A DNA stretch of 64,000 nt from Desulfatiglans anilini DSM 4660. GTDB taxonomy: Bacteria > Desulfobacterota > DSM-4660 > Desulfatiglandales > Desulfatiglandaceae. The notes beneath the pieces are model-generated. The model saw only the letters and a program-made list of their open reading frames with translations, was not told where the DNA came from and ran no database searches. The stretch lies in contig NZ_AULM01000016.1 of assembly GCF_000422285.1 (NCBI RefSeq), forward strand, positions 1 to 64,000. Direction: 5' to 3'. Positions 1 to 64,000 of this stretch are shown here, one piece after another. Position 1 is the first letter of the stretch; every line of letters begins with the position of its first letter. A program made the translations under genes and the position numbers.

Positions 1-323
1 AAGAAATCGTCATCGACCGTCCCACCGATATCCAGCAGAATCTGTGTGCCGATAAAGCCTATGATGGCAAACCCGCATTGAAGACCATCGTTGCCCACGG
101 TTATATTCCCCACGTGAAAACACGGGGGGAGGAGCGCCAGGAAAAAAAGCGCAATCCCGCATGGAAAGCCAGAAGATGGGTGGTTGAAGTGAGTCATTCA
201 TGGTTCAATCGCTTCCGTAAAATCCTGGTTCGCTATGAGAAGCTCAGCGATACCTATATGGCTTTGCTGCATATGGCTGCTGCTATCATCGCCTACCGAA
301 AAGTGGGCGTTATTTACGGATAA
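1..323 (+). CDS. IS5-family transposase, C-terminal part (cut by window start)
   Basis: The reading frame is open from the first full codon at base 3 to a TAA at 321-323 and encodes about 106 residues. It contains ADKAYDG, which is the block around the second catalytic Asp of IS5-type DDE transposases. It also contains the RRWVVE...SWFNRFRKILVRYEK block, which carries the catalytic Glu and the R/K spacing of the Y-R-E-K signature. The N-terminal half, including the first Asp, lies outside the window. The enzyme would cut and join insertion sequence ends. The stop codon is only four bases from the stop of the convergent gene at 328, leaving almost no room for a terminal inverted repeat, so the right end of the element is either missing or lies inside that gene. 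Family assignment is firm; completeness cannot be judged. Confidence 0.85.
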   Translation, partial: EIVIDRPTDIQQNLCADKAYDGKPALKTIVAHGYIPHVKTRGEERQEKKRNPAWKARRWVVEVSHSWFNRFRKILVRYEKLSDTYMALLHMAAAIIAYRKVGVIYG

Positions 324-327
324 GATC

Positions 328-1935
328 TTAAACACTCAGCAGGTACCGCAGCTCTTCCTGGACATACTGCAGCCTGTCAAGGTCCTCTTCGCCGATCTTC
401 CCTTCCAGTTCTCTGGCCTTGATCCGCTTTTTCAGATCCTTGAGTTCATTTTCGAGATTGATCACCATATTCAAGGTCTGTGAAGCCACATCCGGAACAG
501 CTTCCTCCTCTGGGGCCTCTTCGTAAGCGACCTCCACCGCCTTGAGGATCAGTCGCTCCTTCCATTTTGGAACGTGAACGGAGAAATGCAGTTCCTCGCT
601 TATCTTTTGAGCCAGCGTTTGCGCGGCCTCAGCCTCTCCATGGACCACGAAGACACGGGGGTTGCTTTCGAAATGGCCGGCCCACTCGAGCAGATCAGCC
701 TGGTCGGCATGGGCGGAAAACCCCCCGATGGTGAAGACGCGTGCGCGCACGGCAACATTCTCCCTGAAGATCTTGACCTGCTTGGCACCGTCCACGATCT
801 TCCGCCCGGTGCTTCCCTTGGCCTGGTAGCCGACGATCACCAGACTGGCGCCTTCCCGCCAGAGATTGTGCTTCAGGTGATGCTTGATCCTTCCAGCCGT
901 GCACATCCCGTTTGCGGCGATTACGATAGCGGAGCCGCGCCTTTCGTTGATGGCGATCGAATCCTTCGTCTCCTGGGTGAAATGCAGGTTGGGCATATTG
1001 AAAGGATCATACCCTTCAGAGACGATAGCGCGTGCCTCGGCGTCATAGCATTTCTTGTTTCTGCGAAAGATTTCCGTGGCTTTGATGGCCAGAGGGCTGT
1101 CGAGGTAGATGGGAATGTCGGGCAGTTTACCCTCACGTTGAAACTGGCCGAGGACATAGAGGATTTCCTGGGTACGTTCTACGGCGAAGGCGGGAATGAT
1201 GATCTTTTCGTTGTGGCGGGTGCTGTAACGGATGGCCTCGAGCAGTTCTTCTTCGCTTTCTTCGAAGGAGCGGTGGCGGCGGTTTCCGTAGGTCGATTCG
1301 AGGAAAAGATAGTCCGCGTCGAAGATTTCATGGGGATCCTTGACGATCAGCTGATCCTTCTTGCCAAGGTCACCGGAAAAGACGACCTTGACCGTCTTTC
1401 CGTTCTCCTCCACCCAGATCTCCAGGATCGAGGAGCCGAGAATATGCCCCGCATTCCTGAGCCGCGCGCGCACACCGGGTTCGATCTCCACCAGCCGGTC
1501 CCGTTCGAGCGGATGGAACAGCTTGAGGCTTGCCTCGGCATCGGCCGTCGTGTACAGCGGTTCGATGGGAGGCTGGGACTGCCGCTTGTTCTTGCGGGTC
1601 TGCCATTCGGCATCCATCTCCTGGATGTGGGCGGAATCGAGGAGCATGATCTCACAGAGCTCTGCGGTGGGGGGAGAGGTGATGATCCTGCCCTGAAAAC
1701 CGTCCTTGACCAGCTTGGGGATGCGCCCGCTGTGGTCGATATGGGCGTGCGTCAAAAAGAGCGTGTCGATGCTTTTGGGGTCGAAGGGCCACGGTTGCCA
1801 GTTGCGGAGTTCGATCTGCCTTCCACCCTGAAAGAGCCCGCAGTCCACCAGGAATTTCTTTCCCTGGACGGTTTCGACGAGATAATTGCTACCAGTGACC
1901 GATCCTGCGCCGCCTAAACACGTTACTCTGATCAT
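328..1935 (-). CDS. MBL-fold beta-CASP metallohydrolase (RNase J/CPSF-like)
   Basis: This 535-residue protein is a metallo-beta-lactamase with a beta-CASP insert, the family of zinc-dependent RNA exo- and endonucleases. The zinc motif is visible as THAHIDHSG near residues 62-70. The later GHILGSS and SGDLG motifs supply further His and Asp ligands. The beta-CASP part has the ESTYGNR block, and the C-terminal GGFSAHADQ and VHGE motifs complete the active site. The last 80 residues are Lys/Glu-rich and probably a helical tail. An AAAGGAG ribosome site precedes the ATG by five bases. It follows the KamA-like gene on the same strand with a gap of about 43 bases, so the two are probably co-transcribed. 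A role in RNA processing is inferred from the family; the substrate is unknown. Confidence 0.9.
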   Translation of the reverse strand: MIRVTCLGGAGSVTGSNYLVETVQGKKFLVDCGLFQGGRQIELRNWQPWPFDPKSIDTLFLTHAHIDHSGRIPKLVKDGFQGRIITSPPTAELCEIMLLDSAHIQEMDAEWQTRKNKRQSQPPIEPLYTTADAEASLKLFHPLERDRLVEIEPGVRARLRNAGHILGSSILEIWVEENGKTVKVVFSGDLGKKDQLIVKDPHEIFDADYLFLESTYGNRRHRSFEESEEELLEAIRYSTRHNEKIIIPAFAVERTQEILYVLGQFQREGKLPDIPIYLDSPLAIKATEIFRRNKKCYDAEARAIVSEGYDPFNMPNLHFTQETKDSIAINERRGSAIVIAANGMCTAGRIKHHLKHNLWREGASLVIVGYQAKGSTGRKIVDGAKQVKIFRENVAVRARVFTIGGFSAHADQADLLEWAGHFESNPRVFVVHGEAEAAQTLAQKISEELHFSVHVPKWKERLILKAVEVAYEEAPEEEAVPDVASQTLNMVINLENELKDLKKRIKARELEGKIGEEDLDRLQYVQEELRYLLSV

Positions 1936-1978
1936 GGATGCTCCTTTCTGTAGGGGCCGCGGCCCGGGACCCCTCGGC

Positions 1979-3073
1979 TTAAAATGGACTCAGGGGATAG
2001 CGGAACGTCTGCCCGCGGTAGTTTTTCACCTCGAGCGAATTCGACCCTCTGCTTTCGACATATTGAGGGAGAAGAGGGATTTTGCCGCCGCCCCCCGGCA
2101 GGTCTATGGCGAAGTGGGGCAGACACAGGCCGGAGGTGTGCCCCTGTAATTCTCGTATGATTTCGATTCCTTTTTCGATGGGGGTCCAAAAATGAGCAGT
2201 CCCTCTGGCTAGATCGGCCTGGAACAGATAATAGGGCCGGACGCGCACCATCAGGAGTTTCTGCATCAGTTCGCGCATGGTGCCGGGGTCGTCGTTGACG
2301 CCTCTGAGCAGCACGGTTTGGCAGCCCAACGGGATGCCCGCATCGGCAAGGCGCGCGCAAGCCGCCCCCGCTTCCGGGGTGAGTTCAGCCGGGTGGTTGA
2401 AGTGGGTGTTCAGAAACAAGGGATGAAATTGCTTTAGAAGATCGGCCAGGCGTTGGGTGATCCTGTGGGGCAGCGTGCAAGGGACCCTGCTGCCGATGCG
2501 GATGATCTCGACATGGCTGATGGCCCTCAGGTCTGAGAGGATTTCCCCCAGCCGTTCGTCTGAAAGGAGGAGGGGATCCCCTCCGGATAGAAGCACGTCG
2601 CGGATTTCTTCATGCCGGCGGATGTAGGCCAACCCGGTTTCGATGGTGGCGTCGTTCACCATTGAAGGGCGACCGACCTTCCTTTTGCGATTGCAAAACC
2701 GGCAATACATGGCGCAGGAGGCCGAGACCAGGAACAGCACCCGATCAGGGTATCGGTGCGTCAGGCCGGGTACGGGCGAAAACGCCTCTTCTGCCAGGGG
2801 ATCGTCCAGGCCGTCATCGAGGCGGATCTCGCGGAGGTCCGGTATGCACTGCCGGTAGATAGGATCGTGCTTTTGACGGATCAACCCGAGGTAATACGGA
2901 TTGATTCGCATGGGGTAACGCTCGGTGACACGGTTGAGTTCATCGGCGTCAAGTCCGAAAAGATCAGCGATCATGCCCGCGCCGGTGACGCTTTCGGCAA
3001 GGATCTCCTCCCAGGGCGAGTTTGTCGGCCCTGAATTCATCGATGCAAGGGGAATGTGTCTTCGGAGTTTCAT
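1979..3073 (-). CDS. KamA-family radical SAM aminomutase (lysine 2,3-aminomutase-like)
   Basis: This 364-residue protein belongs to the PLP- and SAM-dependent lysine 2,3-aminomutase family. The radical SAM cluster motif is CAMYCRFC (Cys120, Cys124, Cys127). The LSGGDPLLLSD block is typical of KamA/EpmB/AblA. The PLP-binding Lys lies in GGGGKIP near residue 338, and HFDL-like residues follow the usual order. It is shorter than clostridial KamA (about 416 residues) and close to the EpmB length, so it could make beta-lysine for osmoprotection or modify a protein lysine. No AblB acetyltransferase and no EF-P gene lies beside it, so the substrate stays open. The start at 3073 has only a weak ribosome site; Met12 is an alternative. 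Confidence 0.85.
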   Translation of the reverse strand: MKLRRHIPLASMNSGPTNSPWEEILAESVTGAGMIADLFGLDADELNRVTERYPMRINPYYLGLIRQKHDPIYRQCIPDLREIRLDDGLDDPLAEEAFSPVPGLTHRYPDRVLFLVSASCAMYCRFCNRKRKVGRPSMVNDATIETGLAYIRRHEEIRDVLLSGGDPLLLSDERLGEILSDLRAISHVEIIRIGSRVPCTLPHRITQRLADLLKQFHPLFLNTHFNHPAELTPEAGAACARLADAGIPLGCQTVLLRGVNDDPGTMRELMQKLLMVRVRPYYLFQADLARGTAHFWTPIEKGIEIIRELQGHTSGLCLPHFAIDLPGGGGKIPLLPQYVESRGSNSLEVKNYRGQTFRYPLSPF

Positions 3074-3702
3074 GTCAGGTCCGGACGCGGCTGCGGACAG
3101 CCTGGAAAAAGCGCCAGGCGCATCGTTTTTTCAATGGATGCCTTTCGGTTCGGGACGATTTCCGGGAAAGAGCCGGGCCGACAGGATTCTTTCCCCTCGA
3201 TGGATTTCCCATAGGCGATTCCCGTCGCCCAACCAATACCGCCAAGCCTTTCCAGGGAGGAAGGGCTGGTGCAGGAAGCCTCGGCGCAGCGCAGGGCGCT
3301 TCTGTTTTCAGACGGGGAGAAAAGGTTTTCTCCGCCGGCGGGACCCGAGCGGCCGCAGAATCGTCTCAGGGATCGGGGTTACCATAGAATACAGCCCGGT
3401 GTATTGCAAGTTCTGCTTTTTGGTTGATGAAAGACGCCGAAAAACATAGCATGGATAGGGTTCGAAGGTGGTTCGCTCATGGGTGTCCGCCCGGAGATGG
3501 TCTGCCGGCGCAACCCGTTTTTCAGGCGCCTATCCAGATGTCCAGAGGCTGACTAGCTTGACTCGATGGGCGCCGCTCCGCACCTGCGCTTTTTTCACGC
3601 GTTTTTTGCCCGTTGGATGGGTTGTTTTGAGATAGGGAATGCGGCGGCGCGCCGGGGACGTGCGTGCGTGCGGAAGGAAGTCATTGGGGATGGGGAGGTG
3701 TC
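3074..3702. other. Intergenic region between kamA-like gene and ftsH
   Basis: About 630 bases separate the divergent kamA-like gene and ftsH. I see no convincing gene, tRNA or long palindrome on either strand. The open frames here have no ribosome site and no family features. The promoters of both flanking genes should lie here, but no strong -35/-10 pair stands out. Confidence 0.4.
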
Positions 3703-5511
<1,809 letters not shown>

Positions 5512-5586
5512 GGCGGCATCCGATCGATGCCTCGGGCATCTCCTAAGGTTTGGAAGCCGGGGGATCGAGGCTGCGGTCTCCGATGG

Positions 5587-6174
5587 CTAACGGCTCAGTG
5601 CCCTTGCGAGGTCTTGGCCTGCCTCCCGCGCTGCCGAAAGGTATTCAGGGTGTTGAAGAACGTCGCCCTCGAAGTCCAAGCCCCTGAACAAGACCGTCCG
5701 ATAGAGCTCCATGTCCAGGACATCGAAAAAATATTTCACTGTCAGCAAGGGGCCGTCGAAAAGTTTTTTCCCCTGCGTTGCGCCTACAGAGATGAACAGG
5801 CCTTTGCGCTTGGCGGTCCACCGGCCCGGAGACACCTTGTCGATCCAATATTTTTTGACCCAGAGCGATTGGCAGCGGTCAATGAGGCATTTGGCGAGGG
5901 CGCTCACGCTGTAGAAGAATATAGGCGAGGCGAGCATGAGACCTTGGCTTTCCAGCATCTTGTCGTAGAGGGCTTGAAAATCGTCTTGAATGACGCAGCG
6001 CCCGTCTTTCTTGCAGCCGTAAATCTCAAGGCAGGGTGATATCTTGCAATCCCTGAGAATGACCTTTTCAACCTCGGCGCCGTTCGAGAGCGCCCCTTCC
6101 ACCGCTTGGTCGAGGAGGGTGGAGGTGTTTCCTTTTCTTCTGGGGCTTCCGTAAATGGCCAGAATTTTTGCCAT
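5587..6174 (-). CDS. Flavodoxin-fold NAD(P)H-dependent oxidoreductase (Isf-like)
   Basis: This protein of about 195 residues has the FMN reductase/flavodoxin-like fold. The N-terminal KILAIYGSPRRKGNT binds the FMN phosphate, and ASPIFFYSVSALAKCLIDR is the conserved loop of the flavodoxin_2/FMN_red group. A cysteine-rich stretch (C-x4-C-x5-C-x5-C, residues about 44-62) lies where iron-sulfur flavoproteins carry their cluster, although the spacing is wider than the classic compact motif. It probably shuttles electrons between a low-potential donor and an unknown acceptor. I chose the ATG at 6174 because GAGGTG sits six bases upstream; a GTG nine bases earlier is possible. It is alone on its strand. 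Confidence 0.85.
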   Translation of the reverse strand: MAKILAIYGSPRRKGNTSTLLDQAVEGALSNGAEVEKVILRDCKISPCLEIYGCKKDGRCVIQDDFQALYDKMLESQGLMLASPIFFYSVSALAKCLIDRCQSLWVKKYWIDKVSPGRWTAKRKGLFISVGATQGKKLFDGPLLTVKYFFDVLDMELYRTVLFRGLDFEGDVLQHPEYLSAAREAGQDLARALSR

Positions 6175-6392
6175 GGCAGGCACCTCATTTTTGTGTGGTG
6201 TTCCGGTCTGTCTGCTGTGTGAAACGGTGTGAAAAAAAGACTAACAGCAGGCTGCGGTTCGCAGCCGTCTAAGCCCCTCTTTTAATGGGGTGTCGGGAAA
6301 AGATCAAGGCAATTCATGTCTGGTGGTGGCGTGCGATGCAGGATCACGGACTGTGAGCGGGTACGGATCCGTGTTCGACCGTGGGAGACGGC

Positions 6393-7538
6393 ATGACGAG
6401 AAGTGACGGTCAGGAGCTGGGCTATGAGGCGCGGGAGTCTGCCGGGGGGGAATGGACGTTTGCCCTGACGGGCCGGATCGATGCCGGCAGTGCCGGCCGC
6501 CTCCTTTCCGAGATCGATCATTTGCTGAGGGAAAAGAAGCCCCTGCGTGTCACTTTGGATCTAAGCGGCGTTCAGTATATGGATGATTTCGGCGTTTTGC
6601 TGCTGCTTGAGCTGAAGCGCCATGGTCCAACAGGTGAGGGCGCTTTTCGCATCCTAAACCCTGGCCCGAAGATTCAAGAAATCCTCGATATGATGGATTT
6701 CGAGGCCCTGGCGGAGGAGCACGCCGCCTTGAAGAAGAAGCGCCCTCCAAACGCCTTGGTGCGTTTGGGGGAGGCGAGTATCCGGCAGTTTTCCGAGGGC
6801 CGTTTCGCGCTTTCCTTCCTTGGAGATGTGTGCCTGGCCTTGGGCTATGTCATCCTGCACCCGCGGAGCCTCAGAGGCGAGGACACGATCCAGGCCATGC
6901 AGCGGACGGGTGTGGATGCGGTCCCGATTGTCGGTTTGATCAGCCTTCTATTGGGGCTGATCATGGCCTTCATGTCCGCCGTTCAGCTGGAGCAGTTCGG
7001 CGCCAATATCTATGTCGCTTCGCTGGTGAGTCTTGCCATGGTGCGCGAACTCGGGCCCATCATGACCGCCATTCTCGTGGCCGGGCGTTCCGGCTCCTCT
7101 TACGCGGCAGAGATCGGCACCATGAAGATCTCCGAGGAGGTGGACGCGCTCTACAGCATGGGCTTCAACACGACGCGGTTCCTCGTTGTCCCCAAGATCC
7201 TGGCTTCCGTTCTGGTGGTTCCCGTGCTCACCCTGTTTTCAGACCTTTTTGCCATCTTCGGGGGGCTGGTCGTGGGGGTGTCCATGTTGAATCTGACGGC
7301 GGGCGCCTACATCGATCAGACCATTCGAACCCTGTCCCTTTTCGATGTCAGTTGGGGGTTTTTCAAGAGCGCGGTCTTCGGCCTTCTGATCGCCTATGTG
7401 GGTTGCCTGCGGGGTTTCCAGGTGCGCGGCGGAGCCGCGGCTGTCGGCCAGGCCACCACGTCTGCTGTTGTGAGCGGCATCTTTCTCATCATCTTGTTCG
7501 ACTCTATCTTTGCTGTGATACTGACCTATTGGGGATAG
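6393..7538 (+). CDS. mlaE: MlaE-family ABC lipid transporter permease with N-terminal STAS domain
   Basis: This is the permease of an Mla-type phospholipid transporter at the inner membrane. Residues 1-100 form a STAS domain (LDLSGVQYMDDFGVLLLLELKRHG), the role played by the separate MlaB protein in Escherichia coli. The rest is an MlaE permease with five to six membrane helices and the conserved block LGPIMTAILVAGRSGSSYAAEIGTM in two pieces. The ATG at 6393 has GGGAG six bases upstream; a GTG at 6381 is an alternative. It leads a four-gene operon with the ATPase, the MCE protein and a lipoprotein, with gaps of 6, 8 and about 160 bases. The direction of lipid movement cannot be told from sequence. 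Confidence 0.92.
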   Translation: MTRSDGQELGYEARESAGGEWTFALTGRIDAGSAGRLLSEIDHLLREKKPLRVTLDLSGVQYMDDFGVLLLLELKRHGPTGEGAFRILNPGPKIQEILDMMDFEALAEEHAALKKKRPPNALVRLGEASIRQFSEGRFALSFLGDVCLALGYVILHPRSLRGEDTIQAMQRTGVDAVPIVGLISLLLGLIMAFMSAVQLEQFGANIYVASLVSLAMVRELGPIMTAILVAGRSGSSYAAEIGTMKISEEVDALYSMGFNTTRFLVVPKILASVLVVPVLTLFSDLFAIFGGLVVGVSMLNLTAGAYIDQTIRTLSLFDVSWGFFKSAVFGLLIAYVGCLRGFQVRGGAAAVGQATTSAVVSGIFLIILFDSIFAVILTYWG

Positions 7539-7544
7539 ACATCC

Positions 7545-8303
7545 ATGGCGGCAACCGCGCCTGTCATCCAGGTGAAAAATCTGACGGCCCGTTACGGCGA
7601 AGTGACGATCCTGGACAGCGTATCCTTTGAGATACGGGAGGAAGAGATCTTCGTGATTCTTGGGGGCAGCGGGTGTGGAAAGAGCACCCTGCTCAAACAT
7701 GTCATCGGTCTGATACCTCCCTATTCGGGAGAGGTTCTGATCGAGGGGGAGGATATCGTAAAGTGCAGCGAGGTGCGATTCCGGGAGATTCTCAAGAAAT
7801 TCGGGGTGCTTTTTCAGAGCGGGGCCCTCTTTGGCTCCATGACGCTGGCCGAGAACATCCTTTTGCCCGTCGAAGCCTATACGGATCTGCCGAAGGGGGC
7901 CATGGAGACCCTGGTCCGCATGAAGCTGCGGCTGGTCCATTTGGGGGGCTATGAAAACCACCTGCCTTCCGAGTTGAGCGGCGGGATGAAAAAACGGGCC
8001 GGTCTGGCAAGGGCCATGGCCCTGAATCCAAGGATTCTTTTTTTCGATGAACCGTCTGCAGGCCTCGATCCAGTGAGTGCAGCGGAGCTGGACCAATTGA
8101 TTCTCAAAATCAATCGCAGTCTTGGAACGACCATGGTCATCGTCACCCACGATTTGGCCAGTATTTTCAACGTGGCACAGAGGGTGATCATGCTGGACAA
8201 GCGAGCGAAGGGCATTATCGCCGAGGGAGACCCTGTTTATCTTCGGGATCATCACCCCGATCCATTTGTCAGACAGTTCTTCAACCGCGAAGCTGAGGAG
8301 TAA
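7545..8303 (+). CDS. mlaF: MlaF-family ABC transporter ATP-binding protein
   Basis: This 252-residue ATPase would power the MlaE permease encoded just upstream. It has Walker A GGSGCGKST, signature LSGGMKKRAGLARA, Walker B ILFFDEPSAGLD and an H-loop THDLAS. The AGLDP form after Walker B and the short length are typical of MlaF/TTG2A proteins. The start lies six bases after the permease stop, so translation is probably coupled. Confidence 0.95.
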   Translation: MAATAPVIQVKNLTARYGEVTILDSVSFEIREEEIFVILGGSGCGKSTLLKHVIGLIPPYSGEVLIEGEDIVKCSEVRFREILKKFGVLFQSGALFGSMTLAENILLPVEAYTDLPKGAMETLVRMKLRLVHLGGYENHLPSELSGGMKKRAGLARAMALNPRILFFDEPSAGLDPVSAAELDQLILKINRSLGTTMVIVTHDLASIFNVAQRVIMLDKRAKGIIAEGDPVYLRDHHPDPFVRQFFNREAEE

Positions 8304-8311
8304 AACGGCTG

Positions 8312-9319
8312 ATGGCATCTCAAAAGACCAAATTTACGGTCGGGCTTTTTGTCGCCTCCGGAATTGCGATGGTCATCGTAGCGTTTATCTGGCTGGGCAT
8401 GAGCCGCGTCTTGGAAAAGGGCCGTCACTATGTAACCTATTTCGATGAATCGGTGCAGGGCCTGGGGCGTGATTCACCGGTCAAATACAGAGGGGTTTCC
8501 ATCGGGAGGGTGGTCAAGATCGATGTGGCGCCGGATTCGAGGCTGATCGAGGTCCTCATGAACATCGAAACCGGTTTGAGCCTCGATCAGGACATGGTGG
8601 CCCAGTTGAATCCTGTGGGAATCACCGGGGCGATGTTTGTCCAGATGGATCGCAAAGATCCGGGGGAGCCGGACTTTTCGCCGCGCATCGATTTTTCTCC
8701 GGAATATCCTGTGGTGGCATCCAAACCCTCTGAAATCGGCAAGCTGTTCAGGAGCATTGACGAGATTCTCAGCCAGATGAAAAAATTGGACCTCGAAGCG
8801 GTATCGAACCGCATCATCATGACCCTCGATCATGCCAACAAACTGATGACGGATGCGCACATTCAAGAAATTGCCGCGGAGGTCGAATCGTCGCTGAAAG
8901 AGGTGAACCGGATGCTCAAAGACGACCGGTTCAAGCGCATCGGTGCTTCCCTCGAACAGTCAGCCGCCGCCTTCGCGACGCTGCTCGATAAGAGCCACAC
9001 GACGGTTGAACAGATGGGGGCAACCCTTGCCCGTGTGGACCGGATCGTCGAGCACAGTGAAAAGCCGCTCGAGGAGACCGTATTGGAGCTGCGCACTGCG
9101 GTCGACCGGGCCAACGAGCTTTTTTCGAAAGGCGTTGTGTTGATGGATGGTGCAGGATCGGGATTCACCTATTTGAAAGGGAGCCTGTTGACCATTGGCC
9201 AGAATCTGGAAAACGCCAGCGAAAACCTGAATATCGTCCTTGAAAACCTGGCCAATGAGCCTGCTCGATTTCTGCTGGCCGAGCCCCCGCCGCCGCGGGA
9301 ATTGGAGCACCAGCCCTGA
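8312..9319 (+). CDS. mlaD: MlaD-family MCE-domain lipid-binding protein
   Basis: This 335-residue protein has one N-terminal membrane helix (residues about 10-30) and an MCE domain starting near VTYFDESVQGLGRDSPVKYRGVSIGRV. MCE proteins form periplasmic rings that carry lipids. The rest (about 150-320) is a long helical region with heptad-like spacing, longer than in E. coli MlaD (183 residues) and closer to the longer MCE proteins that form needle-like tunnels. A GAGGAG ribosome site overlaps the end of the ATPase gene. The C-terminus ends in a Pro-rich tail. Operon position with the permease and ATPase makes the role secure; the lipid is not known. Confidence 0.92.
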   Translation: MASQKTKFTVGLFVASGIAMVIVAFIWLGMSRVLEKGRHYVTYFDESVQGLGRDSPVKYRGVSIGRVVKIDVAPDSRLIEVLMNIETGLSLDQDMVAQLNPVGITGAMFVQMDRKDPGEPDFSPRIDFSPEYPVVASKPSEIGKLFRSIDEILSQMKKLDLEAVSNRIIMTLDHANKLMTDAHIQEIAAEVESSLKEVNRMLKDDRFKRIGASLEQSAAAFATLLDKSHTTVEQMGATLARVDRIVEHSEKPLEETVLELRTAVDRANELFSKGVVLMDGAGSGFTYLKGSLLTIGQNLENASENLNIVLENLANEPARFLLAEPPPPRELEHQP

Positions 9320-9480
9320 AGACGGCGCAGTGCTTGTCGGGATCTGGAATTTAAGGAAAGGACAAGGGGGTTCTTACCGGCAGAGAGCCATGAATCCTGC
9401 CGGCCGGGGATGGGCGAAGGAAGGGTGTGCAGGCGGCTTTGCCCGTTGATTTTTTTCCATCGCGAGAAAGGGATGTGCTG

Positions 9481-10101
9481 ATGGTGAGATTCGGTTATAG
9501 CGCTGTTGCTGTGCTCCTAGGGATCCTTCTCTTTGGTGGATGTCTGAAGCTCCAGCGGCCCGAGAAGCCGGTTCGATTCTACACCTTGGAGTATGCCGAG
9601 CCGGAGCTCAGGCTCGATAAGCCGCTTGGCTCCATCCTTCAGGTAAACCGCTTCAGGGTTGCGCCGACGTATAACACGCGGCGGATGATTTACCGGGAAG
9701 GCGACTTCCGTCGTGATGCCTATGTTTATAGCCAGTGGCGGGATAATCCAGGGGACATGGTGTCGTACTTCCTTGCCAGGGACTTGCGGGGATCCGGATA
9801 TTTCAACGCGGTCGTTCCTCACCGCACTCAGGCGGGTGTTACCCATGTCCTGGAAGGCTACGTGGAAGAATTCTTCGAGTGGGACTTCGAGGAGGGATGG
9901 GAGGCCGTGTTGACCGTTTCGATTACCCTGACGAAGGCCCTGGAACCGGATGTCAGCCAAAAGGTGGTACGGCAGAAGACCTACCGTGTGAGGGAGCCTT
10001 TTCAGGAAAAAACCCCTACGGGTTTAGCGGCCGCCATGAGCCGCGCCATGCGGGCAGTCTCGCGGCAGGTGATCGAAGACGTCTACAACGCGCTTCGTTA
10101 G
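9481..10101 (+). CDS. ABC-type transport auxiliary lipoprotein
   Basis: This 206-residue protein starts with a lipoprotein signal peptide; the lipobox LLFGGC puts the lipidated Cys at residue 21. The body matches the ABC-type transport auxiliary component family (PqiC/YmbA-like): RFYTLEYAEPELR near the N-terminus, VNRFRVAPTYNTRRMIYREG, and a C-terminal helix AMSRAMRAVSRQVIEDVYNAL. Such lipoproteins sit in the outer membrane and dock MCE tunnels. I chose the ATG at 9481 because it starts the signal peptide; an upstream in-frame start adds 18 residues without a signal. About 160 bases separate it from mlaD, but it runs in the same direction and ends the operon. Confidence 0.88.
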   Translation: MVRFGYSAVAVLLGILLFGGCLKLQRPEKPVRFYTLEYAEPELRLDKPLGSILQVNRFRVAPTYNTRRMIYREGDFRRDAYVYSQWRDNPGDMVSYFLARDLRGSGYFNAVVPHRTQAGVTHVLEGYVEEFFEWDFEEGWEAVLTVSITLTKALEPDVSQKVVRQKTYRVREPFQEKTPTGLAAAMSRAMRAVSRQVIEDVYNALR

Positions 10102-10146
10102 CGATCCCTCTTGGGGAGGGTTTCTTGGCCCTCGAGAAAAGCGATG

Positions 10147-10174
10147 GCCGGCCCGCAATCCTTTGCGGACCGGC
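10147..10174. terminator. GC-rich hairpin between convergent genes
   Basis: GCCGGCCCGCAA pairs with TTGCGGACCGGC around a four-base loop, with one mismatch. It lies between the end of the Mla operon and the end of the convergent NlpC/P60 gene. No clear T-run follows, so it is a possible bidirectional terminator rather than a proven one. Confidence 0.4.
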
Positions 10175-10252
10175 TGCGCGGTGTGCCTGCCGCTTGGCCC
10201 AGGCCTTTGTGAGAGGCGCAAGCCTCAGGCGAATAGGGAGGATCTCGCTGCG

Positions 10253-11500
10253 CTAGAAGGTAAGATCGACCTTGAATGTGAAATGGCTGCTGCCGGATGG
10301 ATCTTCATCGCCGGCTTCCATCTGCCTGAAGGCGTCAGGTTCGTGTGAGCCCAGGATGGAGAAATTGATCGAGCTGGAATAGCGGTACCGCAGGCCGAAG
10401 GTGATGTCGAAGGTGTCCTCCTCCGTGGCCGACAGCCACCCGGGAGCTGTTTCCTGATGGTCGGCCTTGGCAGACATGGCCAATGCCCACCGTGAATCGG
10501 GCATCGTCACGAGGGTCTCCAAACCGAAAGACTGCCAAGACCCGTCATTATCCGCAAGAAATGCGTGGCCGCTTACGCGGGTGAACGAGGGTGTGATGGT
10601 CAGCCATTCGAACGGAGTGAAATCGGCGAAAAGCCGGAAACCTTGCCTGGGCTCAAAGGATGAAACGGCACTCGATCGTTCCGGATACCAGGAATCAGAT
10701 CCTCGTGCGCCCGGGGAAAAGGCTCTGTCCCAAGCCGTGATGTGCATGAAGGTGTCCAGACTGAGATTCGCGAAATCCAAAAGGGTCCTGCGATAGCCGA
10801 GTTCGAAGGAGGGGGGTGCATCTTCGAAAGGATCGAACATGGGCGCTGCCTCCGGACAAGGCGCCAGAGAAAGTGCAGCGGTTTCCGGCGTCAAGGTCGT
10901 TTCGACGTCCTTCAAGCGTTTGGAAGTGATCAGCCTGTTTTTCCAGTAGGCCTTGTTCAGACTCGAGATGGTGACCCCTTGCGATCTGCACGAATGGAGG
11001 AACTTTCCGTCTGACAGGTAGATGCCGACATGGTTGATTCTCTTTTTCTTCGGCCCGAAGAACAGCAGATCGCCCAGCTGAAGTTCCTCCCTGGTTGGCC
11101 GGACTTCTTTGAGGCCATCGAGCCTGCTTTGCTGGCTCGAGTTATGAGGCAGCTCAATTCCGAAAATGCTTGCATAGACTTTTTTGGTAAGCCCGGAACA
11201 GTCCATTCCTTTAAAGCTTTCACCACCCCAACGGTAGGGGATGCCTAGAAATTTCTTCATTTCCCGCTTGATCTTTTCAACAGGCTGTTCAGGGGGTGAG
11301 AAGTCGAAGGCGGAGTTGAACTGCTCGATGAAAGAAGGCTTGCTGACAGAGAATGGCCACTCCGTCGCTGCAGCTTCCCGCACGCCGGCCATGAAGAAGA
11401 CCGCTGCAATGAGCAGGAAAACCACTCTTAAAGAGGAGTGAATGCAGGATGACGTCGGATTCGAGGAATGCGATACCGAAGAAAGTCTCTCTGGCGGCAT
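10253..11500 (-). CDS. NlpC/P60 cysteine peptidase with C-terminal beta-barrel-like domain
   Basis: The 415-residue product has a membrane or signal segment near residues 25-43, followed by an NlpC/P60 endopeptidase domain (about 80-200). The catalytic Cys lies in GMDCSGL, the His in RINHVGIYL, and the third residue around FLHSCRSQG. These enzymes cleave peptidoglycan peptides in the periplasm. The last 170 residues are not part of NlpC/P60. They show alternating aromatic and polar strands (RLFADFTPFEWLTITPSF, FDITFGLRYRYSSSINFSI) and end in FTFKVDLTF, with the terminal Phe typical of outer-membrane barrels. The start at 11500 has GGAAG ten bases upstream, but the 24 residues before the hydrophobic stretch make an internal start possible. 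The gene stands alone. Confidence 0.82.
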   Translation of the reverse strand: MPPERLSSVSHSSNPTSSCIHSSLRVVFLLIAAVFFMAGVREAAATEWPFSVSKPSFIEQFNSAFDFSPPEQPVEKIKREMKKFLGIPYRWGGESFKGMDCSGLTKKVYASIFGIELPHNSSQQSRLDGLKEVRPTREELQLGDLLFFGPKKKRINHVGIYLSDGKFLHSCRSQGVTISSLNKAYWKNRLITSKRLKDVETTLTPETAALSLAPCPEAAPMFDPFEDAPPSFELGYRRTLLDFANLSLDTFMHITAWDRAFSPGARGSDSWYPERSSAVSSFEPRQGFRLFADFTPFEWLTITPSFTRVSGHAFLADNDGSWQSFGLETLVTMPDSRWALAMSAKADHQETAPGWLSATEEDTFDITFGLRYRYSSSINFSILGSHEPDAFRQMEAGDEDPSGSSHFTFKVDLTF

Positions 11501-11967
11501 AAGCTGTATTCTTCCAGGCTTTCTCAGAAATGTCTCCTCAATGCACAGAAATAGCGGAATTTCCTTTTCTAGTCAGCAAGATCGCTCAATGCGGCTCAAT
11601 CAGGGAGAACCGCTCAAATCGCCGGGTGCCTGTTCAGTAGCAGGCGGGCCCAGGCAGCTTCCAAGAAAACATTACCTCTGGATAGTCGAAAGACGGCGAA
11701 CCTGTCAAGTCTTTTTGCGCCCCTGCGGCACCCTGTGCGTGAGAGCATAACCGCGGCCCCGGACCCGCAGATGGTTCTCGAAAACGTGAGCCCAGGGGGA
11801 AATGGGCCTAGGGCCGCCAGAGGGAAACGGTGGGACTGAGGCCAGGAAGGCGGCGATGAAGCTGTTTTTGTGGGAAAGCTTGACACGCTTGGGAATTCTG
11901 TATTTATTGACTTGAAAATTATCTTTTTCGCGCTTGTAAATGCAGGACCGCTTGCGAGGATGCTGCC
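11501..11967. other. Intergenic region upstream of TauE/SafE gene
   Basis: About 470 bases lie between divergent genes. The right-hand third is AT-rich and holds a promoter-like pair (listed separately). The left part shows no gene or repeat that I can support. Confidence 0.4.
11880..11906 (+). promoter_or_regulatory. Candidate sigma70 promoter for the TauE/SafE gene
   Basis: TTGACA at 11880-11885 is followed after 15 bases by TATTTA at 11901-11906, in an AT-rich stretch about 60 bases before the GTG start at 11968. The spacing is shorter than ideal, and a second TTGACT at 11908 offers an alternative. Confidence 0.4.
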
Positions 11968-12927
11968 GTGATTTTTCCCGTTGCCGGAATCGAAGTCGCC
12001 CCCTGGATTCCACCCGTGGTGGCGTTTGTCGTGTCGTTTTTCACGTCGATGGGGGGCGTTTCGGGCGCCTTCCTCCTCTTACCGTTCCAAATGTCTTTCC
12101 TTGGCTATACGAACCCGTCGGTCAGCGCTACCAATCAATTGTTCAACATCGTGGCGATTCCGAGCGGGGTCTATCGCTACTGCCGGGAAGGCCGGATGGC
12201 TTGGCCGCTCACGTGGGTGATCGTCATCGGGACCCTGCCGGGGGTTTTGCTCGGGGCTCTGATCCGGGTGAACTATCTTCCAGATCCCCGGCATTTCAAG
12301 CTTTTCGTTGCGGGGGTTCTCTTGTACATCGGGGGCAAGATGGTCCGCGATTTGCTCAAGAGGAGGTCGGAGAAAGGCAACGTTCCTGATAGTGAAAAGG
12401 CTTTTCGGGAAAGGGTGCGCCGCTCTCGTTTGATGCCGCGTGTGCAGGAGACCGGTGAAACCTGTGATTCCCCTCTGCTCGCCACGACGCGCTTCGACCT
12501 GAAATACGTCGGCTATTCCTTCAACGGGGAAATTTTCGAGATCCCCTTCTGGGGCATCTTCTTCTTGAGCCTTCTTGTAGGGATAGTCGGTGGGGTTTAC
12601 GGGATCGGTGGCGGTGCGATTATCGCTCCTTTTCTCGTGAGTTTTTTCAGGCTGCCGGTGTATTCCGTAGCGGGTGCGGCTTTGATGGGTACCTTTGTCA
12701 CGTCGGTGGCGGGCGTCGCGTTTTATCAGGCCATCGCTCCATTTTACCCGGAGAAGTCCATTGCGCCCGACTGGCTTCTGGGGCTTCTTTTCGGATTGGG
12801 GGGTATGGCAGGGATGTATCTAGGTGCCCGTTGCCAGAAGTTTGTCCCCGCCAGGCACATCAAGTGGATGCTCGCCGGGGTGATGGCGTTCACTGCGGTG
12901 AAATACATTGCCGCTTCATTGGGATAG
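11968..12927 (+). CDS. TauE/SafE-family permease (sulfite/sulfonate exporter type)
   Basis: This 319-residue inner-membrane protein has two repeats of about four helices each. The first holds FTSMGGVSGAFLLLPFQMSFLGYTNPSVSATNQLFN, given here only as a region near residues 26-61. The second holds the matching GGVYGIGGGAIIAPFLVSFFRLPVY region near 210-235. These paired Gly-rich blocks define the TauE/SafE (DUF81) family, whose known members move sulfite, sulfoacetate or related anions. A charged cytoplasmic loop of about 60 residues (RRSEKGNVPDSEKAF and following) between the halves is longer than usual. It starts at a GTG; I see no better ATG. Sulfur oxyanion export is a family-level inference. 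Confidence 0.88.
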   Translation: MIFPVAGIEVAPWIPPVVAFVVSFFTSMGGVSGAFLLLPFQMSFLGYTNPSVSATNQLFNIVAIPSGVYRYCREGRMAWPLTWVIVIGTLPGVLLGALIRVNYLPDPRHFKLFVAGVLLYIGGKMVRDLLKRRSEKGNVPDSEKAFRERVRRSRLMPRVQETGETCDSPLLATTRFDLKYVGYSFNGEIFEIPFWGIFFLSLLVGIVGGVYGIGGGAIIAPFLVSFFRLPVYSVAGAALMGTFVTSVAGVAFYQAIAPFYPEKSIAPDWLLGLLFGLGGMAGMYLGARCQKFVPARHIKWMLAGVMAFTAVKYIAASLG

Positions 12928-12968
12928 TGATCAAAAGGCACGACTCGAATAAAACAGATGCACTGAAA

Positions 12969-13502
12969 TCAGAGGGCGGCGATAACAGCCAACACCAGTG
13001 CCACGCAAAAACCCAAGGTCAAGAGAGTTGCAGTTCCAAGTGCCGCTCCACCCGCGGCTGCCGTTGATTTGGCATAATCGGTCAGAACGAGGTTTACGAC
13101 AGTCACTTCACCCTCCGATACTGAAAATTTGTGAACCTGTGATTTCGATTTATCCATTTTTTGCGTTTCATCTATCCATCCAGATACTTTGAGATAATAT
13201 TCTCCGGGCGGAAGATTGTCGACGCGCCATTCAGCCCCTGCAGCCTGCCGAATAAGCCTGGAATGGGCGTTCTTGGGATTTCCGTCATAAATGGCCATCT
13301 CCATTCGGTGATCCGTGAGTTTGCTGTCATTCATCGCACGCTTGGTATCATATGTGGAAACGATCAGTGATCCTGTTGGAGATGGAGATTGAGATGCAAA
13401 ATGATTCTCCGATATGGTAGAGCAGGCCGAAATAGTTGAAATTAAAAAATACACAATAGCGATAGCAGGACAGCAACGTTTCACAAAAGCTCTCCTTTTC
13501 AT
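12969..13502 (-). CDS. Putative lipoprotein with Ig/transthyretin-like domain and C-terminal membrane helix
   Basis: The 177-residue product starts with a lipoprotein signal; the lipobox ends ISAC, with Cys27. Residues about 40-150 look like a prealbumin or carboxypeptidase-regulatory-like beta sandwich (WRVDNLPPGEYYLKVSGW, then KFSVSEGEVTVVNLVL). A Gly/Ala-rich hydrophobic stretch (about 155-177) forms a C-terminal membrane helix. I chose the ATG at 13502 because it begins the signal peptide; the open frame extends 75 codons further upstream without features. Base composition is more AT-rich than the neighbours, which may mean acquisition. I do not recognise a named family. Confidence 0.65.
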   Translation of the reverse strand: MKRRAFVKRCCPAIAIVYFLISTISACSTISENHFASQSPSPTGSLIVSTYDTKRAMNDSKLTDHRMEMAIYDGNPKNAHSRLIRQAAGAEWRVDNLPPGEYYLKVSGWIDETQKMDKSKSQVHKFSVSEGEVTVVNLVLTDYAKSTAAAGGAALGTATLLTLGFCVALVLAVIAAL

Positions 13503-14140
13503 GAATTTAAAACCATATCTCACGGATGAATTACAATTCAATGATGCAGCGGGTATAAATTTGGCAAGACTGTCAGCCCATGAAAAAACTGCTGTAGTAA
13601 TACCAAGAGATGACGTGTAGCCAAGAAGCAACGGTCTTTCAATCGAATTTTCGACCGTGGCAGTCGGAGGGCCGTGGAAAAGGGAAGCCGGTCCGTTTTG
13701 GGGGTGCCTTTCAATGTCTGGTGCCATTCATGTAAAGGCCGAAGCGAACCTTGCGCTTCCCACCCTTGGACGATCCGATGGGCGGCCTTGCTTCGTTGCC
13801 AATCGTAAAAGGGCCGGGGTCGATATCCTGAAGGGTTGCCAGGCTGTAGAAAAAGGTCCAACTGCTGCGTTCTACCTGTCCCAGGTGGCGTAAACGTATA
13901 CTTGTGCGCGTTTCACCCGCTGGGATTTAGCCTGTTCTGCATAACGACATTTTTCTTTGGCCTGCAGACAATGGCCTTTTCAACATGCCGATAAGCTTGT
14001 CCGTTCAAGAGACCGGCCCGGTATATGAGCAGGGTTGGGAGGACGAAACGCCGGGCCCCTTCCACGTGGCCTTTTTCAAAAGCGGCTTTGTCCCGGAAAT
14101 CGACGAATCGGCACCTTACGATGGATTTTTCTGTTGTGGT
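13503..14140. other. Intergenic region, no supported gene
   Basis: About 640 bases between two genes on the minus strand. Several open frames exist on both strands, but none shows a ribosome site, signal peptide or recognisable motif. I see no tRNA, and no tandem repeat or strong hairpin. Confidence 0.4.
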
Positions 14141-14614
14141 TCACGCTTTTTCCTTATCGGTATGCTCCTTTTTCGAGATCAGCCAGTAGGTGATTCCAAG
14201 GGAAAGAACGACAATGCCTGTAGCCATGACATGCTGATAGCTCAGTTCGGCAAAATCGAACACGATGACCTTTCTGGAGATGGCCATCAGCGCTGTCGCG
14301 ACGACGAGCTTCACATGGATGATATCTTCCCTCAGGTAGAGGGTAATGTTGAGAAAGATTTCAATGGCGATGAGGACCGCGAGAAATGCCCCGAAAGTTC
14401 CAAGGATATCATTGATTTTTAGGATCCCATAGGGAGGCTCGACAATGTGCCCATAGATCACCCATATGACATCCCCAATGCCCCACAGAATCACGAGCAC
14501 CATCAGTACAGCCAGGATCCTGACAGCCCCCCGGATAATCTTGTTGAGGAGGTTCATCAACCTGTCATCCGTGGGCACTACGGATAACCCTTCGTATTTT
14601 TTACCTTTTACCAA
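14141..14614 (-). CDS. PsiE-family membrane protein (phosphate-starvation-inducible E-like)
   Basis: This 157-residue protein has four predicted membrane helices (about 26-52, 72-92, 100-118, 125-148) and the PsiE-family core in which helix two and three carry IEIFLNITLYLREDIIH and LVVATALMAISRKVIVFDF. Function is unknown across the family, although E. coli psiE is phosphate- and cAMP-regulated. The start is a TTG at 14614, supported by AGAGGAGGG about eight bases upstream; no ATG precedes the first helix. The AhpD-like gene lies 75 bases upstream on the same strand and may share its transcript. Confidence 0.8.
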   Translation of the reverse strand: MVKGKKYEGLSVVPTDDRLMNLLNKIIRGAVRILAVLMVLVILWGIGDVIWVIYGHIVEPPYGILKINDILGTFGAFLAVLIAIEIFLNITLYLREDIIHVKLVVATALMAISRKVIVFDFAELSYQHVMATGIVVLSLGITYWLISKKEHTDKEKA

Positions 14615-14689
14615 AGGCTTGCCCTCCTCTTACAGCGAATTGCCGGTGGTGTCAGGCGCCCTTTCGGTTATCTTGCACATGGAGGAGGC

Positions 14690-15013
14690 TTACTTCTTTC
14701 GACGTTCCAGCTCGTCCAGCAGATACAGGGCGCAGTAGGCGGCCGTCGGCCCCCCGCCCATAAGAATCGCCACCCCGGCGGCTTCGAGGATTTCTTCCCG
14801 GGTGGCTCCCAATTCCAGCGCGCCCTTCACATGCAATCGAAGGCAGGGCTCGCACCGGGTGGCGGCGGATACAGCGATCATCATCAGCTTTTTCGTTTTG
14901 GCACTCAGCACCCCGTCTTCGACAGCGGCTTTATGAAGCAGGCCGAAAGGTCCCATAAGAGACGGGCATTCGCGTTGAAGTTCCTGCATGGCGGCTTCGA
15001 GTTTTTCGGGCAT
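14690..15013 (-). CDS. AhpD-like carboxymuconolactone decarboxylase-family protein
   Basis: This 107-residue protein belongs to the CMD/AhpD fold. The redox motif CEPC (Cys54, Cys57) with His61 four residues later matches the AhpD-type CxxC...H active site, so a thiol peroxidase or disulfide reductase role is more likely than lactone decarboxylation. The gly-rich stretch VAILMGGGPTAAYC near the C-terminus is the second conserved helix. I chose the ATG at 15013 because AAGGAGC lies six bases upstream; a longer in-frame extension lacks a ribosome site. It is followed by the PsiE-like gene. Confidence 0.85.
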   Translation of the reverse strand: MPEKLEAAMQELQRECPSLMGPFGLLHKAAVEDGVLSAKTKKLMMIAVSAATRCEPCLRLHVKGALELGATREEILEAAGVAILMGGGPTAAYCALYLLDELERRKK

Positions 15014-15413
15014 GACGTGCTCCTTTTCAAAAGGTTCAGTCTCTTGCCGGTCAATGAACCGGCGGGGAGAATCTGCCTCCAATATAGATTGCGGGCGCTA
15101 TTCCGTCAATCCGAGGCCTCCCTTTTTGATGCTGAATGGCTTCCGCCAGGGAGTCATCGCCCGATTCTCTGATGAAACGAGGCTCTCTTGGCCTGGATTG
15201 GTGCCATGGCTGAACAAAAGGCGGTTACCAGGCCGCAGAAGACGATCGGCCGTTCTGCTCCAAGAGACTTCTTGGCTGCGGGGTTGTGGGATTTTCAAGG
15301 TTCGAGCGTTTGGGCGTCATGGATCGGCTTGGCTCTGGCGGTCAAGAGGTTTTTTCGCCCCTCGGCCCTGGTCGCAGCAAATGGTTGTATCCTGGCTGAG
15401 GGCGGAATTCCGC
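15014..15413. other. Intergenic region before candidate small RNA
   Basis: About 400 bases upstream of a strong plus-strand promoter-like sequence. I see no gene with a supported start; open frames on both strands look random. Confidence 0.35.
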
Positions 15414-15442
15414 TTGACAGAAGACAGGCGTTTTGCTACACA
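15414..15442 (+). promoter_or_regulatory. Sigma70-like promoter of candidate small RNA or leader
   Basis: A perfect TTGACA (15414-15419) is followed after 17 bases by TACACA (15437-15442). This is one of the best promoter matches in the window. The nearest start codon downstream on the plus strand is 410 bases away, beyond a terminator. Confidence 0.55.
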
Positions 15443-15448
15443 GCACAG

Positions 15449-15583
15449 GCTTAGAACGGCAATACGAAATTGCTGCCCCCATCTGGGCGACCGGAATCTA
15501 AAATCTAAGAGTGAAAACCATTAGAAGCCACGAAGGCTGTTTTGGATCGGAATCCAAGGCGCTTTCGTGGCTTTTCTTTTTTT
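15449..15583 (+). ncRNA. Candidate small RNA (promoter plus intrinsic terminator, about 135 nt)
   Basis: A transcript from the promoter at 15414-15442 would start near 15449 and stop at an intrinsic terminator. The terminator arms are AAGCCACGAA (15525-15534) and TTCGTGGCTT (15564-15573), with a nested TTGGAT/ATCCAA hairpin between them and a T-run at 15571-15583. There is no open frame with a ribosome site inside. It could be a free small RNA or the attenuated leader of the TonB-receptor operon that begins at 15855. No known RNA family was recognised. Confidence 0.45.
15525..15583 (+). terminator. Intrinsic terminator
   Basis: A ten-base-pair stem (AAGCCACGAA with TTCGTGGCTT) encloses a second short hairpin and is followed by TTTTCTTTTTTT. 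No annotated plus-strand gene ends nearby (the closest ends at 12927), which implies an unannotated transcript upstream. Confidence 0.8.
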
Positions 15584-15854
15584 GCAGACGAATGGGGATC
15601 TGAAAGGGGTGATGCATCGACCGGAACACGATAGATAATCCAACAATGCAGGAAGGCAGCCCCTGTCCGCCAAGAACCGGGTGGCTGCCTTCCATCGGGT
15701 GAAGCCCCGCACTGTGCGAGAGCCTCGGCCATAGTTCTAAACAGAAATCGTTCGGCCGTCAAGAGCGTCTTTCCGCCTGGAAGGGCCTGTCTGTCCTGCG
15801 GGGCTTCTCCCTGATCTCAGTCCATATCGCTCATTTTACAGGGAGGATGATGCT
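15584..15854 (+). promoter_or_regulatory. Structured 5' leader of the TonB-receptor operon
   Basis: The 270 bases before the receptor gene hold a perfect 11-bp stem, GGAAGGCAGCC pairing with GGCTGCCTTCC around a 21-base loop (15652-15694), and soon after a CGCACTGTGCG dyad near 15709. A cobalamin riboswitch would fit the operon, but the B12-box consensus is not present, so I leave the class open. It may be an operator region, an attenuator or an unrecognised riboswitch. Confidence 0.35.
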
Positions 15855-17927
15855 ATGAGGGCAGGAAGAGGAAGATGGGCCCGTTTGGCGGCCCTCGGGT
15901 TGCTCCTGTGCTGGCCGCATGTTTCGGAAGCGGCTGACGTGAAAGAGGAGGAAACAGAGACCCACCACATCGGCGAGATTACGGTCATGGCGCCGCAGCC
16001 GGGCGTGGAGATCACCACGGAAAAGACGATCATCCGCATGGATGAATTCAAAAAACCCGGTGAGGTGCGGAGTCTGACCGATGTCCTGAACGAGATCGGC
16101 GGCATCGATGTGCAGCGCATCAACCCGCTCCTGGCGAGCCCGGGGGACGAGGTGTCCATCCGGGGGCTGAACGAAGGCCGGATGGTCATAGAGATCGATG
16201 GGCGCCGGATCAACCAGACCGGCCACAACGGCCGTTACATCGTCGATTGGTCCACGATCAACATGGACGATGTCGAACGGATCGAGGTCATTCGCGGCGG
16301 CCACTCCGTGCTGCATCCCTTCGCTATCGGCGGGGTGATCAACGTCATCACGAAAAAAGGGAAAAAGACCACCAACCTCAAGCCTGATGCGACTGTCGGG
16401 GCGGGGATCGGCCGCTACGATACCTCGAACCTGTCGGCGTCGGTCAACGGGGGGGCGGCCGATTGGATCGGCTACAATGTTTCGGCCAGCCGCCAGCAGA
16501 CCGACGGATATCTGAGAAACAATTTCCAGGACAACCACAGCTACAACGGGCATCTCAGCTTTTACCTGCCGAAGGATGCGACGATCGAACTGGGTGCGAA
16601 GTACACGGATGTGAACTACGGGTTTCCGGTGATCAACGATCCATCCCGGCCGGATTACGATCCGGATTACCCCATTTTCATCCCGGCGGATGCAGACAAT
16701 CTGAGGCATCTCCCCTCCTCGGTCCAATACCCGGGAGACGAAGTCCCCCAATGGACCAAGCACACCACCTACCTGGATGCCATCTTCCGTATGCCGGTGG
16801 GTCCGGGGGAATTCAAGTTCCATGCCTTCAGCCAGGAAGGCCGGCGCTGGGTGAGCAGCTATTCGGGGACGAGCTTCACGAACGATGTCCAGGTGAACGA
16901 TCGCACCGAGGGGTATATCCTCCAGTACGGGGATGTAAAACTGGGCGATCATCACCTGGTGACCGCAGGGTTGGAATACCAGGAACTGGGAAGCCCCCCG
17001 GCCAACCCGATCATCTACAAGGTCCAGTCGGCCTATGCGCAGGATGTGATCGGCTTGGGTGAAAAGTGGCGCCTGACCCCCGGGGTTCGCTACTACAAGG
17101 TGGACATGGACACCTATTATTCCTGGATGGAACAGGGCGTCGATAAGCCCGTCATGCCGACAGGCGGCAAGCAGCAGACGGAGAGCGGTTTCTATCCTAG
17201 CTTGAAGGCGGATTTCCAGGCTGCGCCGGATACGGCCCTTTATGCCGCTGTCAGCCGGTCATACCGCCTCCCGTGCCCGTGAGACTACTACTGGTGGGCG
17301 CGGTGCGCCTCACAGGACAACCCGGAGTTGAAACCGGAGTCGGCGTGGGAGTATGAACTGGGTCTCATTCAGGATTTCAAGGCGACGACGCTCAGAGCGG
17401 CCGTCTGGTATTACGACATTCAGGACTTCATCAACGACAACGGCATCACGGCTCCGGGAACGGGGCTTGGGAGCGGCTGCCTTTACAACATCGATCACTT
17501 CAAGCTCTATGGTGGCGAACTGGAGGCAGCCGTTCGACTCGGTCCCAGACTGAGGGCGACTATGGCCTATGTCTACCAGGAATATGACGTGGAGGAAAAC
17601 CCGGTCTTCGAGAAGGAATGGACCTATTATTTGCCGGGGCTGCTGCCGAAGCACAAAGTCAAGCTCCTTGCGCGGTACAATGTGTGGGAAGACGGCTGGT
17701 TCCAGCTGAGTTCGCGCTATGTCTACAAACGCGAGGCCCAGAAAGGCACGGTCCTGGATGACTACATCACCCTGGACCTGGGATTCGAGCAGACCTTCCG
17801 CTTCCAGGGCATAAAGTACACCGCCAGCGTTTTCATGGGCAACGTGACCGGCACGGACTATCAGGAGCAGTCGGGCTATTTCATGCCCAAGTATGTCTGG
17901 GGCCTTCAGATCGGGGCGCGGTTCTGA
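15855..17927 (+). CDS. TonB-dependent outer-membrane receptor with in-frame UGA (candidate selenoprotein)
   Basis: Read through one UGA (17280-17282), this frame gives a full-length receptor of 690 residues. A signal peptide (about 1-27) is followed by a TonB-box-like GEITVMAP, a plug domain (VLNEIGGIDVQR, VSIRGLNEGRMVIEIDGRRI, IEVIRGGHSVLHPFAIGGVINVI) and a 22-strand-type barrel ending in LQIGARF with a terminal Phe. The UGA is codon 476 within RLPCP-U-DYYWW, at the loop where related receptors keep a conserved PxxDxYWW stretch. The 215 codons after the UGA stay in frame and in family. A SECIS-like hairpin begins 11 bases after the UGA. GGGAGG lies eight bases before the ATG. The alternative is a recent nonsense mutation. 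It heads an uptake operon, and its stop overlaps the next start by one base. Confidence 0.82.
17294..17313 (+). promoter_or_regulatory. Bacterial SECIS-like hairpin after the receptor UGA
   Basis: GTG GGCGC pairs with GCGCC T CAC, leaving a bulged U and a GGU loop (17302-17304). The stem starts 11 bases and the loop 19 bases after the UGA, which matches the geometry of E. coli fdhF, whose SelB-binding hairpin also has a bulged U and a GGU in the loop. Here the bulge is on the 3' side rather than the 5' side. Confidence 0.5.
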
Positions 17928-18856
17928 TGCCCGCGTCCCTTGATAGCCCAGGCGTAACCGGGGAGTGGAGGGATGCCTCGACGGACGCCTTGCCCGGGGA
18001 ACGGGGGTCCGGACGGCTCTTTGTGATCAGCACGGGGCCGGCTGGCCCCCGGACCTCCACCCTGCAGGCGCTGGAAGCGCTCGAGCGGGTGCAGGTGCTG
18101 GCGGCCCCGGAGCAGCAGGTTCAGCTCTTCGGCGATTACATCGCCGGGAAGCCCGTGCTTTTCGACCCCTGGAAGGGGCTGTTCGACTTCAAGGGGAAGC
18201 GGGTCTGGGATCTGGGCGAGGCAGAGCGGGAGCGTTTCCAGGAGGAGCGTTTCCGACTGCGGGATGAGCGGGTCGGACTGATCCGCGAGGTCCTTGCCGC
18301 AGGGCAGGATTTCGGCCTCCTGGAAACCGGGAACCCCTGCCTCTTCGGTCCGGGCCACTGGTACAAGGAGCCGTTCGACCCCGATGAGGTGGTCATCATC
18401 CCGGGTATGGGCTGCGACGCAGCGGCGATGGCCGCCCTCGGGCAAAGCACGATCCCCGCGCACGACATCCGTTACCTGGTGCAGACCTCACCCTACAGCC
18501 TGACGGTCGATGGCCGGCTGGATCGCGCCGCGTTGGAGGATATCGCGCGCCATGCCTGCACGCTGGTCCTCTACATGGCCCTGCGCGACACCGGACACGT
18601 GTTTGAGGCTCTGCGGGAGGTTCTGCCGGGAGACACGCCCTGCGCCGTGGTCTACTGGGCGGGCTACCCCGGGCGCCAGCGCGTGCTGCGCGGCCGTCTC
18701 GACTGCATGTCCGCCGACCTCTCCGAAGAGGAAGAGGACTTCATGGGCCTTCTGTTTGTCGGCCGGTTCCTGGAGGGCAAACCTTACGAAGCGAGCCTCA
18801 ATCGACTCGGCCGCACCCGCGGGAGGGTTGCGGGGGCAGGGCCGGCCGATGAATAG
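17927..18856 (+). CDS. Tetrapyrrole methylase-family SAM-dependent methyltransferase
   Basis: This 309-residue protein has the precorrin/tetrapyrrole methylase fold. Its N-terminal FVISTGPAGPRTSTLQALEAL corresponds to the GxGPGxxxxLT motif, GNPCLFG to the GDPxxYG motif, and VIIPGMGCDAAAMAALG to the VxPGxSSxxAAxA motif. Members methylate corrin, siroheme or related rings in the cytoplasm. Its location inside a TonB/ABC uptake operon, rather than in a cobalamin synthesis cluster, suggests it acts on the imported ligand or on a partner of it. It starts at an ATG that overlaps the receptor stop (TGATG), and ends overlapping the permease start, so the operon is tightly coupled. It is longer than most precorrin methylases (about 230-260 residues); which carbon or nitrogen it methylates is unknown. 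Confidence 0.85.
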   Translation: MPASLDSPGVTGEWRDASTDALPGERGSGRLFVISTGPAGPRTSTLQALEALERVQVLAAPEQQVQLFGDYIAGKPVLFDPWKGLFDFKGKRVWDLGEAERERFQEERFRLRDERVGLIREVLAAGQDFGLLETGNPCLFGPGHWYKEPFDPDEVVIIPGMGCDAAAMAALGQSTIPAHDIRYLVQTSPYSLTVDGRLDRAALEDIARHACTLVLYMALRDTGHVFEALREVLPGDTPCAVVYWAGYPGRQRVLRGRLDCMSADLSEEEEDFMGLLFVGRFLEGKPYEASLNRLGRTRGRVAGAGPADE

Positions 18857-19904
18857 GGGCGGGGACGGTCCCGTTGCAGCAGGCGCCTCGGAGCGCAACA
18901 GGTATCTCGTCCTGGCGGTTCTGCTGGTGCTGCTGGGAGGGACGGCGGTGCTGGGCATGACCGTCGGGGCCTATGACATCGGACCCGCCGAGGTATTCAG
19001 GGTCTTGTTCGACCGGTTCTTCCCGGGGCTGGACGACGGCGGCATCAGCCCGCTGCATTCGACGGTCATTTGGAATCTCCGGCTGCCGCGGGTCTTGCTG
19101 AATATCGGAGTCGGGGTGGCCCTGGCCTCGGCCGGGGCGGTCTTTCAGGGGTGTTTCCGGAATCCCCTGGTCGAGCCCTACATCCTGGGGGTCTCCTCCG
19201 GGGCCGCCTTCGGCGCAGCGCTGGGGATCCTGTTCCCGCGCTTCGCCCTTTCCATCCAGGGCTTGGCCTTCGTCTTCAGCGCCCTGGCGGTCTGCGGCGC
19301 CTATGGCCTGGGACGCGTCCGCAACGAGACCTCCGTGGTTGGCCTGGTGCTGGCCGGGGTGATCATCGGTTCGGTGTTTTCATCCCTGGTGGGGGTGCTC
19401 AAGTATATGGCCCATGATGCGGCCCTGCGGGAGATCGTTTTCTGGCTCATGGGAGGCTTCTACTATGCCGGGTGGCGGGATGTGCAGATCGTCGCGCCGG
19501 TGGTGCTGGTCAGTTTTGCCGGGATGTGGCTGCATGCCTGGAAGCTGAACGTCCTCTCCATGGGCGACGAGGAGGCCCGCGCCATGGGCGTGCATCCGGA
19601 GCGCTGGAAAGGTCTGTTCATCGCCCTGGCCACGCTCGCGACGGCGGTATCCGTCGCATCGGTGGGGGTCATCGCCTGGATTGGCCTCATGATGCCGCAT
19701 GCCACCCGCCTCATGGTGGGGCCGGACCACCGCTACCTCCTCCCCGCGGCGGCCCTGCTGGGAGCCATTTATCTGGTGGTGTGCGACACCCTGGCGCGGA
19801 CGCTGACCTCGGCCGAGATCCCGATCGGGATCCTGACGTCGCTGCTTGGGGCGCCTTACCTCTTCTATCTGCTCCGGAGCAAGGGGAAGATGGTTTTTGG
19901 TTAG
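18849..19904 (+). CDS. FecCD-family ABC transporter permease (iron-chelate/B12 type)
   Basis: This 351-residue protein is a BtuC/FecCD-type inner-membrane permease with about ten helices. Conserved blocks include LRLPRVLLNIGVGVALASAGAVFQGCFRNPLVEPYILG in the region of residues 78-115, WLMGGFYYAGW, and the coupling and C-terminal region VIAWIGLMMPHATRLMVGPDHRYLLP near 275-300. The true start is the ATG at 18849, which overlaps the end of the methylase gene; the open frame runs further upstream only as an overlap. Together with the ATPase at 20291 and the binding protein at 21445 it forms a type II importer for a siderophore, corrinoid, heme or metal chelate. Confidence 0.93.
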   Translation: MNRGGDGPVAAGASERNRYLVLAVLLVLLGGTAVLGMTVGAYDIGPAEVFRVLFDRFFPGLDDGGISPLHSTVIWNLRLPRVLLNIGVGVALASAGAVFQGCFRNPLVEPYILGVSSGAAFGAALGILFPRFALSIQGLAFVFSALAVCGAYGLGRVRNETSVVGLVLAGVIIGSVFSSLVGVLKYMAHDAALREIVFWLMGGFYYAGWRDVQIVAPVVLVSFAGMWLHAWKLNVLSMGDEEARAMGVHPERWKGLFIALATLATAVSVASVGVIAWIGLMMPHATRLMVGPDHRYLLPAAALLGAIYLVVCDTLARTLTSAEIPIGILTSLLGAPYLFYLLRSKGKMVFG

Positions 19905-19907
19905 CCT

Positions 19908-20070
19908 TTCCATCCGGAAATGGTCTTTTTGGCCAATCTCGGCGTCCATCTGCACGTTTGCTTGTGCGGCGACCTAAAGGTCGCCTCCGCACAAGCGCTT
20001 GATTGCCTTGATATTGGCCAAACCGGGACCCGCCACGAAGCGGTGGGACTGAGCACCCGAAGGGTGTGGG
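19908..20070 (+). repeat. Dispersed palindromic intergenic repeat, copy A
   Basis: The core can fold into one long imperfect hairpin: CTTGTGCGGCGACCT pairs with AGGTCGCCTCCGCACAAG, and the outer arms GGCCAAT and ATTGGCC pair at about 19933 and 20015. It is flanked by CATCCGGAAATGG on the left and by a GGGACTGAGCACCCGAAGGG segment (20046-20066) on the right. Related copies occur at 35062, 39981 and 44522. It splits the permease and ATPase genes of one operon. Confidence 0.8.
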
Positions 20071-20290
20071 GGTTGTTCGCCCGAGTTCGTTGTCGATCGG
20101 CGGCCTCGCCCCCGGCCTGCTTCGCGGCAAGCCGATGATACACGGGTTCCCTTGCCGCGGGGGCGCAGCGCGGCGAAGCCACTGAATCACGGAGTCTCGG
20201 TGCTGGAGCCCTGCCGGGTTGCGGGATATGAGCCACGAGGGCCGACCGTCGAGAACGGGCGGCGTTGCCTAGGCCGCAGAGAGAGGTTGA

Positions 20291-21238
20291 ATGATGCTCA
20301 AAGTGGAACAGGTGCATTTTCGATATCATCGTGTGCCGGTCCTGAAGGGGGTCACGCTTCAGGTCGGTCATGGCGAGCTTTGCGGGCTCTTCGGCCCGAA
20401 CGGCTGCGGCAAGACGACGCTCTTCAAATGCTGCCTCGGTTTTCTGCGGCCCCAGGGCGGGCGGATATGCCTGGCCGGGAGCGATATCAAGGGGCTCAAG
20501 GTGCGTGAGATGGCGAAGCTCGCGGCCTACGTGCCTCAGGACCACAAACCCCCGTTCCCCTATCGTGTCCTGGAGGTGGTCCTGATGGGGCGCACCCCGC
20601 ACCTCGGGGGGATGTTCGGCATCGACCGAGGCAATTATCAGAAGGCCGAGGAGGCCATGGAACTCCTCGAGATCAGCGAATGGGCCGACCAGCCCTACAA
20701 TGCCCTTTCCGGGGGGCAGAGGCAGCTGGTCCTCATCGCCCGGGCCATTGCGCAGGAGGCCAGGGTGATTTTCCTCGATGAACCGACCTCCGCCCTCGAC
20801 TTCCACAACCAGGTGAAGATCTGGGGGGTCCTGCGCAGTGTAACGGCCCGCGGCATCACGATCCTGGCCTGCTGCCATGATCCCAACCATGTGTCCTGGT
20901 TCTGTGACCGGGTGGTGGTGATGAACCACAGCGGCGTCATCGCCGACGGGCCTCCGGACAGGGCGATGAGCCAAGAGACCCTGGACCGGATTTACGAGGG
21001 CACCTGTGCGGTCCACCGTGTCGGGGGCGTACGCATGGTGCTGCCGAGCGGCCTCGCGGGAAGGCAAGGCATGGATCGGGAAGGCCTTTATGACCTGGAT
21101 GCCGCTTCCCAGGGGATTGATCGGAGGCGGTTGACGCGACGCTCGATCGAGGGGCCCTCCGCGGCCGATCGAAAACATGTTCAGGGGAGTCTGTATCCGG
21201 AAATAGTGGCAGGGCGGGGGCGGGTTTCCAATCTATAA
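20291..21238 (+). CDS. ABC transporter ATP-binding protein (FecE/BtuD type)
   Basis: This 315-residue ATPase pairs with the FecCD permease. Visible motifs are Walker A GPNGCGKTT, signature LSGGQRQLVLIARAIAQ, Walker B VIFLDEPTSALD and H-loop CCHDPNHV (the switch His follows Cys-Cys). Residues beyond about 255 form an extension not needed for the ATPase fold and without recognisable motif. Two ATGs in a row at 20291 and 20294 follow GAGAGG. A repeat element and about 385 bases separate it from the permease, but strand and family agree with one transport system. Confidence 0.92.
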   Translation: MMLKVEQVHFRYHRVPVLKGVTLQVGHGELCGLFGPNGCGKTTLFKCCLGFLRPQGGRICLAGSDIKGLKVREMAKLAAYVPQDHKPPFPYRVLEVVLMGRTPHLGGMFGIDRGNYQKAEEAMELLEISEWADQPYNALSGGQRQLVLIARAIAQEARVIFLDEPTSALDFHNQVKIWGVLRSVTARGITILACCHDPNHVSWFCDRVVVMNHSGVIADGPPDRAMSQETLDRIYEGTCAVHRVGGVRMVLPSGLAGRQGMDREGLYDLDAASQGIDRRRLTRRSIEGPSAADRKHVQGSLYPEIVAGRGRVSNL

Positions 21239-21444
21239 TGGGGGATCCTCTTCGCAGGCTGTGCCTGCCAGGCCTTCTCGCTGCGAGTGCGGACCTGGCT
21301 CCGCCGAGGTTCTTGAAGCTGAGCGTTGATCCTGAAACGGAGCGTCTATGCGGAGGAGGGCCGCAGATCGCTGCATAAACAGGGGTGCAGATCCATGACC
21401 GGATGAAGCAGGGAGCTATTCAGAATGAAGAGGAAGGAGAAGAC

Positions 21445-22713
21445 ATGAAGGCATCGAGGCTCCAAGTTCTCATAAAATCCGTTCTTGGAAGAGGCGGCCG
21501 CCGATTCCCGCGACTCCGGCGGCGGATCGCCAGCCGGGTGCTCTTTACGGCAGCCGTCTGCGCCGTGATGCAGCTGGCCGGCAGCGTTCCGGCGCATGCG
21601 GGGCAGGGTGGGCATGGGGTGACGGATCACCGGGGTGTGGCGGTTCATCTCCCGGAGAGGATCGAGCGGGTGGTCACCATCGACGACGGTCTCATCGCCG
21701 GTGTCATGACGGTGATCGGCGTGGCGGACAGGATTGTGGGACTGGGGTCGAGTTGCATCCCGAAACACTGGGAATTCGATTATCCTGCAGCCGACGGGGG
21801 CTCCTTTCATTTCCGCGGCGGAATGAACCTTCTGACCTGTTTGAACCCCGGCTTTCTGACTCTTCCGCTGGTGGCCCAGAGCGGCACCGGCATCAACTAC
21901 GAAGCGCTGGCCGCCCTCCGGCCTGATCTCGTCCTGCTGCGGGTGGGAGATTGCACGATTGGAGCGCGCGACGAAAAGGCCGAAAAAACGATCCACATGA
22001 TCGAGTCCCTGGGCATCCCCCTGATCGTCCTCTTTGCGCCGAACACCTTCGAGCAGCCCGATCTGCGCACGCTTTCGGAAGAGATCCGCATCATAGCCCA
22101 AGCATTCGGTAAAGAGCCCGAGGGTGAGCGCCTGGCCGCCGTCCTCGAGCACGAGGTCGAAGCAGTGCGCCGCCGGACGGAAGGGATTCTGGAGACCGGG
22201 CGTCCCGGTGTGCTGCTTTTCGGCCTCTCGCCCAAGGCGCGGGATGCCGGCGGGGCCGGCAATGTCCGCGGCCTTGGGACCATCGATTCGCAACTCCTCG
22301 AGACCTACGCAGGGGCGAAGAATGCCTTCAGAGAGAAGGGGGCCTGGTATGTCCTCAGCACCGAACAGGTGCTGGCGCTCGACCCTGAGGTGATCGTGCT
22401 CATCACCGCCTACGGCTATCATCCGCCGCAGGAACTCTATGATGCCCCGTATTACCGGCATCTGAAGGACTTGAAAGCGGTCCGGAACCGCCGGGTCCTG
22501 GCCCTGCCCTGGACCCCGTGCAACTGCGACAAGCGGCTCGAATATCCGATCGACGTCATGGTCATGGCCAAGGCGGCCTATCCCGAGCGGTTCGAGGATG
22601 TGGACCTTGCCGAGTGGATTTTGGATTTTTACCAGAGCGTGTACGGGGTGGACCGGGAGACGGCCAAGGCCCTGCGCGCCTGCCAGTGGATGCAATGGAC
22701 GGAGGAAAGATGA
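21445..22713 (+). CDS. Periplasmic substrate-binding protein of iron-chelate/corrinoid ABC transporter
   Basis: This 422-residue protein has a long basic N-terminus and an export signal (hydrophobic stretch at about 32-52, ending AHA), then a FecB/BtuF-type fold: VTDHRGVAVHLPERIERVVTIDDG, NYEALAALRPDLVLLR and VLALDPEVIVLIT are the usual conserved blocks. Binding proteins of this class capture chelates delivered by a TonB receptor. Cys residues at SSCIPKHW, NLLTCLNPG and VGDCTIG are more than usual and could touch a metal. The ATG at 21445 has AGGAAGGAGA upstream; an earlier in-frame ATG does not. It overlaps the following methyltransferase by four bases (ATGA). Confidence 0.9.
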   Translation: MKASRLQVLIKSVLGRGGRRFPRLRRRIASRVLFTAAVCAVMQLAGSVPAHAGQGGHGVTDHRGVAVHLPERIERVVTIDDGLIAGVMTVIGVADRIVGLGSSCIPKHWEFDYPAADGGSFHFRGGMNLLTCLNPGFLTLPLVAQSGTGINYEALAALRPDLVLLRVGDCTIGARDEKAEKTIHMIESLGIPLIVLFAPNTFEQPDLRTLSEEIRIIAQAFGKEPEGERLAAVLEHEVEAVRRRTEGILETGRPGVLLFGLSPKARDAGGAGNVRGLGTIDSQLLETYAGAKNAFREKGAWYVLSTEQVLALDPEVIVLITAYGYHPPQELYDAPYYRHLKDLKAVRNRRVLALPWTPCNCDKRLEYPIDVMVMAKAAYPERFEDVDLAEWILDFYQSVYGVDRETAKALRACQWMQWTEER

Positions 22714-23369
22714 GTTCGAGAAAGCAGGACGCAGCCTATGAGGAACGCCGCGCCTTTTTCGATGAGAGGGCCCCCAGGTGGATGGACACCTTTTACCGGG
22801 ACCCTGCGACCGGCAGGATGGACCGGCATCGCGATCAATTCGCGCGGCTTTTTCAGGCAATCCCGGTCCGGCGCGGGGATCGCGTATTGGATGTCGGGTG
22901 CGGCCCCGGGGTGCTGGTCCCGCATCTGCTCGAGCGGGTGGGAGCCGACGGCCTGGTCTTCGAACTCGACTACGCCCCCCGCATGATCGCGGTCAACCGG
23001 GAGCTTCACCCGGACCCGCGGGTGCGGTTCATCGTGGCCGACGTGAAGGACATCCCGCTCGAGGACGCTGCCTGCGATGTCGTCATCTGCTATGCCTGTT
23101 TCCCGCATTTCGATGACAAGCCGCTGGCCTTGGCGGCCCTCTCCCGGGTTCTCAAGGAGGGCGGAAGCCTGTCGGTGGCGCACTTTCATTCATCCCGCGA
23201 GATCAACGACCACCACCGCAAGGCGGGGACCCCGGTCATGCATGACCAGCTGCCCGAGGCCGGCGCCATGCGAGGCCTCTTCGAGGAGGCCGGGCTCGCG
23301 GTCCGCCGCTCGATCGACGAGCCCGGGTTTTACCTGCTCGAGGCCCTCAAGCCCCCCGTTTCCTCTTGA
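22710..23369 (+). CDS. Class I SAM-dependent methyltransferase in uptake operon
   Basis: The 219-residue product is a Rossmann-fold methyltransferase: motif I is VLDVGCGPGVLVPHLLE, the acidic loop is VFELDYAPRMIAVNR, and motif IV-like residues are DVVICYACFPHFDD. UbiE/MenG-like and arsenite methyltransferase-like enzymes share this pattern. It overlaps the binding-protein gene by four bases and is preceded by GGAGG inside that gene, so it is translated with the importer. Two methyltransferases of different folds in one uptake operon suggest chemical processing of the imported ligand. The substrate is unknown. Confidence 0.88.
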   Translation: MSSRKQDAAYEERRAFFDERAPRWMDTFYRDPATGRMDRHRDQFARLFQAIPVRRGDRVLDVGCGPGVLVPHLLERVGADGLVFELDYAPRMIAVNRELHPDPRVRFIVADVKDIPLEDAACDVVICYACFPHFDDKPLALAALSRVLKEGGSLSVAHFHSSREINDHHRKAGTPVMHDQLPEAGAMRGLFEEAGLAVRRSIDEPGFYLLEALKPPVSS

Positions 23370-23847
23370 TGGATCGATTCCTCCGGCTTTCAGGATCGCA
23401 GGGTCGCGCCCCTGCCTTCTTGAACGGAATCGGCTTCTTTGCAATTCCTATCTCCTTTCTTGATAAATTCGCTTCAGGCCGATAGAATTTCGCGAGTGTT
23501 CAGCTGATGGGCCCAGTGGAACCCCGGCCAGGGGCATGTCCGAGCGCCGCCCGATCGAACCTCGCTCCGGCCCCGATCGCTGTCCTTCCGAAAAGGGTTT
23601 TTTCGGGCGATTGAGCGGGTTATCTGAATCTCCGGCTTCGCGACAGCTCCAAAATCACCTCGGCGCAAGAGCCTGGTCTTCACGGTCTTGCCCAACCGGG
23701 CCGCCCTGGAGGGCGGGACCGAACCGATGCAGCCTTTAAAGAAGAGGTCTTATTCCTGGATCGGAACCCTGATTGCACCGCTCATCTGTTTCCGGATGAC
23801 ATCCATCAGCGGGGGAAGCCGCCGAGGCGATGAAACGGAGGAATGCC
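23370..23847. other. Intergenic region, no supported gene
   Basis: About 480 bases between two plus-strand genes. Open frames on either strand have no ribosome site or motif. No hairpin with a T-run and no repeat copy was seen. Confidence 0.4.
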
Positions 23848-24984
23848 ATGCAGCGCCGCACCGTCGATATTCTGTTCCTGCTGTTCTTCGTCTTGCTGAT
23901 CTCGGCTCTTTTCCTGGCCATGATCAGCCAATTCCTGATGGCTATTCTGCTGGCAGGCATCTTTTCAGCGATGGCGCAACCGCTCTTTCGCCGGCTTACC
24001 CGCCTGCTCGGCGAGCGTCCCAGGGCCGCTTCTGCGTTGACCCTGCTCCTTTTCGGGTTCGTCATCCTGGTGCCTTTGTCCGGACTGGCCGGGATCATCA
24101 CAGCCCAGGCCCTGAAGGTGGGGCAGACCGTCACGCCCTGGGTCCAGCGGCAGATCGCGGAGCCGGCCGGATTGACGGCCTATCTCCAGAAGATCCCTTT
24201 TTACGAAGAGATCCTGCCCTATCATGATCAGATCCTGCGCAAGGCCGGTGAACTCGCCGGCAAGGCCAGTTCGCTGCTTGTCAACAATCTGTCTGCCGGG
24301 GCGATCGGGACCGTCAACTTCATTTTCATGTTTTTCGTGTTTCTCTACGTCAGCTATTTTTTCCTGATCGACGGCCGGCGGCTCCTCGATCGCATCCTCT
24401 TTTACCTGCCGCTCGAAGAGCGGGACGAAAGACGGCTGCTGGCCCGATTCACCTCGGTGACCCGGGCGACGTTGAAAGGTACGGCGGTGATCGGCGCGCT
24501 GCAGGGAATTCTGGCCGGTTTGGCCTTCGCAGTCGTGGGCATCGATGCCGCGGTGTTCTGGGGCACCGTGATGACGGTGTTGTCGATCATCCCTGCCATC
24601 GGTTCAGCCCTGGTGTGGGTGCCGGCGGCCATCATCCTGGCACTCGGCGGCAGCTACCTCAAGGCGATAGGGTTGGTGGTCTTCTGCGGGGTTGTGGTCG
24701 GCAGCCTGGACAACTTGCTGCGGCCCCGGCTCGTCGGTAAAGATACGCAGATGCACGATCTCATGATCTTCTTCGCCACCCTGGGCGGGATTGCCCTGTT
24801 CGGCGTGATCGGATTCATCCTCGGGCCGATCGTCGCCGCCCTGTTCGTGACCATCTGGGATATCTACGGAGAGGCCTTCCGGGACGTGCTTCCGGGGTTG
24901 AACAGGGATGATTCGCCGGAGAGCGGCTGCGAAAAGCGACTCTTGGAGGGGTGTGAAACGGAGGCAGGCCGGTCGGAGACGTAG
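23848..24984 (+). CDS. AI-2E family transporter (PerM/YhhQ-type membrane protein)
   Basis: This protein of about 378 residues has eight predicted membrane helices with the central amphipathic region (VTPWVQRQIAEPAGL) and the conserved C-terminal part GSLDNLLRPRLVGKDTQMHDLMIFFATLGGIALFG (residues about 285-320), which is typical of the AI-2E/PerM family. Members have been linked to autoinducer-2 export and, in halophiles, to Na+/H+ exchange, so no substrate is assigned. I chose the ATG at 23848, six bases after GGAGG; an ATG 18 bases earlier is also in frame. The C-terminal 25 residues are hydrophilic. Confidence 0.88.
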   Translation: MQRRTVDILFLLFFVLLISALFLAMISQFLMAILLAGIFSAMAQPLFRRLTRLLGERPRAASALTLLLFGFVILVPLSGLAGIITAQALKVGQTVTPWVQRQIAEPAGLTAYLQKIPFYEEILPYHDQILRKAGELAGKASSLLVNNLSAGAIGTVNFIFMFFVFLYVSYFFLIDGRRLLDRILFYLPLEERDERRLLARFTSVTRATLKGTAVIGALQGILAGLAFAVVGIDAAVFWGTVMTVLSIIPAIGSALVWVPAAIILALGGSYLKAIGLVVFCGVVVGSLDNLLRPRLVGKDTQMHDLMIFFATLGGIALFGVIGFILGPIVAALFVTIWDIYGEAFRDVLPGLNRDDSPESGCEKRLLEGCETEAGRSET

Positions 24985-25042
24985 TGAAAAGGGTGCTGAC
25001 GCTGGTTCCCTGATGTTACAGACAGTGGCAGGAGGGTGCACC

Positions 25043-26032
25043 ATGAGAAGAGCCAAGTTCCGGGTTCAGGGGGCTGCATGCGCCTCAGCTTTTCTGGTTT
25101 TTGCGCTGGGGGTGTCCGTTTCGGCCGAACCAAACGAATTGCTGGGGAAAGAACTGAGGGTCCATGGTGTGAACCGGCATTACTGGGTTTACGTCCCGCA
25201 GGGGAAGAAGGTGGACGCACCCATGCCGGCGGTCTTCGTTCTTCATGGCGGCGGGGGCACCGATGCCGAAACCCTGTCTGACTGGTTCGGCTTGAACGAG
25301 ATCGCTGACCGTGAAGGCTTCATCGTGGTGTATCCGAAAGGGCTTCATGGAGAGTGGAATGACGGTAAAGAAAAGTCTTTAAGGCCTCTTAAGGACATCA
25401 CAGCCGTTGACGACGTGGGTTTTATTTCGGCGGTCATCGACGATTGTGTGCGGGGATTCGGAGTCGATGAAGACAGGGTGTATGTCACGGGACTGTCGAA
25501 TGGCGGCATGATGGCCCATCGATTAGGGATCGAGATCGGTTACAGGTTGGCCGCTATTGCACCGCTCATATCGAACATCGCATTGCCCATCGCCGGAGAG
25601 GAGCCCGCAGCTCCGTTGTCTGTGCTGATTATGAACGGGACCGAGGATCCCATTTTCTTGTTGGAGGGAGGGGAGTTGAGCGTACTGGGCTATGAATTCG
25701 GCAAGGTCCTGTCCACTGAAGAGAGCCTTGCCTACTGGCTCAAAGCCAATGACATAACCTCTGAGCCGGAAAGGGTCATGCTTCCCGATACTGCACCGGA
25801 TGATGAATGCCGCATTGAACGTTTGACCTATCGAAAGGAGGGTGGATCCCTGGAGGTGCTGCTTTATGTCGTCGAAGGTGGCGGTCATAGTGTTCCGGGG
25901 ATCGATGCCCCAGACAGGCCGAGGCTGATCGGCAGGAAATGCATGGACATCCATGCGGGGGAGGTTGTATGGCAGTTCTTCAAGCGCCATACGCGCTCGA
26001 CTGCCGGGCGCACGGCGGCTACGTCCGGATAG
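25043..26032 (+). CDS. Secreted alpha/beta-hydrolase, PHB depolymerase/LpqC-type esterase
   Basis: The 329-residue product has a signal peptide (about 1-28, ending VSAEP). The body is an alpha/beta hydrolase of the polyhydroxybutyrate depolymerase / feruloyl esterase group. The nucleophile is Ser152 in TGLSNGGMM, the oxyanion region is VLHGGGG, the likely acid is Asp202 in NGTEDP, and the His lies in EGGGHSVPG near residue 293. It probably hydrolyses a polyester or aryl ester outside the cytoplasm. GGAGGG precedes the ATG at 25043 by about nine bases; the frame extends upstream but without a ribosome site or signal. Two Cys near 264 and 312 may form a disulfide. Confidence 0.87.
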   Translation: MRRAKFRVQGAACASAFLVFALGVSVSAEPNELLGKELRVHGVNRHYWVYVPQGKKVDAPMPAVFVLHGGGGTDAETLSDWFGLNEIADREGFIVVYPKGLHGEWNDGKEKSLRPLKDITAVDDVGFISAVIDDCVRGFGVDEDRVYVTGLSNGGMMAHRLGIEIGYRLAAIAPLISNIALPIAGEEPAAPLSVLIMNGTEDPIFLLEGGELSVLGYEFGKVLSTEESLAYWLKANDITSEPERVMLPDTAPDDECRIERLTYRKEGGSLEVLLYVVEGGGHSVPGIDAPDRPRLIGRKCMDIHAGEVVWQFFKRHTRSTAGRTAATSG

Positions 26033-26116
26033 GAGCTTTGCTTCCACTCTTGCGGGGCCGCCCTCACCCTGGCTTCGGGCGATGGCCGCGTGCGATGACG
26101 CGGTCTGCGCCGCCGC

Positions 26117-26854
26117 TCAGACGATCCATTTGCGCTGGATGTTCCACAGGCTCACCCCGAAGAGCAGGATGCAGGCCAGCCCCAGGATGAGCCAGTCGAG
26201 GGCGAAGGGAAGCATGTGCCCGCCGTGTACGGCCCCGTGAAGGATGTCCGCCCCGTAGGTCAAGGGCAGGATGAAGCTCAGGGGCTTCAGGAATACGGGG
26301 AGCCTGTCGATAGGAAAGAAAAGCCCGCACAGGAAGACCATGGGGAAGCGGAAGAAATTGGAGAAGGTCTGCGCCTCGAAGACTTCGCTTACGGCCACTG
26401 CAATGAATAGACCGAGAAAGGTCGAGACAACGGCGATCAGGACGACCGCGCAGGTGAACATGCCCCAGGCTATGCCCGACAGATCGGTGAAAAATGCCGC
26501 CATTGCCACGGGTACGAAGGCGTTGGCGATCCCGAAGAGGATGGCGCCGCTGGTCTTGGCGAGCATCAGAAACTCGAAAGGGATCGGCGCGAGCAGCAGC
26601 CGTTCGAAGGAGCGGTTTTTCTTCTCGAAGGTCACCGTGACGGCGAGCAGGGAAGTCGTTCCGAAGAGGATGGAGAGCCCCACCACACCCGGCAGCAGGC
26701 GCAGGATGCTCTCCAGGCCGCTTCCGGATTTGATGAAGAACATCCCGGTCCAGGCGAGGGGGAAGACGAGTCCCCAGCTGACATTCGGCGGCTTCAGGTA
26801 GTAGGTCCGCATGTCTTTTACCAGGATATTCCAGAAGGCGATCCAGAGCTTCAT
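26117..26854 (-). CDS. ABC-2 type transporter permease
   Basis: This 245-residue protein has six membrane helices and the ABC-2 signature region around FFRFPMVFLCGLFFPIDRLPVFLKPLSFILPLTYGADIL (residues about 175-213). Such permeases export drugs, polysaccharides or lipids. Its start overlaps the stop of the ATPase gene by four bases, so both subunits are made together. The substrate is not evident from the neighbours. Confidence 0.9.
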   Translation of the reverse strand: MKLWIAFWNILVKDMRTYYLKPPNVSWGLVFPLAWTGMFFIKSGSGLESILRLLPGVVGLSILFGTTSLLAVTVTFEKKNRSFERLLLAPIPFEFLMLAKTSGAILFGIANAFVPVAMAAFFTDLSGIAWGMFTCAVVLIAVVSTFLGLFIAVAVSEVFEAQTFSNFFRFPMVFLCGLFFPIDRLPVFLKPLSFILPLTYGADILHGAVHGGHMLPFALDWLILGLACILLFGVSLWNIQRKWIV

Positions 26855-27837
26855 CGGCCGCCGTCTCCCGCCTTGGTCTTTTCTTTTCGCATGGCATCCG
26901 CTTCGATCCCGGTAACCTTCACGAAGATATCCTCGAGCGTCGGCCGCATCCTTCGCGCCTCTATAACCTCGCCCCCCTGATCCTCGAGAAAACGGACCAA
27001 CGGTCCGACCCGAATGGGTTCATCGGCCTCCACGCGGACCAGCCCCCGCCCGGGCCTGGCAAAGGTATGTCCCGGAAAGGATTTCTCCAGCCGCACCAGG
27101 AGATCGGACGGATCATTCACAGAGGAAACCTCCAGGACGTGCTTTTCCCGGATGGGCTGAACCAGGCTCTCCACCGTATCGACCCGGACGATGCGTCCCG
27201 AGACGATAAAGGTGATCCGGTGGCAGAGGCGTTCCGCCTCCTCGATGTAATGGGTGGTCAGAAAGACGGTCGTACCGGCCCGGTTCAATTCGGCGACGAG
27301 CTCCCGCAGCTGCCTCGCGCTCGCCACGTCGATCCCGGTCGTCGGTTCATCCAGGAAAAGGATCCGGGGCCGGTGAATGATTCCAGCGGCAATGGTGAGT
27401 TTACGCTTCATCCCCTTGGAATAGCCGCTGAACTTGCGGTCGGCGGCTGCAGTCAGTCCGAAGAGGTCCAGCAACTCGCGGGCCCGCCCGTGCCTCTCGT
27501 GTTTGGGCATGCCGTAAAGGGCCCCGCAGAAGGCGAGGTTCTGAAAACCGCTGAGTTCGGGGTAGAGGTTGCTTTCGTCGGGGACCACCCCGATCAGGTG
27601 CTGGGCCGCCCGTGGCCGGGCGGTGCAATCGATGCCGCCGATCCGGATCGACCCTGAATCCGGTCGTGCCAGGCCGGTGAGCATATTGATGGTCGTGGTC
27701 TTGCCCGCGCCGTTGGGGCCCAGGAAACCGAACAATTCACCCGGCTGGATGTGAAAGGTCACGGATTCGACGGCCGCGACATCGCCGAAATGCTTGGCGA
27801 GGCCGGCGACTTCAATGATCGGCGATGATTCCTTCAT
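26851..27837 (-). CDS. ABC transporter ATP-binding protein (ABC-2 exporter)
   Basis: This 328-residue ATPase has Walker A GPNGAGKTT, signature YSKGMKRKLTIAAG, Walker B ILFLDEPTTGID and a H-loop TTHYIEE. After the ATPase core (about 1-235) there is a C-terminal domain of about 90 residues of the DUF4162 type found in many ABC-2 exporters. The ATG at 27837 precedes the conserved start IIEVAGLAKHFGD; the open frame continues 77 codons upstream without homology-like features. AGGG lies just before this ATG, a weak ribosome site. It pairs with the overlapping permease gene. Confidence 0.92.
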   Translation of the reverse strand: MKESSPIIEVAGLAKHFGDVAAVESVTFHIQPGELFGFLGPNGAGKTTTINMLTGLARPDSGSIRIGGIDCTARPRAAQHLIGVVPDESNLYPELSGFQNLAFCGALYGMPKHERHGRARELLDLFGLTAAADRKFSGYSKGMKRKLTIAAGIIHRPRILFLDEPTTGIDVASARQLRELVAELNRAGTTVFLTTHYIEEAERLCHRITFIVSGRIVRVDTVESLVQPIREKHVLEVSSVNDPSDLLVRLEKSFPGHTFARPGRGLVRVEADEPIRVGPLVRFLEDQGGEVIEARRMRPTLEDIFVKVTGIEADAMRKEKTKAGDGGR

Positions 27838-28623
27838 CTGCCCTACCAGTGCACTGCCCGTTAGCGGGTGTCGGCACAGGTTCCGGCCCGCCGAGTAGTT
27901 GTGCCCGGCTGGGCCGGACGGGTGCCGAAGACTCATCTCAAATCCTGAACACCTTACCATGAAAATCCCTTCCGGCAATCCCGATTTTTCTGCCGCACGT
28001 CCAACGAAACCCCACGCGAACCAAATTTTGAAGGGCAGGTTCGATAGGCTGAAAGGCTTCCCATGCAAGAAGCCCCTTGTCGTCCGGAGGGCGTGGAGAC
28101 AAATGCCGACGACCTGGTCTCAACAGGCTTGAATTCACGCCATTTTTGACATTGCCGTAGAGAGTTTCGTTTCCCTCAAAGCTCCTCTGCCCGAGGTCCG
28201 TGAGGTGTCCGGTATGAGCCGATTTCCTACAAGGGTTTCGAGGTGTCGGCCGGTGCAGGCGAAATCATTGTATGCCCCGATGAAGATGGGTTTTAATATC
28301 AGTATTTCCTGTTTGACAAATCGTTAAAATTTATATTATCATGTGTTCTTGTTTATGCATTCCGGCGGTCTCTTTAAGACTCGATAATCCGAGTAAAGGG
28401 TCCATCGTTCTGCGGAGGTTCGCGCCGGGAAGCCGAGCGCCGCGAGCCTGCCCGCCAATTCGGCGCGCCGCCGCCCGCCGGAGGCATCGTTTCATGGGGC
28501 TATAGGGCCGATAGTACCGGCGGGCAAACAGGCATCGGAACGTATAGGGGTCGTACCATCTGGTCGACCGATGCAAAAAGCGGAAGCTCAACCGAAGAGA
28601 AGAATCGAAAGGAGCATAATACC
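27838..28623. other. Intergenic region upstream of double-cubane reductase
   Basis: About 780 bases between divergent transcription units. The middle is AT-rich and holds the promoter module at 28304-28339. The rest shows no supported gene. The right part, from about 28420, is GC-rich and may be a long 5' leader. Confidence 0.4.
28304..28339 (+). promoter_or_regulatory. Promoter module upstream of double-cubane reductase (copy 1)
   Basis: ATTTCCTGTTTGACA (28304-28318) includes a perfect -35 TTGACA, and TATTAT (28334-28339) follows after 15 bases. The same 15-base block occurs inverted at 31649-31663 with matching surroundings. The shared ATTTCCTG just upstream of the -35 may be an activator or repressor site. 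Confidence 0.5.
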
Positions 28624-29901
28624 ATGGCAGAGGATTACCGATCCATGTGGGCGGACCTGGGGCTCGACCTGGCGGCCCACGATGCGTTGTTGGCGGTGTT
28701 GGGACAGGCCTATCAGGACATCTACATGTCGCAGAAAGACCGTCCGGAGGGAATGGGCTACTTCGACTTCGTCATGAGCGAAGTCCATGGCCTCAGGATC
28801 AAGGAACTGCTGGATGAGAAGGCAGCCGGGCGGAAGATCATCGGCTCCTACTGCGTTTTCGTGCCGGAGGAAATCGTCCTGGCCGCCAATGCCACCCTGG
28901 TGGGACTTTGCTCGGGGGCGGACTTCGCCATGGAGGATGTGGAAAAAATCCTGCCTCGCAATACCTGCGCCCTGATCAAATCCTCCTTCGGCTTCAAGAT
29001 CGGCAAGGTCTGCCCCTATCTCGAGAGCGCGGACATGATCGTTGGGGAGAACACCTGCGACGGCAAGAAGAAGGCCTACGAGTCCTTGAAGGATCTCGTC
29101 AAAAACCTTTATGTCATGGATCTCCCGCAGGTCAAATCCCAAAACGGGAAGGCCCTTCTGAAGGCGGAGTATCTGCGTTTCAAGGAAGCCGTCGAGGATC
29201 TCACCGGGATTCCGGTGACCGCCGAATCGCTGAAGCAGGCGGTACGTACGGTCAATGCCAAGCGCGCCGCTGTTCATCGGCTGTCGCTGCTCCGGAAGGC
29301 CGATCCGGCGCCCGTATCGGGACTGGATGCCCTGCTGGTCAATCAGGTCTTTTTCTATGACAACCCGGCGCGGTTCACTGAATCCGTGAACAAGATCTGC
29401 GACGAGCTGGAGCGGCGGATCGAGCTGAAGAAAGGCGTCTTCCCCGCAAAGACCCCGCGTATCCTGATATCGGGCTGTCCGCAGGCCGTACCGAACTGGA
29501 AACTCCCCATGATCGTCGAAGGCGCCGGGGCGGTGATCGTGGGTGAGGAGTCCTGCGTGGGCGAACGCGGCACCCGCAATCTTACGGATGAAACCGGTGA
29601 AACCGTGGATGAAATGCTGGATGCGATCGTCGATCGTTATTTCGAAATCGATTGCGCCATCTTTACGCCCAATCCCGATCGGCTCGAGCACATCCGGGAG
29701 ATGGTCGCCGCCTACAATGCGGATGGTGTAATCCATTATGGACTCCAGTTCTGCCAGCCTTATTTGATGGAGTCGATGCCGGTCGAAAAAGCCCTGGAAG
29801 ATATGGGGATTCCCTGTCTGCGCATCGAGACCGACTACAGTATGGAGGACGTCGGCCAGCTGAGGACTCGGGTGGAGGCGTTCGTCGAACAGCTTCGGTA
29901 A
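28624..29901 (+). CDS. Double-cubane-cluster protein, 2-hydroxyacyl-CoA dehydratase/benzoyl-CoA reductase family (BcrB/HgdB)
   Basis: This 425-residue protein belongs to the HgdB/BcrB family. It lacks a partner subunit gene, which fits the single-subunit double-cubane cluster reductases (DCCP type, YjiM-like). Conserved Cys stand at SYCVFVPEE, LVGLCSGA, RNTCALIKSS, KVCPYL, ENTCDGKKK, LISGCPQ, EESCVGERG and QFCQPY. Several of these bind the [Fe8S9]-type double cubane. Such enzymes take electrons from an ATP-driven activase to reduce small substrates such as acetylene; the natural substrate is unknown. AGGAG lies about ten bases before the ATG. The activase gene follows on the same strand, 230 bases on. 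Confidence 0.9.
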   Translation: MAEDYRSMWADLGLDLAAHDALLAVLGQAYQDIYMSQKDRPEGMGYFDFVMSEVHGLRIKELLDEKAAGRKIIGSYCVFVPEEIVLAANATLVGLCSGADFAMEDVEKILPRNTCALIKSSFGFKIGKVCPYLESADMIVGENTCDGKKKAYESLKDLVKNLYVMDLPQVKSQNGKALLKAEYLRFKEAVEDLTGIPVTAESLKQAVRTVNAKRAAVHRLSLLRKADPAPVSGLDALLVNQVFFYDNPARFTESVNKICDELERRIELKKGVFPAKTPRILISGCPQAVPNWKLPMIVEGAGAVIVGEESCVGERGTRNLTDETGETVDEMLDAIVDRYFEIDCAIFTPNPDRLEHIREMVAAYNADGVIHYGLQFCQPYLMESMPVEKALEDMGIPCLRIETDYSMEDVGQLRTRVEAFVEQLR

Positions 29902-30131
29902 GCCAGGCTGCAGACAGCGTCCCTTCAGACGGGTTTTTTCGCTGATCTCAAGGGTTGCCTCCGGCTGCTTCGGCTTCAGGCGGTCCCAAGTTTCCTGTTG
30001 GATCAAGACCGCCGCGCCGTCCGGCGGTGGGTATTCTCCGCAGGGCTATGTCTTCCGGAAGGGAAGGCCGTTGTTTTTCACGGACATGTTCAGGGTGCAT
30101 GCATCCTGGGCGAAGAGGGGTTTGGATACAC

Positions 30132-30878
30132 ATGCGTTTTGCAGGAATCGACATTGGTTCTCGCACCATTGAACTGGTGGTTGTGGGTGAAGCAGGCGAG
30201 ATCGTTTCCAGCGTGCAGGCCGACACCGGGTTCGACCCGATGGCCGAGGCGAAGCGGCTGACCGAGGAGGTGACGTTCGACCGGATCATGGCAACCGGCT
30301 ATGGCCGGAATCTTTTCGAGATCTCCTTCGATGCACCGACGGTGACGGAAATCAAGGCCCACGCCAGAGGTGCACGTGCAATCTTCCCCGAGGCCCAAAC
30401 CGTGCTCGACATCGGCGGGCAGGACAGCAAGGCCATTGCGCTGTTCGAAAACGGGAAGGTGAAAAAGTTCGAGATGAACGACCGCTGTGCCGCCGGTACC
30501 GGGAAATTTTTGGAGATTATGGCAAGAACACTGGGGTTCGCCATCGAAGCCTTCGGCCAAGAGGCCCTTAAAGCGAACAGAGAACTCAGCATATCGAGTA
30601 TGTGCACCGTATTCGCTGAATCGGAGGTCACCTCCCTGATCGCGAAGGGCAACGACCGGCTGGAGATCGCCCTCGGCCTGCACGCCAGCGTCATCCGCCG
30701 GGCTGCGAGCATGATCAGCCGGATTGCGTCCGGGGGAGACATCGTATTCACCGGCGGTGTTGCCAAGAATCCGTGCATGCGCCGGCTGCTGGAGGAAAGG
30801 CTCGGCCGAAGGGTGCTCGTGCCGGAGGATCCGCAGTCCGTGGGTGCCTTCGGCGCAGCGCTTCTGGCGGGGGAATAG
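30132..30878 (+). CDS. Acyl-CoA dehydratase/benzoyl-CoA reductase activase (BadF/BcrAD family)
   Basis: The 248-residue product is an ASKHA-fold ATPase that pumps electrons into dehydratase or reductase partners. It has the phosphate-1 motif GIDIGSRTIELVV, DIGGQDSKAIAL, and the cluster ligands MNDRCAAGTGKFLE and ISSMCTVFAESEV: one Cys from each of two subunits holds a shared [4Fe-4S]. The adenosine motif is FTGGVAKNPCM. The natural partner is the double-cubane protein encoded upstream. I chose the ATG at 30132 because it begins the MRFAGIDIGS core; the frame continues upstream without similarity. Confidence 0.93.
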   Translation: MRFAGIDIGSRTIELVVVGEAGEIVSSVQADTGFDPMAEAKRLTEEVTFDRIMATGYGRNLFEISFDAPTVTEIKAHARGARAIFPEAQTVLDIGGQDSKAIALFENGKVKKFEMNDRCAAGTGKFLEIMARTLGFAIEAFGQEALKANRELSISSMCTVFAESEVTSLIAKGNDRLEIALGLHASVIRRAASMISRIASGGDIVFTGGVAKNPCMRRLLEERLGRRVLVPEDPQSVGAFGAALLAGE

Positions 30879-30953
30879 ATTTATGATTTAAGAGAGCTAT
30901 GGCTATCCCGAGCGGCTTTACGATTTGATTTAAAAGCTCTTGCGGCTTTTTAT

Positions 30954-31493
30954 CTAGTCGGTGTCTTTACTGCACAGACCGCAGAAAATCTTCCTGAGAA
31001 CATTCTGATCGATCTTCTTCATGAGGATTTCGTCATAGTCCGTTTCTTCATCGCGACTTAAATCCAGAGGCTTATTGTCTCTCTGCGTGTAATCCTCAGG
31101 GTTTTTTTCATCTATCGCATCCGTTAAGTCCGGTTCAAAGCGCCTATTGTTTTCGATCCAGCGATCGCAATCGTCATGGGTACCCACATAAGTGATGAAA
31201 ATATCGCCGCCATATTCTATGCATATCAGCCGGTATCCACTCCCCAAGTCGTATTTTATGCATTTATCAATTCGCAATTCCCCGTGTTTGGTTTTATTGT
31301 ATATATCATCAAAAAGCGAGAAATCCTCCCCGATAAGATTCTTAATGATTTCGTCTGCTTTGCTTGCAGCGATCGTGGACTTTTTATCGCCTCGCCTCAG
31401 GATTTCGAGACGCCTTTTGAACCTTGATTTACGATGAAAGAAAACCGCCATATGATCAGACTCGAAAACAACCAGGAACGGACCTGCTCTCAT
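30954..31493 (-). CDS. Hypothetical AT-rich gene, possible RelE/HigB-like toxin
   Basis: This 179-residue protein is clearly more AT-rich than its neighbours. The middle (about 25-120: KIIKNLIGEDFS..., then IKYDLGSGYRLICIEYGGDIFITYVGTHDDCDRWIE) resembles the beta-sheet core of RelE/HigB-type ribonucleases, where a basic helix precedes a YRL...Y.G strand pair ending in HxxxDRW. The C-terminal 60 residues are acidic and of unknown role. No antitoxin-like partner lies next to it. The start at 31493 has a weak AGG site; Met15 is an alternative. Its promoter matches that of the double-cubane gene in inverted orientation. The toxin idea is weak inference. Confidence 0.55.
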   Translation of the reverse strand: MRAGPFLVVFESDHMAVFFHRKSRFKRRLEILRRGDKKSTIAASKADEIIKNLIGEDFSLFDDIYNKTKHGELRIDKCIKYDLGSGYRLICIEYGGDIFITYVGTHDDCDRWIENNRRFEPDLTDAIDEKNPEDYTQRDNKPLDLSRDEETDYDEILMKKIDQNVLRKIFCGLCSKDTD

Positions 31494-31892
31494 TCGTATA
31501 CCTGTTGATCAGAGGCTAAAAGATCATTCCCCGAGCGAGACGTTGAGACGTTCACAGATTCGACCGATAGGTAAAGCCTCGAAGCCGGTCCACGCAAGAA
31601 CTCCTTTTGCGATTATTGATAACGATAATATGTGATTTAATCCGATATGTCAAACAGGAAATTACGATGATAAAAGGTCAAGCCTTCGGAATCTTTATAA
31701 AGGGAAGGGAAAGAAACCGTTCGATTCCGGGGCGAGAGCGGATGCACTGCTCCAGGATTTGGCCCCTATAAGGAATTTCACCCGCCCTTGATGCTGTTGT
31801 GCAGGCCGAGGTGCTGTCATGATTGCGCGCCGGTCGAAAAAACTGGATCCGGGCCGCGGCCGGACCTATTGGCCTGCTTCTGTGGCCAAAGA
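31494..31892. other. Intergenic AT-rich region with promoter and Fur-like sequence
   Basis: About 400 bases. It contains the minus-strand promoter module (31625-31663) and GATAACGATAAT (31618-31629), which resembles two Fur-type hexamers and overlaps the -10. I see no gene here. Confidence 0.4.
31625..31663 (-). promoter_or_regulatory. Promoter module of the AT-rich gene (inverted copy 2)
   Basis: Read on the minus strand, ATTTCCTGTTTGACA (31663-31649) gives a -35 TTGACA and TATTAT (31630-31625) a -10 after 18 bases. It matches the block at 28304-28339 upstream of the double-cubane gene and points toward the gene starting at 31493. Confidence 0.5.
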
Positions 31893-34244
31893 CTATCCGA
31901 AAGGCGGCCACAGGACCGGCAGCAGCGCGACGGAGACAAGCAGCGAGATGATCGTGATGGGGACGCCGACCTTCACATAGTCCATGAAGCGGTAGCCGCC
32001 CGGTCCCATGACCAGTAGATGGGCGGGATGCGAGAGGGGGCTCGCGAAGCTCGACGAGGCCGAAATGGCTACGGTCATCATCAGGAGATGCGGCGAAATC
32101 CCTAGCGATGCGGCGGCGCTCAGCGCCACCGGTGCCATGAGGACCACCAGGGCCGCCGTGGGGATGATCTGGGTGCCGAGCACTGTGATGACGAAGAGGG
32201 CGGCGACGACCCATCGCGGGCCGAGATCGCCGACGGCGGCGACCAACGCGCCGGCCCCCATCTGGGCAGCACCCGTGTTTTCGATGGCGGCTCCGAGCGG
32301 CAGCATCGCTGCAATCAGAAATACGACTTTCCACTCGATGGCCCGGTAGGCCTCCTCCATGCTCAGGCAGCCGAAGAGCACCATCAGCGCGGCACCGGTA
32401 AGGGCGGCAATGGCGATCGGTACCAGGCCGAGGATAGCGCTTGCGAGGACCGCGAGCATAATGGCCACTGCAACCCGTGCTTTTTCGAGGCGGGGCGCCC
32501 GGGCGGCCGCTTCGTCGAGTACGAGAAAATCGGGGTCGCGGGCCAGATTTTCCAGGCTTTGACGCTGTCCATATACCAGGAGGGCGTCTCCGAATTGGAG
32601 CGGCATGTCTTGAAGACCGGTCCGATAGGCGCGGCCCCTTCTCCAGATGGCGAGGACACTGATGCCGTAACGCTCGCGGAAAAGGAGATCGGCGAGGGTC
32701 CGGCCGGCCAGGCTGGTTCTGGGCGAGAGCAAAACCTCGGTTGCGCCGATCTGCTGGGATTCCAGTTCGGCGGCCAGGCTGGTGGACCGTTCCGAGATTT
32801 CCAGATCCTGAAGCCCTTCCAGCACCTCGAGGTCTCGGGTCGAGCCCTGCAGCACCAGAAGGTCTCCAGGCTGTATCTTTTCGTCCGGTGATGGCATGCA
32901 CAGCACTTCCTCTCCGCGCGCGAGGCCGATCACCGTCAGACCGAACCCGTTTCCCAGACGACTCTCTATCAGGTTGTGCTCCGCGAGCACCGATCCCGCA
33001 GGAACGCGCACAGGCAGAAGTTCGGTGCGCCTGGCGGCAAGGATGCCTGCCTCGTGATCCGGCACGATATGCAGATCCGAGATGAGCCCGAGGGCCGCCA
33101 GCTTTTCGAGGGCCTCAGACTCGCCCTGCAGGATCAGCTTTTCGCCTTCGGCCAGACGATGGCGCCGCAGATCCTTGACCTCGGTTTCATCCGAGGCGTG
33201 GAGTGCGAGCACCTGGGCGCGATGTTCGCGCCGCAGGCCGCTTTCCGCCAGTGTAGAGCTAAGCAGCGGCGAGCCTTCGGGAATGCGCGCCTCAGCGATT
33301 TGCAGGCATCGCGGGAAGAGGTTCTGCGCGAGTTCGACCGGCTCTACCTGGAGGTGCTCGCTGGCACGGAAGCCCTCCAGGAATTCAGGGGTGCCATGCA
33401 CAACCAGGGTGTCGCCTGCCTGCAGGATGTCGTTCGGACGCGGAGCGAGCATCAGCACCCCTTTTCGCTGAAGCGCCAGCACGGTGAGATAAAGGGCCGA
33501 TCCGAGCCTGCTCTCGGCGAGGGTACGGCCGTCGAGTGGAGAGCCTTTCGGGATGCGTGTCGTAAAAATGTGGGCAGCGAGCTGATAAGACGTGCCGATG
33601 GAGGGGCGGTCAACGCCTTCCTGCGGGGTGGTGCGGCTCGGGAGCAGACGCCTTCCGATCACGACCATGAACAAGATCCCGGCAGCAACGATGGCACCGG
33701 TGATCGGTGTAAAGTCGAAAAGGCCGAAGGGCTGCAGGCCGGCGCTGCGAATGGCGTCGGTCACCAGGATGTTGGGAGGGGTGGAAATGCCGGTGAACGG
33801 GCCCCCGAGGAGGCACCCGAGCGCCAGGGGCAGGAGCAGCCGCGAAGGGGGGCGTCCGCTGCGCCGGGCCAGGTCCATCGTCGCCGGCAGCAGAATCGCG
33901 GCGACCGTGACCGTGTTGATGAGGGCCGAGAGCAGGCTGGCCGCAACCATCAGGGCCGTTATGAGCAGCGCTTCGCTGCCCTTGGCGAAGCGCTGCAGCG
34001 GCCGCCCGAGCTGGTGGGCGATGCCGGTGCGCGTCAGTCCGGCGGACAGGATGAACAGGGCCCACACCGTGACCACCGCCGGGCTGCTGAACCCCGCCAG
34101 CGCCTCCTGGGCGTTGACAAGGCCTGTCAAGGCAAGGGCGGAGAGCACCAGCAGGCCGACGACATCCACCCTCAGCCATCCCCCGACAAAAAGGACGAAG
34201 GCTGCAGCGACGATGGCCAGGAGTATGAGGACTTCGATGGTCAA
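31893..34244 (-). CDS. SLC13/DASS-family permease with four RCK_C domains
   Basis: This 783-residue protein has an N-terminal membrane half (about 1-205) and a C-terminal one (about 555-783) of the divalent anion/sodium symporter fold. Key loops are SALINTVTVAAILLP, TGISTPPNILV and ASPLSHPAHLLVM. Between them are four TrkA_C-like (RCK_C) domains, each starting with a strand such as RIPKGSPLDGRTLAES, RIPEGSPLLSSTLAES, RVPAGSVLAEHNLIES or LSPRTSLAGRTLADL. Many bacterial relatives carry two. The transported anion could be sulfate, dicarboxylate or citrate. RCK_C domains usually sense a small ligand. The gene is alone on its strand. Confidence 0.9.
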   Translation of the reverse strand: MTIEVLILLAIVAAAFVLFVGGWLRVDVVGLLVLSALALTGLVNAQEALAGFSSPAVVTVWALFILSAGLTRTGIAHQLGRPLQRFAKGSEALLITALMVAASLLSALINTVTVAAILLPATMDLARRSGRPPSRLLLPLALGCLLGGPFTGISTPPNILVTDAIRSAGLQPFGLFDFTPITGAIVAAGILFMVVIGRRLLPSRTTPQEGVDRPSIGTSYQLAAHIFTTRIPKGSPLDGRTLAESRLGSALYLTVLALQRKGVLMLAPRPNDILQAGDTLVVHGTPEFLEGFRASEHLQVEPVELAQNLFPRCLQIAEARIPEGSPLLSSTLAESGLRREHRAQVLALHASDETEVKDLRRHRLAEGEKLILQGESEALEKLAALGLISDLHIVPDHEAGILAARRTELLPVRVPAGSVLAEHNLIESRLGNGFGLTVIGLARGEEVLCMPSPDEKIQPGDLLVLQGSTRDLEVLEGLQDLEISERSTSLAAELESQQIGATEVLLSPRTSLAGRTLADLLFRERYGISVLAIWRRGRAYRTGLQDMPLQFGDALLVYGQRQSLENLARDPDFLVLDEAAARAPRLEKARVAVAIMLAVLASAILGLVPIAIAALTGAALMVLFGCLSMEEAYRAIEWKVVFLIAAMLPLGAAIENTGAAQMGAGALVAAVGDLGPRWVVAALFVITVLGTQIIPTAALVVLMAPVALSAAASLGISPHLLMMTVAISASSSFASPLSHPAHLLVMGPGGYRFMDYVKVGVPITIISLLVSVALLPVLWPPFG

Positions 34245-34356
34245 GTTGCGCTCCCCCGTAGTCGCGAGCTCATCATTTCACCCTTATTCGACAAGCGTCT
34301 TTCCCTTTATGATGACTCCGCACGTGTTTCACGTGAAACCGTTGTCGAGATGTTCT

Positions 34357-34668
34357 TCATCCGGCCGGAGGGGTTGGGGATTTCCGGCGGGAGGCGACGA
34401 AGGCCGCGACCCCGAACAGGCCGAAGATATACCCGATGCCCCCGAAGATGTCTTTCACGCCGGGCATGGAAAGATCGGCCCGCAGGGCTGCAATTTCACG
34501 CTGAATGCGCCGGAGATCCGTTGACAGCGCGCTGTTCTGCTCTTTAAGAAGGGCCATCATGGCCTGAGTCTGTCCCTCGGGAAGATCCTGCGCATGGACG
34601 GGGGCAGGCGGGCCGAAAAGCAGAACCCACAGAAGACCTGTCAATAAGGCTTTTTGCAGGCGGATCAC
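34357..34668 (-). CDS. Small secreted membrane protein, coiled coil plus C-terminal helix (NikL C-terminal-like)
   Basis: The 103-residue product has a signal peptide (about 1-26, ending VHA-Q), a coiled-coil stretch (MMALLKEQNSALSTDLRRIQ and on, about 37-68) and a membrane helix (about 74-90) with a short basic tail. It starts at a GTG that overlaps the stop of the preceding gene by four bases, with GGAG eight bases upstream. In NikL-type accessory proteins of nickel ECF transporters, a beta-sandwich, a coiled coil and a membrane helix occur in one chain. Here the beta-sandwich is in the preceding gene, so the two genes may form a split NikL. This is inference from architecture. Confidence 0.65.
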   Translation of the reverse strand: MIRLQKALLTGLLWVLLFGPPAPVHAQDLPEGQTQAMMALLKEQNSALSTDLRRIQREIAALRADLSMPGVKDIFGGIGYIFGLFGVAAFVASRRKSPTPPAG

Positions 34669-34997
34669 TTGCCGGTCTCCACGTCAGATCTTTTCAGGTC
34701 GAAGCTGTTTCGGTGCCCCATGCCCGCGTCGATGACGATCTTCAAGTCATCCATTTTGGGAATGTCAAAGCTGAACAATCCTTTATCGTCTGTCACTCCC
34801 TCCAGAAGCAATCGGTCCGAGCTGTCGTACACCTGCACTTTGCCGCCGATAATGGCCTTGCCGTCCGGGAAATAGCTTTCCGTATAGATCTTTCCGGCTT
34901 CGGCGTAGGCAAAGACGTTCACCTTGTGCGCCAGCGCGGTCCCAGAGAAAAGGAAAATTGCAACAAAGGCCAGAATTCCGCAACGCCTGATTTTCAT
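34665..34997 (-). CDS. Periplasmic carboxypeptidase-regulatory-like protein (NikL N-terminal-like)
   Basis: The 110-residue product has a signal peptide (ending ALA-HKV) and a single beta-sandwich: HKVNVFAYAEAGKIYTESYFPDG, KVQVYDSSDRLLLEGVTDDKGLFSFDIP and IDAGMGHRNSF lie in the order seen in NikL-like proteins. The mature protein begins with His, a common feature of copper- or nickel-handling periplasmic proteins, and a second His sits in GMGHR. GGAGG lies five bases before the ATG at 34997. It overlaps the coiled-coil gene and follows the DUF4198 gene at 35237, with a repeat element between. Confidence 0.7.
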   Translation of the reverse strand: MKIRRCGILAFVAIFLFSGTALAHKVNVFAYAEAGKIYTESYFPDGKAIIGGKVQVYDSSDRLLLEGVTDDKGLFSFDIPKMDDLKIVIDAGMGHRNSFDLKRSDVETGK

Positions 34998-35061
34998 GTA
35001 AACCTCCGTTAATTTCGAATCCATTCCGGTGATAAGGCCGTTTCCTGATGCAAGCCCGTTT

Positions 35062-35235
35062 GTGTCCATCCGGTAATGGTCCCCCGGTACTACCCAGTTT
35101 CCAATCCGGGAATGAGGATTTTTAGCCAATATCAAGGAAATCCAGCGTTTGCGCGGAGGCGGCCTGGTGGTCGCCGCACAAGCAAACGTGCAGATGGACG
35201 CCGAGATTGGCAAAAAAGACCATTTCCGGATGGAA
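35062..35235 (-). repeat. Dispersed palindromic intergenic repeat, copy B
   Basis: On the minus strand this copy has the full order seen at 44522: left end CATCCGGAAATGGTC, outer arm TTTTTTGCCAATC, inner palindrome around GCTTGTGCGGCGACC, right arm GATATTGGC, then the tail unit beginning CTCATTCCCGGATTGG. It lies between two genes of the NikK/NikL-like set without breaking either. Confidence 0.8.
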
Positions 35236-35236
35236 G

Positions 35237-36046
35237 CTAGTTCATATCGCGGGTGCGCACCCAGTAGACAGCCCCGATTTCCACTTCCTTTTCCTGCCCG
35301 TCCTGGTTCAGCTTCCAGTCGGCCTTGCTAAGGGCGGAGAAGCCCCACCAGCCGGCCCTCGGCATGGCGTAGGTGAAAACGCCGCCGGCATCCGCCTTGA
35401 CCACCTGCGTCACGTAGGGATCGGCCGGCGGAGTGACGACATGGGTATTCCCGGGCGATTCGTTCAGATATTCAATTTCCACTTCGGCGAACGGAACCGG
35501 CTTGCCCTTGAGCAGCACCTGCCCTGTGAAGACATTCCCGGTCCACAGCCCGTAGGGGCGGGTCAACGGCACGATCTCCGTTTCCAAACCGACCGGCTGA
35601 TCCCAGCCTGCTTCCAGACCCAGGGCGTTGACGCAAACCTTGGTGTAATGGACGATGAAACAGTCTTCGGCGGGTTCCCAGTAAGGTGCAGGTTCTGTGT
35701 AGAAAGTATAGTCCCCCGGTCTGCGGATTTCAAAATCGGCGGTCCAGAAGGTGAAGGCTTCCGTCTGATCGGGGCTCTTTCCCTTGGACGCCCGAAGGCC
35801 GCCGAGCAAGTCGGTTTTCTCGCCGTTATGGACCACGGCGAATTGCTTCGGCTTTGCCATGTCCATGTAATGCATCTCCATGGGATGGATGAACTTGATC
35901 TGAAGAGTCAGATTCTTTGGGTCGTCCTTGGTCACGATGTCATCGGACGGTATGATCGCACCGAAGTGGCCCCAGGCGGGATGGAAAGACGCCGCCAGGA
36001 GGGTCAGAACTGCAGCGGTAAGGCATGAAAAGACTTTGCGCATCAT
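35237..36046 (-). CDS. DUF4198 periplasmic protein (NikK-like nickel/cobalt accessory)
   Basis: This protein of about 269 residues has a signal peptide ending AWG-HFG, so the mature protein again begins with His. The body matches DUF4198: [11 protein letters not shown] near the start, a [13 protein letters not shown] block with several His and Met that could bind metal, and strands up to [12 protein letters not shown]. In other bacteria such proteins (NikK) accompany nickel or cobalt ECF importers. I chose the ATG at 36046, six bases after AGAGG; a TTG two codons earlier is in frame. A NikR-like operator lies 45 bases upstream. No NikM, NikQ or NikO gene is in the window. Confidence 0.82.
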
Positions 36047-36088
36047 GGGCAACCTCTTGTCGGATGAAGTTCATGGTTCTGAAAAAGC

Positions 36089-36115
36089 GTGGTTACGCCT
36101 GAAACAGCTGTAATC
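36089..36115 (-). promoter_or_regulatory. NikR-like operator
   Basis: GTGGTTAC (36089-36096) and GTAATC (36110-36115) form an inverted pair separated by 13 bases. As I recall, the NikR site of delta-proteobacteria is GTGTTAC-N13/14-GTAACAC, which this resembles with a few changes. It sits 43-69 bases upstream of the DUF4198 gene start, a fitting place for nickel-dependent repression. Confidence 0.45.
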
Positions 36116-36313
36116 GGGAAAAATGGAAAGACGGGCGATGGATGTCCACCCGGCGCCTTGACAGGCAGACGAACGCGTTGAAGAAACCGGCGTCCACCAG
36201 AGACCGTCGGGCCTGATCAGGCGGGGCATGACATAAAATTCCCTCTCCCCGGACGAAAAAACAAGGCAAGCCGACTTCGGGTTCGGAGTGAAAAGGATGG
36301 ATCGGATCGGGTG

Positions 36314-37525
36314 CTAGAATTCCGCGGTCAACCGCACACCAGTGATCCATCCGTCGACATCCTCACCGGCACCCGCCTTATATTGGTCGTCCAGATACTG
36401 GACATCCAGGGTGACGGCGAAGATCTCGCCCAGTCCGCATCGCAGATAGGCCTCAGCCACCTGTACCCGGTCGATGTCCTGGTTGCCGCCGCCCAGCCGC
36501 GCATACCCGATCCCTATATTGTCCTGCTCCCGGCCCCAGAGTCTGCCGCTGATGTCGAATCCTCCGGAATACAGGTTCTTGAAATCAACGGCCGCCTTAT
36601 CGTCGCACCAACGGAAGCGGATCCAGGCCCCCAGGTTTTCTCCAAGCGGCTGAGCGAACGAAAGGCCGATTCCTTTCAGGGCTTCTTTGCCGCCCCCCCC
36701 TGCTCCGCTGAAATCACGGCTGGTCGCACACAGGAGGATGCCGTAGCTGCCCTCCCCAAGGAGAGTGTCCAGCGTATAGTTCAGTTCGACGCCGTAAAAA
36801 TCATAAGCATCGCCCTCGTCGTTTTCATCTATCTGCATGATCACCCCCTTCAGGGCAATGTTGCTGCACTCCCATTCCAGCGCCCCTCCGAGGTCGTAGG
36901 AGGGCAGGAATGCATTGGGGGCGTTGACCAGGGCTTCGTTCATGAACTGGGAAAATTCATCGTTGGCATATGGATTCTCGTCGAGATAATCGGTCGCATC
37001 GATGATGCCCCCCGTGAGCCCCAGCGTGAGCCCCTCATCGAAAGTGAACAGATGTTTGTACCAGGCTGTCAAGAGGTAATCCCGGTTGCGTCCGTTGATA
37101 TCCTTAACGTCGTCTTCCAGATCAGCGGCCCAGGGGGCGAGGGGGAACGGGTGCTTTTCGATGTTCAGGCCGTTTCCTGCGCCAAAGCCGAGCTTGAAGA
37201 AGATCTCGTCGGCCGGGGTCGGGCTGATGCTGACTTCCGGTTGAATCGCCATGGCGCCGCGCCCGAAGTCATCGTCTTCACCGACGCTCGGGTTCTCATA
37301 CTGGTAGGCTCCGGCGATGATACAACTGAATGTGATCATATCACCGATTTTCTCGAACAGCGCGGGGGATTCCGGTTCAGGGGCTGCAGAGACTTTCGGC
37401 CGCTTCTCTACGTAAGGCTCCGATGGCCCTCGGCCCATTTGAGCGGATGCTTCTCCGCTCCAGGTGTTTCCGGTTAATATCACACCGGCCGCGATGGCCG
37501 TCGCTATCATAACATGTTTTTTCAT
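36314..37525 (-). CDS. Outer-membrane porin-like beta-barrel protein
   Basis: The 403-residue product has a signal peptide (about 1-29, ending ASAQ) and then a barrel of alternating strands ending in ITGVRLTAEF with terminal Phe. Acidic loops (DENDEGDAYDFYG, EDDVKDINGRN) are common. I do not recognise a named porin family. It is located 270 bases upstream of the DUF4198 gene on the same strand, so it may be the outer-membrane gate of the same metal or anion system. The ATG at 37525 begins the signal peptide; AGAGG is very close to it. Confidence 0.75.
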   Translation of the reverse strand: MKKHVMIATAIAAGVILTGNTWSGEASAQMGRGPSEPYVEKRPKVSAAPEPESPALFEKIGDMITFSCIIAGAYQYENPSVGEDDDFGRGAMAIQPEVSISPTPADEIFFKLGFGAGNGLNIEKHPFPLAPWAADLEDDVKDINGRNRDYLLTAWYKHLFTFDEGLTLGLTGGIIDATDYLDENPYANDEFSQFMNEALVNAPNAFLPSYDLGGALEWECSNIALKGVIMQIDENDEGDAYDFYGVELNYTLDTLLGEGSYGILLCATSRDFSGAGGGGKEALKGIGLSFAQPLGENLGAWIRFRWCDDKAAVDFKNLYSGGFDISGRLWGREQDNIGIGYARLGGGNQDIDRVQVAEAYLRCGLGEIFAVTLDVQYLDDQYKAGAGEDVDGWITGVRLTAEF

Positions 37526-37675
37526 AACCTCTTTCCCTGTCAACGCGTTGTATGCCATGCTCATGACCGATCGGAGAAGATTCCGCGAAGGAACCCGGGG
37601 GTTGCCGCATAATCACCGTATCCGAGCAGGCGTTTCCTGTGATTTGTCCTTCCCCCGGAAGACCCCTGAACGAAA

Positions 37676-37732
37676 AAGGCCACGAAGGCGCTCCCGCCAC
37701 CGGGGGCTTAGACCTTCGTGGCCTTGTTTTTT
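37676..37732. terminator. Strong bidirectional intrinsic terminator
   Basis: AAGGCCACGAAGG (37676-37688) pairs perfectly with CCTTCGTGGCCTT (37713-37725), followed by TTTTTT on the plus strand and preceded by AAAAA, so it could stop transcripts from either side. It lies between the minus-strand antiporter gene end at 38022 and the porin promoter region, where it would end the antiporter transcript. Confidence 0.8.
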
Positions 37733-38021
37733 AGCATGTACTTCCGCCCTTTTAGCGAAGGGCTGCGAAATTCTGGACCGTAATGGCCCGAAGCTCAGGC
37801 CGGAACGGCTTCAGCCGCTCATTATATGCCTTCTCCCTCTACCATGCTATTTGCGAGGCGTCAATTTTTTTGTTTGGATAGCGGTCGCAGCGCATCGGTT
37901 GCCCACCCGATGGAGGGGCTCGACCGCACGAGGAAGAGAAGCCGGCAGGCTTCTGGAACCAGCTCATGGGGCACCTTGAACCGCTCGGGATCACGAAGTT
38001 CCGCCGGTACCGGTGTCTACC
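37733..38021. other. Intergenic region, no supported gene
   Basis: About 290 bases beyond the terminator and before the antiporter stop. No gene or repeat recognised. Confidence 0.35.
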
Positions 38022-39968
38022 CTATGGTTCCGTCTGGGCGCACGAAGGCGTGGGTTTACCCTGTTTGAGGTGGCAGGTCGAGGTCGTGAAGGCGTCTTGG
38101 TCCTCGAGGTCGAGGCGCCGCCACCCCGCAGCCTTCAAAAATTCTCGGGCTGTGTCTATTTCGGGCTTGAACACGAAAAAATAGACCTTGTCCCCTGCCT
38201 TGAAGCGTGTGCCGTCACCGACGGGTGACAGTCTTTTCTCCCTGCGCATGGCGGCGGCAATCAGACCGCTTCCCGGATACCCCGTCATCAGATGACAGCC
38301 TTCAGCGTATCGAGGAGGGTTGGATCGGCATCGCCAATGCTGGAGGTACACCTGATTCGATCTGAAGCGGCGATCCCAGATCTCGACGTCGATCGGCGCG
38401 CCGAAAATGAGGTGGATCCCGGATCTATGCAGCATCTTCCTGGTCAGGGTCTCCGAATCCATTTTCAAGGCAGTCCAAAGGGCAATCCCTCTGGTTTGTT
38501 CCTTCACCTTCTGGACGAACAGATAATTCACCTCGTCATTGCCTGTCAGGGCGAGGGCGCCGCGCCGCGTGTCGATTTCAGCCCGCAGCAGGTTTCTGGA
38601 CTGCAGGCCATTGCCGTAGATAATCCGAGTGCAGTCGTTTTGCGCGGCCATGCAGTGATCCGCATTGGAGTCGATCAGGATGGTCTCCTGGCTGTCTTCT
38701 CTGAACAATCTTGCCAAGCCCCTTGCAAGGGCGTTGGCCCCCAAAATGACCCACCCTGCCTGACTCGGTCGCCGCAGACCCAGCGCGCCGGCAACGAAGC
38801 CACCGGTCAGACCCGCGACGACGACCGTCGAGGCGATGACCAGGAAAACCATTGCACGGAGTTCGTAGCCCCCAGTTAGTCCCCTTTCGCCGAAGGCGTT
38901 GGCGAAAAAGGATGCCACGGCTGCAGCCACGATTCCCCGGGGGCCGATCCAGGCGATAAGGAGCCGTTCTTTCCATTGCAGATCCGAAAAAACGGTTCCG
39001 GCGAAAACGGCCGCAGGCCGGATCAGGAACATCAGGACCAGGACGAGTCCCAGGGCCGGCCACCCGAGGTTCATGACGTGTGACAGGCGGACATCGGCGG
39101 CGAGCAGGACGAAGAGCATGCCGATCAGGAGGACGGTCAACTCCTCTTTGAATTCCGCAAGATCCCGCAGGGCATGAGTGCTGAAATTGCCGACGATGAT
39201 ACCCGCAGTGGTTACGGCGGCCAGACCGCTTTCCGGAAGCAGCTGGTTACTGCCCTGAAAAAGGGCCAGGATTGCGGCCAGGGTGAATACGTTTTCCGTG
39301 CCCTCCGGGATGCATCGTTTTAGACGGTAGAGCAGAATCAGGACCATACCCAGGGCGCAGCCGCAAAGGGTGCCGAATCCCAGGCGGGATACGACGTGCA
39401 AGCCCCACACAAGCGGGGTGCCGTGGGCGGGGCTCAAGGCGGCCTCAAGGGCCACCGTGGCGACGACCGCACCGAAGGCGTCGATCAACACGCCTTCGGC
39501 CTCGAGCACAGTGGCCACCGTGCGTTTAACCTTCAGTCGTTTCAGCAGGGGATTGATCACCGTTGGGCCGGTGACCATCACCAGGGTGCCGAAGAGGAGG
39601 GCGGTCTGCCAGGGCCAGTCCATGATCCAATGCGCGGCCGTCGCGGCGCCCGCCAGGGTCACGGGGCCGCCCAGAAGGATCAGTCGGCGGATTGAGTGCT
39701 GAGTGCGCCTCAAGCGCCTGAATTTCAGGTTGATCCCGCCTTCGAAGAGGATGACGGCCACAGCGAAACCCGTCAGAATATTCAACCCCGAACCGAGCGC
39801 CTCCGGGTGAATGAGGCCGGCACCGTCCGGTCCTAGAGCGACACCTGCAGCCAGCAGCAGGACGATCCCCGGCAGGCGCAGGTGGTGGGCCAGCGCTTGA
39901 GAAATCATTCCCGCTGCCAGCGCAAGAGCGATAATCAGACCCGGATGATTGAAGGGTGCGGTCTCCAT
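38022..39968 (-). CDS. CPA-type cation/proton antiporter with C-terminal NAD-binding (TrkA_N) domain
   Basis: This 648-residue protein has 12-13 membrane helices (about 1-395) of the cation:proton antiporter type. Motifs include GPDGAGLIHP, VILFEGGINLKFRRLR, VMVTGPTVINPLLKRL and LEAEGVLIDAFGAVVA, and ends with AWIGPRGIVAAAVASFFA. After it, ILGANALARGLARLFREDSQETILID is a Rossmann NAD-binding start of a TrkA_N domain, though the GxGxxG motif is degenerate (GANALA), and a TrkA_C-like domain (about 560-630) follows. The fold moves Na+ or K+ against H+. AAAAGGA precedes the ATG at 39968. The gene stands alone; a repeat copy abuts its ribosome site. Confidence 0.88.
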   Translation of the reverse strand: METAPFNHPGLIIALALAAGMISQALAHHLRLPGIVLLLAAGVALGPDGAGLIHPEALGSGLNILTGFAVAVILFEGGINLKFRRLRRTQHSIRRLILLGGPVTLAGAATAAHWIMDWPWQTALLFGTLVMVTGPTVINPLLKRLKVKRTVATVLEAEGVLIDAFGAVVATVALEAALSPAHGTPLVWGLHVVSRLGFGTLCGCALGMVLILLYRLKRCIPEGTENVFTLAAILALFQGSNQLLPESGLAAVTTAGIIVGNFSTHALRDLAEFKEELTVLLIGMLFVLLAADVRLSHVMNLGWPALGLVLVLMFLIRPAAVFAGTVFSDLQWKERLLIAWIGPRGIVAAAVASFFANAFGERGLTGGYELRAMVFLVIASTVVVAGLTGGFVAGALGLRRPSQAGWVILGANALARGLARLFREDSQETILIDSNADHCMAAQNDCTRIIYGNGLQSRNLLRAEIDTRRGALALTGNDEVNYLFVQKVKEQTRGIALWTALKMDSETLTRKMLHRSGIHLIFGAPIDVEIWDRRFRSNQVYLQHWRCRSNPPRYAEGCHLMTGYPGSGLIAAAMRREKRLSPVGDGTRFKAGDKVYFFVFKPEIDTAREFLKAAGWRRLDLEDQDAFTTSTCHLKQGKPTPSCAQTEP

Positions 39969-39980
39969 GGATGTGGTCCT

Positions 39981-40106
39981 TTTTACCAATCTCGGCGCCA
40001 GGGGCGGCCTACGGATTGCCTCTATGCAAGCGCTCGATTTCCTGGATATCGGTCAAACCGAGACCGGCCGCGATGCAGTCGGACTGAACACGTGTAGCGT
40101 GTCAAG
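39981..40106 (+). repeat. Dispersed palindromic intergenic repeat, copy C (diverged)
   Basis: This copy keeps the left arm ACCAATCTCGGCG, the right arm GATTTCCTGGATATCGGT and the GGACTGAACACGTGTAGCGTG end, but the central palindrome is shortened and altered. It lies between the antiporter and glucan synthase genes. Confidence 0.65.
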
Positions 40107-40153
40107 ATACACGCTTCATTTCCGTATGGTCCCGATGCACCCGGAAGAGGTCT

Positions 40154-42796
40154 TCAGGGCTTTAAGGTCTCGTCTCCCTGCTGCAAGACCGCCGACCGTG
40201 CACCCTCCTCCTCCGTTTCCCAGCTCGGAACCGCCGCGGACGGTTTTCCAAGGCTGCTGATGAAGGCGACGATGACCGCGCAGCAGTATGGCAGCGACTG
40301 GACCAGCAGAACCACGATCCACAGATTGAGATCCGGGTCGCGAATCGGCTTGGAAAGATGGACGCCGACCGCCGATCCCCAGAGCACCAAAGCCAGACCG
40401 GCCTCCTGCCAGGCCGAGGCCAGGGTCTGGAAAAAGGCGTTCTTGCGGGACCACTTGGGCGTGCGGAAAAACGGCAGACCGCTGGTGAAGAACCCCGTGA
40501 TGACGGCTTTCGCGATGGTGTGGGAGAGCGCCAGGCCCGCCAGGGCCGCTGCGGCGGTCTGGCGGAGCGTGGCGTTCACCCGCGTGCGGTAGAGGTAGAG
40601 CATCTTGGCGGCCTTGAAGGCGAAGAAGGCGAGCGGCAGCAGGGAGAGCTCCATCAGCGGCGAGTCGATCTTCCGCGGGTTGATGATCATGGCGGCGGAC
40701 CAGGCAATCGCCCCCAGATTGAAGATCAGGTTGAGCCCGTCGGTGATCCATGGCAGCCAGCCGGCCAGGAAGTGATAGCGCTGCCCCCAGGTCAGCCTGC
40801 TCTTGCGCAGGCCGCAGATAAGGCCGAAATGCCGCCGCAGGATCTGGATGGCGCCATAGGCCCAGCGAAACCGCTGTTTCCTGTAATCCTGGAAGGAGTC
40901 GGGCATGACGCCTTTGCCGAAGCTTTGAGGGATGTACGTGCCCTGATATCCCTCCTCGAAGATCCGCAGCCCCAGTTCGGCGTCCTCCGTAATGCACCAT
41001 TCGCTCCATCCTCCGACCTCTTCCAGCACATTCTTGAGCACGAGGGTCATGGTGCCGTGCTGGATGATGGCATTGCGCTCGTTGCGGGTGATCATGCCGA
41101 TGTAGAAAAAGCCCCGGTATTCCGCATAGCACATGAACTTGAACAGGCTTTCGTGCTCATCGCGGTAATCCTGAGGGGCCTGGACCAACGCGTAGGCATC
41201 CCCGCGGAAATGCGGCGCCAGGGCGCGCAGCCACTGAGGATCGACCCAATAGTCGCTGTCGATGACGCCGATGACCCGGGCCTCCGGAGCGGTCTGCCGG
41301 AGGGCGAAATTCAGCGCCCCCGCCTTGAACCCGGCCAGGGGGTCCACGTGAAAAAAGCGGAAGCGAGGACCCAGCTCCCTGCAATGCGCTTCAACCGGCC
41401 TCCAGATGTCGGGGTCTTTGGTGTTGTTGTCGATGACGATGACCTCGAAGCGGGGATAATCCAGGGCGGCCAGGGCATCGAGGGTCCGTTTCAACATCTC
41501 GGGAGGCTCGTTGTAGGCCGGGACGTGGATGGAGACGAACGGCAGGTCGGCATCGGGGCAGTCCACAACCGGCTCGATGGCCCGCCGTCTTCCGGTGATC
41601 CAGATCGCTTCCGCCCACTCGTGGGACTCGGTCAGCAGGACCAGAATAACCCCCACCATCCCGCAGAACAGGAGGATCCCCACGATGATCGTGGTCAGCG
41701 TCAGGTACTGATGGAGATAATCGTAGACGATCCATACGCCGGCCGTGGCAGAGGCGTAGGCGGTCAGGGCCAGAAAGCTGCGCCCGCGCTTGCGGAGCGT
41801 CCGGCTGTCGATGAAGAGCACGGCGAGGACGATGGCCGCGATGAGCACCGAGAGGCCGGCCAGGATATACCAACGCGGAATCGGCACGATCGGTTCGACA
41901 AAGGGGAATTTGACCTTCCGCTCGACGTCATAGACCCCCCAGTAGGCCCCGACCGCTCCCTCGGTGGTCCGCTTCCAGGGCTGATCGAAGGCCTCCATGA
42001 CATAGTAGATGTAACCCTCTTTCCCGGCCCGATCCAGAAAGCGCCTCAGGAACGTCGCCTCGTTGGACATCGAGGCCACGGCCGACACCCGGGTCCGCCC
42101 GTTGCTGGGCCAGCCGACCTCCGCAATCACGATGGGCTTGCCGGGAAACAGCGTCTTCAGTTCGTCGATCCGCTCGACGACGTAGTCCACGGCCCTGTCG
42201 ACATGGATGCCTTCCCAATAGGGGAGCATGTGGACGGCGAGGTAGTCGACGTGCTCCGCAAGCTCAGGGTTCTTGACCCAGACGTGCCAGGGCTCCGCCG
42301 TGCTGACGGGAATGTCGGTGGCCCTGCGCACCCGGTCGAGATAAGTCCATAGCTGTTCCAAGGGCACATTGTTCCGGAGGACGGCCTCGTTTCCCACGAT
42401 GACGCGCACGATGTTGCGGGGGTTGGCGAGGATTTTCAGGAGTCGCTGGATCTCCGCTTCGTTCCGGTCGAGCCGGGCGTCGATCCAGGCCCCCAGCGCC
42501 ACATTGATGTCGTGTCTTTCAGCGAGTTCCGATATCCGGCCCTGGACGCCGTCAACGGTGTAGGTGCGGATGGCGTGGGTCGTGCCGGAGAGGAGGGCCA
42601 GGTCGGCATCGATTTCCTCTTCGCTCGGGTAGATCGATTGCACCGGGTCGTCTCCCGCCCGCATGGGGGAAAACGAAAAGCCCTGGATCCGTGGAGGCCA
42701 GCGCGGCTCCTGCTCGGGGCGGTTCAGGAACGCCCACAGAGAGATGGTGAGGATCGCCACCGAAATGCCGATCAGGATGTTCGATCGATTCAGCAT
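40154..42796 (-). CDS. NdvB-like beta-glucan synthase: GH17-like domain fused to GT2 glycosyltransferase
   Basis: This 880-residue protein has an N-terminal helix, then a GH17-like domain (about 35-300) with catalytic Glu candidates in VIVGNEAVLR and VIAEVGWPSNGRTR, as in glucanosyltransferases. Two or three helices follow (about 310-390), then a GT2 processive glycosyltransferase: VSIHVPAYNEPPEML, VIDSDYWV (DxD), ITEDAELGLR (TED) and KQRFRWAYG (QxxRW-like). More helices close the protein. This order matches Bradyrhizobium NdvB, which makes cyclic beta-1,3/1,6-glucan: the GT2 part polymerises UDP-glucose while the GH17 part branches or cyclises. A periplasmic osmoregulatory glucan or capsule-like glucan is likely. 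It is not in an operon. Confidence 0.9.
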   Translation of the reverse strand: MLNRSNILIGISVAILTISLWAFLNRPEQEPRWPPRIQGFSFSPMRAGDDPVQSIYPSEEEIDADLALLSGTTHAIRTYTVDGVQGRISELAERHDINVALGAWIDARLDRNEAEIQRLLKILANPRNIVRVIVGNEAVLRNNVPLEQLWTYLDRVRRATDIPVSTAEPWHVWVKNPELAEHVDYLAVHMLPYWEGIHVDRAVDYVVERIDELKTLFPGKPIVIAEVGWPSNGRTRVSAVASMSNEATFLRRFLDRAGKEGYIYYVMEAFDQPWKRTTEGAVGAYWGVYDVERKVKFPFVEPIVPIPRWYILAGLSVLIAAIVLAVLFIDSRTLRKRGRSFLALTAYASATAGVWIVYDYLHQYLTLTTIIVGILLFCGMVGVILVLLTESHEWAEAIWITGRRRAIEPVVDCPDADLPFVSIHVPAYNEPPEMLKRTLDALAALDYPRFEVIVIDNNTKDPDIWRPVEAHCRELGPRFRFFHVDPLAGFKAGALNFALRQTAPEARVIGVIDSDYWVDPQWLRALAPHFRGDAYALVQAPQDYRDEHESLFKFMCYAEYRGFFYIGMITRNERNAIIQHGTMTLVLKNVLEEVGGWSEWCITEDAELGLRIFEEGYQGTYIPQSFGKGVMPDSFQDYRKQRFRWAYGAIQILRRHFGLICGLRKSRLTWGQRYHFLAGWLPWITDGLNLIFNLGAIAWSAAMIINPRKIDSPLMELSLLPLAFFAFKAAKMLYLYRTRVNATLRQTAAAALAGLALSHTIAKAVITGFFTSGLPFFRTPKWSRKNAFFQTLASAWQEAGLALVLWGSAVGVHLSKPIRDPDLNLWIVVLLVQSLPYCCAVIVAFISSLGKPSAAVPSWETEEEGARSAVLQQGDETLKP

Positions 42797-43407
42797 GTAT
42801 TTTCCTCTGTAATGGATTCGCTGCTCGGGATGTCCGGGCCGGAGGCGGCCGGGGATCCAGTTCCTGCCTCACGCGCGGCAAGCGTCCGCCTGAGGCCAAA
42901 CGGTCGGAAAATGGCCCAGGCGCCGACTCGCACCTCGCCTCTTTTTTCTATCATACCCTCGTCGGGGTTAAGCGGAAACCGCTTTTCGCGAGGAATTCGT
43001 TTTCATGAGGCGAGAAAGCACAGGAAGGACACAAGAACGGGTAGCCCGGCGGGACCCAAGTCCGCGAAGAAAGGGCCGTGTGCGTCCGCCGGCTCGAGAA
43101 CCCAGCGAAGCATAAGAGCCAGGAGTTTTTTGCCGGGGCCGGGACCTCTGGCGATCTGAACCTTTCCTGAGAGAAAAGGGGGCCCGAGGGCTGTCCTCAC
43201 CAAATCCATTTGACAAAATGAAGATAAACATATAAACGAGCATTTATATTATGCGCACCGGAAACAAGGCTGGGTGTGCGAGGCATCCCGCTCTTGAACC
43301 CCTGTCGTCAACAGGGACGCTGCGGGTGCCGGCGTCCGGACCGGGTGGAAAGTTCCTGACAACATGTGAGGTGGAAAGACCCGAAGGCGGAGCGAGGGTG
43401 GCTTTGA
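42797..43407. other. Intergenic region with ArsR promoter
   Basis: About 610 bases between divergent genes. The last third carries the promoter and operator listed next, followed by a leader of about 160 bases. The first part has no supported gene. Confidence 0.4.
43210..43249 (+). promoter_or_regulatory. Promoter with palindromic ArsR-type operator
   Basis: TTGACA (43210-43215) and TATAAA (43231-43236) form a promoter with a 15-base spacer. The -10 lies inside a perfect inverted repeat, ATATAAA-N6-TTTATAT (43230-43249). AT-rich palindromes of this type over the promoter are typical operators of ArsR/SmtB repressors, and an ArsR gene follows at 43408. Confidence 0.6.
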
Positions 43408-43803
43408 ATGGCAGCTAAAACGGTGCATAGGCCGAGGACTCCGGACAGGGAGTCGGACGTTTGCGGCGACGAGTGCGCGTTGGAGCACCAACCGGGCGGC
43501 GATGACCTTCAGCGTGCCGCTTTTCTTGCAAAGAGTCTTTCGGACCCTAATCGCCTGAAAATCTTGATGTCCATCAGCAAGGGCAGAAAATCGGTGTCCG
43601 CGATTGTCGAGGAGGTTGATCTGTCGCAGCCGCTGGTCTCGCACCATTTGAAGGAGTTGAAACGAGCCCTGCTGGTCAGGGTGAAGCGGGAAGGCCCGTT
43701 TGTTTACTATGATCTGGCGGACAAGAGAATTATGAATGTGTTGAAGATGTTAAGCGATATGGCCCTTGACCTGTCGGTCGAAGAGCAGGGATTCCGGGGA
43801 TGA
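43408..43803 (+). CDS. ArsR/SmtB-family transcriptional regulator
   Basis: The 131-residue product is a winged-helix repressor: LAKSLSDPNRLKILMSI is helix 1-2, VSAIVEEVDLSQPLVSHHLKELKRALLV is the DNA-reading helix-turn-helix, and REGPFVYYDLAD is the wing. The N-terminus holds Cys19 and Cys23 (VCGDEC), a possible metal- or persulfide-sensing pair; the classic CxC site in helix 3 is absent. It would leave DNA when its ligand binds. It leads the selenoprotein / TauE locus and probably controls itself through the palindrome at 43230-43249. Confidence 0.9.
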   Translation: MAAKTVHRPRTPDRESDVCGDECALEHQPGGDDLQRAAFLAKSLSDPNRLKILMSISKGRKSVSAIVEEVDLSQPLVSHHLKELKRALLVRVKREGPFVYYDLADKRIMNVLKMLSDMALDLSVEEQGFRG

Positions 43804-43854
43804 TATCCCGGCACGAGAAGTGTGTGAAGCAACGGGGACCTGCCCCGCACGGGT

Positions 43855-43942
43855 GGGACTGAGCACCCGAAGGGTGTGAAGCAAAATCCTCATTTCCGGA
43901 TTGGTCGATGGGTTGGCGGGAAATCCTTTCCGGATGGACACG
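43855..43942 (+). repeat. Partial copies of dispersed repeat (end segment and tail unit)
   Basis: GGGACTGAGCACCCGAAGGG (43855-43874) repeats the right end of copy A at 20046. CTCATTTCCGGATTGG to CCGGATGGACAC (43889-43942) repeats the tail unit found at 44642-44696, 35062-35115 and 57379-57434. It sits just before the first UGA-containing gene. Confidence 0.7.
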
Positions 43943-43957
43943 AGGTAGCTTGGGGGT

Positions 43958-44413
43958 ATGGATAAACTTTTCGAGAGTATCGCCGGCATGGCCCCGGAAG
44001 AGGCCCTGCCGGAAATCACCAGGATTCTGGGACGGCTTTTGCAGGATTTGGATCAGGAAGCCCGGGAACGCTTTCTGATGAACCTGATCGAGCAGTCGGA
44101 GGGCGACAGGGTTTCCAGCATGGTGCATTTGTGACTGGCGGAATGCATGGGCGAAGGTGTCGACCCGACGGAAATGTGTCAGAGTCTGGTGAACAAGGTT
44201 GCGCAATCGGAGCTGCTGCTTTCGATTGCGGATCCGGAGCTGCTGGTGCTTTTCGAAGACTGGCTGGATGAATTGGAGGCGGAGGTGCTGGCGCTTTCCA
44301 AAAAGCACGGGCGGTTGGATAGCAAAATGCTGGCTGAAAAACTCGGTCTCTCCTTGAGGGGCGCGACGTTTCTGCTGTCCAAACTTGAAAGGGAGGAGAG
44401 GCTACCCGGATGA
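43958..44413 (+). CDS. Unknown small protein with in-frame UGA (possible selenoprotein)
   Basis: Two open segments in the same frame are divided by one UGA at 44132-44134. Read through, they give 151 residues, mostly helical, with the UGA as residue 59 in SSMVHL-U-LAECMGEG. Acidic and Leu-rich helices fill both halves. I recognise no family. Downstream of the UGA, GGG CGA pairs with UCG A CCC around an AGGUG loop (44148-44166), 20 bases after it, a weak SECIS-like hairpin. Against readthrough, the second part has an ATG at 44147 with a poor GCGGA site, so two overlapping-style genes remain possible. The place right before two better selenoprotein candidates favours readthrough. Confidence 0.5.
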
Positions 44414-44521
44414 AGATGGAAGGGAGATGTGACGGCGGTCCTTTCGCTGCTGCGTGTCCGCGCGGCCGCGTGATTTTCAAAGTGTCAGCATCATGATCGT
44501 GTTTGCACAGAAATATAACAG

Positions 44522-44696
44522 TTTCCATCCGGAAATCGTCTTTTTTGCCAATCTCGGCGTCAATCTGCGCATTTGCTTGTGCGGCGACCTACAGGTCGCC
44601 TCCGCGCAAATGCTTGATTTCCTTGATATTGGCAAAAAATACTCATTTCCGGATTGGAAACTGGGTTGTACCGGGAAATCATTTCCGGATAGACAC
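44522..44696 (+). repeat. Dispersed palindromic intergenic repeat, copy D (complete)
   Basis: This copy shows the full element: CCATCCGGAAATCG, outer arm TTTTTTGCCAATC, inner palindrome (TTTGCTTGTGCGGCGACC with GGTCGCCTCCGCGCAAA), right arm GATATTGGCAAAAAA, then the tail unit CTCATTTCCGGATTGG to CCGGATAGACAC (44642-44696). It lies between the unknown UGA gene and the UxxC gene. Confidence 0.85.
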
Positions 44697-44718
44697 TAGA
44701 TACCAGGAGTGACGGAGC

Positions 44719-44988
44719 ATGCCCAAATTGACGGTATTTCACAGCGGCAACCCAGGTTGAGTTTCGTGCAGAAAGGCTATAGGCGTAGCCAACGACATGA
44801 AAGAGAAATTCAACGGGAAATTGGATGTGAACATCTACACGATCGATTCCGAAGAGGCCAGAGGGTATCTTTTCAGGAGCTCGACCAACGTTCTGTTCGA
44901 GGATGAATGGTTGCCTCTCGATGTAGCGACGGATAGACAAAAGATGGAGGAATTCTTATCAAAAAATATTAACGGAGGTCGACCATGA
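44719..44988 (+). CDS. Thioredoxin-fold selenoprotein with UxxC motif
   Basis: Read through the UGA at 44758-44760, this gives an 89-residue protein: KLTVFHSGNPG is the first strand and loop, U14-V-S-C17 is a UxxC redox motif at the helix start, then KAIGVANDMKEKF, the strand LDVNIYTID and FRSSTNVLFEDEWLPLDVA. A CxxC-type motif with its first Cys replaced by selenocysteine after the first strand is what a thioredoxin- or glutaredoxin-like active site would show. The first 13 codons are too short to be a gene alone, and the first ATG after the UGA has no ribosome site. AGGAG lies ten bases before the ATG at 44719. A SECIS-like hairpin follows. The stop overlaps the DsrE start by four bases (ATGA). 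The exact family is not recognised. Confidence 0.82.
44775..44790 (+). promoter_or_regulatory. Bacterial SECIS-like hairpin of the UxxC gene
   Basis: GGCTAT (44775-44780) pairs with GTAGCC (44785-44790), with one G-U pair, around an AGGC loop. The first loop G is 21 bases after the UGA, inside the 16-37 range expected of bacterial SECIS elements. Confidence 0.6.
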
Positions 44989-45296
44989 AAGTGTTGTTCA
45001 TCATTACCACGGAGGACGGGGAGACCATTTACAACGCCATGAGGCTGGCCAATGTCGGCGTGAAGAAGGGGGACGAGGTCAGCGTCTTCATGCTGGGCAA
45101 AGGGGTCCTTTTCGAACAGGCCGGCAGTGATCAGTTCGACGTCATGGGGCAGATGAACCAGTTCGAGGGTGATTTCTATGTCTGAGGCGTCTGCATGAAA
45201 TCCCACGGTCTCGTGGGATCAGCCTCCTGCCCTATCGGATGGATGGATGACCTCTATGAACTTTCCATTGACGCCGATAAGGTCTTGACCTTTTGA
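44985..45296 (+). CDS. DsrE-family sulfur-transfer selenoprotein
   Basis: Read through the UGA at 45183-45185, this gives a complete 103-residue DsrE-like protein. MKVLFIITTEDGETIYNAMRLAN is the usual first strand and helix, SVFMLGKGV the second strand, and the active loop reads GDFYV-U67-GVC70-MKSHG where family members have CGxC. The C-terminal part ends SCPIGWMDDLYELSIDADKVLTF, matching the typical CP...LYE...DKVLTF ending. DsrE proteins carry sulfur as persulfide; here Sec replaces the first Cys. DsrE-like selenoproteins are known in Sec-rich bacteria. Without readthrough the protein would lack a third of its fold. An excellent SECIS hairpin follows the UGA. It overlaps the UxxC gene, so the two are translated together and may exchange sulfur or electrons. 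Confidence 0.92.
45200..45219 (+). promoter_or_regulatory. Bacterial SECIS hairpin of the DsrE-like gene
   Basis: ATCCCACG (45200-45207) pairs perfectly with CGTGGGAT (45212-45219) around a GTCT loop. The loop G is 22 bases after the UGA. A strong stem with an early loop G at this distance is the expected form for SelB recognition. Confidence 0.75.
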
Positions 45297-45328
45297 CCCA
45301 ATGATGGGTTTGTTTTGCGCAGGCCCGG

Positions 45329-45377
45329 CATCGGACTCGCCGCGCCCTTGGAGCTCCCAAGCGGGGCGAGTCCGATG
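45329..45377. other. Strong hairpin between DsrE and TauE/SafE genes
   Basis: CATCGGACTCGCC (45329-45341) pairs perfectly over 13 bases with GGCGAGTCCGATG (45365-45377), loop 23 bases. No T-run follows, so it may pause or stabilise the transcript rather than end it. The arm GGCGAGTCCGAT recurs in the hairpin at 48773-48816. Confidence 0.6.
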
Positions 45378-45406
45378 GTCCGTTGCAGGCAGCAGAGGGG
45401 GATCCA

Positions 45407-46195
45407 GTGGATTTCGTGATTGTCGGGGTCGCCGCGCTATTTGTCTCGGGGCTCACGCTGTTTTCCGGGTTCGGCCTGGGTACGATTCTGATGCCGGTCT
45501 TCGCCCTGTTCTTTCCCCTCGAGGTCGCGGTCGCCGCCACGGCGGTGGTCCATGGGGCAAACAACGTCTTCAAGATCGCAGTGGTCGGCAAACACGCGGA
45601 CAGGACGCTTGTCGTCCGCTTCGGGGTGCCGGCGATCCTCGCTGCCTTCGCCGGGGCGGCCGCCCTCGGCTATGTCTCCCATCTGGGAGAGATAGCCCGC
45701 TACGCGATCGGAGGGCGGACCGCCGTCATCACGCCGATCAAGCTGGTCATGGGGGTCCTGATGCTGGGGTTTGCCTGCTTCGAGCTCTTGCCGCAGCTGC
45801 GGGCGCTGAAATTCGACCGCAGGTATCTCCTGTTGGGCGGCCTCCTCTCAGGCTTTTTCGGCGGCTTTTCAGGGCACCAGGGAGCCCTGCGATCGGCATT
45901 TCTGGCCAAGGTGGGGATTTCCACCGAGGCCTTCGTGGGGACCAACGCCCTGATCGGGTTCATGGTGGACATGGCGCGGATCGCCACCTATGCGGCCACC
46001 TTCTTGATGGCAAAGGCCGCCAATCCGATCGGGCCCGAACAGTGGCCGCTGATTCTTACGGGCACCCTCGCCGCCTTTCTCGGTGTCATGGCCGGCAAGC
46101 GCTTCCTTCACAAGATCACCATGGCGTCCATCCAGACCTTGACTGGCGGGCTCCTGGTGGTGATTGCCCTGGCGTTGGCGACCGGTGTGATCTGA
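45407..46195 (+). CDS. TauE/SafE-family permease in selenoprotein locus
   Basis: The 262-residue product has eight helices and the paired blocks of the family: LTLFSGFGLGTILMPVFALF in the first half and LSGFFGGFSGHQGALRSAFL in the second, with a shared VAATAVVHGANNVFK / FVGTNALIGFMVD pattern. Known members export sulfite, taurine-derived sulfonates or related anions. The GTG at 45407 has AGAGGGG upstream; the frame before it has no ribosome site. It shares no close sequence pattern with the permease at 11968. Its position behind the DsrE and UxxC selenoproteins suggests transport of a sulfur or selenium oxyanion handled by that relay. Confidence 0.9.
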   Translation: MDFVIVGVAALFVSGLTLFSGFGLGTILMPVFALFFPLEVAVAATAVVHGANNVFKIAVVGKHADRTLVVRFGVPAILAAFAGAAALGYVSHLGEIARYAIGGRTAVITPIKLVMGVLMLGFACFELLPQLRALKFDRRYLLLGGLLSGFFGGFSGHQGALRSAFLAKVGISTEAFVGTNALIGFMVDMARIATYAATFLMAKAANPIGPEQWPLILTGTLAAFLGVMAGKRFLHKITMASIQTLTGGLLVVIALALATGVI

Positions 46196-46234
46196 ACCAA
46201 GGGCAAGGAAAAAGAATCGGAGAGGAGGTAGAGC

Positions 46235-47728
46235 GTGAATTCGACCATAAGCCACAAAATTCAGAAATCGCTTTGGGCCTGCGCCGGAGCGTTCTTTTGG
46301 CTGCTGTGTCCGGTCGTCTGCCCCTTTGCGCAGTGTTCTGAAGAGGAGGCGCTCAAGGCGCGGATCGAGAAGCTCGAGAAGATCATCCTGGACTACAAGC
46401 GTGTCATGGAGGCTCATGAGGAAGAACTGTCCGCGATGAAAGAGCAGTTGAAGAGACAGGATTCCGAGGTCGAACAGAAGATCGAAGCCGCTGTCAAGAA
46501 GCCGGAGCACGAGGAGTACCTGCGCGAAATCATGCAAAGCATACGGCTTACAGAGGCGCAGGAAGGACCCAGAGAAGAGAGCCTCAGGACGCTTTATGAC
46601 GACGGATTCTATTTGAAGGGAGCCGATGACCAGCTTCGGATCGGCGGATGGCTGCAAGCGGATTCACGCTGGTACCTCGACAGCGGGCATCCCGAGAGCA
46701 GCACATTTCTGATGCGAAGGGCTCGGCTGGATGTCCGGGGCATTCTCGAAAACGATTGGGGATACCGGCTATACGGCACCTTCATAGGCGAGCGCAACGG
46801 GATCCTCCAGGAAGGGTGGCTCGAATACCGCAAGTATCCGGAAATGCGCATTCGTGCAGGACAGGTGCTGGAGCCTTTCAGCCTGGAGGCCGTATACTCC
46901 GCACGATGGACCGACTTTATGGAGCGCGCGATGGTCGTCAACGCGCTTTCGCCACAGGAAGACATCGGGCTCATGGCCTTCGGGAAGGTGTACCGAAACC
47001 AGCTGGAGTGGGCCGCCGGATTCTTCAACGGCCAGGGACGCAATGACGAGGCGGTGGTCGACGACAAGGACTTCACTGCGCGAATCGTCTATGCCCCCTT
47101 TTACCATTCGAGTTCTCTTCCGTCGCTGAAAGATCTGTACGTGGGCGGGTCCTTCAGCACAGGTAACAATGAACGGGATCTTTCGGGGATTGAATTTACG
47201 ACGCAGGCATTCACCCCGTTTTTCGATTTTCAGCCTGGCGTTGACCAGGATGACAGGCTGACCCGCTGGGGCTTGGAGTTGGAGTACCTCAGCGGGCCGT
47301 TCAATCTGAAGACGGAGTATCTGTCCGGACATTTCGAGACGGTTAAAAACACGGAGTATTCCACCGAGTTCGATGTGCACGGGTATTACCTCAATCTGGG
47401 TTATGTCCTGACCGGGGAGGATTCGCCGCGCGATCTCCCCATCAAGCCGAAGGCGGTTTTCGATCCTTCCCAGGGGGGATGGGGAGCCTGGCAGGTGGTG
47501 GGGCGGTATCAAATCTTCAGAGTCTCCGATGAACTGCTTCGACTTGGACTTGCCACCGGGACCGACAAGGCCCAGTCGATCACCGTAGGATTGAACTGGT
47601 TCCCGAACAGGCACATCCGCTTTCAGTTCAATCTGGACCACGCCTGGTTTAGGGATGAAATCACCGTTAAGGGGGTGCCGCTAGATAGCGAGACCACCTT
47701 TACCACGCGGCTTTTATATGACTTCTGA
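46235..47728 (+). CDS. Phosphate-selective porin O/P-type outer-membrane protein
   Basis: The 497-residue product has a signal peptide (about 1-34), a coiled-coil stretch (about 38-80, ALKARIEKLEKIILDYKRVMEAHEE region) and a porin barrel of the OprO/OprP family. The barrel begins DDGFYLKGADDQLRIGGWLQADSRW, has FLMRRARLDVRG, and ends in TTFTTRLLYDF with terminal Phe. OprP-like porins are selective for phosphate, pyrophosphate and other anions. AGGAGG precedes the GTG start. It follows the TauE/SafE gene by 40 bases on the same strand, fitting a joint inner- and outer-membrane path for an oxyanion. Confidence 0.88.
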   Translation: MNSTISHKIQKSLWACAGAFFWLLCPVVCPFAQCSEEEALKARIEKLEKIILDYKRVMEAHEEELSAMKEQLKRQDSEVEQKIEAAVKKPEHEEYLREIMQSIRLTEAQEGPREESLRTLYDDGFYLKGADDQLRIGGWLQADSRWYLDSGHPESSTFLMRRARLDVRGILENDWGYRLYGTFIGERNGILQEGWLEYRKYPEMRIRAGQVLEPFSLEAVYSARWTDFMERAMVVNALSPQEDIGLMAFGKVYRNQLEWAAGFFNGQGRNDEAVVDDKDFTARIVYAPFYHSSSLPSLKDLYVGGSFSTGNNERDLSGIEFTTQAFTPFFDFQPGVDQDDRLTRWGLELEYLSGPFNLKTEYLSGHFETVKNTEYSTEFDVHGYYLNLGYVLTGEDSPRDLPIKPKAVFDPSQGGWGAWQVVGRYQIFRVSDELLRLGLATGTDKAQSITVGLNWFPNRHIRFQFNLDHAWFRDEITVKGVPLDSETTFTTRLLYDF

Positions 47729-47908
47729 GTCTTACGGGCCGGCCGGAGACCGCATTTGGATCTGTTCCCAAGTGCTGAAGGCTCTCCTGGCTGGATACGC
47801 AGGGGCGAGCCCCCTCTTTCTGCGGCCGTTGGGCGGATGTGATCTTCGCTTACGAGTGAGTCGCGAAATTTAATTCTACTAGATGGTAAGAGTAGGTGGC
47901 CGTAGCCG

Positions 47909-48733
47909 ATGAAGTGGCAGGCAGATGCCGAGGCAGAGGTGAAAAAGGCGCCGTTTTTTGTTCGGAAGCGGGTCCGCCAGCGCGTGGAGGCGCAGGTTTC
48001 GGCGGAAGGACGCCAGGTGGTCACGCTGGACGACGTGCAGGCGGCGAAGAAGCGCTTTCTGAGCCGGATGAGCGAAGAGGTTCAGGGTTTTCAGGTGGAG
48101 GCCTGCTTCGGATCGCAAGGGTGTCCCAATCGGATCATCGAAGACAGCGGCCTGGTGCGGTCGATTGAAAAGGTTTTCCTGGAGCAGGATCTGCGGGGTT
48201 TTCTGGAGCGGACGGTGCCCGGTCCTTTGAAGCTTCATCATGAATTCCGCGTTGCCCTGGCAGACTGTCCGAATGCGTGCTCCCAGCCGCAAATCAAGGA
48301 TATCGGGTTGATAGGTGCGGCCGCGCCGTTGCGAACGGAAATCCCTTGCAGTGAATGCGGCGCCTGCCAGGATGTGTGCCGGGAGGGGGCCGTGGCGGTC
48401 GACCCGGTCGGCCACGGCCCGGTGTTCGAGTGGGACCGCTGCGTCCGGTGCGGACAGTGCATCGGAGCCTGTCCCACCGGCACGATAGGCTGCGGGGAGC
48501 GGGGGTATCGGCTGCTGATCGGGGGCAAGCTCGGGCGTCACCCGAGACTGGCGGAAGAACTCCCCGGCCTCTACGATGCGGATACGGTCCTGCATCTGCT
48601 GGAGTTTTGTGTTCGGTACTATAAGGAGCACAGCAAGGGTGGAGAAAGGTTCGCGGCCCTGGTGGAAAGGGCCGGGCCGGCATTTTTCGACCTCCTGTCG
48701 GCGGAAGCCCGTCATTGCCGGAAAGACGCCTGA
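47909..48733 (+). CDS. Siroheme/4Fe-4S reductase-like protein with PCP_red and ferredoxin domains
   Basis: This 274-residue protein has three parts. Residues about 3-50 match the small PCP_red domain (WQADAEAEVKKAPFFVRKRV). Next is a minimal nitrite/sulfite-reductase-type iron-sulfur siroheme half: C66-x5-C72 in ACFGSQGCPNR and C120-x3-C124 in ADCPNACSQPQ, the usual four Cys of the coupled cluster. Then two ferredoxin clusters follow (C147, C150, C153, C157 and C178, C181, C184, C188). It lacks the second repeat of full sulfite reductases, as in small assimilatory-type or Asr-like proteins. It would reduce a sulfur, nitrogen or selenium oxyanion in the cytoplasm. It runs with the selenoprotein and porin genes, 180 bases after the porin. 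Confidence 0.87.
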   Translation: MKWQADAEAEVKKAPFFVRKRVRQRVEAQVSAEGRQVVTLDDVQAAKKRFLSRMSEEVQGFQVEACFGSQGCPNRIIEDSGLVRSIEKVFLEQDLRGFLERTVPGPLKLHHEFRVALADCPNACSQPQIKDIGLIGAAAPLRTEIPCSECGACQDVCREGAVAVDPVGHGPVFEWDRCVRCGQCIGACPTGTIGCGERGYRLLIGGKLGRHPRLAEELPGLYDADTVLHLLEFCVRYYKEHSKGGERFAALVERAGPAFFDLLSAEARHCRKDA

Positions 48734-48772
48734 CAGCCCCCTCAGATCGTCCGTAGAAGAGAAAAAACAGCA

Positions 48773-48816
48773 AAACGGTATCGGATTCGCAGGTTCCGGC
48801 GAGTCCGATACCGTTT
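48773..48816. terminator. Long hairpin between convergent genes
   Basis: AAACGGTATCGGATTCGC (48773-48790) pairs with GCGAGTCCGATACCGTTT (48799-48816), 18 base pairs with one G-U, loop eight bases. It separates the convergent siroheme gene and pckA and is preceded by an A-rich run, so it can end transcripts from the pckA side and perhaps both. One arm shares GGCGAGTCCGAT with the hairpin at 45329. Confidence 0.65.
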
Positions 48817-48879
48817 CGCAAGCGGCCGAGGTTCACATCGCTGCGGCCAGCCGGCAGGGCGCTTTTACCCCCTGCTGAA

Positions 48880-50493
48880 TCAGCTGATTCGAGGCCCTGC
48901 ACCGATGACGCTTTTTGCAGCCTGATCTTCGAACTGGACGAAGTTCTCCCGGAACAGCCGGGCCAGCTTGCCTGCCTGTGCATCGTAGTCCGACGGATTC
49001 GGCCAGGTGGCGCGAGGATCGAGGATCTCCGAGGGGACCCCCGGGCATTCGGTCGGCACCTGAAACCCGAAGACCGGTTCGGGCCGCATGCGGGCCTTTT
49101 CGAGCGAGCCGTCGAGTGCAGCCTTCAAAAGAGCCCGGGTGAATTCGATCTTCATGCGCGATCCCACCCCGTAAGGGCCTCCCGTCCAGCCGGTGTTGAC
49201 CAGCCAGCAGTTCGCCTTGTGCTTCTTGATCTTTTTCGCCAGCAGTTCGGCATAGACGAAGGGATGGCGCACCATGAAGGGGGCGCCGAAGCACGCGCTG
49301 AAGGTGGCGCTTGGCTCCTTCACGCCCTTCTCCGTCCCGGCCACCTTGGCCGTGTATCCGCTGACGAAGTGGTACATGGCCTGGTCCTCCGTGAGCCGGG
49401 CGATCGGGGGAAGCACGCCGAAGGCGTCGGCCGTCAGGAAGATGACGTTGCGCGGGTGGCCGGCCATGCCGGAGCGCACGATGTTGGGCAGATGGGTGAG
49501 CGGGTAGGAGGCGCGGGTGTTTTCGGTCAGGCTCGCGTCATCCAGGTCGAGGCGGCGCAGGGTCGTGTTCATCGCCACGTTTTCGAGGATTGTGCCGAAA
49601 CGGCGGGTGCACTCATAGATCTCGGGCTCCGATTCGCTCGACAGCTTGATCACCTTCGCATAACAGCCGCCCTCGAAGTTGAAGATCCCCTTGTCAGACC
49701 ACCCGTGTTCGTCGTCGCCGATGAGCAGACGGTCCGGATCCGCCGACAGCGTGGTCTTGCCGGTCCCTGACAGGCCGAAGAAGATAGCGACATCGTCCGG
49801 GTCGGCCTTGCCGGCGTTGGCGGAGCAGTGCATGGAGAGCACGTTCCGTTCAGGCAGCAGGAAGTTGAGGACCGTGAAGATGGACTTCTTGATCTCCCCG
49901 GCGTAGGCGGTGCCCCCGATCAGCACGAGCTTCCTGGAGATGTGGAGGGCCACGAAGGTCCCGCTGCGGGTCTCGTCGTCGTCCGGGTCGGCGTGGAATT
50001 GCGGGCAGTGCAGGACGGTGAAATCCGGGACGAAGGACTTGATCGGGGCCTGCTCCCTGGGCAGCTGGATGAACATGTTGCGGGCGAAAAGGTTGTGCCA
50101 GGCGAACTCCGAGACGACCCGCACGGCCTGCCGGTAGGTTTTGTCCGCCCCCGCGTAGCAGTCCTGCACAAAGACCGTCTTTCCGCGCAGGTAGGCGGCC
50201 ATCCGTTCGTGGAGGGCCTTGAACCGCTCCTCCGGGTACTTCACGTTCACCTTGCCCCACCAGACATCCCCGGTCGTGTTCGGTTCGTCCACAACGTACT
50301 TGTCCTTGGCCGCCCGGCCCGTGTGCTGGCCCATGGATACCACCAAGGGCCCCAGGTGGGCGATCTGCCCTTCGTAGCGTCGGATGGAATGCTCGTACAA
50401 TTCCGGAGTGGAGCGGTTCCAGTAGACCTGTCCCAGGTGGTGGAGACCGACCTCATCCAGTTGATGGTCGGGAATCAGATCACGATTTTCCAT
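48880..50493 (-). CDS. pckA: Phosphoenolpyruvate carboxykinase (ATP)
   Basis: PckA converts oxaloacetate and ATP to PEP, CO2 and ADP, the first step of gluconeogenesis. The 537-residue product has the kinase-1a P-loop [11 protein letters not shown], the kinase-2 / metal-binding stretch [23 protein letters not shown], and [11 protein letters not shown] and [17 protein letters not shown], all typical of the ATP-dependent family. I chose the ATG at 50493, eight bases after AAAGGAG; the open frame begins 11 codons earlier. The length is normal. It follows the P-type ATPase gene on the same strand by 70 bases, but a link in function is not evident. Confidence 0.96.
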
Positions 50494-50566
50494 TGCTTGT
50501 ACTCCTTTCGTGGCAGGCAAAGGCATCTTGATATTTCAGCGTGCCATGTTAGTTCAAAGAAACGGT

Positions 50567-53272
50567 TTAATCCCGCCTTCTTTCGGGATTGCCATAGAGG
50601 CCCAATAGTTTGAAGATCTCGTCGGCGACCCAGATGGAGCTCGAAACCGACAGGATCAGGAGCCAGTCGCTCAAAGCCAAGGAGGTGGTGCCGAAGAGCA
50701 TCTGTCCGATGGGGCTGTGCACGGCCCCGATTTGAAGGATGACGGCGGTTCCCACGCCGAGCAGCACCCATCGGTTGCTGAGGACGCCCACCGAAAAGAT
50801 GGAACGGAAGGCTGCGCGCGCGTTGAAGGCCTGGAACCATTGGAAGGCCGCAAGCGTGGTGAAGGCGACCGTTCGGGCATGCTCCAGGTTTCCGCTCCTG
50901 CCGGCATACCAGAAGAGGCCGATGGTTCCCATGGCCATGATAGGCGTAAGCAGGGCCATTCGCAGGGCTACGATGCGGTCTATGATGAATTCGTCGGGGT
51001 CTCGGGGCGGGCGTTCGAGGATGTCCGCATGTCCGGGCTCCATGCCGAGAGGCACTGTGCAGGCCCCGTCCGTCACCAGGTTGACCCAAAGGACCATGAC
51101 CGCTGTCAGAGGCAGGTCCAGCCCGAGGATCAGGGCCGCCACCAGGGTGAGAATTTCGCCCAGGTTGGTGGCCAGCAGGAAAAAGACGACCCGCCTGAGA
51201 TTGTTGTAGATGACGCGGCCCTCTTCGACGGCACGCACGATGGTCGCGAAATTGTCGTCCATCAGGATCATGTCGGCTGCTTCTTTGGCCACTTCGGTCC
51301 CGGTTATCCCCATGGCCACCCCGATATCGGCGCCCTTGAGCGCCGGGGCGTCGTTCACGCCGTCGCCGGTCATGGCCACGATGTGCCCCCTCCCTTTGAG
51401 CGCCTCCATGATCTTGAGTTTGTGCGCGGGTGTGACCCTGGCGAACACCCCGTTTTGCAGTGCCGCCTCCGCCAGCGCAGGGTTCTCGAGCGCGTCGATT
51501 TCACTGCCCGTGACGGCTTTCCCGTCACCGGCGATCCCGACGGCCTTTGCGACTGCGAGGGCGGTGAGCGCGTGATCGCCCGTGATCATGACCGGTTTGA
51601 TGCCCGCTCCTTTGGCGTCTTCGACCGCTCGGATACTTTCCTCACGCGGCGGATCCATCATGCCCCAGAGGCCGGCAAGCGTCAGCCCTTTCTCGATTTC
51701 CGGTCGCTTCAGCGTCTTCTCCCTTTGCGGGATCTCTTTGAAGGCGCCTGCCATGACCCGCAGGGCCTCGGAACCGAGCCGTTCGCTTATCTCGACGATC
51801 TCGGTGCGAAGCCGCGCATCGAGTTCCACAGCCTCCCCGTTCTTGAGCACGTGGGAGCAGAACTCGAGGATGCGCTCGGGGGCGCCTTTCACGAAGGCAA
51901 CGGGTTTTCCGCCGTCCGGCTGCCGGTGAAGCGTCGCCATGTACTTGGCATCGCTGGAAAACGGGATTTCCGCGAGTCTCTGCAGATCTTCGGCGCGCTT
52001 GTCCATTCCAGCCTTGATTGCGGCGACGACCAGCGCCCCTTCGCTCGGGTTTCCCTCGACGGTCCACCGGCCGTCCGTTTCTTGGAGTTCAGCGTTGTTG
52101 CAGAAAAGACCGATTTCGAGGAGCCTTTTCAGCGGTCCGGGCAGCTCCTTTATAGGCTCGTCGTCTTCGGCCTTGATCCGGCCCTCGGGGGCGTACCCCT
52201 CTCCGCTCACCTCGAAGGTCCGGCCTCCGGCCCAGATCTTCTGAACTGTCATCTGATTCTTGGTGATCGTTCCGGTTTTGTCGGAACAGATGACGGTCGT
52301 GGAGCCCAGGGTCTCGACGGCCGGCATGCGCCGGATGATGGCCTTTCTTCCCGCCATCCTCCGCACGCCCAGCGCCAGGGTGACGCTGATGACCGCCGGA
52401 AGCCCCTCGGGGATCGCTGAGACCGCCACCGCCACGGAGAACATCAGCATCTCGATCCATTCATGCCCGCGCAGGATCCCGAGCCCGAAGACGCCGGCCG
52501 CCAGTGCCAGGCCGGCCAGGCCAAGGACCATGCCGAGCTTGTGCATCCGTTTCTGGAGGGGCGTATCCTCCCTGCTGGTGGCGCGGACCTCCGCCGCGAT
52601 ACGGCCGATTTCGGTCTTCATCCCCGTCGCGACCACGATCGCCCTGCCCCTGCCGCCCGTGACACTTGTGGACATGCGGAGCATATTCTTCTGGTCGGCC
52701 ATGGAGGCGTCTTCATCCAAGGCGTCCGGGCTCTTGGGAACCGGCACCGATTCTCCTGTAAGGGCCGATTCGTCCACATGGAGGTCTTCTGACAGGAGCA
52801 CTCTGGCGCCGGCAGCGACCCGGTCGCCTGTTTCGAGGATCAAGATGTCCCCCGGCACCACTTCGGCCGCGTCTATGTCCTCGGTCCCTCCGTCTCTCAG
52901 GACCTTCGCGTGGGGGGATGCCATTTTGCGAAGAGCCGCCAGCGCGCCTTCGGCACGCCATTCCTGCATGAAACCCAGCAGGGTGTTCAGCACGATGACC
53001 CCTGCGATGACCGCTGCATCCACCTGGTGATCGACCAGGAGCGAGAGGACGGCGGCGCCCGCAAGGAGATAGATCAAGGGGTTTTGGACCTGCCTGAAGA
53101 GCAGGCGGAGCGGCCCGGTTTCCTCCTCCACCTCCAGGGAATTCGGGCCTGCCTCCTCGAGGCGGAGGCGGGCTTCCTCGCTGGTCATGCCCTCCTTGGA
53201 GGCCTCCAGGCGCCCGAGCACGTCCTCAATCTCCATAGCGTGCCAGAGCGCCCGGTTTCTTTCTTCCTGCAT
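50567..53272 (-). CDS. P-type cation-transporting ATPase (P2A/Ca2+-type)
   Basis: This 901-residue pump has the actuator motif ALTGESVPV, the phosphorylation motif CSDKTGTITKNQ and the hinge GDGVNDAPALKGADIGVAMG. Membrane-site residues match the SERCA pattern: SAIPEGLPAVISV in helix 4, TNLGEILTL in helix 5 and WVNLVTDG in helix 6. That predicts Ca2+ or Mn2+ export rather than heavy-metal transport; no N-terminal metal-binding domain is present. GAGAGGGG lies nine bases before the ATG. The length is normal. It lies between the phosphorylase and pckA genes on the same strand. Confidence 0.93.
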   Translation of the reverse strand: MQEERNRALWHAMEIEDVLGRLEASKEGMTSEEARLRLEEAGPNSLEVEEETGPLRLLFRQVQNPLIYLLAGAAVLSLLVDHQVDAAVIAGVIVLNTLLGFMQEWRAEGALAALRKMASPHAKVLRDGGTEDIDAAEVVPGDILILETGDRVAAGARVLLSEDLHVDESALTGESVPVPKSPDALDEDASMADQKNMLRMSTSVTGGRGRAIVVATGMKTEIGRIAAEVRATSREDTPLQKRMHKLGMVLGLAGLALAAGVFGLGILRGHEWIEMLMFSVAVAVSAIPEGLPAVISVTLALGVRRMAGRKAIIRRMPAVETLGSTTVICSDKTGTITKNQMTVQKIWAGGRTFEVSGEGYAPEGRIKAEDDEPIKELPGPLKRLLEIGLFCNNAELQETDGRWTVEGNPSEGALVVAAIKAGMDKRAEDLQRLAEIPFSSDAKYMATLHRQPDGGKPVAFVKGAPERILEFCSHVLKNGEAVELDARLRTEIVEISERLGSEALRVMAGAFKEIPQREKTLKRPEIEKGLTLAGLWGMMDPPREESIRAVEDAKGAGIKPVMITGDHALTALAVAKAVGIAGDGKAVTGSEIDALENPALAEAALQNGVFARVTPAHKLKIMEALKGRGHIVAMTGDGVNDAPALKGADIGVAMGITGTEVAKEAADMILMDDNFATIVRAVEEGRVIYNNLRRVVFFLLATNLGEILTLVAALILGLDLPLTAVMVLWVNLVTDGACTVPLGMEPGHADILERPPRDPDEFIIDRIVALRMALLTPIMAMGTIGLFWYAGRSGNLEHARTVAFTTLAAFQWFQAFNARAAFRSIFSVGVLSNRWVLLGVGTAVILQIGAVHSPIGQMLFGTTSLALSDWLLILSVSSSIWVADEIFKLLGLYGNPERRRD

Positions 53273-53451
53273 GATGCTCGACCCCTCTCCATTTTTTCGG
53301 GGCGCGGTTTTCGAAAATGCTGACCGGCCGGCTCGATCTCTGCGGGCCGTGCGTCCCTGCCGGGCAAGATCATCCAGCGGCCACGGCTCTCAGGGCCCCT
53401 GCGCCTCTTTCTCCGCCGAAGGCGAAGCAACCCGTTTAGGAACGGCCTGCT

Positions 53452-55164
53452 TCAGCGGTTGAAATAGGCGTTGAGGACGTACTCCTGCACCATCCGCTGC
53501 GTGTTGAAAAAGGAGCCGTTGATGGCGATGGAATACGCCATGATGTCCATAAACCGCCGTCGATCCTGATAGAAGAGGGGAACGACGGCGTGCTCCAATT
53601 TGTCGTAAAGCGAGGGGACATCCCTTGAATGATCCCGCTCGTCGCCTTTCCCGCGAACAGGGTCCCCGATGGACCAGCCGGTCAGCCCTTCGATGTGGCC
53701 TTCGATCCACCAGCCGTCCAGAACGCTTAGATTCGGGACTCCGTTCATGGCGGCCTTCATCCCGCTTGTACCGGAAGCCTCCATAGGCGGTTCGGGGGTG
53801 TTGAGCCAGAGGTCGACGCCGGCGGTGATCATCGCTCCCAGCGTCATATTGTAGTTTTCCAGATAAGTTACCCGGATATCTTGCTGTAGTTCGTATTTGG
53901 CCCGAAAGATCCGCTTGATGAGTTCCTTCCCTTCCTGGTCGCGGGGATGGGCCTTGCCGCCATAAATGACCTGGATTTTTCCGGTTTCATGGGATATCCG
54001 CTTCAGCCTCTCCATGTCCCTGAAAAGGAGGTCGGCCCGTTTGTAGGTGGCGGCGCGGCGGGCGAATCCGATGGTCAGGATGTTTTCGTCCATGCCCGCG
54101 CCTGTTTCGCGGTTGACCAGCCCCATGAGCTGCTTCTTGCACTGCATGTGGGCATTCCAGATCTCCTCCCGGGGGATGCTCAGAGCGGAGCGCAGGCTGA
54201 AGTTATCCTTCCTCCACATAGGAATATGCCGGTCGAACAGTTCTCGAAAAGGAGCCGAAACCCATGTGGCGGCATGGACCCCGTTGGTGATGGCGTCGAT
54301 GCAGTAGCCGGCGAACATGAGCCTCGACACCTCGCCGTGCTTTTGTGCGACGCCGTTGACATAACGGCTCAGATTGAGGCCCAGATAGGTCATATTCAGG
54401 AAGTGGCTTTCGTAGAGGACGCCCTCCAGACCGAAAAAGTCATCCCGTTCTCCGATCACCTTCCGCGCGAGATCCAGAGGGAATTTGTCATGACCGGCCG
54501 GCACAGGGGTGTGGGTGGTGAAGACGCAACGGTCGCGGACCGGTTCCACGTCCTGCTGGACGATTGATTCCCTTCCGGCCTGTCTGGCTTCCTCGTCGAG
54601 AAGCGCCAGGGTGATTAGGGCCGCGTGGCCTTCGTTGAGGTGGTAGGTGTCGATCTCGTTGTAACCGAGGGTGCGCAGCATCCGGATGCCGCCCACCCCC
54701 AGGATCAACTCCTGTGAAATGCGGTAATGGTCGTCACCACCGTACAAAGCATGGGTGAGCCCCCTGTCCCATTCGGAGTTCTCAGGAAGGTCGGCATCCA
54801 GAAAGTAGATGGGGACTGTGTACCCGGTCACTCCCTTGACGTTGTACCGCCAGGCCCGAAGGTGGACGGTCCTTCCCTCGACCAGGACCTGCGCCCGAGG
54901 AACCCCTTCCTCAAGCAGCTCCTCGAAAGGCCAGGAGGTCGGCTCCTCCCGCTGCCATCCGTCGGGCTCCAGGCGCTGCCGGAAATAGCCCTTGCGGTAT
55001 AGAAGCGTGAGCGCAACCATGGGCACCCGCAGGTCGGCCGCCGAACGAATGGTGTCTCCGGCCAGCACCCCCAGGCCGCCGCTGTAGGTGCAGATTTTTT
55101 CGTCGATGCCGATCTCCATGGAAAAATAGGCCACAGATCGCCTCTTATTGCCGCTCTGTTCCAC
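53452..55164 (-). CDS. glgP: Alpha-glucan phosphorylase (GlgP type)
   Basis: The 570-residue product is a short bacterial-type glycogen/maltodextrin phosphorylase that releases glucose 1-phosphate. It starts [25 protein letters not shown], carries the glucan-binding region HLNEGHAAL, and has the PLP region [25 protein letters not shown], with the PLP Lys in SGMKAAMNG. The GTG start at 55164 has AGGAGG eight bases upstream. Its length fits the Thermotoga-like branch, which is shorter than the 800-residue form. Glycogen use fits with the nearby gluconeogenic pckA. Confidence 0.94.
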
Positions 55165-55290
55165 TGAGTGATCCTCCTGAACCAGTCGAAAGTCCTGAGC
55201 AGGAAAACGCTATTCCTTGCGTGAACGCCGCCGGGCTCCGGCAGGTCTTTCCTCTCGGCGGCCTGCGCCGGCCTCTTCCAGACCCGGGCT

Positions 55291-55884
55291 TCAGCCCAGG
55301 TTGGTATTTACAAAATCCCAGTTGATGAGTTTCTGGATGAAGGCGTCCACATAATCACCGCGCCGGTTCTGATAGTCGAGATAATAGGCGTGCTCCCACA
55401 CGTCCACGGTCAGAAGGGGCTTCAGTCCATGGGCAATGGGGGTGTCCGCATTGGATGTTTTCATGACCGCCAGCTTTCCCTCCCCCAGGACCAGCCAGGC
55501 CCAGCCGCTGCCGAACTGGGTCAGGGCGGCATCCTTGAACTGCTTGGCAAAGGCATCGTAACCGCCGAAATCCGACTGTATCTTTTGGGCGGCGGCGCCC
55601 GAGGGCGAACCGCCGCCGCCCGGCTTCATGGAGTGCCAGTAGAAGGTGTGGTTCCAGACCTGGGCCGCGTTGTTGAAGATGCCGGCCCGGTCAGGGCTCC
55701 CGGCGGTTTTCTCGATGATGTTTTCGAGGGTCTTTCCGGCCAGATCCGTCCCTTCCAGAAGTTTGTTGAGGTTTGCCACATACGTTTGGTGGTGCTTCCC
55801 ATGATGGAAGTCCAGCGTGGTGGCACTGATCGCCGGGGAAAGCGCGTCTTTGGAAAAAGGGAGATCGGGCAGTGTGATGGTCAT
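55291..55884 (-). CDS. sodB: Superoxide dismutase (Fe type)
   Basis: The 197-residue protein has the four metal ligands His27 (FHHGKHHQTY), His79 (WNHTFYWHS), Asp161 and His165 (DVWEHAYYLDY). Gln75 in AAQVWNHTF is in the place typical of iron rather than manganese enzymes. It turns superoxide into oxygen and hydrogen peroxide in the cytoplasm, an oxygen defence common in sulfate reducers. AGGAGG lies eight bases before the ATG at 55884; a longer frame upstream has no ribosome site. The baeRF-like gene precedes it on the same strand, 65 bases away. Confidence 0.96.
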   Translation of the reverse strand: MTITLPDLPFSKDALSPAISATTLDFHHGKHHQTYVANLNKLLEGTDLAGKTLENIIEKTAGSPDRAGIFNNAAQVWNHTFYWHSMKPGGGGSPSGAAAQKIQSDFGGYDAFAKQFKDAALTQFGSGWAWLVLGEGKLAVMKTSNADTPIAHGLKPLLTVDVWEHAYYLDYQNRRGDYVDAFIQKLINWDFVNTNLG

Positions 55885-55948
55885 GGTGTCGCCTCCTATT
55901 TGTATGGTTAGTCCCGATAAAAGCTCCTTACTGAAATGGGCTGTGACA

Positions 55949-57103
55949 TCAATAACGGAGCACAGCTGCAAGAGGGGCCTGGTCCGGGACCTCTTCGGGT
56001 GAAACTGCGTACACTCTGCCCCCCGTGAGGAGCGTCTGGATAGCCGTAAAATCCAGGATGTCCTCATCGCCGGGCTCATGGCTCTTGTGCACGTCGACGG
56101 TCTGTGCCTCCGGATCGAGCCTGCCCCAGACCTGCACCCCGACGGGGACGAAGACCAGTTCGATCCGTCCGTGAAGCGCCGCCTGGACCGCCTCGGTGAC
56201 CTCGGCCGTCGTCTGCCCGGTGCCTGCCAGTTGCCGGTACCGGGCGGCGCCATCCTCACGTTCCTGTTTGAATACCGGTTCGACAATGGCCCAGGCCTTT
56301 TGGTGAAGCTCGTCGGGTTTCATTCGTTCGGGGTTTCCCGGGATGCCTTCATCCATCAGCCAGGGGTAGGTGTTGACTTCTTTATAGAGCGGAAAAAGGT
56401 TGTCGACCGCCGCAAGCACCAGAGGGGAGGACCCCTCCGGCAGCAAATCCCGCAGGGATTTATCGACCCTTCGGAACCATTGCCGGATGCGGTTCTTGGT
56501 TTCATTGCCGAGTTCGTGTCCGTGAAAGACGGCGGCGCGTTTACCCCCGGAAGTCGAGCGCGTCCCGGTGTGGAATTGCAGCTGCTTTTCCGGGATGCCC
56601 TCCGGAAAGGCCTCGGAAAGATTCAGCGGCACATCTTCCAGCTCGATTTCATCGACCGTGTCGCGCGTTCCTGCCAGCAGCCGGAGCTGGTTCTGGCTGA
56701 CCGCCAGAATATGGAACGTACCGTCGCTGGTCAGCTGGCGCAGCAGAGGCTTGGCGTGAAAGCGGTCCGAGACGACGATCAATTCGGGAAAATCGATCGG
56801 GACCCTGAAAAACTCGAGCGTATCCTCCGAGAAAAACACGGCCAGCCCGTCACTCTGCTTCCTCCAGAATGATTGATCCTGAAGGAGACGCTGAGGGGCG
56901 TTGAAGAGATCCTGGATCTGCGCTGAGCGCATGTCTTTGGCCTGCAGCCGCTCCTGCGCCTGGCGCAGCAGGTTTTTGAAGCGGATCGGGTCTTGCTCCG
57001 TTTCCTTTCCAGCCCGGTGCGTGGGCATATAAAGGGAAACACACCAGCCGAAATGCCGGTCGATGAACGCTCGCCGAAGTCGATCAAGGTTGATTCTATC
57101 CAT
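55949..57103 (-). CDS. baeRF-like protein (bacterial archaeo-eukaryotic release factor family)
   Basis: The 384-residue product resembles the baeRF group of bacterial proteins related to archaeal/eukaryotic release factor 1. Visible blocks are VSLYMPTHRAG near the start, FHAKPLLRQL and FHILAVSQNQLRLLAG in the middle, VLAAVDNLFPLYKEVN, then AVQAALHGRIELVFVPVGVQVWGRLDPEA near the C-terminus (ribosome-facing RF1-like core). These proteins are often found near stress genes and are thought to act on stalled or hibernating ribosomes. It lies just upstream of sodB. Whether the peptide-release motif is active cannot be told. Start ATG at 57103. Confidence 0.75.
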   Translation of the reverse strand: MDRINLDRLRRAFIDRHFGWCVSLYMPTHRAGKETEQDPIRFKNLLRQAQERLQAKDMRSAQIQDLFNAPQRLLQDQSFWRKQSDGLAVFFSEDTLEFFRVPIDFPELIVVSDRFHAKPLLRQLTSDGTFHILAVSQNQLRLLAGTRDTVDEIELEDVPLNLSEAFPEGIPEKQLQFHTGTRSTSGGKRAAVFHGHELGNETKNRIRQWFRRVDKSLRDLLPEGSSPLVLAAVDNLFPLYKEVNTYPWLMDEGIPGNPERMKPDELHQKAWAIVEPVFKQEREDGAARYRQLAGTGQTTAEVTEAVQAALHGRIELVFVPVGVQVWGRLDPEAQTVDVHKSHEPGDEDILDFTAIQTLLTGGRVYAVSPEEVPDQAPLAAVLRY

Positions 57104-57636
57104 AAAGACCTCCCCGTTTCATTCGTTCTTTCATTTGGCAGGCTAACCTGCAATCAATCTTGCCTCTATCTCCTTTCCGAGCACGCCTCCCCCGGGATGG
57201 CCGATCATGTTCCGGCCCGGCAAAAGGTTGCGCACAATACCCGTAAACGCCTTCCAAAATTATCGCCGCTGCTGCTGATCCGCCGGGTGCCGTTCCTGAG
57301 CGGAAAGCCGGAACTTCAGATCCCGCTCCACAAAACAAGGGTCATGGGTCGCGGCCTTCGCAGCATGTGAAGACAAAAACTCATTTCCGGAGTGGAAACC
57401 AGGTTCTACCAGGAAATCATTTCCGGATGGAAACAGTTTACAGGTATTCCTGGTCGACGTGAAACGATTTCCGACCGCAACGGGCGTCACCTATCGGATT
57501 CCGCCTGCCGCGCCCCTGGGATGATCTACCGGAAGTGGAAAAGGAACATCGCTGGGTGAATTGACAAGTAGGCGATAAAATGTCAAGTATTTTAGCCTTA
57601 TCTCGCCAGGCCATGAAATCTCGGAGGTATTGATTG
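57104..57636. other. Intergenic region with repeat tail unit and AbiEi promoter
   Basis: About 530 bases. It holds a tail-only repeat copy (57379-57434) and, near its end, TTGACA (57561-57566) and an inverted TGTCAA (57581-57586), a likely promoter/operator for the truncated AbiEi gene. No other gene recognised. Confidence 0.5.
57379..57434 (+). repeat. Tail unit of dispersed repeat, isolated copy
   Basis: CTCATTTCCGGAGTGG to CATTTCCGGATGGAAAC matches the tail unit of copies at 43889, 44642 and 35062 (inverted). The main palindrome is not present here, so the tail unit can move or persist alone. Confidence 0.65.
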
Positions 57637-57930
57637 ATGAACGGGCGAGAAAAAGCTAATATTTTTGGCACTATGTCAAATATGCGTCAAAAAGATTCAT
57701 CTATGAAACTGAATGAATTCCTGTCCCGGCACGCGGTATTTACGGTAGACGAATTGGACCGCTTTCTGTCCGTAAGAGGATCCGGTAATCCGAACACCCG
57801 CAAATCGCTCCTGACATACTACCGCAACCGCGGGAGGATCATACCTGTCCGCCGCGGCCTTTATGCGACCGTCCCTTTGGGCGGCGATCCTGCGACTAGC
57901 CCGGTCGATCCCCATTTGCTGGCGGCGGGC
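57637..57930 (+). pseudogene. Truncated AbiEi-type antitoxin
   Basis: The N-terminal 95-98 codons match type IV abortive-infection antitoxin AbiEi: KLNEFLSRHAVFTVDELDRFLSVRG is the winged-helix start, and NPNTRKSLLTYYRNRGRIIPVRRGLYATVPLG follows (residues about 50-81). AbiEi normally continues for about 100 more residues and is followed by the AbiEii toxin. Here, after SPVDPHLLAA, the reading frame runs into the 3' end of the opposite gene at 57948, so both the C-terminus and the toxin gene are gone. GGAGG lies nine bases before the ATG at 57637. The partial protein may still bind DNA. Confidence 0.7.
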
Positions 57931-57947
57931 CGACCCGCCAAGCCCGC

Positions 57948-60900
57948 TCAAACACCGCAAATCTTCTCTAGGCCAAGCCGCACCGCGGTCTCCCGCGTGG
58001 GTCCGCCCGTCTCGAGGTCCCAGCCCATCGTTTCGTAGAAACACCGCTCGAGCCTGTCCATGTCGAGGCGTCTGCCCTTGAGGGGGCCGCGCTGCAGGGG
58101 CGGGTGGCCGAGGGCACGCGGGTTGAGGCGCTGATCTTCGGGCTTGATGCCTTCGCGGGCGTTGAATGCCTTTCGAAGCGAAAGGATCCTTTCCCCGGTG
58201 TCGAAGTAGGCGTCGGCCGGAAGATCCCACCCGGTGGCGGCGTTCAGGTAGTCCACGACAGGGAGGGGGCTCGTGAGGGCCCCGAACAGGCACAGGCCGG
58301 CGCCGTTGATCAGCTGCATGTAGATGGAACCGGCGCGGTAGCGCTCGACACGGCGGGCGGTGCGCGTGCGCGCGGTCCGGATCCGGCGGCGTGCATGGGG
58401 GAAGCGTCGGTCCACACCGAAGAGGTCGGCGTAGAGATAGGAAGAGATGGTGTGCCTCCCGGGGGTGGGTTCGCACTGGTACGCGATGGCGTAGCCCGGG
58501 TCGAGCCGGGAGTCGTGCATGGGGAGTTCCTGCCCGCCCGCGTGAACCGCCAGCGACTCGGTTCCTTTCCCCAGCCTCAGGGCGGCCTGTTTCACCCCGT
58601 CGGCGAGGATGTCGCCGAACCCCTCCCGTTCGATGATCTGGCGGAGCAGGGTGGAAATCTCGCGCGTTCTTCCCCAGCCGAGCCGCAGCCCGCCCGTGGT
58701 GTTCTCATCGATGAGCCCTGCTTCGAAGCACTCGACGGCGAAGGCGATGGCCGCTCCGGCGCTGATGGTGTCGATCCCCGCCCGGTTGCAGGCCTCGTTC
58801 ATGTCGATGATGGCCGCAAGGTCGTCCTGCAGGAGCAGGCCCCCGAAGGCAGCCAGGGTCTCATACTCGGGTTTGTGCCCCGTTTCACCGGCGTAGCGGC
58901 CCGCCTCGATCCGGATGGTTCCGCCGCAGCCCAGAGGGCAGGCGTCGCAGGCATAGCGGCGCACCTGGTGGCGGAGGACGCTCTCGTCCGAAAGCTTCGC
59001 GCTTCGGGAAAAACCGTAGTCCAGATGCCCCACACCGCTCCAGTTCCGTATGGGCATGTCCCCGATCATGGTCGAATAGAGGGTGAAGCCCGATGTGCCG
59101 TAGCGGCGGAGGAGTTCTCTCAGGAGGGCGGGGTTTGCGGGGGCGGGCAGCCCGGTCAGGGCGAGGAACCGGCTGAAAGGGTTGGTCAGGCGCAGGAGCA
59201 GGCGATCCTGCAGCCCGGATTTTCTGAAGCGCTTGAGAAACCGCTGGTTGATACGCTTGATCTCCGCGGGTCGTGCGACGCTCACCCGCTTCCGGCCGTC
59301 GAAGGACAGGGCCTTCAGGCGCTTCCACCCCATCAGCGCCCCGAGTCCCGAGCGCGCCGCCAGACGCCCCCCGTCCGTGGCGATCCCCGCCATGAGCGAA
59401 AGGCGCTCTCCTGCCGGGCCGATACAGGCCACCCGCGCCCTGGGTGCCTCGAGCCTCTCGCGGATGAAGTGCTCCGTGGCGACGCTGTCTTTCCCCCACA
59501 GTTCGGAGGCGTCGCGGATCTCCACCCCTTTGTCGGTGAGGTGCACCCACGCCGGCGGGTCGGCGCGCCCCGTGAAAAAAACTGCGTCGTAGCCGCACCG
59601 TTTGAGGGCTCGCGACAGGGAGCCGCCGACGTTGGCATCGCCCCACCCGCCGGTGAGCGGCGATTTGCCCACCACCATGAGGCGCCCCCCGAAGAGGGCG
59701 CCCGTCCCGCCCAGGAGCCCGGAGCAAAAACCCAGGTAGCTGCCGTTGGAGAAGGGGGCGACGCCTGGCCTCTGCCGCTCCATGATGAAGGCGGCCCCGA
59801 GGCCGTAGCCCGAGAGGTACCTGCGGTAATCCTCGTCCGCAGGTTCGTAGACCTCCGTGCTGCGCCGGCTGAGGTCCACCACGAGGACCCTGCCCGTGTA
59901 TCCTCCGGCCGGGCGGCGCCGGGTCCCTGTCGCCCGTCCATCCGGGGGCCCCGGGGCGACGGAGGGTTTTTCCTTCTCGGGCACCTGGTCCATGAAATAC
60001 TCGGCCAGGGCGGTGATGGTGAGGCTCGGGTTGACGCCCAGGTTGGCCGGCACCACCGAGCCGTCCGCCACCCACAGGCCCGGATAGCCGTGCACGCGGC
60101 CCGCGTGGTCCACCACCCCTTTTTCCGCGCCGGCTCCCATGACGCAGCCGCCCAGGATGTGGGCGGTGGTGGAGACATCCAGGAGAACCTCGGTCCAGAC
60201 GCTGACGGGTTCGCCGCCGATCTTCTCCGCCATGCGGCGCGCCACCTCGTTGGCGATGGGGATGTACGAGGGGACTTTCCGGGCGCCCGGGGCCAGGGAA
60301 GAGTTCAGGCTCTTCAGGCCGAGCCGCCACCAGCGGGGTTTGAAATCCAGACGGATCTGATTCTCGTCGGTCTGCATCACCAGCAGGATGGAGGTGCGGG
60401 CGGCCCACCCGAACGGCCAGAGGGATCGCAGGAAGGCCCCGGGGCGCCTGAGGGCGATGCCGAGAAACCTGAGGGCGCGGGGCATCCGCCCGCCGCCGTC
60501 GGTGAGGAGGGTGGTGAGGAGCGCCATTGCATCGGAGCCCCGGTTGTAGCGGACCACCTCGATGTGGGTGGCGGGGTCGGGGTAGATGCCCGAGGTGATG
60601 GCGATCTGGTCGGAGTAGTCGGCGCCGGGGTCGTTGGCCTTGACCCCCAGCAGGGCTTCGGAGTTGGTGCGGACGCCCTCCCCGAGCCGCGGGGAGAGGC
60701 CGGGGAGAAAGCCGGCATCTCTGCATTTCTGGAGGAGTTTCACGGTGCCGAGAACGCCGCCGCTCAGGACGACGCCCCGGGCCGTGAAGGTGCGGCGGGG
60801 GTGGCGCAGGCCCGTGGGCTGCCGGGTGAACACGGTGTAGCCGCCGCCGGCACGTGGGCGGATCGCCGTGGCCTCGGTCTCCGGGAAGATCCTCGCGCCC

Positions 60901-61553
60901 GCCCGTTCGGCGAGATGAAGGTAGTTCTTGTCGAGGGTGTTCTTGCCTCCCACCGGGCACCCGATCATGCACGCGCCGCAGTGGGTGCAGCCGGTGCGCG
61001 GCGGCCCTTCGCCGCCGAAATAGGGGTCCGGCACGGTTTTCCCGGGCGGCCCGAAAAAGACCCCCACGTCGTTGACGTGAAAGGTGTCCTCGCCGCGGAG
61101 TTCCCGGCCCACTTCGGCGAGCAGCCTGTCTGCCTGCCCCACCTGAGGGCATCTCACGGCCCCGAGCATGGCGCGCGCTTTGGCGTAATACGGGGCCAGT
61201 TTCGCTCTCCAGTCTCCGGGCCCCCACTCGGGCTTTCGGAAGACCTCGTCGGGAGGGACGAGGAGGTTGTTGGCATAGACCAGGCTGCCGCCCCCGACAC
61301 CGGTTCCGCTGAGGATGAAGACGTTTCTGAGCAGGGTGAGCACCTGGATGCCGTAAAGGCCGAGGCGCGGGAGCCACAGGTACTTGCGGAGATTCCAGTT
61401 GGTTTGCGGAAAGTCTTCGGTCCGGTAGCGCCTGCCCTTTTCGAGGACGGCCACCCGGTAGCCCTTCTGCGCGAGCCGGAGGGCCGAAACCGAGCCCCCG
61501 AATCCCGAACCGATCACCACGTAGTCGTATTCAGAGACAGGATCCTGCCGCAT
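57948..61553 (-). CDS. Fusion of GMC-type FAD oxidoreductase and tungsten aldehyde:ferredoxin oxidoreductase
   Basis: This 1201-residue protein joins two enzymes. Residues 8-525 are a GMC/cholesterol-oxidase-like flavoprotein: VIGSGFGGS binds FAD, GTGVGGGSLVYAN is the second FAD loop, and HILGGC and NPSLTITALAE carry the active-site His and Asn region. A C-x2-C-x2-C-x3-CP motif (189-200) looks like a [4Fe-4S] site. A Pro/Arg-rich linker (526-550) leads to an AOR domain (551-1201): SGYGLGAAF and GKSPLTGGWGDANVGGS at the pterin site, the cluster Cys869, Cys872 and Cys876 in CDACPLGC, and a last Cys in GAGLCLFGAL. A shared alcohol or aldehyde substrate path is plausible. The frame is uninterrupted. 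The ATG at 61553 starts MRQDPVSEYD. Confidence 0.9.
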   Translation of the reverse strand: MRQDPVSEYDYVVIGSGFGGSVSALRLAQKGYRVAVLEKGRRYRTEDFPQTNWNLRKYLWLPRLGLYGIQVLTLLRNVFILSGTGVGGGSLVYANNLLVPPDEVFRKPEWGPGDWRAKLAPYYAKARAMLGAVRCPQVGQADRLLAEVGRELRGEDTFHVNDVGVFFGPPGKTVPDPYFGGEGPPRTGCTHCGACMIGCPVGGKNTLDKNYLHLAERAGARIFPETEATAIRPRAGGGYTVFTRQPTGLRHPRRTFTARGVVLSGGVLGTVKLLQKCRDAGFLPGLSPRLGEGVRTNSEALLGVKANDPGADYSDQIAITSGIYPDPATHIEVVRYNRGSDAMALLTTLLTDGGGRMPRALRFLGIALRRPGAFLRSLWPFGWAARTSILLVMQTDENQIRLDFKPRWWRLGLKSLNSSLAPGARKVPSYIPIANEVARRMAEKIGGEPVSVWTEVLLDVSTTAHILGGCVMGAGAEKGVVDHAGRVHGYPGLWVADGSVVPANLGVNPSLTITALAEYFMDQVPEKEKPSVAPGPPDGRATGTRRRPAGGYTGRVLVVDLSRRSTEVYEPADEDYRRYLSGYGLGAAFIMERQRPGVAPFSNGSYLGFCSGLLGGTGALFGGRLMVVGKSPLTGGWGDANVGGSLSRALKRCGYDAVFFTGRADPPAWVHLTDKGVEIRDASELWGKDSVATEHFIRERLEAPRARVACIGPAGERLSLMAGIATDGGRLAARSGLGALMGWKRLKALSFDGRKRVSVARPAEIKRINQRFLKRFRKSGLQDRLLLRLTNPFSRFLALTGLPAPANPALLRELLRRYGTSGFTLYSTMIGDMPIRNWSGVGHLDYGFSRSAKLSDESVLRHQVRRYACDACPLGCGGTIRIEAGRYAGETGHKPEYETLAAFGGLLLQDDLAAIIDMNEACNRAGIDTISAGAAIAFAVECFEAGLIDENTTGGLRLGWGRTREISTLLRQIIEREGFGDILADGVKQAALRLGKGTESLAVHAGGQELPMHDSRLDPGYAIAYQCEPTPGRHTISSYLYADLFGVDRRFPHARRRIRTARTRTARRVERYRAGSIYMQLINGAGLCLFGALTSPLPVVDYLNAATGWDLPADAYFDTGERILSLRKAFNAREGIKPEDQRLNPRALGHPPLQRGPLKGRRLDMDRLERCFYETMGWDLETGGPTRETAVRLGLEKICGV

Positions 61554-62264
61554 GATACGGATTCCTTTTGAGAAAGACCCGGTGAGCCGGGTGCGGGTGG
61601 ACCGGTAACCCGCCCTGCAGGTCGGACCGGCTGCAATTGGAAAGCCGCTCTACATAGATTTCGTCGATTGAATGATGAATTCCAGCTCCTTCCCGGTTGC
61701 CGGATGAACCAACAAACAACAGTGGCCATTCATGGGTCCGGCCATAGCCTCCATCATCCGATTCGATCGCTTTTTCGTCGTTTTTTTCGACCACCGCAGC
61801 TTTGCACGATCTAAAAACGGGGGGGCGGCCTTATTTCGTTTTCCTGAAACGATGTTTTCGAATCCGGGCATAAACCCGCTTTTCCGATTTTGTTTCTCCT
61901 TGGATCATTATGAAACGGGCGGGTGCGTGGTGTAAGATGCACGCCGGTAAAAAATCCTGAAACGGAGGACAGCTTCAAAAATTAGCTTATATCGGGGTAG
62001 ATTACCACATGAATCCTCTTTTGATCGCCCTGGTGGTCTAGGGCGAGGGGCCAATCCAGCCTTGATTCCTCGTAAGGCTTGCAACCGGCGATAATTATTA
62101 CCGGATATGGCGGTAACCGGAAATTCTAACGGCCGGGAGGTCGATTTCATCGCCCCGATGCGCGGCAGACCGCGGATGCTGGTCCACGTGTGCGAGTCTC
62201 TGGCGGAGCCGCAGACGCTCCGGGGATCATCGTCCGCCCTCGGCCCGGCCGCAGACGATCCAGA
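61554..62264. other. Intergenic region, no firmly supported gene
   Basis: About 710 bases between two minus-strand genes. A 73-codon open frame on the minus strand (61650-61871) ends in MNGHCCLLVHPATGKELEF and could be a small protein, but it has no good ribosome site and no family. The part near 61900-62100 is AT-richer. No RNA gene was seen. Confidence 0.35.
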
Positions 62265-63041
62265 TCAGGCTTTTCTGTGCATGGCTCCTGCATCACAAGG
62301 CTTTTGCATCAAGGCGACGTCTTTTACCGGGATTTCACAGCGCCACCGGTGCTGACGAGCGATGTAACGCAGCGTGGCCTCACTGAAAAAAACCACATGG
62401 GTCTGTTCCCGGCGGTAATGCCAAGCCGCGAAACGCTCATCGTCCGTCTGGAAGCAGGTCATCAGGGCCAACCACCCGCCGGGTCGCAACATCCGGTCCA
62501 GCCGGGCGAATTCCTCGGCCGGCCGATGAAAGTGCTCGATGACCTCTGCACAGACGATGAAATCATAGAGATCTTCGAGCGCTTCTGAATCGGGGAAAAA
62601 AAGCGGGTCGAACAATCGCACATGGTGCCCCGCCTCACTCAATATGCATGCAAGCGCCGGTCCCGGACCGCATCCATAGTCCAACCCTTTCGCCTGTAGA
62701 GGCAACCGTTGCAGCAGCGGATCTGCAAGCTTCGACAGGAATCGGCGGTAGCCGTCATCATCCGGATCATTTCGGTGCAGGCGGTACTGCGCGGACTCCT
62801 CTTCGCTCGACAACCTTTGGGCCGGATTCAGAAACGTTGCACCGCAAGTGCCGCAGCGCTCGTATCGGGCACCGTCCACCCGGGCAAAAAAATGGGCCGA
62901 GAACGTGCCGCACACGATGCATTGCCGGTCATCCCGGGCGGCATCGCGAGAGGTGTCGTTTTTCACGAACTGATTTTTCCGGTTGTATGCGGAAATGGAG
63001 CCCCTCCTTTGGCAAAAGGCGCTTCCCCCTTGCCTGTTCAT
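62265..63041 (-). CDS. Class I SAM-dependent methyltransferase with N-terminal zinc ribbon
   Basis: The 258-residue product has a short zinc-ribbon-like part (CIVCG...ERCGTCGATFLNP, four Cys at about 41, 44, 62 and 65) and then a methyltransferase_11/23 fold: KGLDYGCGPGPALACILSEAGHHV is motif I, the acidic residue FDPLFF follows, and FIVCAEVIEHFHRPAEEFARLDRMLRPGGWLALMT includes motif IV to VI (residues about 160-195). Such zinc-ribbon methyltransferases often modify sugars or small molecules; no substrate is indicated. The start at 63041 has AGGA upstream but the first 35 residues are not conserved-looking, so a start at or near 62966 is possible. Confidence 0.85.
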   Translation of the reverse strand: MNRQGGSAFCQRRGSISAYNRKNQFVKNDTSRDAARDDRQCIVCGTFSAHFFARVDGARYERCGTCGATFLNPAQRLSSEEESAQYRLHRNDPDDDGYRRFLSKLADPLLQRLPLQAKGLDYGCGPGPALACILSEAGHHVRLFDPLFFPDSEALEDLYDFIVCAEVIEHFHRPAEEFARLDRMLRPGGWLALMTCFQTDDERFAAWHYRREQTHVVFFSEATLRYIARQHRWRCEIPVKDVALMQKPCDAGAMHRKA

Positions 63042-63083
63042 TTCTCTGTTCCTATCAGCGCACCCTTGGCGATGTCGAATTCA

Positions 63084-63337
63084 GACCGGTCCTCGGCCGG
63101 AAGATCCTCGAGGAGGCCCACGAGTTGTTCTCCGCCCGGGGATCAAAGGATTCACACGGCGTTCTGACGGGATCCGCCGACCTGCTCGAGGCCATGCTGA
63201 CTGCTCTCCGCGAAAAAGGTCTTACCCTCCAGCGCTTTCGTTCTTCTCAATCGAAAGGGGGCAGCACTGAAGGCGAGAGGATTTTTACGATCAAATACGA
63301 AAAAGATGCCCTGCTTCTAATCATAAAAGCTGAGTGA
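63084..63337 (+). pseudogene. Possible remnant of a MazG-like/phosphoribosyl-ATP pyrophosphatase-type gene
   Basis: The frame encodes FRPVLGRKILEEAHELFSARG, then ADLLEAMLTALREKGLTLQRF and, after a short gap, SKGGSTEGERIFTI. The order LxxKLxEEAxE, ADxLE and KGGF/RIF is that of small all-alpha NTP pyrophosphatases, but no start codon with a ribosome site precedes it and the N-terminal half is missing. It may be a decayed gene next to the toxin-antitoxin pair. Confidence 0.3.
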
Positions 63338-63390
63338 TTTTTAATGTGTTTACTATATGAAAAAACTTGCCTTTCGGGGTGGATTTTTTT

Positions 63391-63400
63391 AGACTAGTCT
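63391..63400 (+). promoter_or_regulatory. Palindromic candidate operator of toxin-antitoxin pair
   Basis: AGACTAGTCT is a perfect 10-base palindrome, followed by CAGACTGG, 29-38 bases before the antitoxin start. Phd/YefM antitoxins repress their own operons at such sites. Confidence 0.4.
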
Positions 63401-63428
63401 CAGACTGGTTTGTTTGTGGAGGGAGCTT

Positions 63429-63668
63429 ATGGAGACAATCGGGGCCTACGAGGCAAAAACACATCTCCCCCAACTTCTGGAGCGTGTCGCCAAGGGTGAG
63501 AGAATAACGATCACGAAGCACGGCGTGCCTGTCGCGACCCTGCAACCCGCGGATTCCTCGAAAAGGACGCCCGTGCGGGACGTCATCGATCAATTGAAAC
63601 AGTTTCGAAGCGCCCACCGCCTTGACGGACTTTCGGTTCGCGACATGATCGCGGAGGGAAGGCGCTAA
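63429..63668 (+). CDS. Phd/YefM-family antitoxin
   Basis: The 79-residue protein begins METIGAYEAKTHLPQLLERVAKGERITITKHGVPVATLQP, cited here as the region 1-40, the standard Phd/YefM DNA-binding fold. The C-terminal half (HRLDGLSVRDMIAEGRR) is the toxin-binding tail. It both represses its operon and neutralises the toxin made by the next gene. GGAGGGAG precedes the ATG at 63429; the stop shares one base with the toxin start (TAATG), so the two are translated together. Confidence 0.93.
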   Translation: METIGAYEAKTHLPQLLERVAKGERITITKHGVPVATLQPADSSKRTPVRDVIDQLKQFRSAHRLDGLSVRDMIAEGRR

Positions 63669-64000
63669 TGTCCGCGCGTTTCGTGGTCGACAACTCCGTC
63701 GTCATGTCGTGGTGCTTCGAGGATGAGGGAAACGGCTACGCGGAGGCCGTCCTCGAAAGCCTCGAATCCGCGGAGGCCTTGGTGCCTGCCATCTGGCCCC
63801 TTGAAGTGGGCAATGTGCTGCTTGCGGCTGAAAGGAAAAAACGACTCAGTCACGCTGCGGTCGTGCGCTTTCTCGCCCTTTTGGGCGGCTTGCCCATTAC
63901 GGTTGAACAGGAAACCCCGGAGCGGATGCTCAAAGAGATCGTCTCACTCGCTCGGGAACACGGGCTTTCCACCTATGACGCATCCTATCTGGACCTCGCC
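63668..64000 (+). CDS. vapC: VapC-family PIN-domain toxin (cut by window end)
   Basis: The visible 111 residues form most of a PIN-domain ribonuclease. VVDNSVVMSWCFEDE carries the first catalytic Asp, PAIWPLEVGNVLL the conserved Glu, and STYDASYLDLA the third acidic residue region. VapC toxins cleave tRNA or rRNA. The last acidic residues are beyond the window. The gene directly follows the Phd-type antitoxin, overlapping it by one base. Confidence 0.93.
   Translation, partial: MSARFVVDNSVVMSWCFEDEGNGYAEAVLESLESAEALVPAIWPLEVGNVLLAAERKKRLSHAAVVRFLALLGGLPITVEQETPERMLKEIVSLAREHGLSTYDASYLDLA

Follow-up and report, generated by a model that had tools for sequence, protein, structure and literature searches.

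The locus at 43210-48733 of the 64-kb window (the whole stretch of DNA analysed, 64,000 nucleotides from Desulfatiglans anilini) is a variant of the already named Tso selenoprotein operon of sulfate-reducing bacteria, in which a DsrE-like selenoprotein, of the sulfur-carrier type as judged from its family, stands where the usual partner TsoB is absent. Comparison of loci supports control of this operon by an ArsR-type repressor with its own predicted operator. Tso, the "three selenoprotein operon", is listed with function unknown, with Haft and Tolstoy 2025, in a 2026 review (PMC13188914). NCBIfam names the regulator TsoR and two of the three selenoproteins TsoA and TsoX, all of them exceeding the curated cut-offs; since these families are named and Tso is already published, the locus is not undescribed, and the statement of an earlier note that no such system had been described does not hold. 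The new elements are the TsoR operator, the finding that the CxxxC of the regulator is private to this copy, the mutual exclusion of DsrE and TsoB, the neighbour counts and a deletion in a same-genus genome. To our knowledge, few operons in bacteria encode several selenoproteins without having an assigned function, and Tso is among them.

All eight features listed in the earlier note (the ArsR regulator, three UGA genes, the TauE/SafE transporter, the porin, the siroheme/ferredoxin protein and the palindrome) are present, each gene being confirmed by Pfam or NCBIfam, and all coding genes are on the + strand:

43210-48733, + strand: whole locus
43210-43215, + strand: tso promoter, -35-like box TTGACA, read from the sequence
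43230-43249, + strand: predicted TsoR operator, 20-bp palindrome ATATAAACGAGCATTTATAT, conserved across loci
43408-43803, + strand: TsoR, ArsR/SmtB-type repressor (NF045707, 145.6 bits, cut-off 115)
43883-43947, + strand: partial copy (right end) of a dispersed repeat, tsoR-tsoA interval
43958-44413, + strand: TsoA, selenoprotein with LULAEC (NF045695, 205.4 bits, cut-off 170)
44515-44700, no strand assigned: inserted dispersed palindromic repeat of about 180 bp, tsoA-tsoX interval
44719-44988, + strand: TsoX, selenoprotein with thioredoxin fold, U14-V-S-C17 (NF045809, 138.5 bits, cut-off 52)
44985-45296, + strand: DsrE-like selenoprotein, U67-G-V-C70 (PF02635, 41.2 bits, cut-off 22.7)
45329-45377, no strand assigned: strong hairpin (17-nt arms, 94%, no T-run), dsrE-tauE interval
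45407-46195, + strand: TauE/SafE-family transporter (PF01925, 74.7 bits, cut-off 32.6)
46235-47728, + strand: Porin_O_P outer-membrane porin (PF07396, 136 bits)
47909-48733, + strand: siroheme/[4Fe-4S] sulfite/nitrite-reductase-like protein with a PCP_red N-terminus and two 4Fe-4S clusters

The palindrome at 43230-43249, proposed earlier as the ArsR operator, is supported by its conservation in TsoA loci. A matching palindrome occurs in nearly all of about 80 such loci, upstream of tsoR or of the first gene of the operon, and 55 of 79 upstream regions match it at shuffle p <= 0.01. Scanning 1.39 Mb with the profile yields about one site per locus, far above chance, and the 64-kb window holds a single copy. 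In other loci TTGACA mostly lies 5' of the operator with somewhat variable spacing. In D. anilini one half-site of the palindrome is AT-rich (TATAAA, 43231-43236) and probably also serves as the -10 box. The predicted operator overlaps the promoter region, as is characteristic of ArsR/SmtB-type repressors. The conserved operator offers a direct handle on Tso: it defines the regulon, reveals thioredoxin reductase and CopG-like genes as the starts of some Tso operons, and makes the Tso signal accessible to a simple binding assay.

The three in-frame UGAs are located at 44132-44134 (residue 59 of TsoA), 44758-44760 (TsoX) and 45183-45185 (dsrE, with conserved sequence downstream). TGA is kept in 88 of 89 TsoA, 14 of 14 TsoX and 39 of 39 DsrE homologues, and therefore these UGAs are taken as selenocysteine codons. 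In single-sequence folding, used for the DsrE SECIS because the RNAalifold alignment was too conserved to be informative, a hairpin begins at nucleotide 18 from each UGA, well supported for TsoX (z -2.3) and DsrE (z -3.3) and weak for TsoA, where it is visible in the centroid alone. SelB and tRNA-Sec are encoded in the D. anilini genome. Together these data show TsoA, TsoX and DsrE to be selenoproteins, as predicted earlier for the UGA genes.

TsoX is an accessory Tso member (HSGNPxU selenoprotein), and its AlphaFold model (pLDDT 89) yields thioredoxins as Foldseek matches. TsoA has invariant U59, C63 and C74, and is predicted to be all-helical with an HTH-like C-terminal segment; a search for its fold gave no usable match, as the model is of low confidence (pTM 0.39) and weak matches cover the HTH-like part alone. 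No TsoA was found on plasmids. A DsrE-like selenoprotein is known, for instance, from Desulfovibrio vulgaris (Zhang 2006, PMC1794560); the D. anilini copy resembles it by family (DsrE/DsrF with Sec) but is located in a TsoR-controlled operon.

Conservation of gene order, on which the earlier proposal depended, is observed for one part of the locus and not for the other. Among the 65 TsoA loci with enough sequence, the TsoR-TsoA order is kept in 62, and DsrE lies downstream of TsoA in 14, while TauE is found in one, and the porin and the siroheme gene in none. TsoR-TsoA together with DsrE is also carried by a culturable relative, Desulfoferrobacter suflitae DRH4 (locus L057). In a genome of the same genus (G020), deletions have removed TsoR, TsoA and the porin completely and TsoX and TauE for the most part (a remnant of TauE is left), and DsrE and the siroheme gene are intact. 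On the counts and these deletions we reject a single seven-gene system that would sense, relay, reduce and transport. What the comparison shows to be conserved is the TsoR-TsoA pair, to which TsoX and DsrE are often added, these four forming the tso cassette. That the row is merely an assembly of unlinked genes with no shared function is highly improbable: linkage to the porin is found nowhere else, linkage to TauE is rare and the same-genus genome lost most of the genes, but the TsoR-TsoA pair is nearly constant with about one operator per locus, TsoX and DsrE recur downstream, and TauE follows DsrE in both genera having a close ortholog (the other, G014, carries a 74% ortholog immediately 3' of dsrE).

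As in the Tso operons defined by NCBIfam (TsoR/TsoA/TsoB/TsoC/TsoX), the regulator immediately precedes TsoA; the difference is in the downstream part, which in D. anilini consists of the DsrE-like selenoprotein and the TauE transporter. The missing partners were sought elsewhere in the D. anilini genome. The best match to the model of TsoB (rhodanese/DsbD selenoprotein) is a Sec-free DsbD on a different contig (541 bits, below the cut-off of 805); TsoB was thus not found in this genome, and no match was obtained there for TsoC (NEPxGxxU selenoprotein), though the model recognises it in another locus (L158). Across the 65 loci, 37 have TsoB only, 14 DsrE only, 14 neither and none both, as counted from neighbour clustering that can miss fragmented genes. 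The exclusion has a nominal Fisher p of 7e-7, and well-supported branches force at least three label changes. Contrasts that are phylogenetically independent are few (sign test p 0.25). Of the 65 loci, 60 include a gene for a rhodanese/TsoB, a DsrE-type or an SQR-like protein. Half of the family genomes (23 of 46) encode DsrE of the D. anilini type, in most cases with neither TsoR nor the operator, and DsrE must therefore also act independently of Tso.

That a DsrE selenoprotein takes the place of TsoB suggests transfer of sulfane sulfur (or selenium) as the central function of Tso, which gives a family hitherto annotated as unknown a concrete hypothesis. Of the sulfur/selenium system proposed earlier, the chemistry is retained, as the partners across species point to sulfur transfer or thiol redox reactions, while the full sense-to-transport set is not. 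The most likely reading, to which we give about even chances, is a repressor-controlled, selenocysteine-based relay of sulfane sulfur (or selenium) with optional anion export, its chemistry being inferred. Without the signal, TsoR would occupy 43230-43249 and block the promoter; the signal, most likely reactive sulfane sulfur (persulfide or polysulfide) or its selenium counterpart, would relieve this block. DsrE with its UxxC would then take up sulfane sulfur or selenium, the role of the TsoB rhodanese domain elsewhere, and TsoX (thioredoxin fold, UxxC) would reduce or relay the sulfur with electrons from thioredoxin reductase. TauE, where present, would export the anionic product, and TsoA may serve TsoR as a sensing partner or else carry a metal or sulfur. 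The occurrence of DsrE outside Tso, the small number of independent contrasts and a possible split of this copy into several transcripts speak against this reading.

In favour of it, other bacteria have ArsR regulators that respond to sulfane sulfur and whose targets include rhodanese, SQR and TauE genes (PMC12423496). Tso resembles the regulons of BigR, SqrR, SoxR and sHdrR in having an ArsR-type repressor with a palindromic operator and targets including sulfurtransferase, SQR and TauE-type genes. It differs in that TsoR lacks the two conserved cysteines of the BigR/SqrR/SoxR sensors (47.8 bits with the BigR model against a cut-off of 155); this counts against a sulfane-sulfur signal, and therefore sulfur is a signal that we infer. 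The N-terminal CxxxC noted earlier is present in the D. anilini regulator, but it is private to this protein, and a sensing role is rejected because the TsoR family has no conserved sensing cysteines; across about 80 sequences, no conserved Cys of any kind was found.

The same alignment bears on the possibility that the locus is a metal or metalloid resistance operon, with TsoR as metalloregulator and the selenoproteins binding or reducing arsenic, mercury or similar thiophilic species. The NCBIfam label of TsoR is indeed metalloregulator, SAM methyltransferases and VTT-domain proteins occur near some Tso loci, and most selenoproteins of the papers concerned are implicated in metal(loid) resistance according to the review (PMC13188914). 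However, besides having no conserved Cys, TsoR lacks the alpha3 CxC of ArsR arsenic sensors (the position reads KSVSAIV), and none of ArsB, ArsC, MerA or a metal ATPase is recurrent among the neighbour families examined, so we consider this explanation unlikely. Somewhat less probable still is a two-part, selenocysteine-based transcriptional sensor, in which TsoR would provide DNA binding, showing no cysteine-based sensing site, while TsoA, nearly always its neighbour, would read the signal via invariant U59 with C63/C74 and use its HTH-like C-terminus to contact either TsoR or the DNA.

At the right end, the porin and the siroheme protein appear to be separate neighbours of the tso genes. No porin homologue was found in about 110 TsoA or DsrE loci. 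The siroheme protein (274 aa) carries the ligands C66-X5-C72 and C120-X3-C124, invariant in seven homologues and corresponding to the CX5C...CX3C pattern of siroheme sulfite/nitrite reductases. It shares this motif and two ferredoxin clusters with AsrC, F420-dependent sulfite reductase (Fsr) and the DsrB siroheme domain, but differs from them in its size and PCP_red N-terminus; its AsrC equivalog score is 81.7 bits (cut-off 324), and no AsrA/AsrB partners were seen. It appears to belong to a type of reductase that elsewhere accompanies the hybrid cluster protein (Hcp): hcp adjoins siroheme homologues in three of four relatives examined.

In another reading, which again seems unlikely, the siroheme reductase and DsrE would form a nitrosative or sulfite stress unit that reduces nitrite, NO-derived species or sulfite, with the Tso genes as passengers. 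This explanation is favoured by the Hcp association, by the joint survival of both genes in the same-genus genome, and by their adjacency in two relatives, in one of which (G039) the siroheme gene is directly 5' of DsrE, followed by a multihaem cytochrome; moreover, in another sulfate reducer nitrate raises AsrABC, Hcp and a siroheme protein of other domain make-up (PMC10949509). Still, the D. anilini siroheme gene starts 180 bp past the porin and lacks a separate TsoR operator within the window, and no such gene was found near TsoA in other genomes. This reading would account for the siroheme end of the locus but leaves the tso part unexplained.

The gene set is loosely packed, the row being interrupted by repeats, a hairpin and the 180-bp gap, though the end of tsoX overlaps the start of dsrE by 4 nt. 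No Rfam match to a riboswitch or other known RNA was found in the long leader. The palindromic repeat, whose elements occupy the tsoR-tsoA and tsoA-tsoX intervals, has about 40 near-full copies in the D. anilini genome. The hairpin between dsrE and tauE is preserved in the same-genus genome and is possibly an attenuator or an RNA processing site; together with the repeats, it may split the D. anilini locus into several transcripts.

The locus is real, was read correctly and already has a name, Tso. When the window was translated with UGA as selenocysteine, all genes listed in the earlier note were found in the places it gave, on the + strand:

43230-43249, palindrome ATATAAACGAGCATTTATAT, predicted operator
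43408-43803, + strand, ArsR-type regulator TsoR
43958-44413, + strand, UGA protein TsoA
44719-44988, + strand, UxxC protein TsoX
44985-45296, + strand, DsrE selenoprotein
45407-46195, + strand, TauE
46235-47728, + strand, Porin_O_P porin
47909-48733, + strand, siroheme/ferredoxin protein

Pfam matched ArsR (HTH_5), DsrE, TauE, Porin_O_P and NIR_SIR, PCP_red and ferredoxin domains in the locus; TsoA yielded weak HTH matches and nothing else, and the Pfam search with TsoX returned no match. The NCBIfam assignments are decisive for the identity of TsoR (145.6 bits, cut-off 115), TsoA (205 bits, cut-off 170) and TsoX (138.5 bits, cut-off 52). Tso, the three selenoprotein operon, is described in a 2026 review with Haft and Tolstoy 2025 as the source (PMC13188914); the review names TsoA, TsoB, TsoC, TsoX and TsoY, and the part of its account that deals with Tso gives no function (PMC13188914). 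The locus is a Tso variant that carries DsrE and lacks TsoB and TsoC; in this lineage it also has TauE. A new complete sulfur/selenium system, as proposed in the earlier note, is unsupported beyond this already named tso part.

The UGA codon is kept in 88 of 89 TsoA, 14/14 TsoX and 39/39 DsrE homologues, and in each of the three genes a hairpin starts from nucleotide 18 after UGA. The TsoX and DsrE hairpins are better than shuffled sequences (z -2.3 and -3.3, respectively), while that of TsoA is no better than shuffles and is seen in the centroid only. Genome searches found SelB (387 bits, cut-off 242) and tRNA-Sec (71.7 bits). Comparison establishes selenocysteine in the predicted tso products.

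Neighbours were counted in 65 TsoA loci whose sequence extends 2.5 kb or more downstream. The gene order expected to be conserved holds for TsoR-TsoA (62/65) and not for TauE (1/65), the porin (0/65) or the siroheme gene (0/65). The other neighbours are TsoB (up to 37/65), TsoC (37/65), DsrE (14/65), TsoX (12/65), an SQR-like gene (10/65) and thioredoxin reductase (9/65); 60/65 have one or more genes for sulfur handling, be it TsoB, DsrE type or SQR-like. The conserved tso cassette is established by this comparison of loci. TsoB and DsrE never co-occur (DsrE only 14, TsoB only 37, neither 14; nominal Fisher p 7e-7), as would be expected if DsrE did the work of the rhodanese part of TsoB. The TsoA tree shows about 12 changes of the DsrE label, at least three of them forced by well-supported branches; since supported branches provide only three independent contrasts (sign test p 0.25), the exclusion is only suggestive once kinship is allowed for. 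At loci L018, L019 and L026, DsrE/DsrF-like genes stand in a row beside TsoR-TsoA, in the place of TsoB.

Of the 79 regions 5' of TsoR that were examined, 55 carry close matches to the palindrome (shuffle p <= 0.01). A TTGACA box usually stands 5' of the palindrome, and the flanks lengthen the palindrome to ATCAAC-N20-GTTGAT. A profile built from these matches found about one strong site per locus in 1.39 Mb of loci, with most remaining TsoA loci gaining a site farther upstream; its training set overlaps part of the scanned loci, the extra sites and the near lack of stray matches being independent of training. The 64-kb window contains one site, and the scan found none near DsrE in DsrE loci lacking TsoR. 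The operator is thus established by comparison, and its distribution suggests that TsoR binds it. A thioredoxin reductase gene, the first gene of some Tso operons, lies between operator and TsoR in L004, L006 and L007, about 1.4 kb 5' of TsoA; in L054, L064 and L074 a CopG-like gene, with the operator in front, precedes TsoR. Some genomes have second TsoR-type operators (L061:10180, L072:11937, L041:14220), with both a CopG-like and a DsrE/F-like gene close by in L061 and L072. These sites may represent a wider TsoR regulon.

TsoR would repress the tso genes, with sulfane sulfur or selenium as both substrate and signal; the relay would run from DsrE through TsoX to thioredoxin reductase, and TauE would export the anion. 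TsoX has a thioredoxin fold, as established by comparison (predicted model pLDDT 89; Foldseek matches to thioredoxins). The N-terminal CxxxC, previously proposed as the sensor, is confined to the window protein among about 80 TsoR sequences, and no Cys is conserved across them; therefore this idea fails. Unlike the sulfane-sulfur regulators SqrR, BigR, SoxR and sHdrR, defined by two cysteines (PMC12423496), TsoR lacks these residues. Metal resistance is a rival explanation; in TsoR the residues KSVSAIV occupy the alpha3 site where arsenic sensors carry CxC. Because TsoA almost constantly adjoins TsoR, it is a candidate sensing partner. Its U59, C63 and C74 are invariant, the structure predicted for it, of low confidence overall (pTM 0.39), is all-helical, and an HTH model weakly matched the C-terminus in 21 of 47 members.

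Within the family, 23 of the 46 genomes have DsrE (full-length matches 74-99% identical, UGA in all) and nine have TsoA. Only D. anilini and one relative (G014) have a full TauE ortholog, which in G014 lies directly 3' of DsrE. A wider search of 85 genomes added one TauE (50% identical), the other genes being absent within 2.6 kb. In the congeneric genome G020, where this region is about 96% identical, TsoR, TsoA and the whole porin are missing, as are the 5' two-thirds of TsoX and most of TauE. DsrE and the siroheme protein remain intact there (98% each); given the TsoX and TauE remnants, these losses are deletions in G020.

In another relative, G039, DsrE comes 21 bp after the siroheme gene, with a multihaem cytochrome next in the row (L135:377-3001; the cytochrome is weakly hydrazine-dehydrogenase-like). 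The siroheme protein retains the C-X5-C/C-X3-C ligands and two 4Fe-4S sites, and its nearest solved structure is the C-terminal part of F420-dependent sulfite reductase. The protein is accordingly a plausible sulfite/nitrite-type reductase, which is linked to DsrE in this lineage and lies outside Tso in general. The other rival explanation is a nitrosative/sulfite stress unit centred on this gene; its homologues in other relatives (50-56%) adjoin hybrid cluster protein in three of four loci examined. In L161, L162 and L164 the PCP_red/NIR_SIR protein adjoins this hydroxylamine reductase, in some followed by HD-domain and ferredoxin genes, possibly a nitrosative-stress cluster of the family.

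The genome carries about 40 near-full copies (scored from 370 candidates) of a dispersed palindromic repeat some 180 bp long. One copy separates tsoA and tsoX (44515-44700), a partial copy consisting of the right end sits between tsoR and tsoA (43883-43947), and a hairpin with 17-bp arms, kept in G020, separates dsrE and tauE (45329-45377). As these elements intervene, it is unsure whether all genes of the locus share a single transcript in D. anilini. The repeat is MITE- or REP-like, occurs also in G020 and has another window copy at 35062-35238. A strong hairpin at 48767-48822, between the siroheme gene and the convergent PEPCK gene downstream, holds in its arms sequence much like that of the 45329-45377 hairpin (CGAGTCCGAT).
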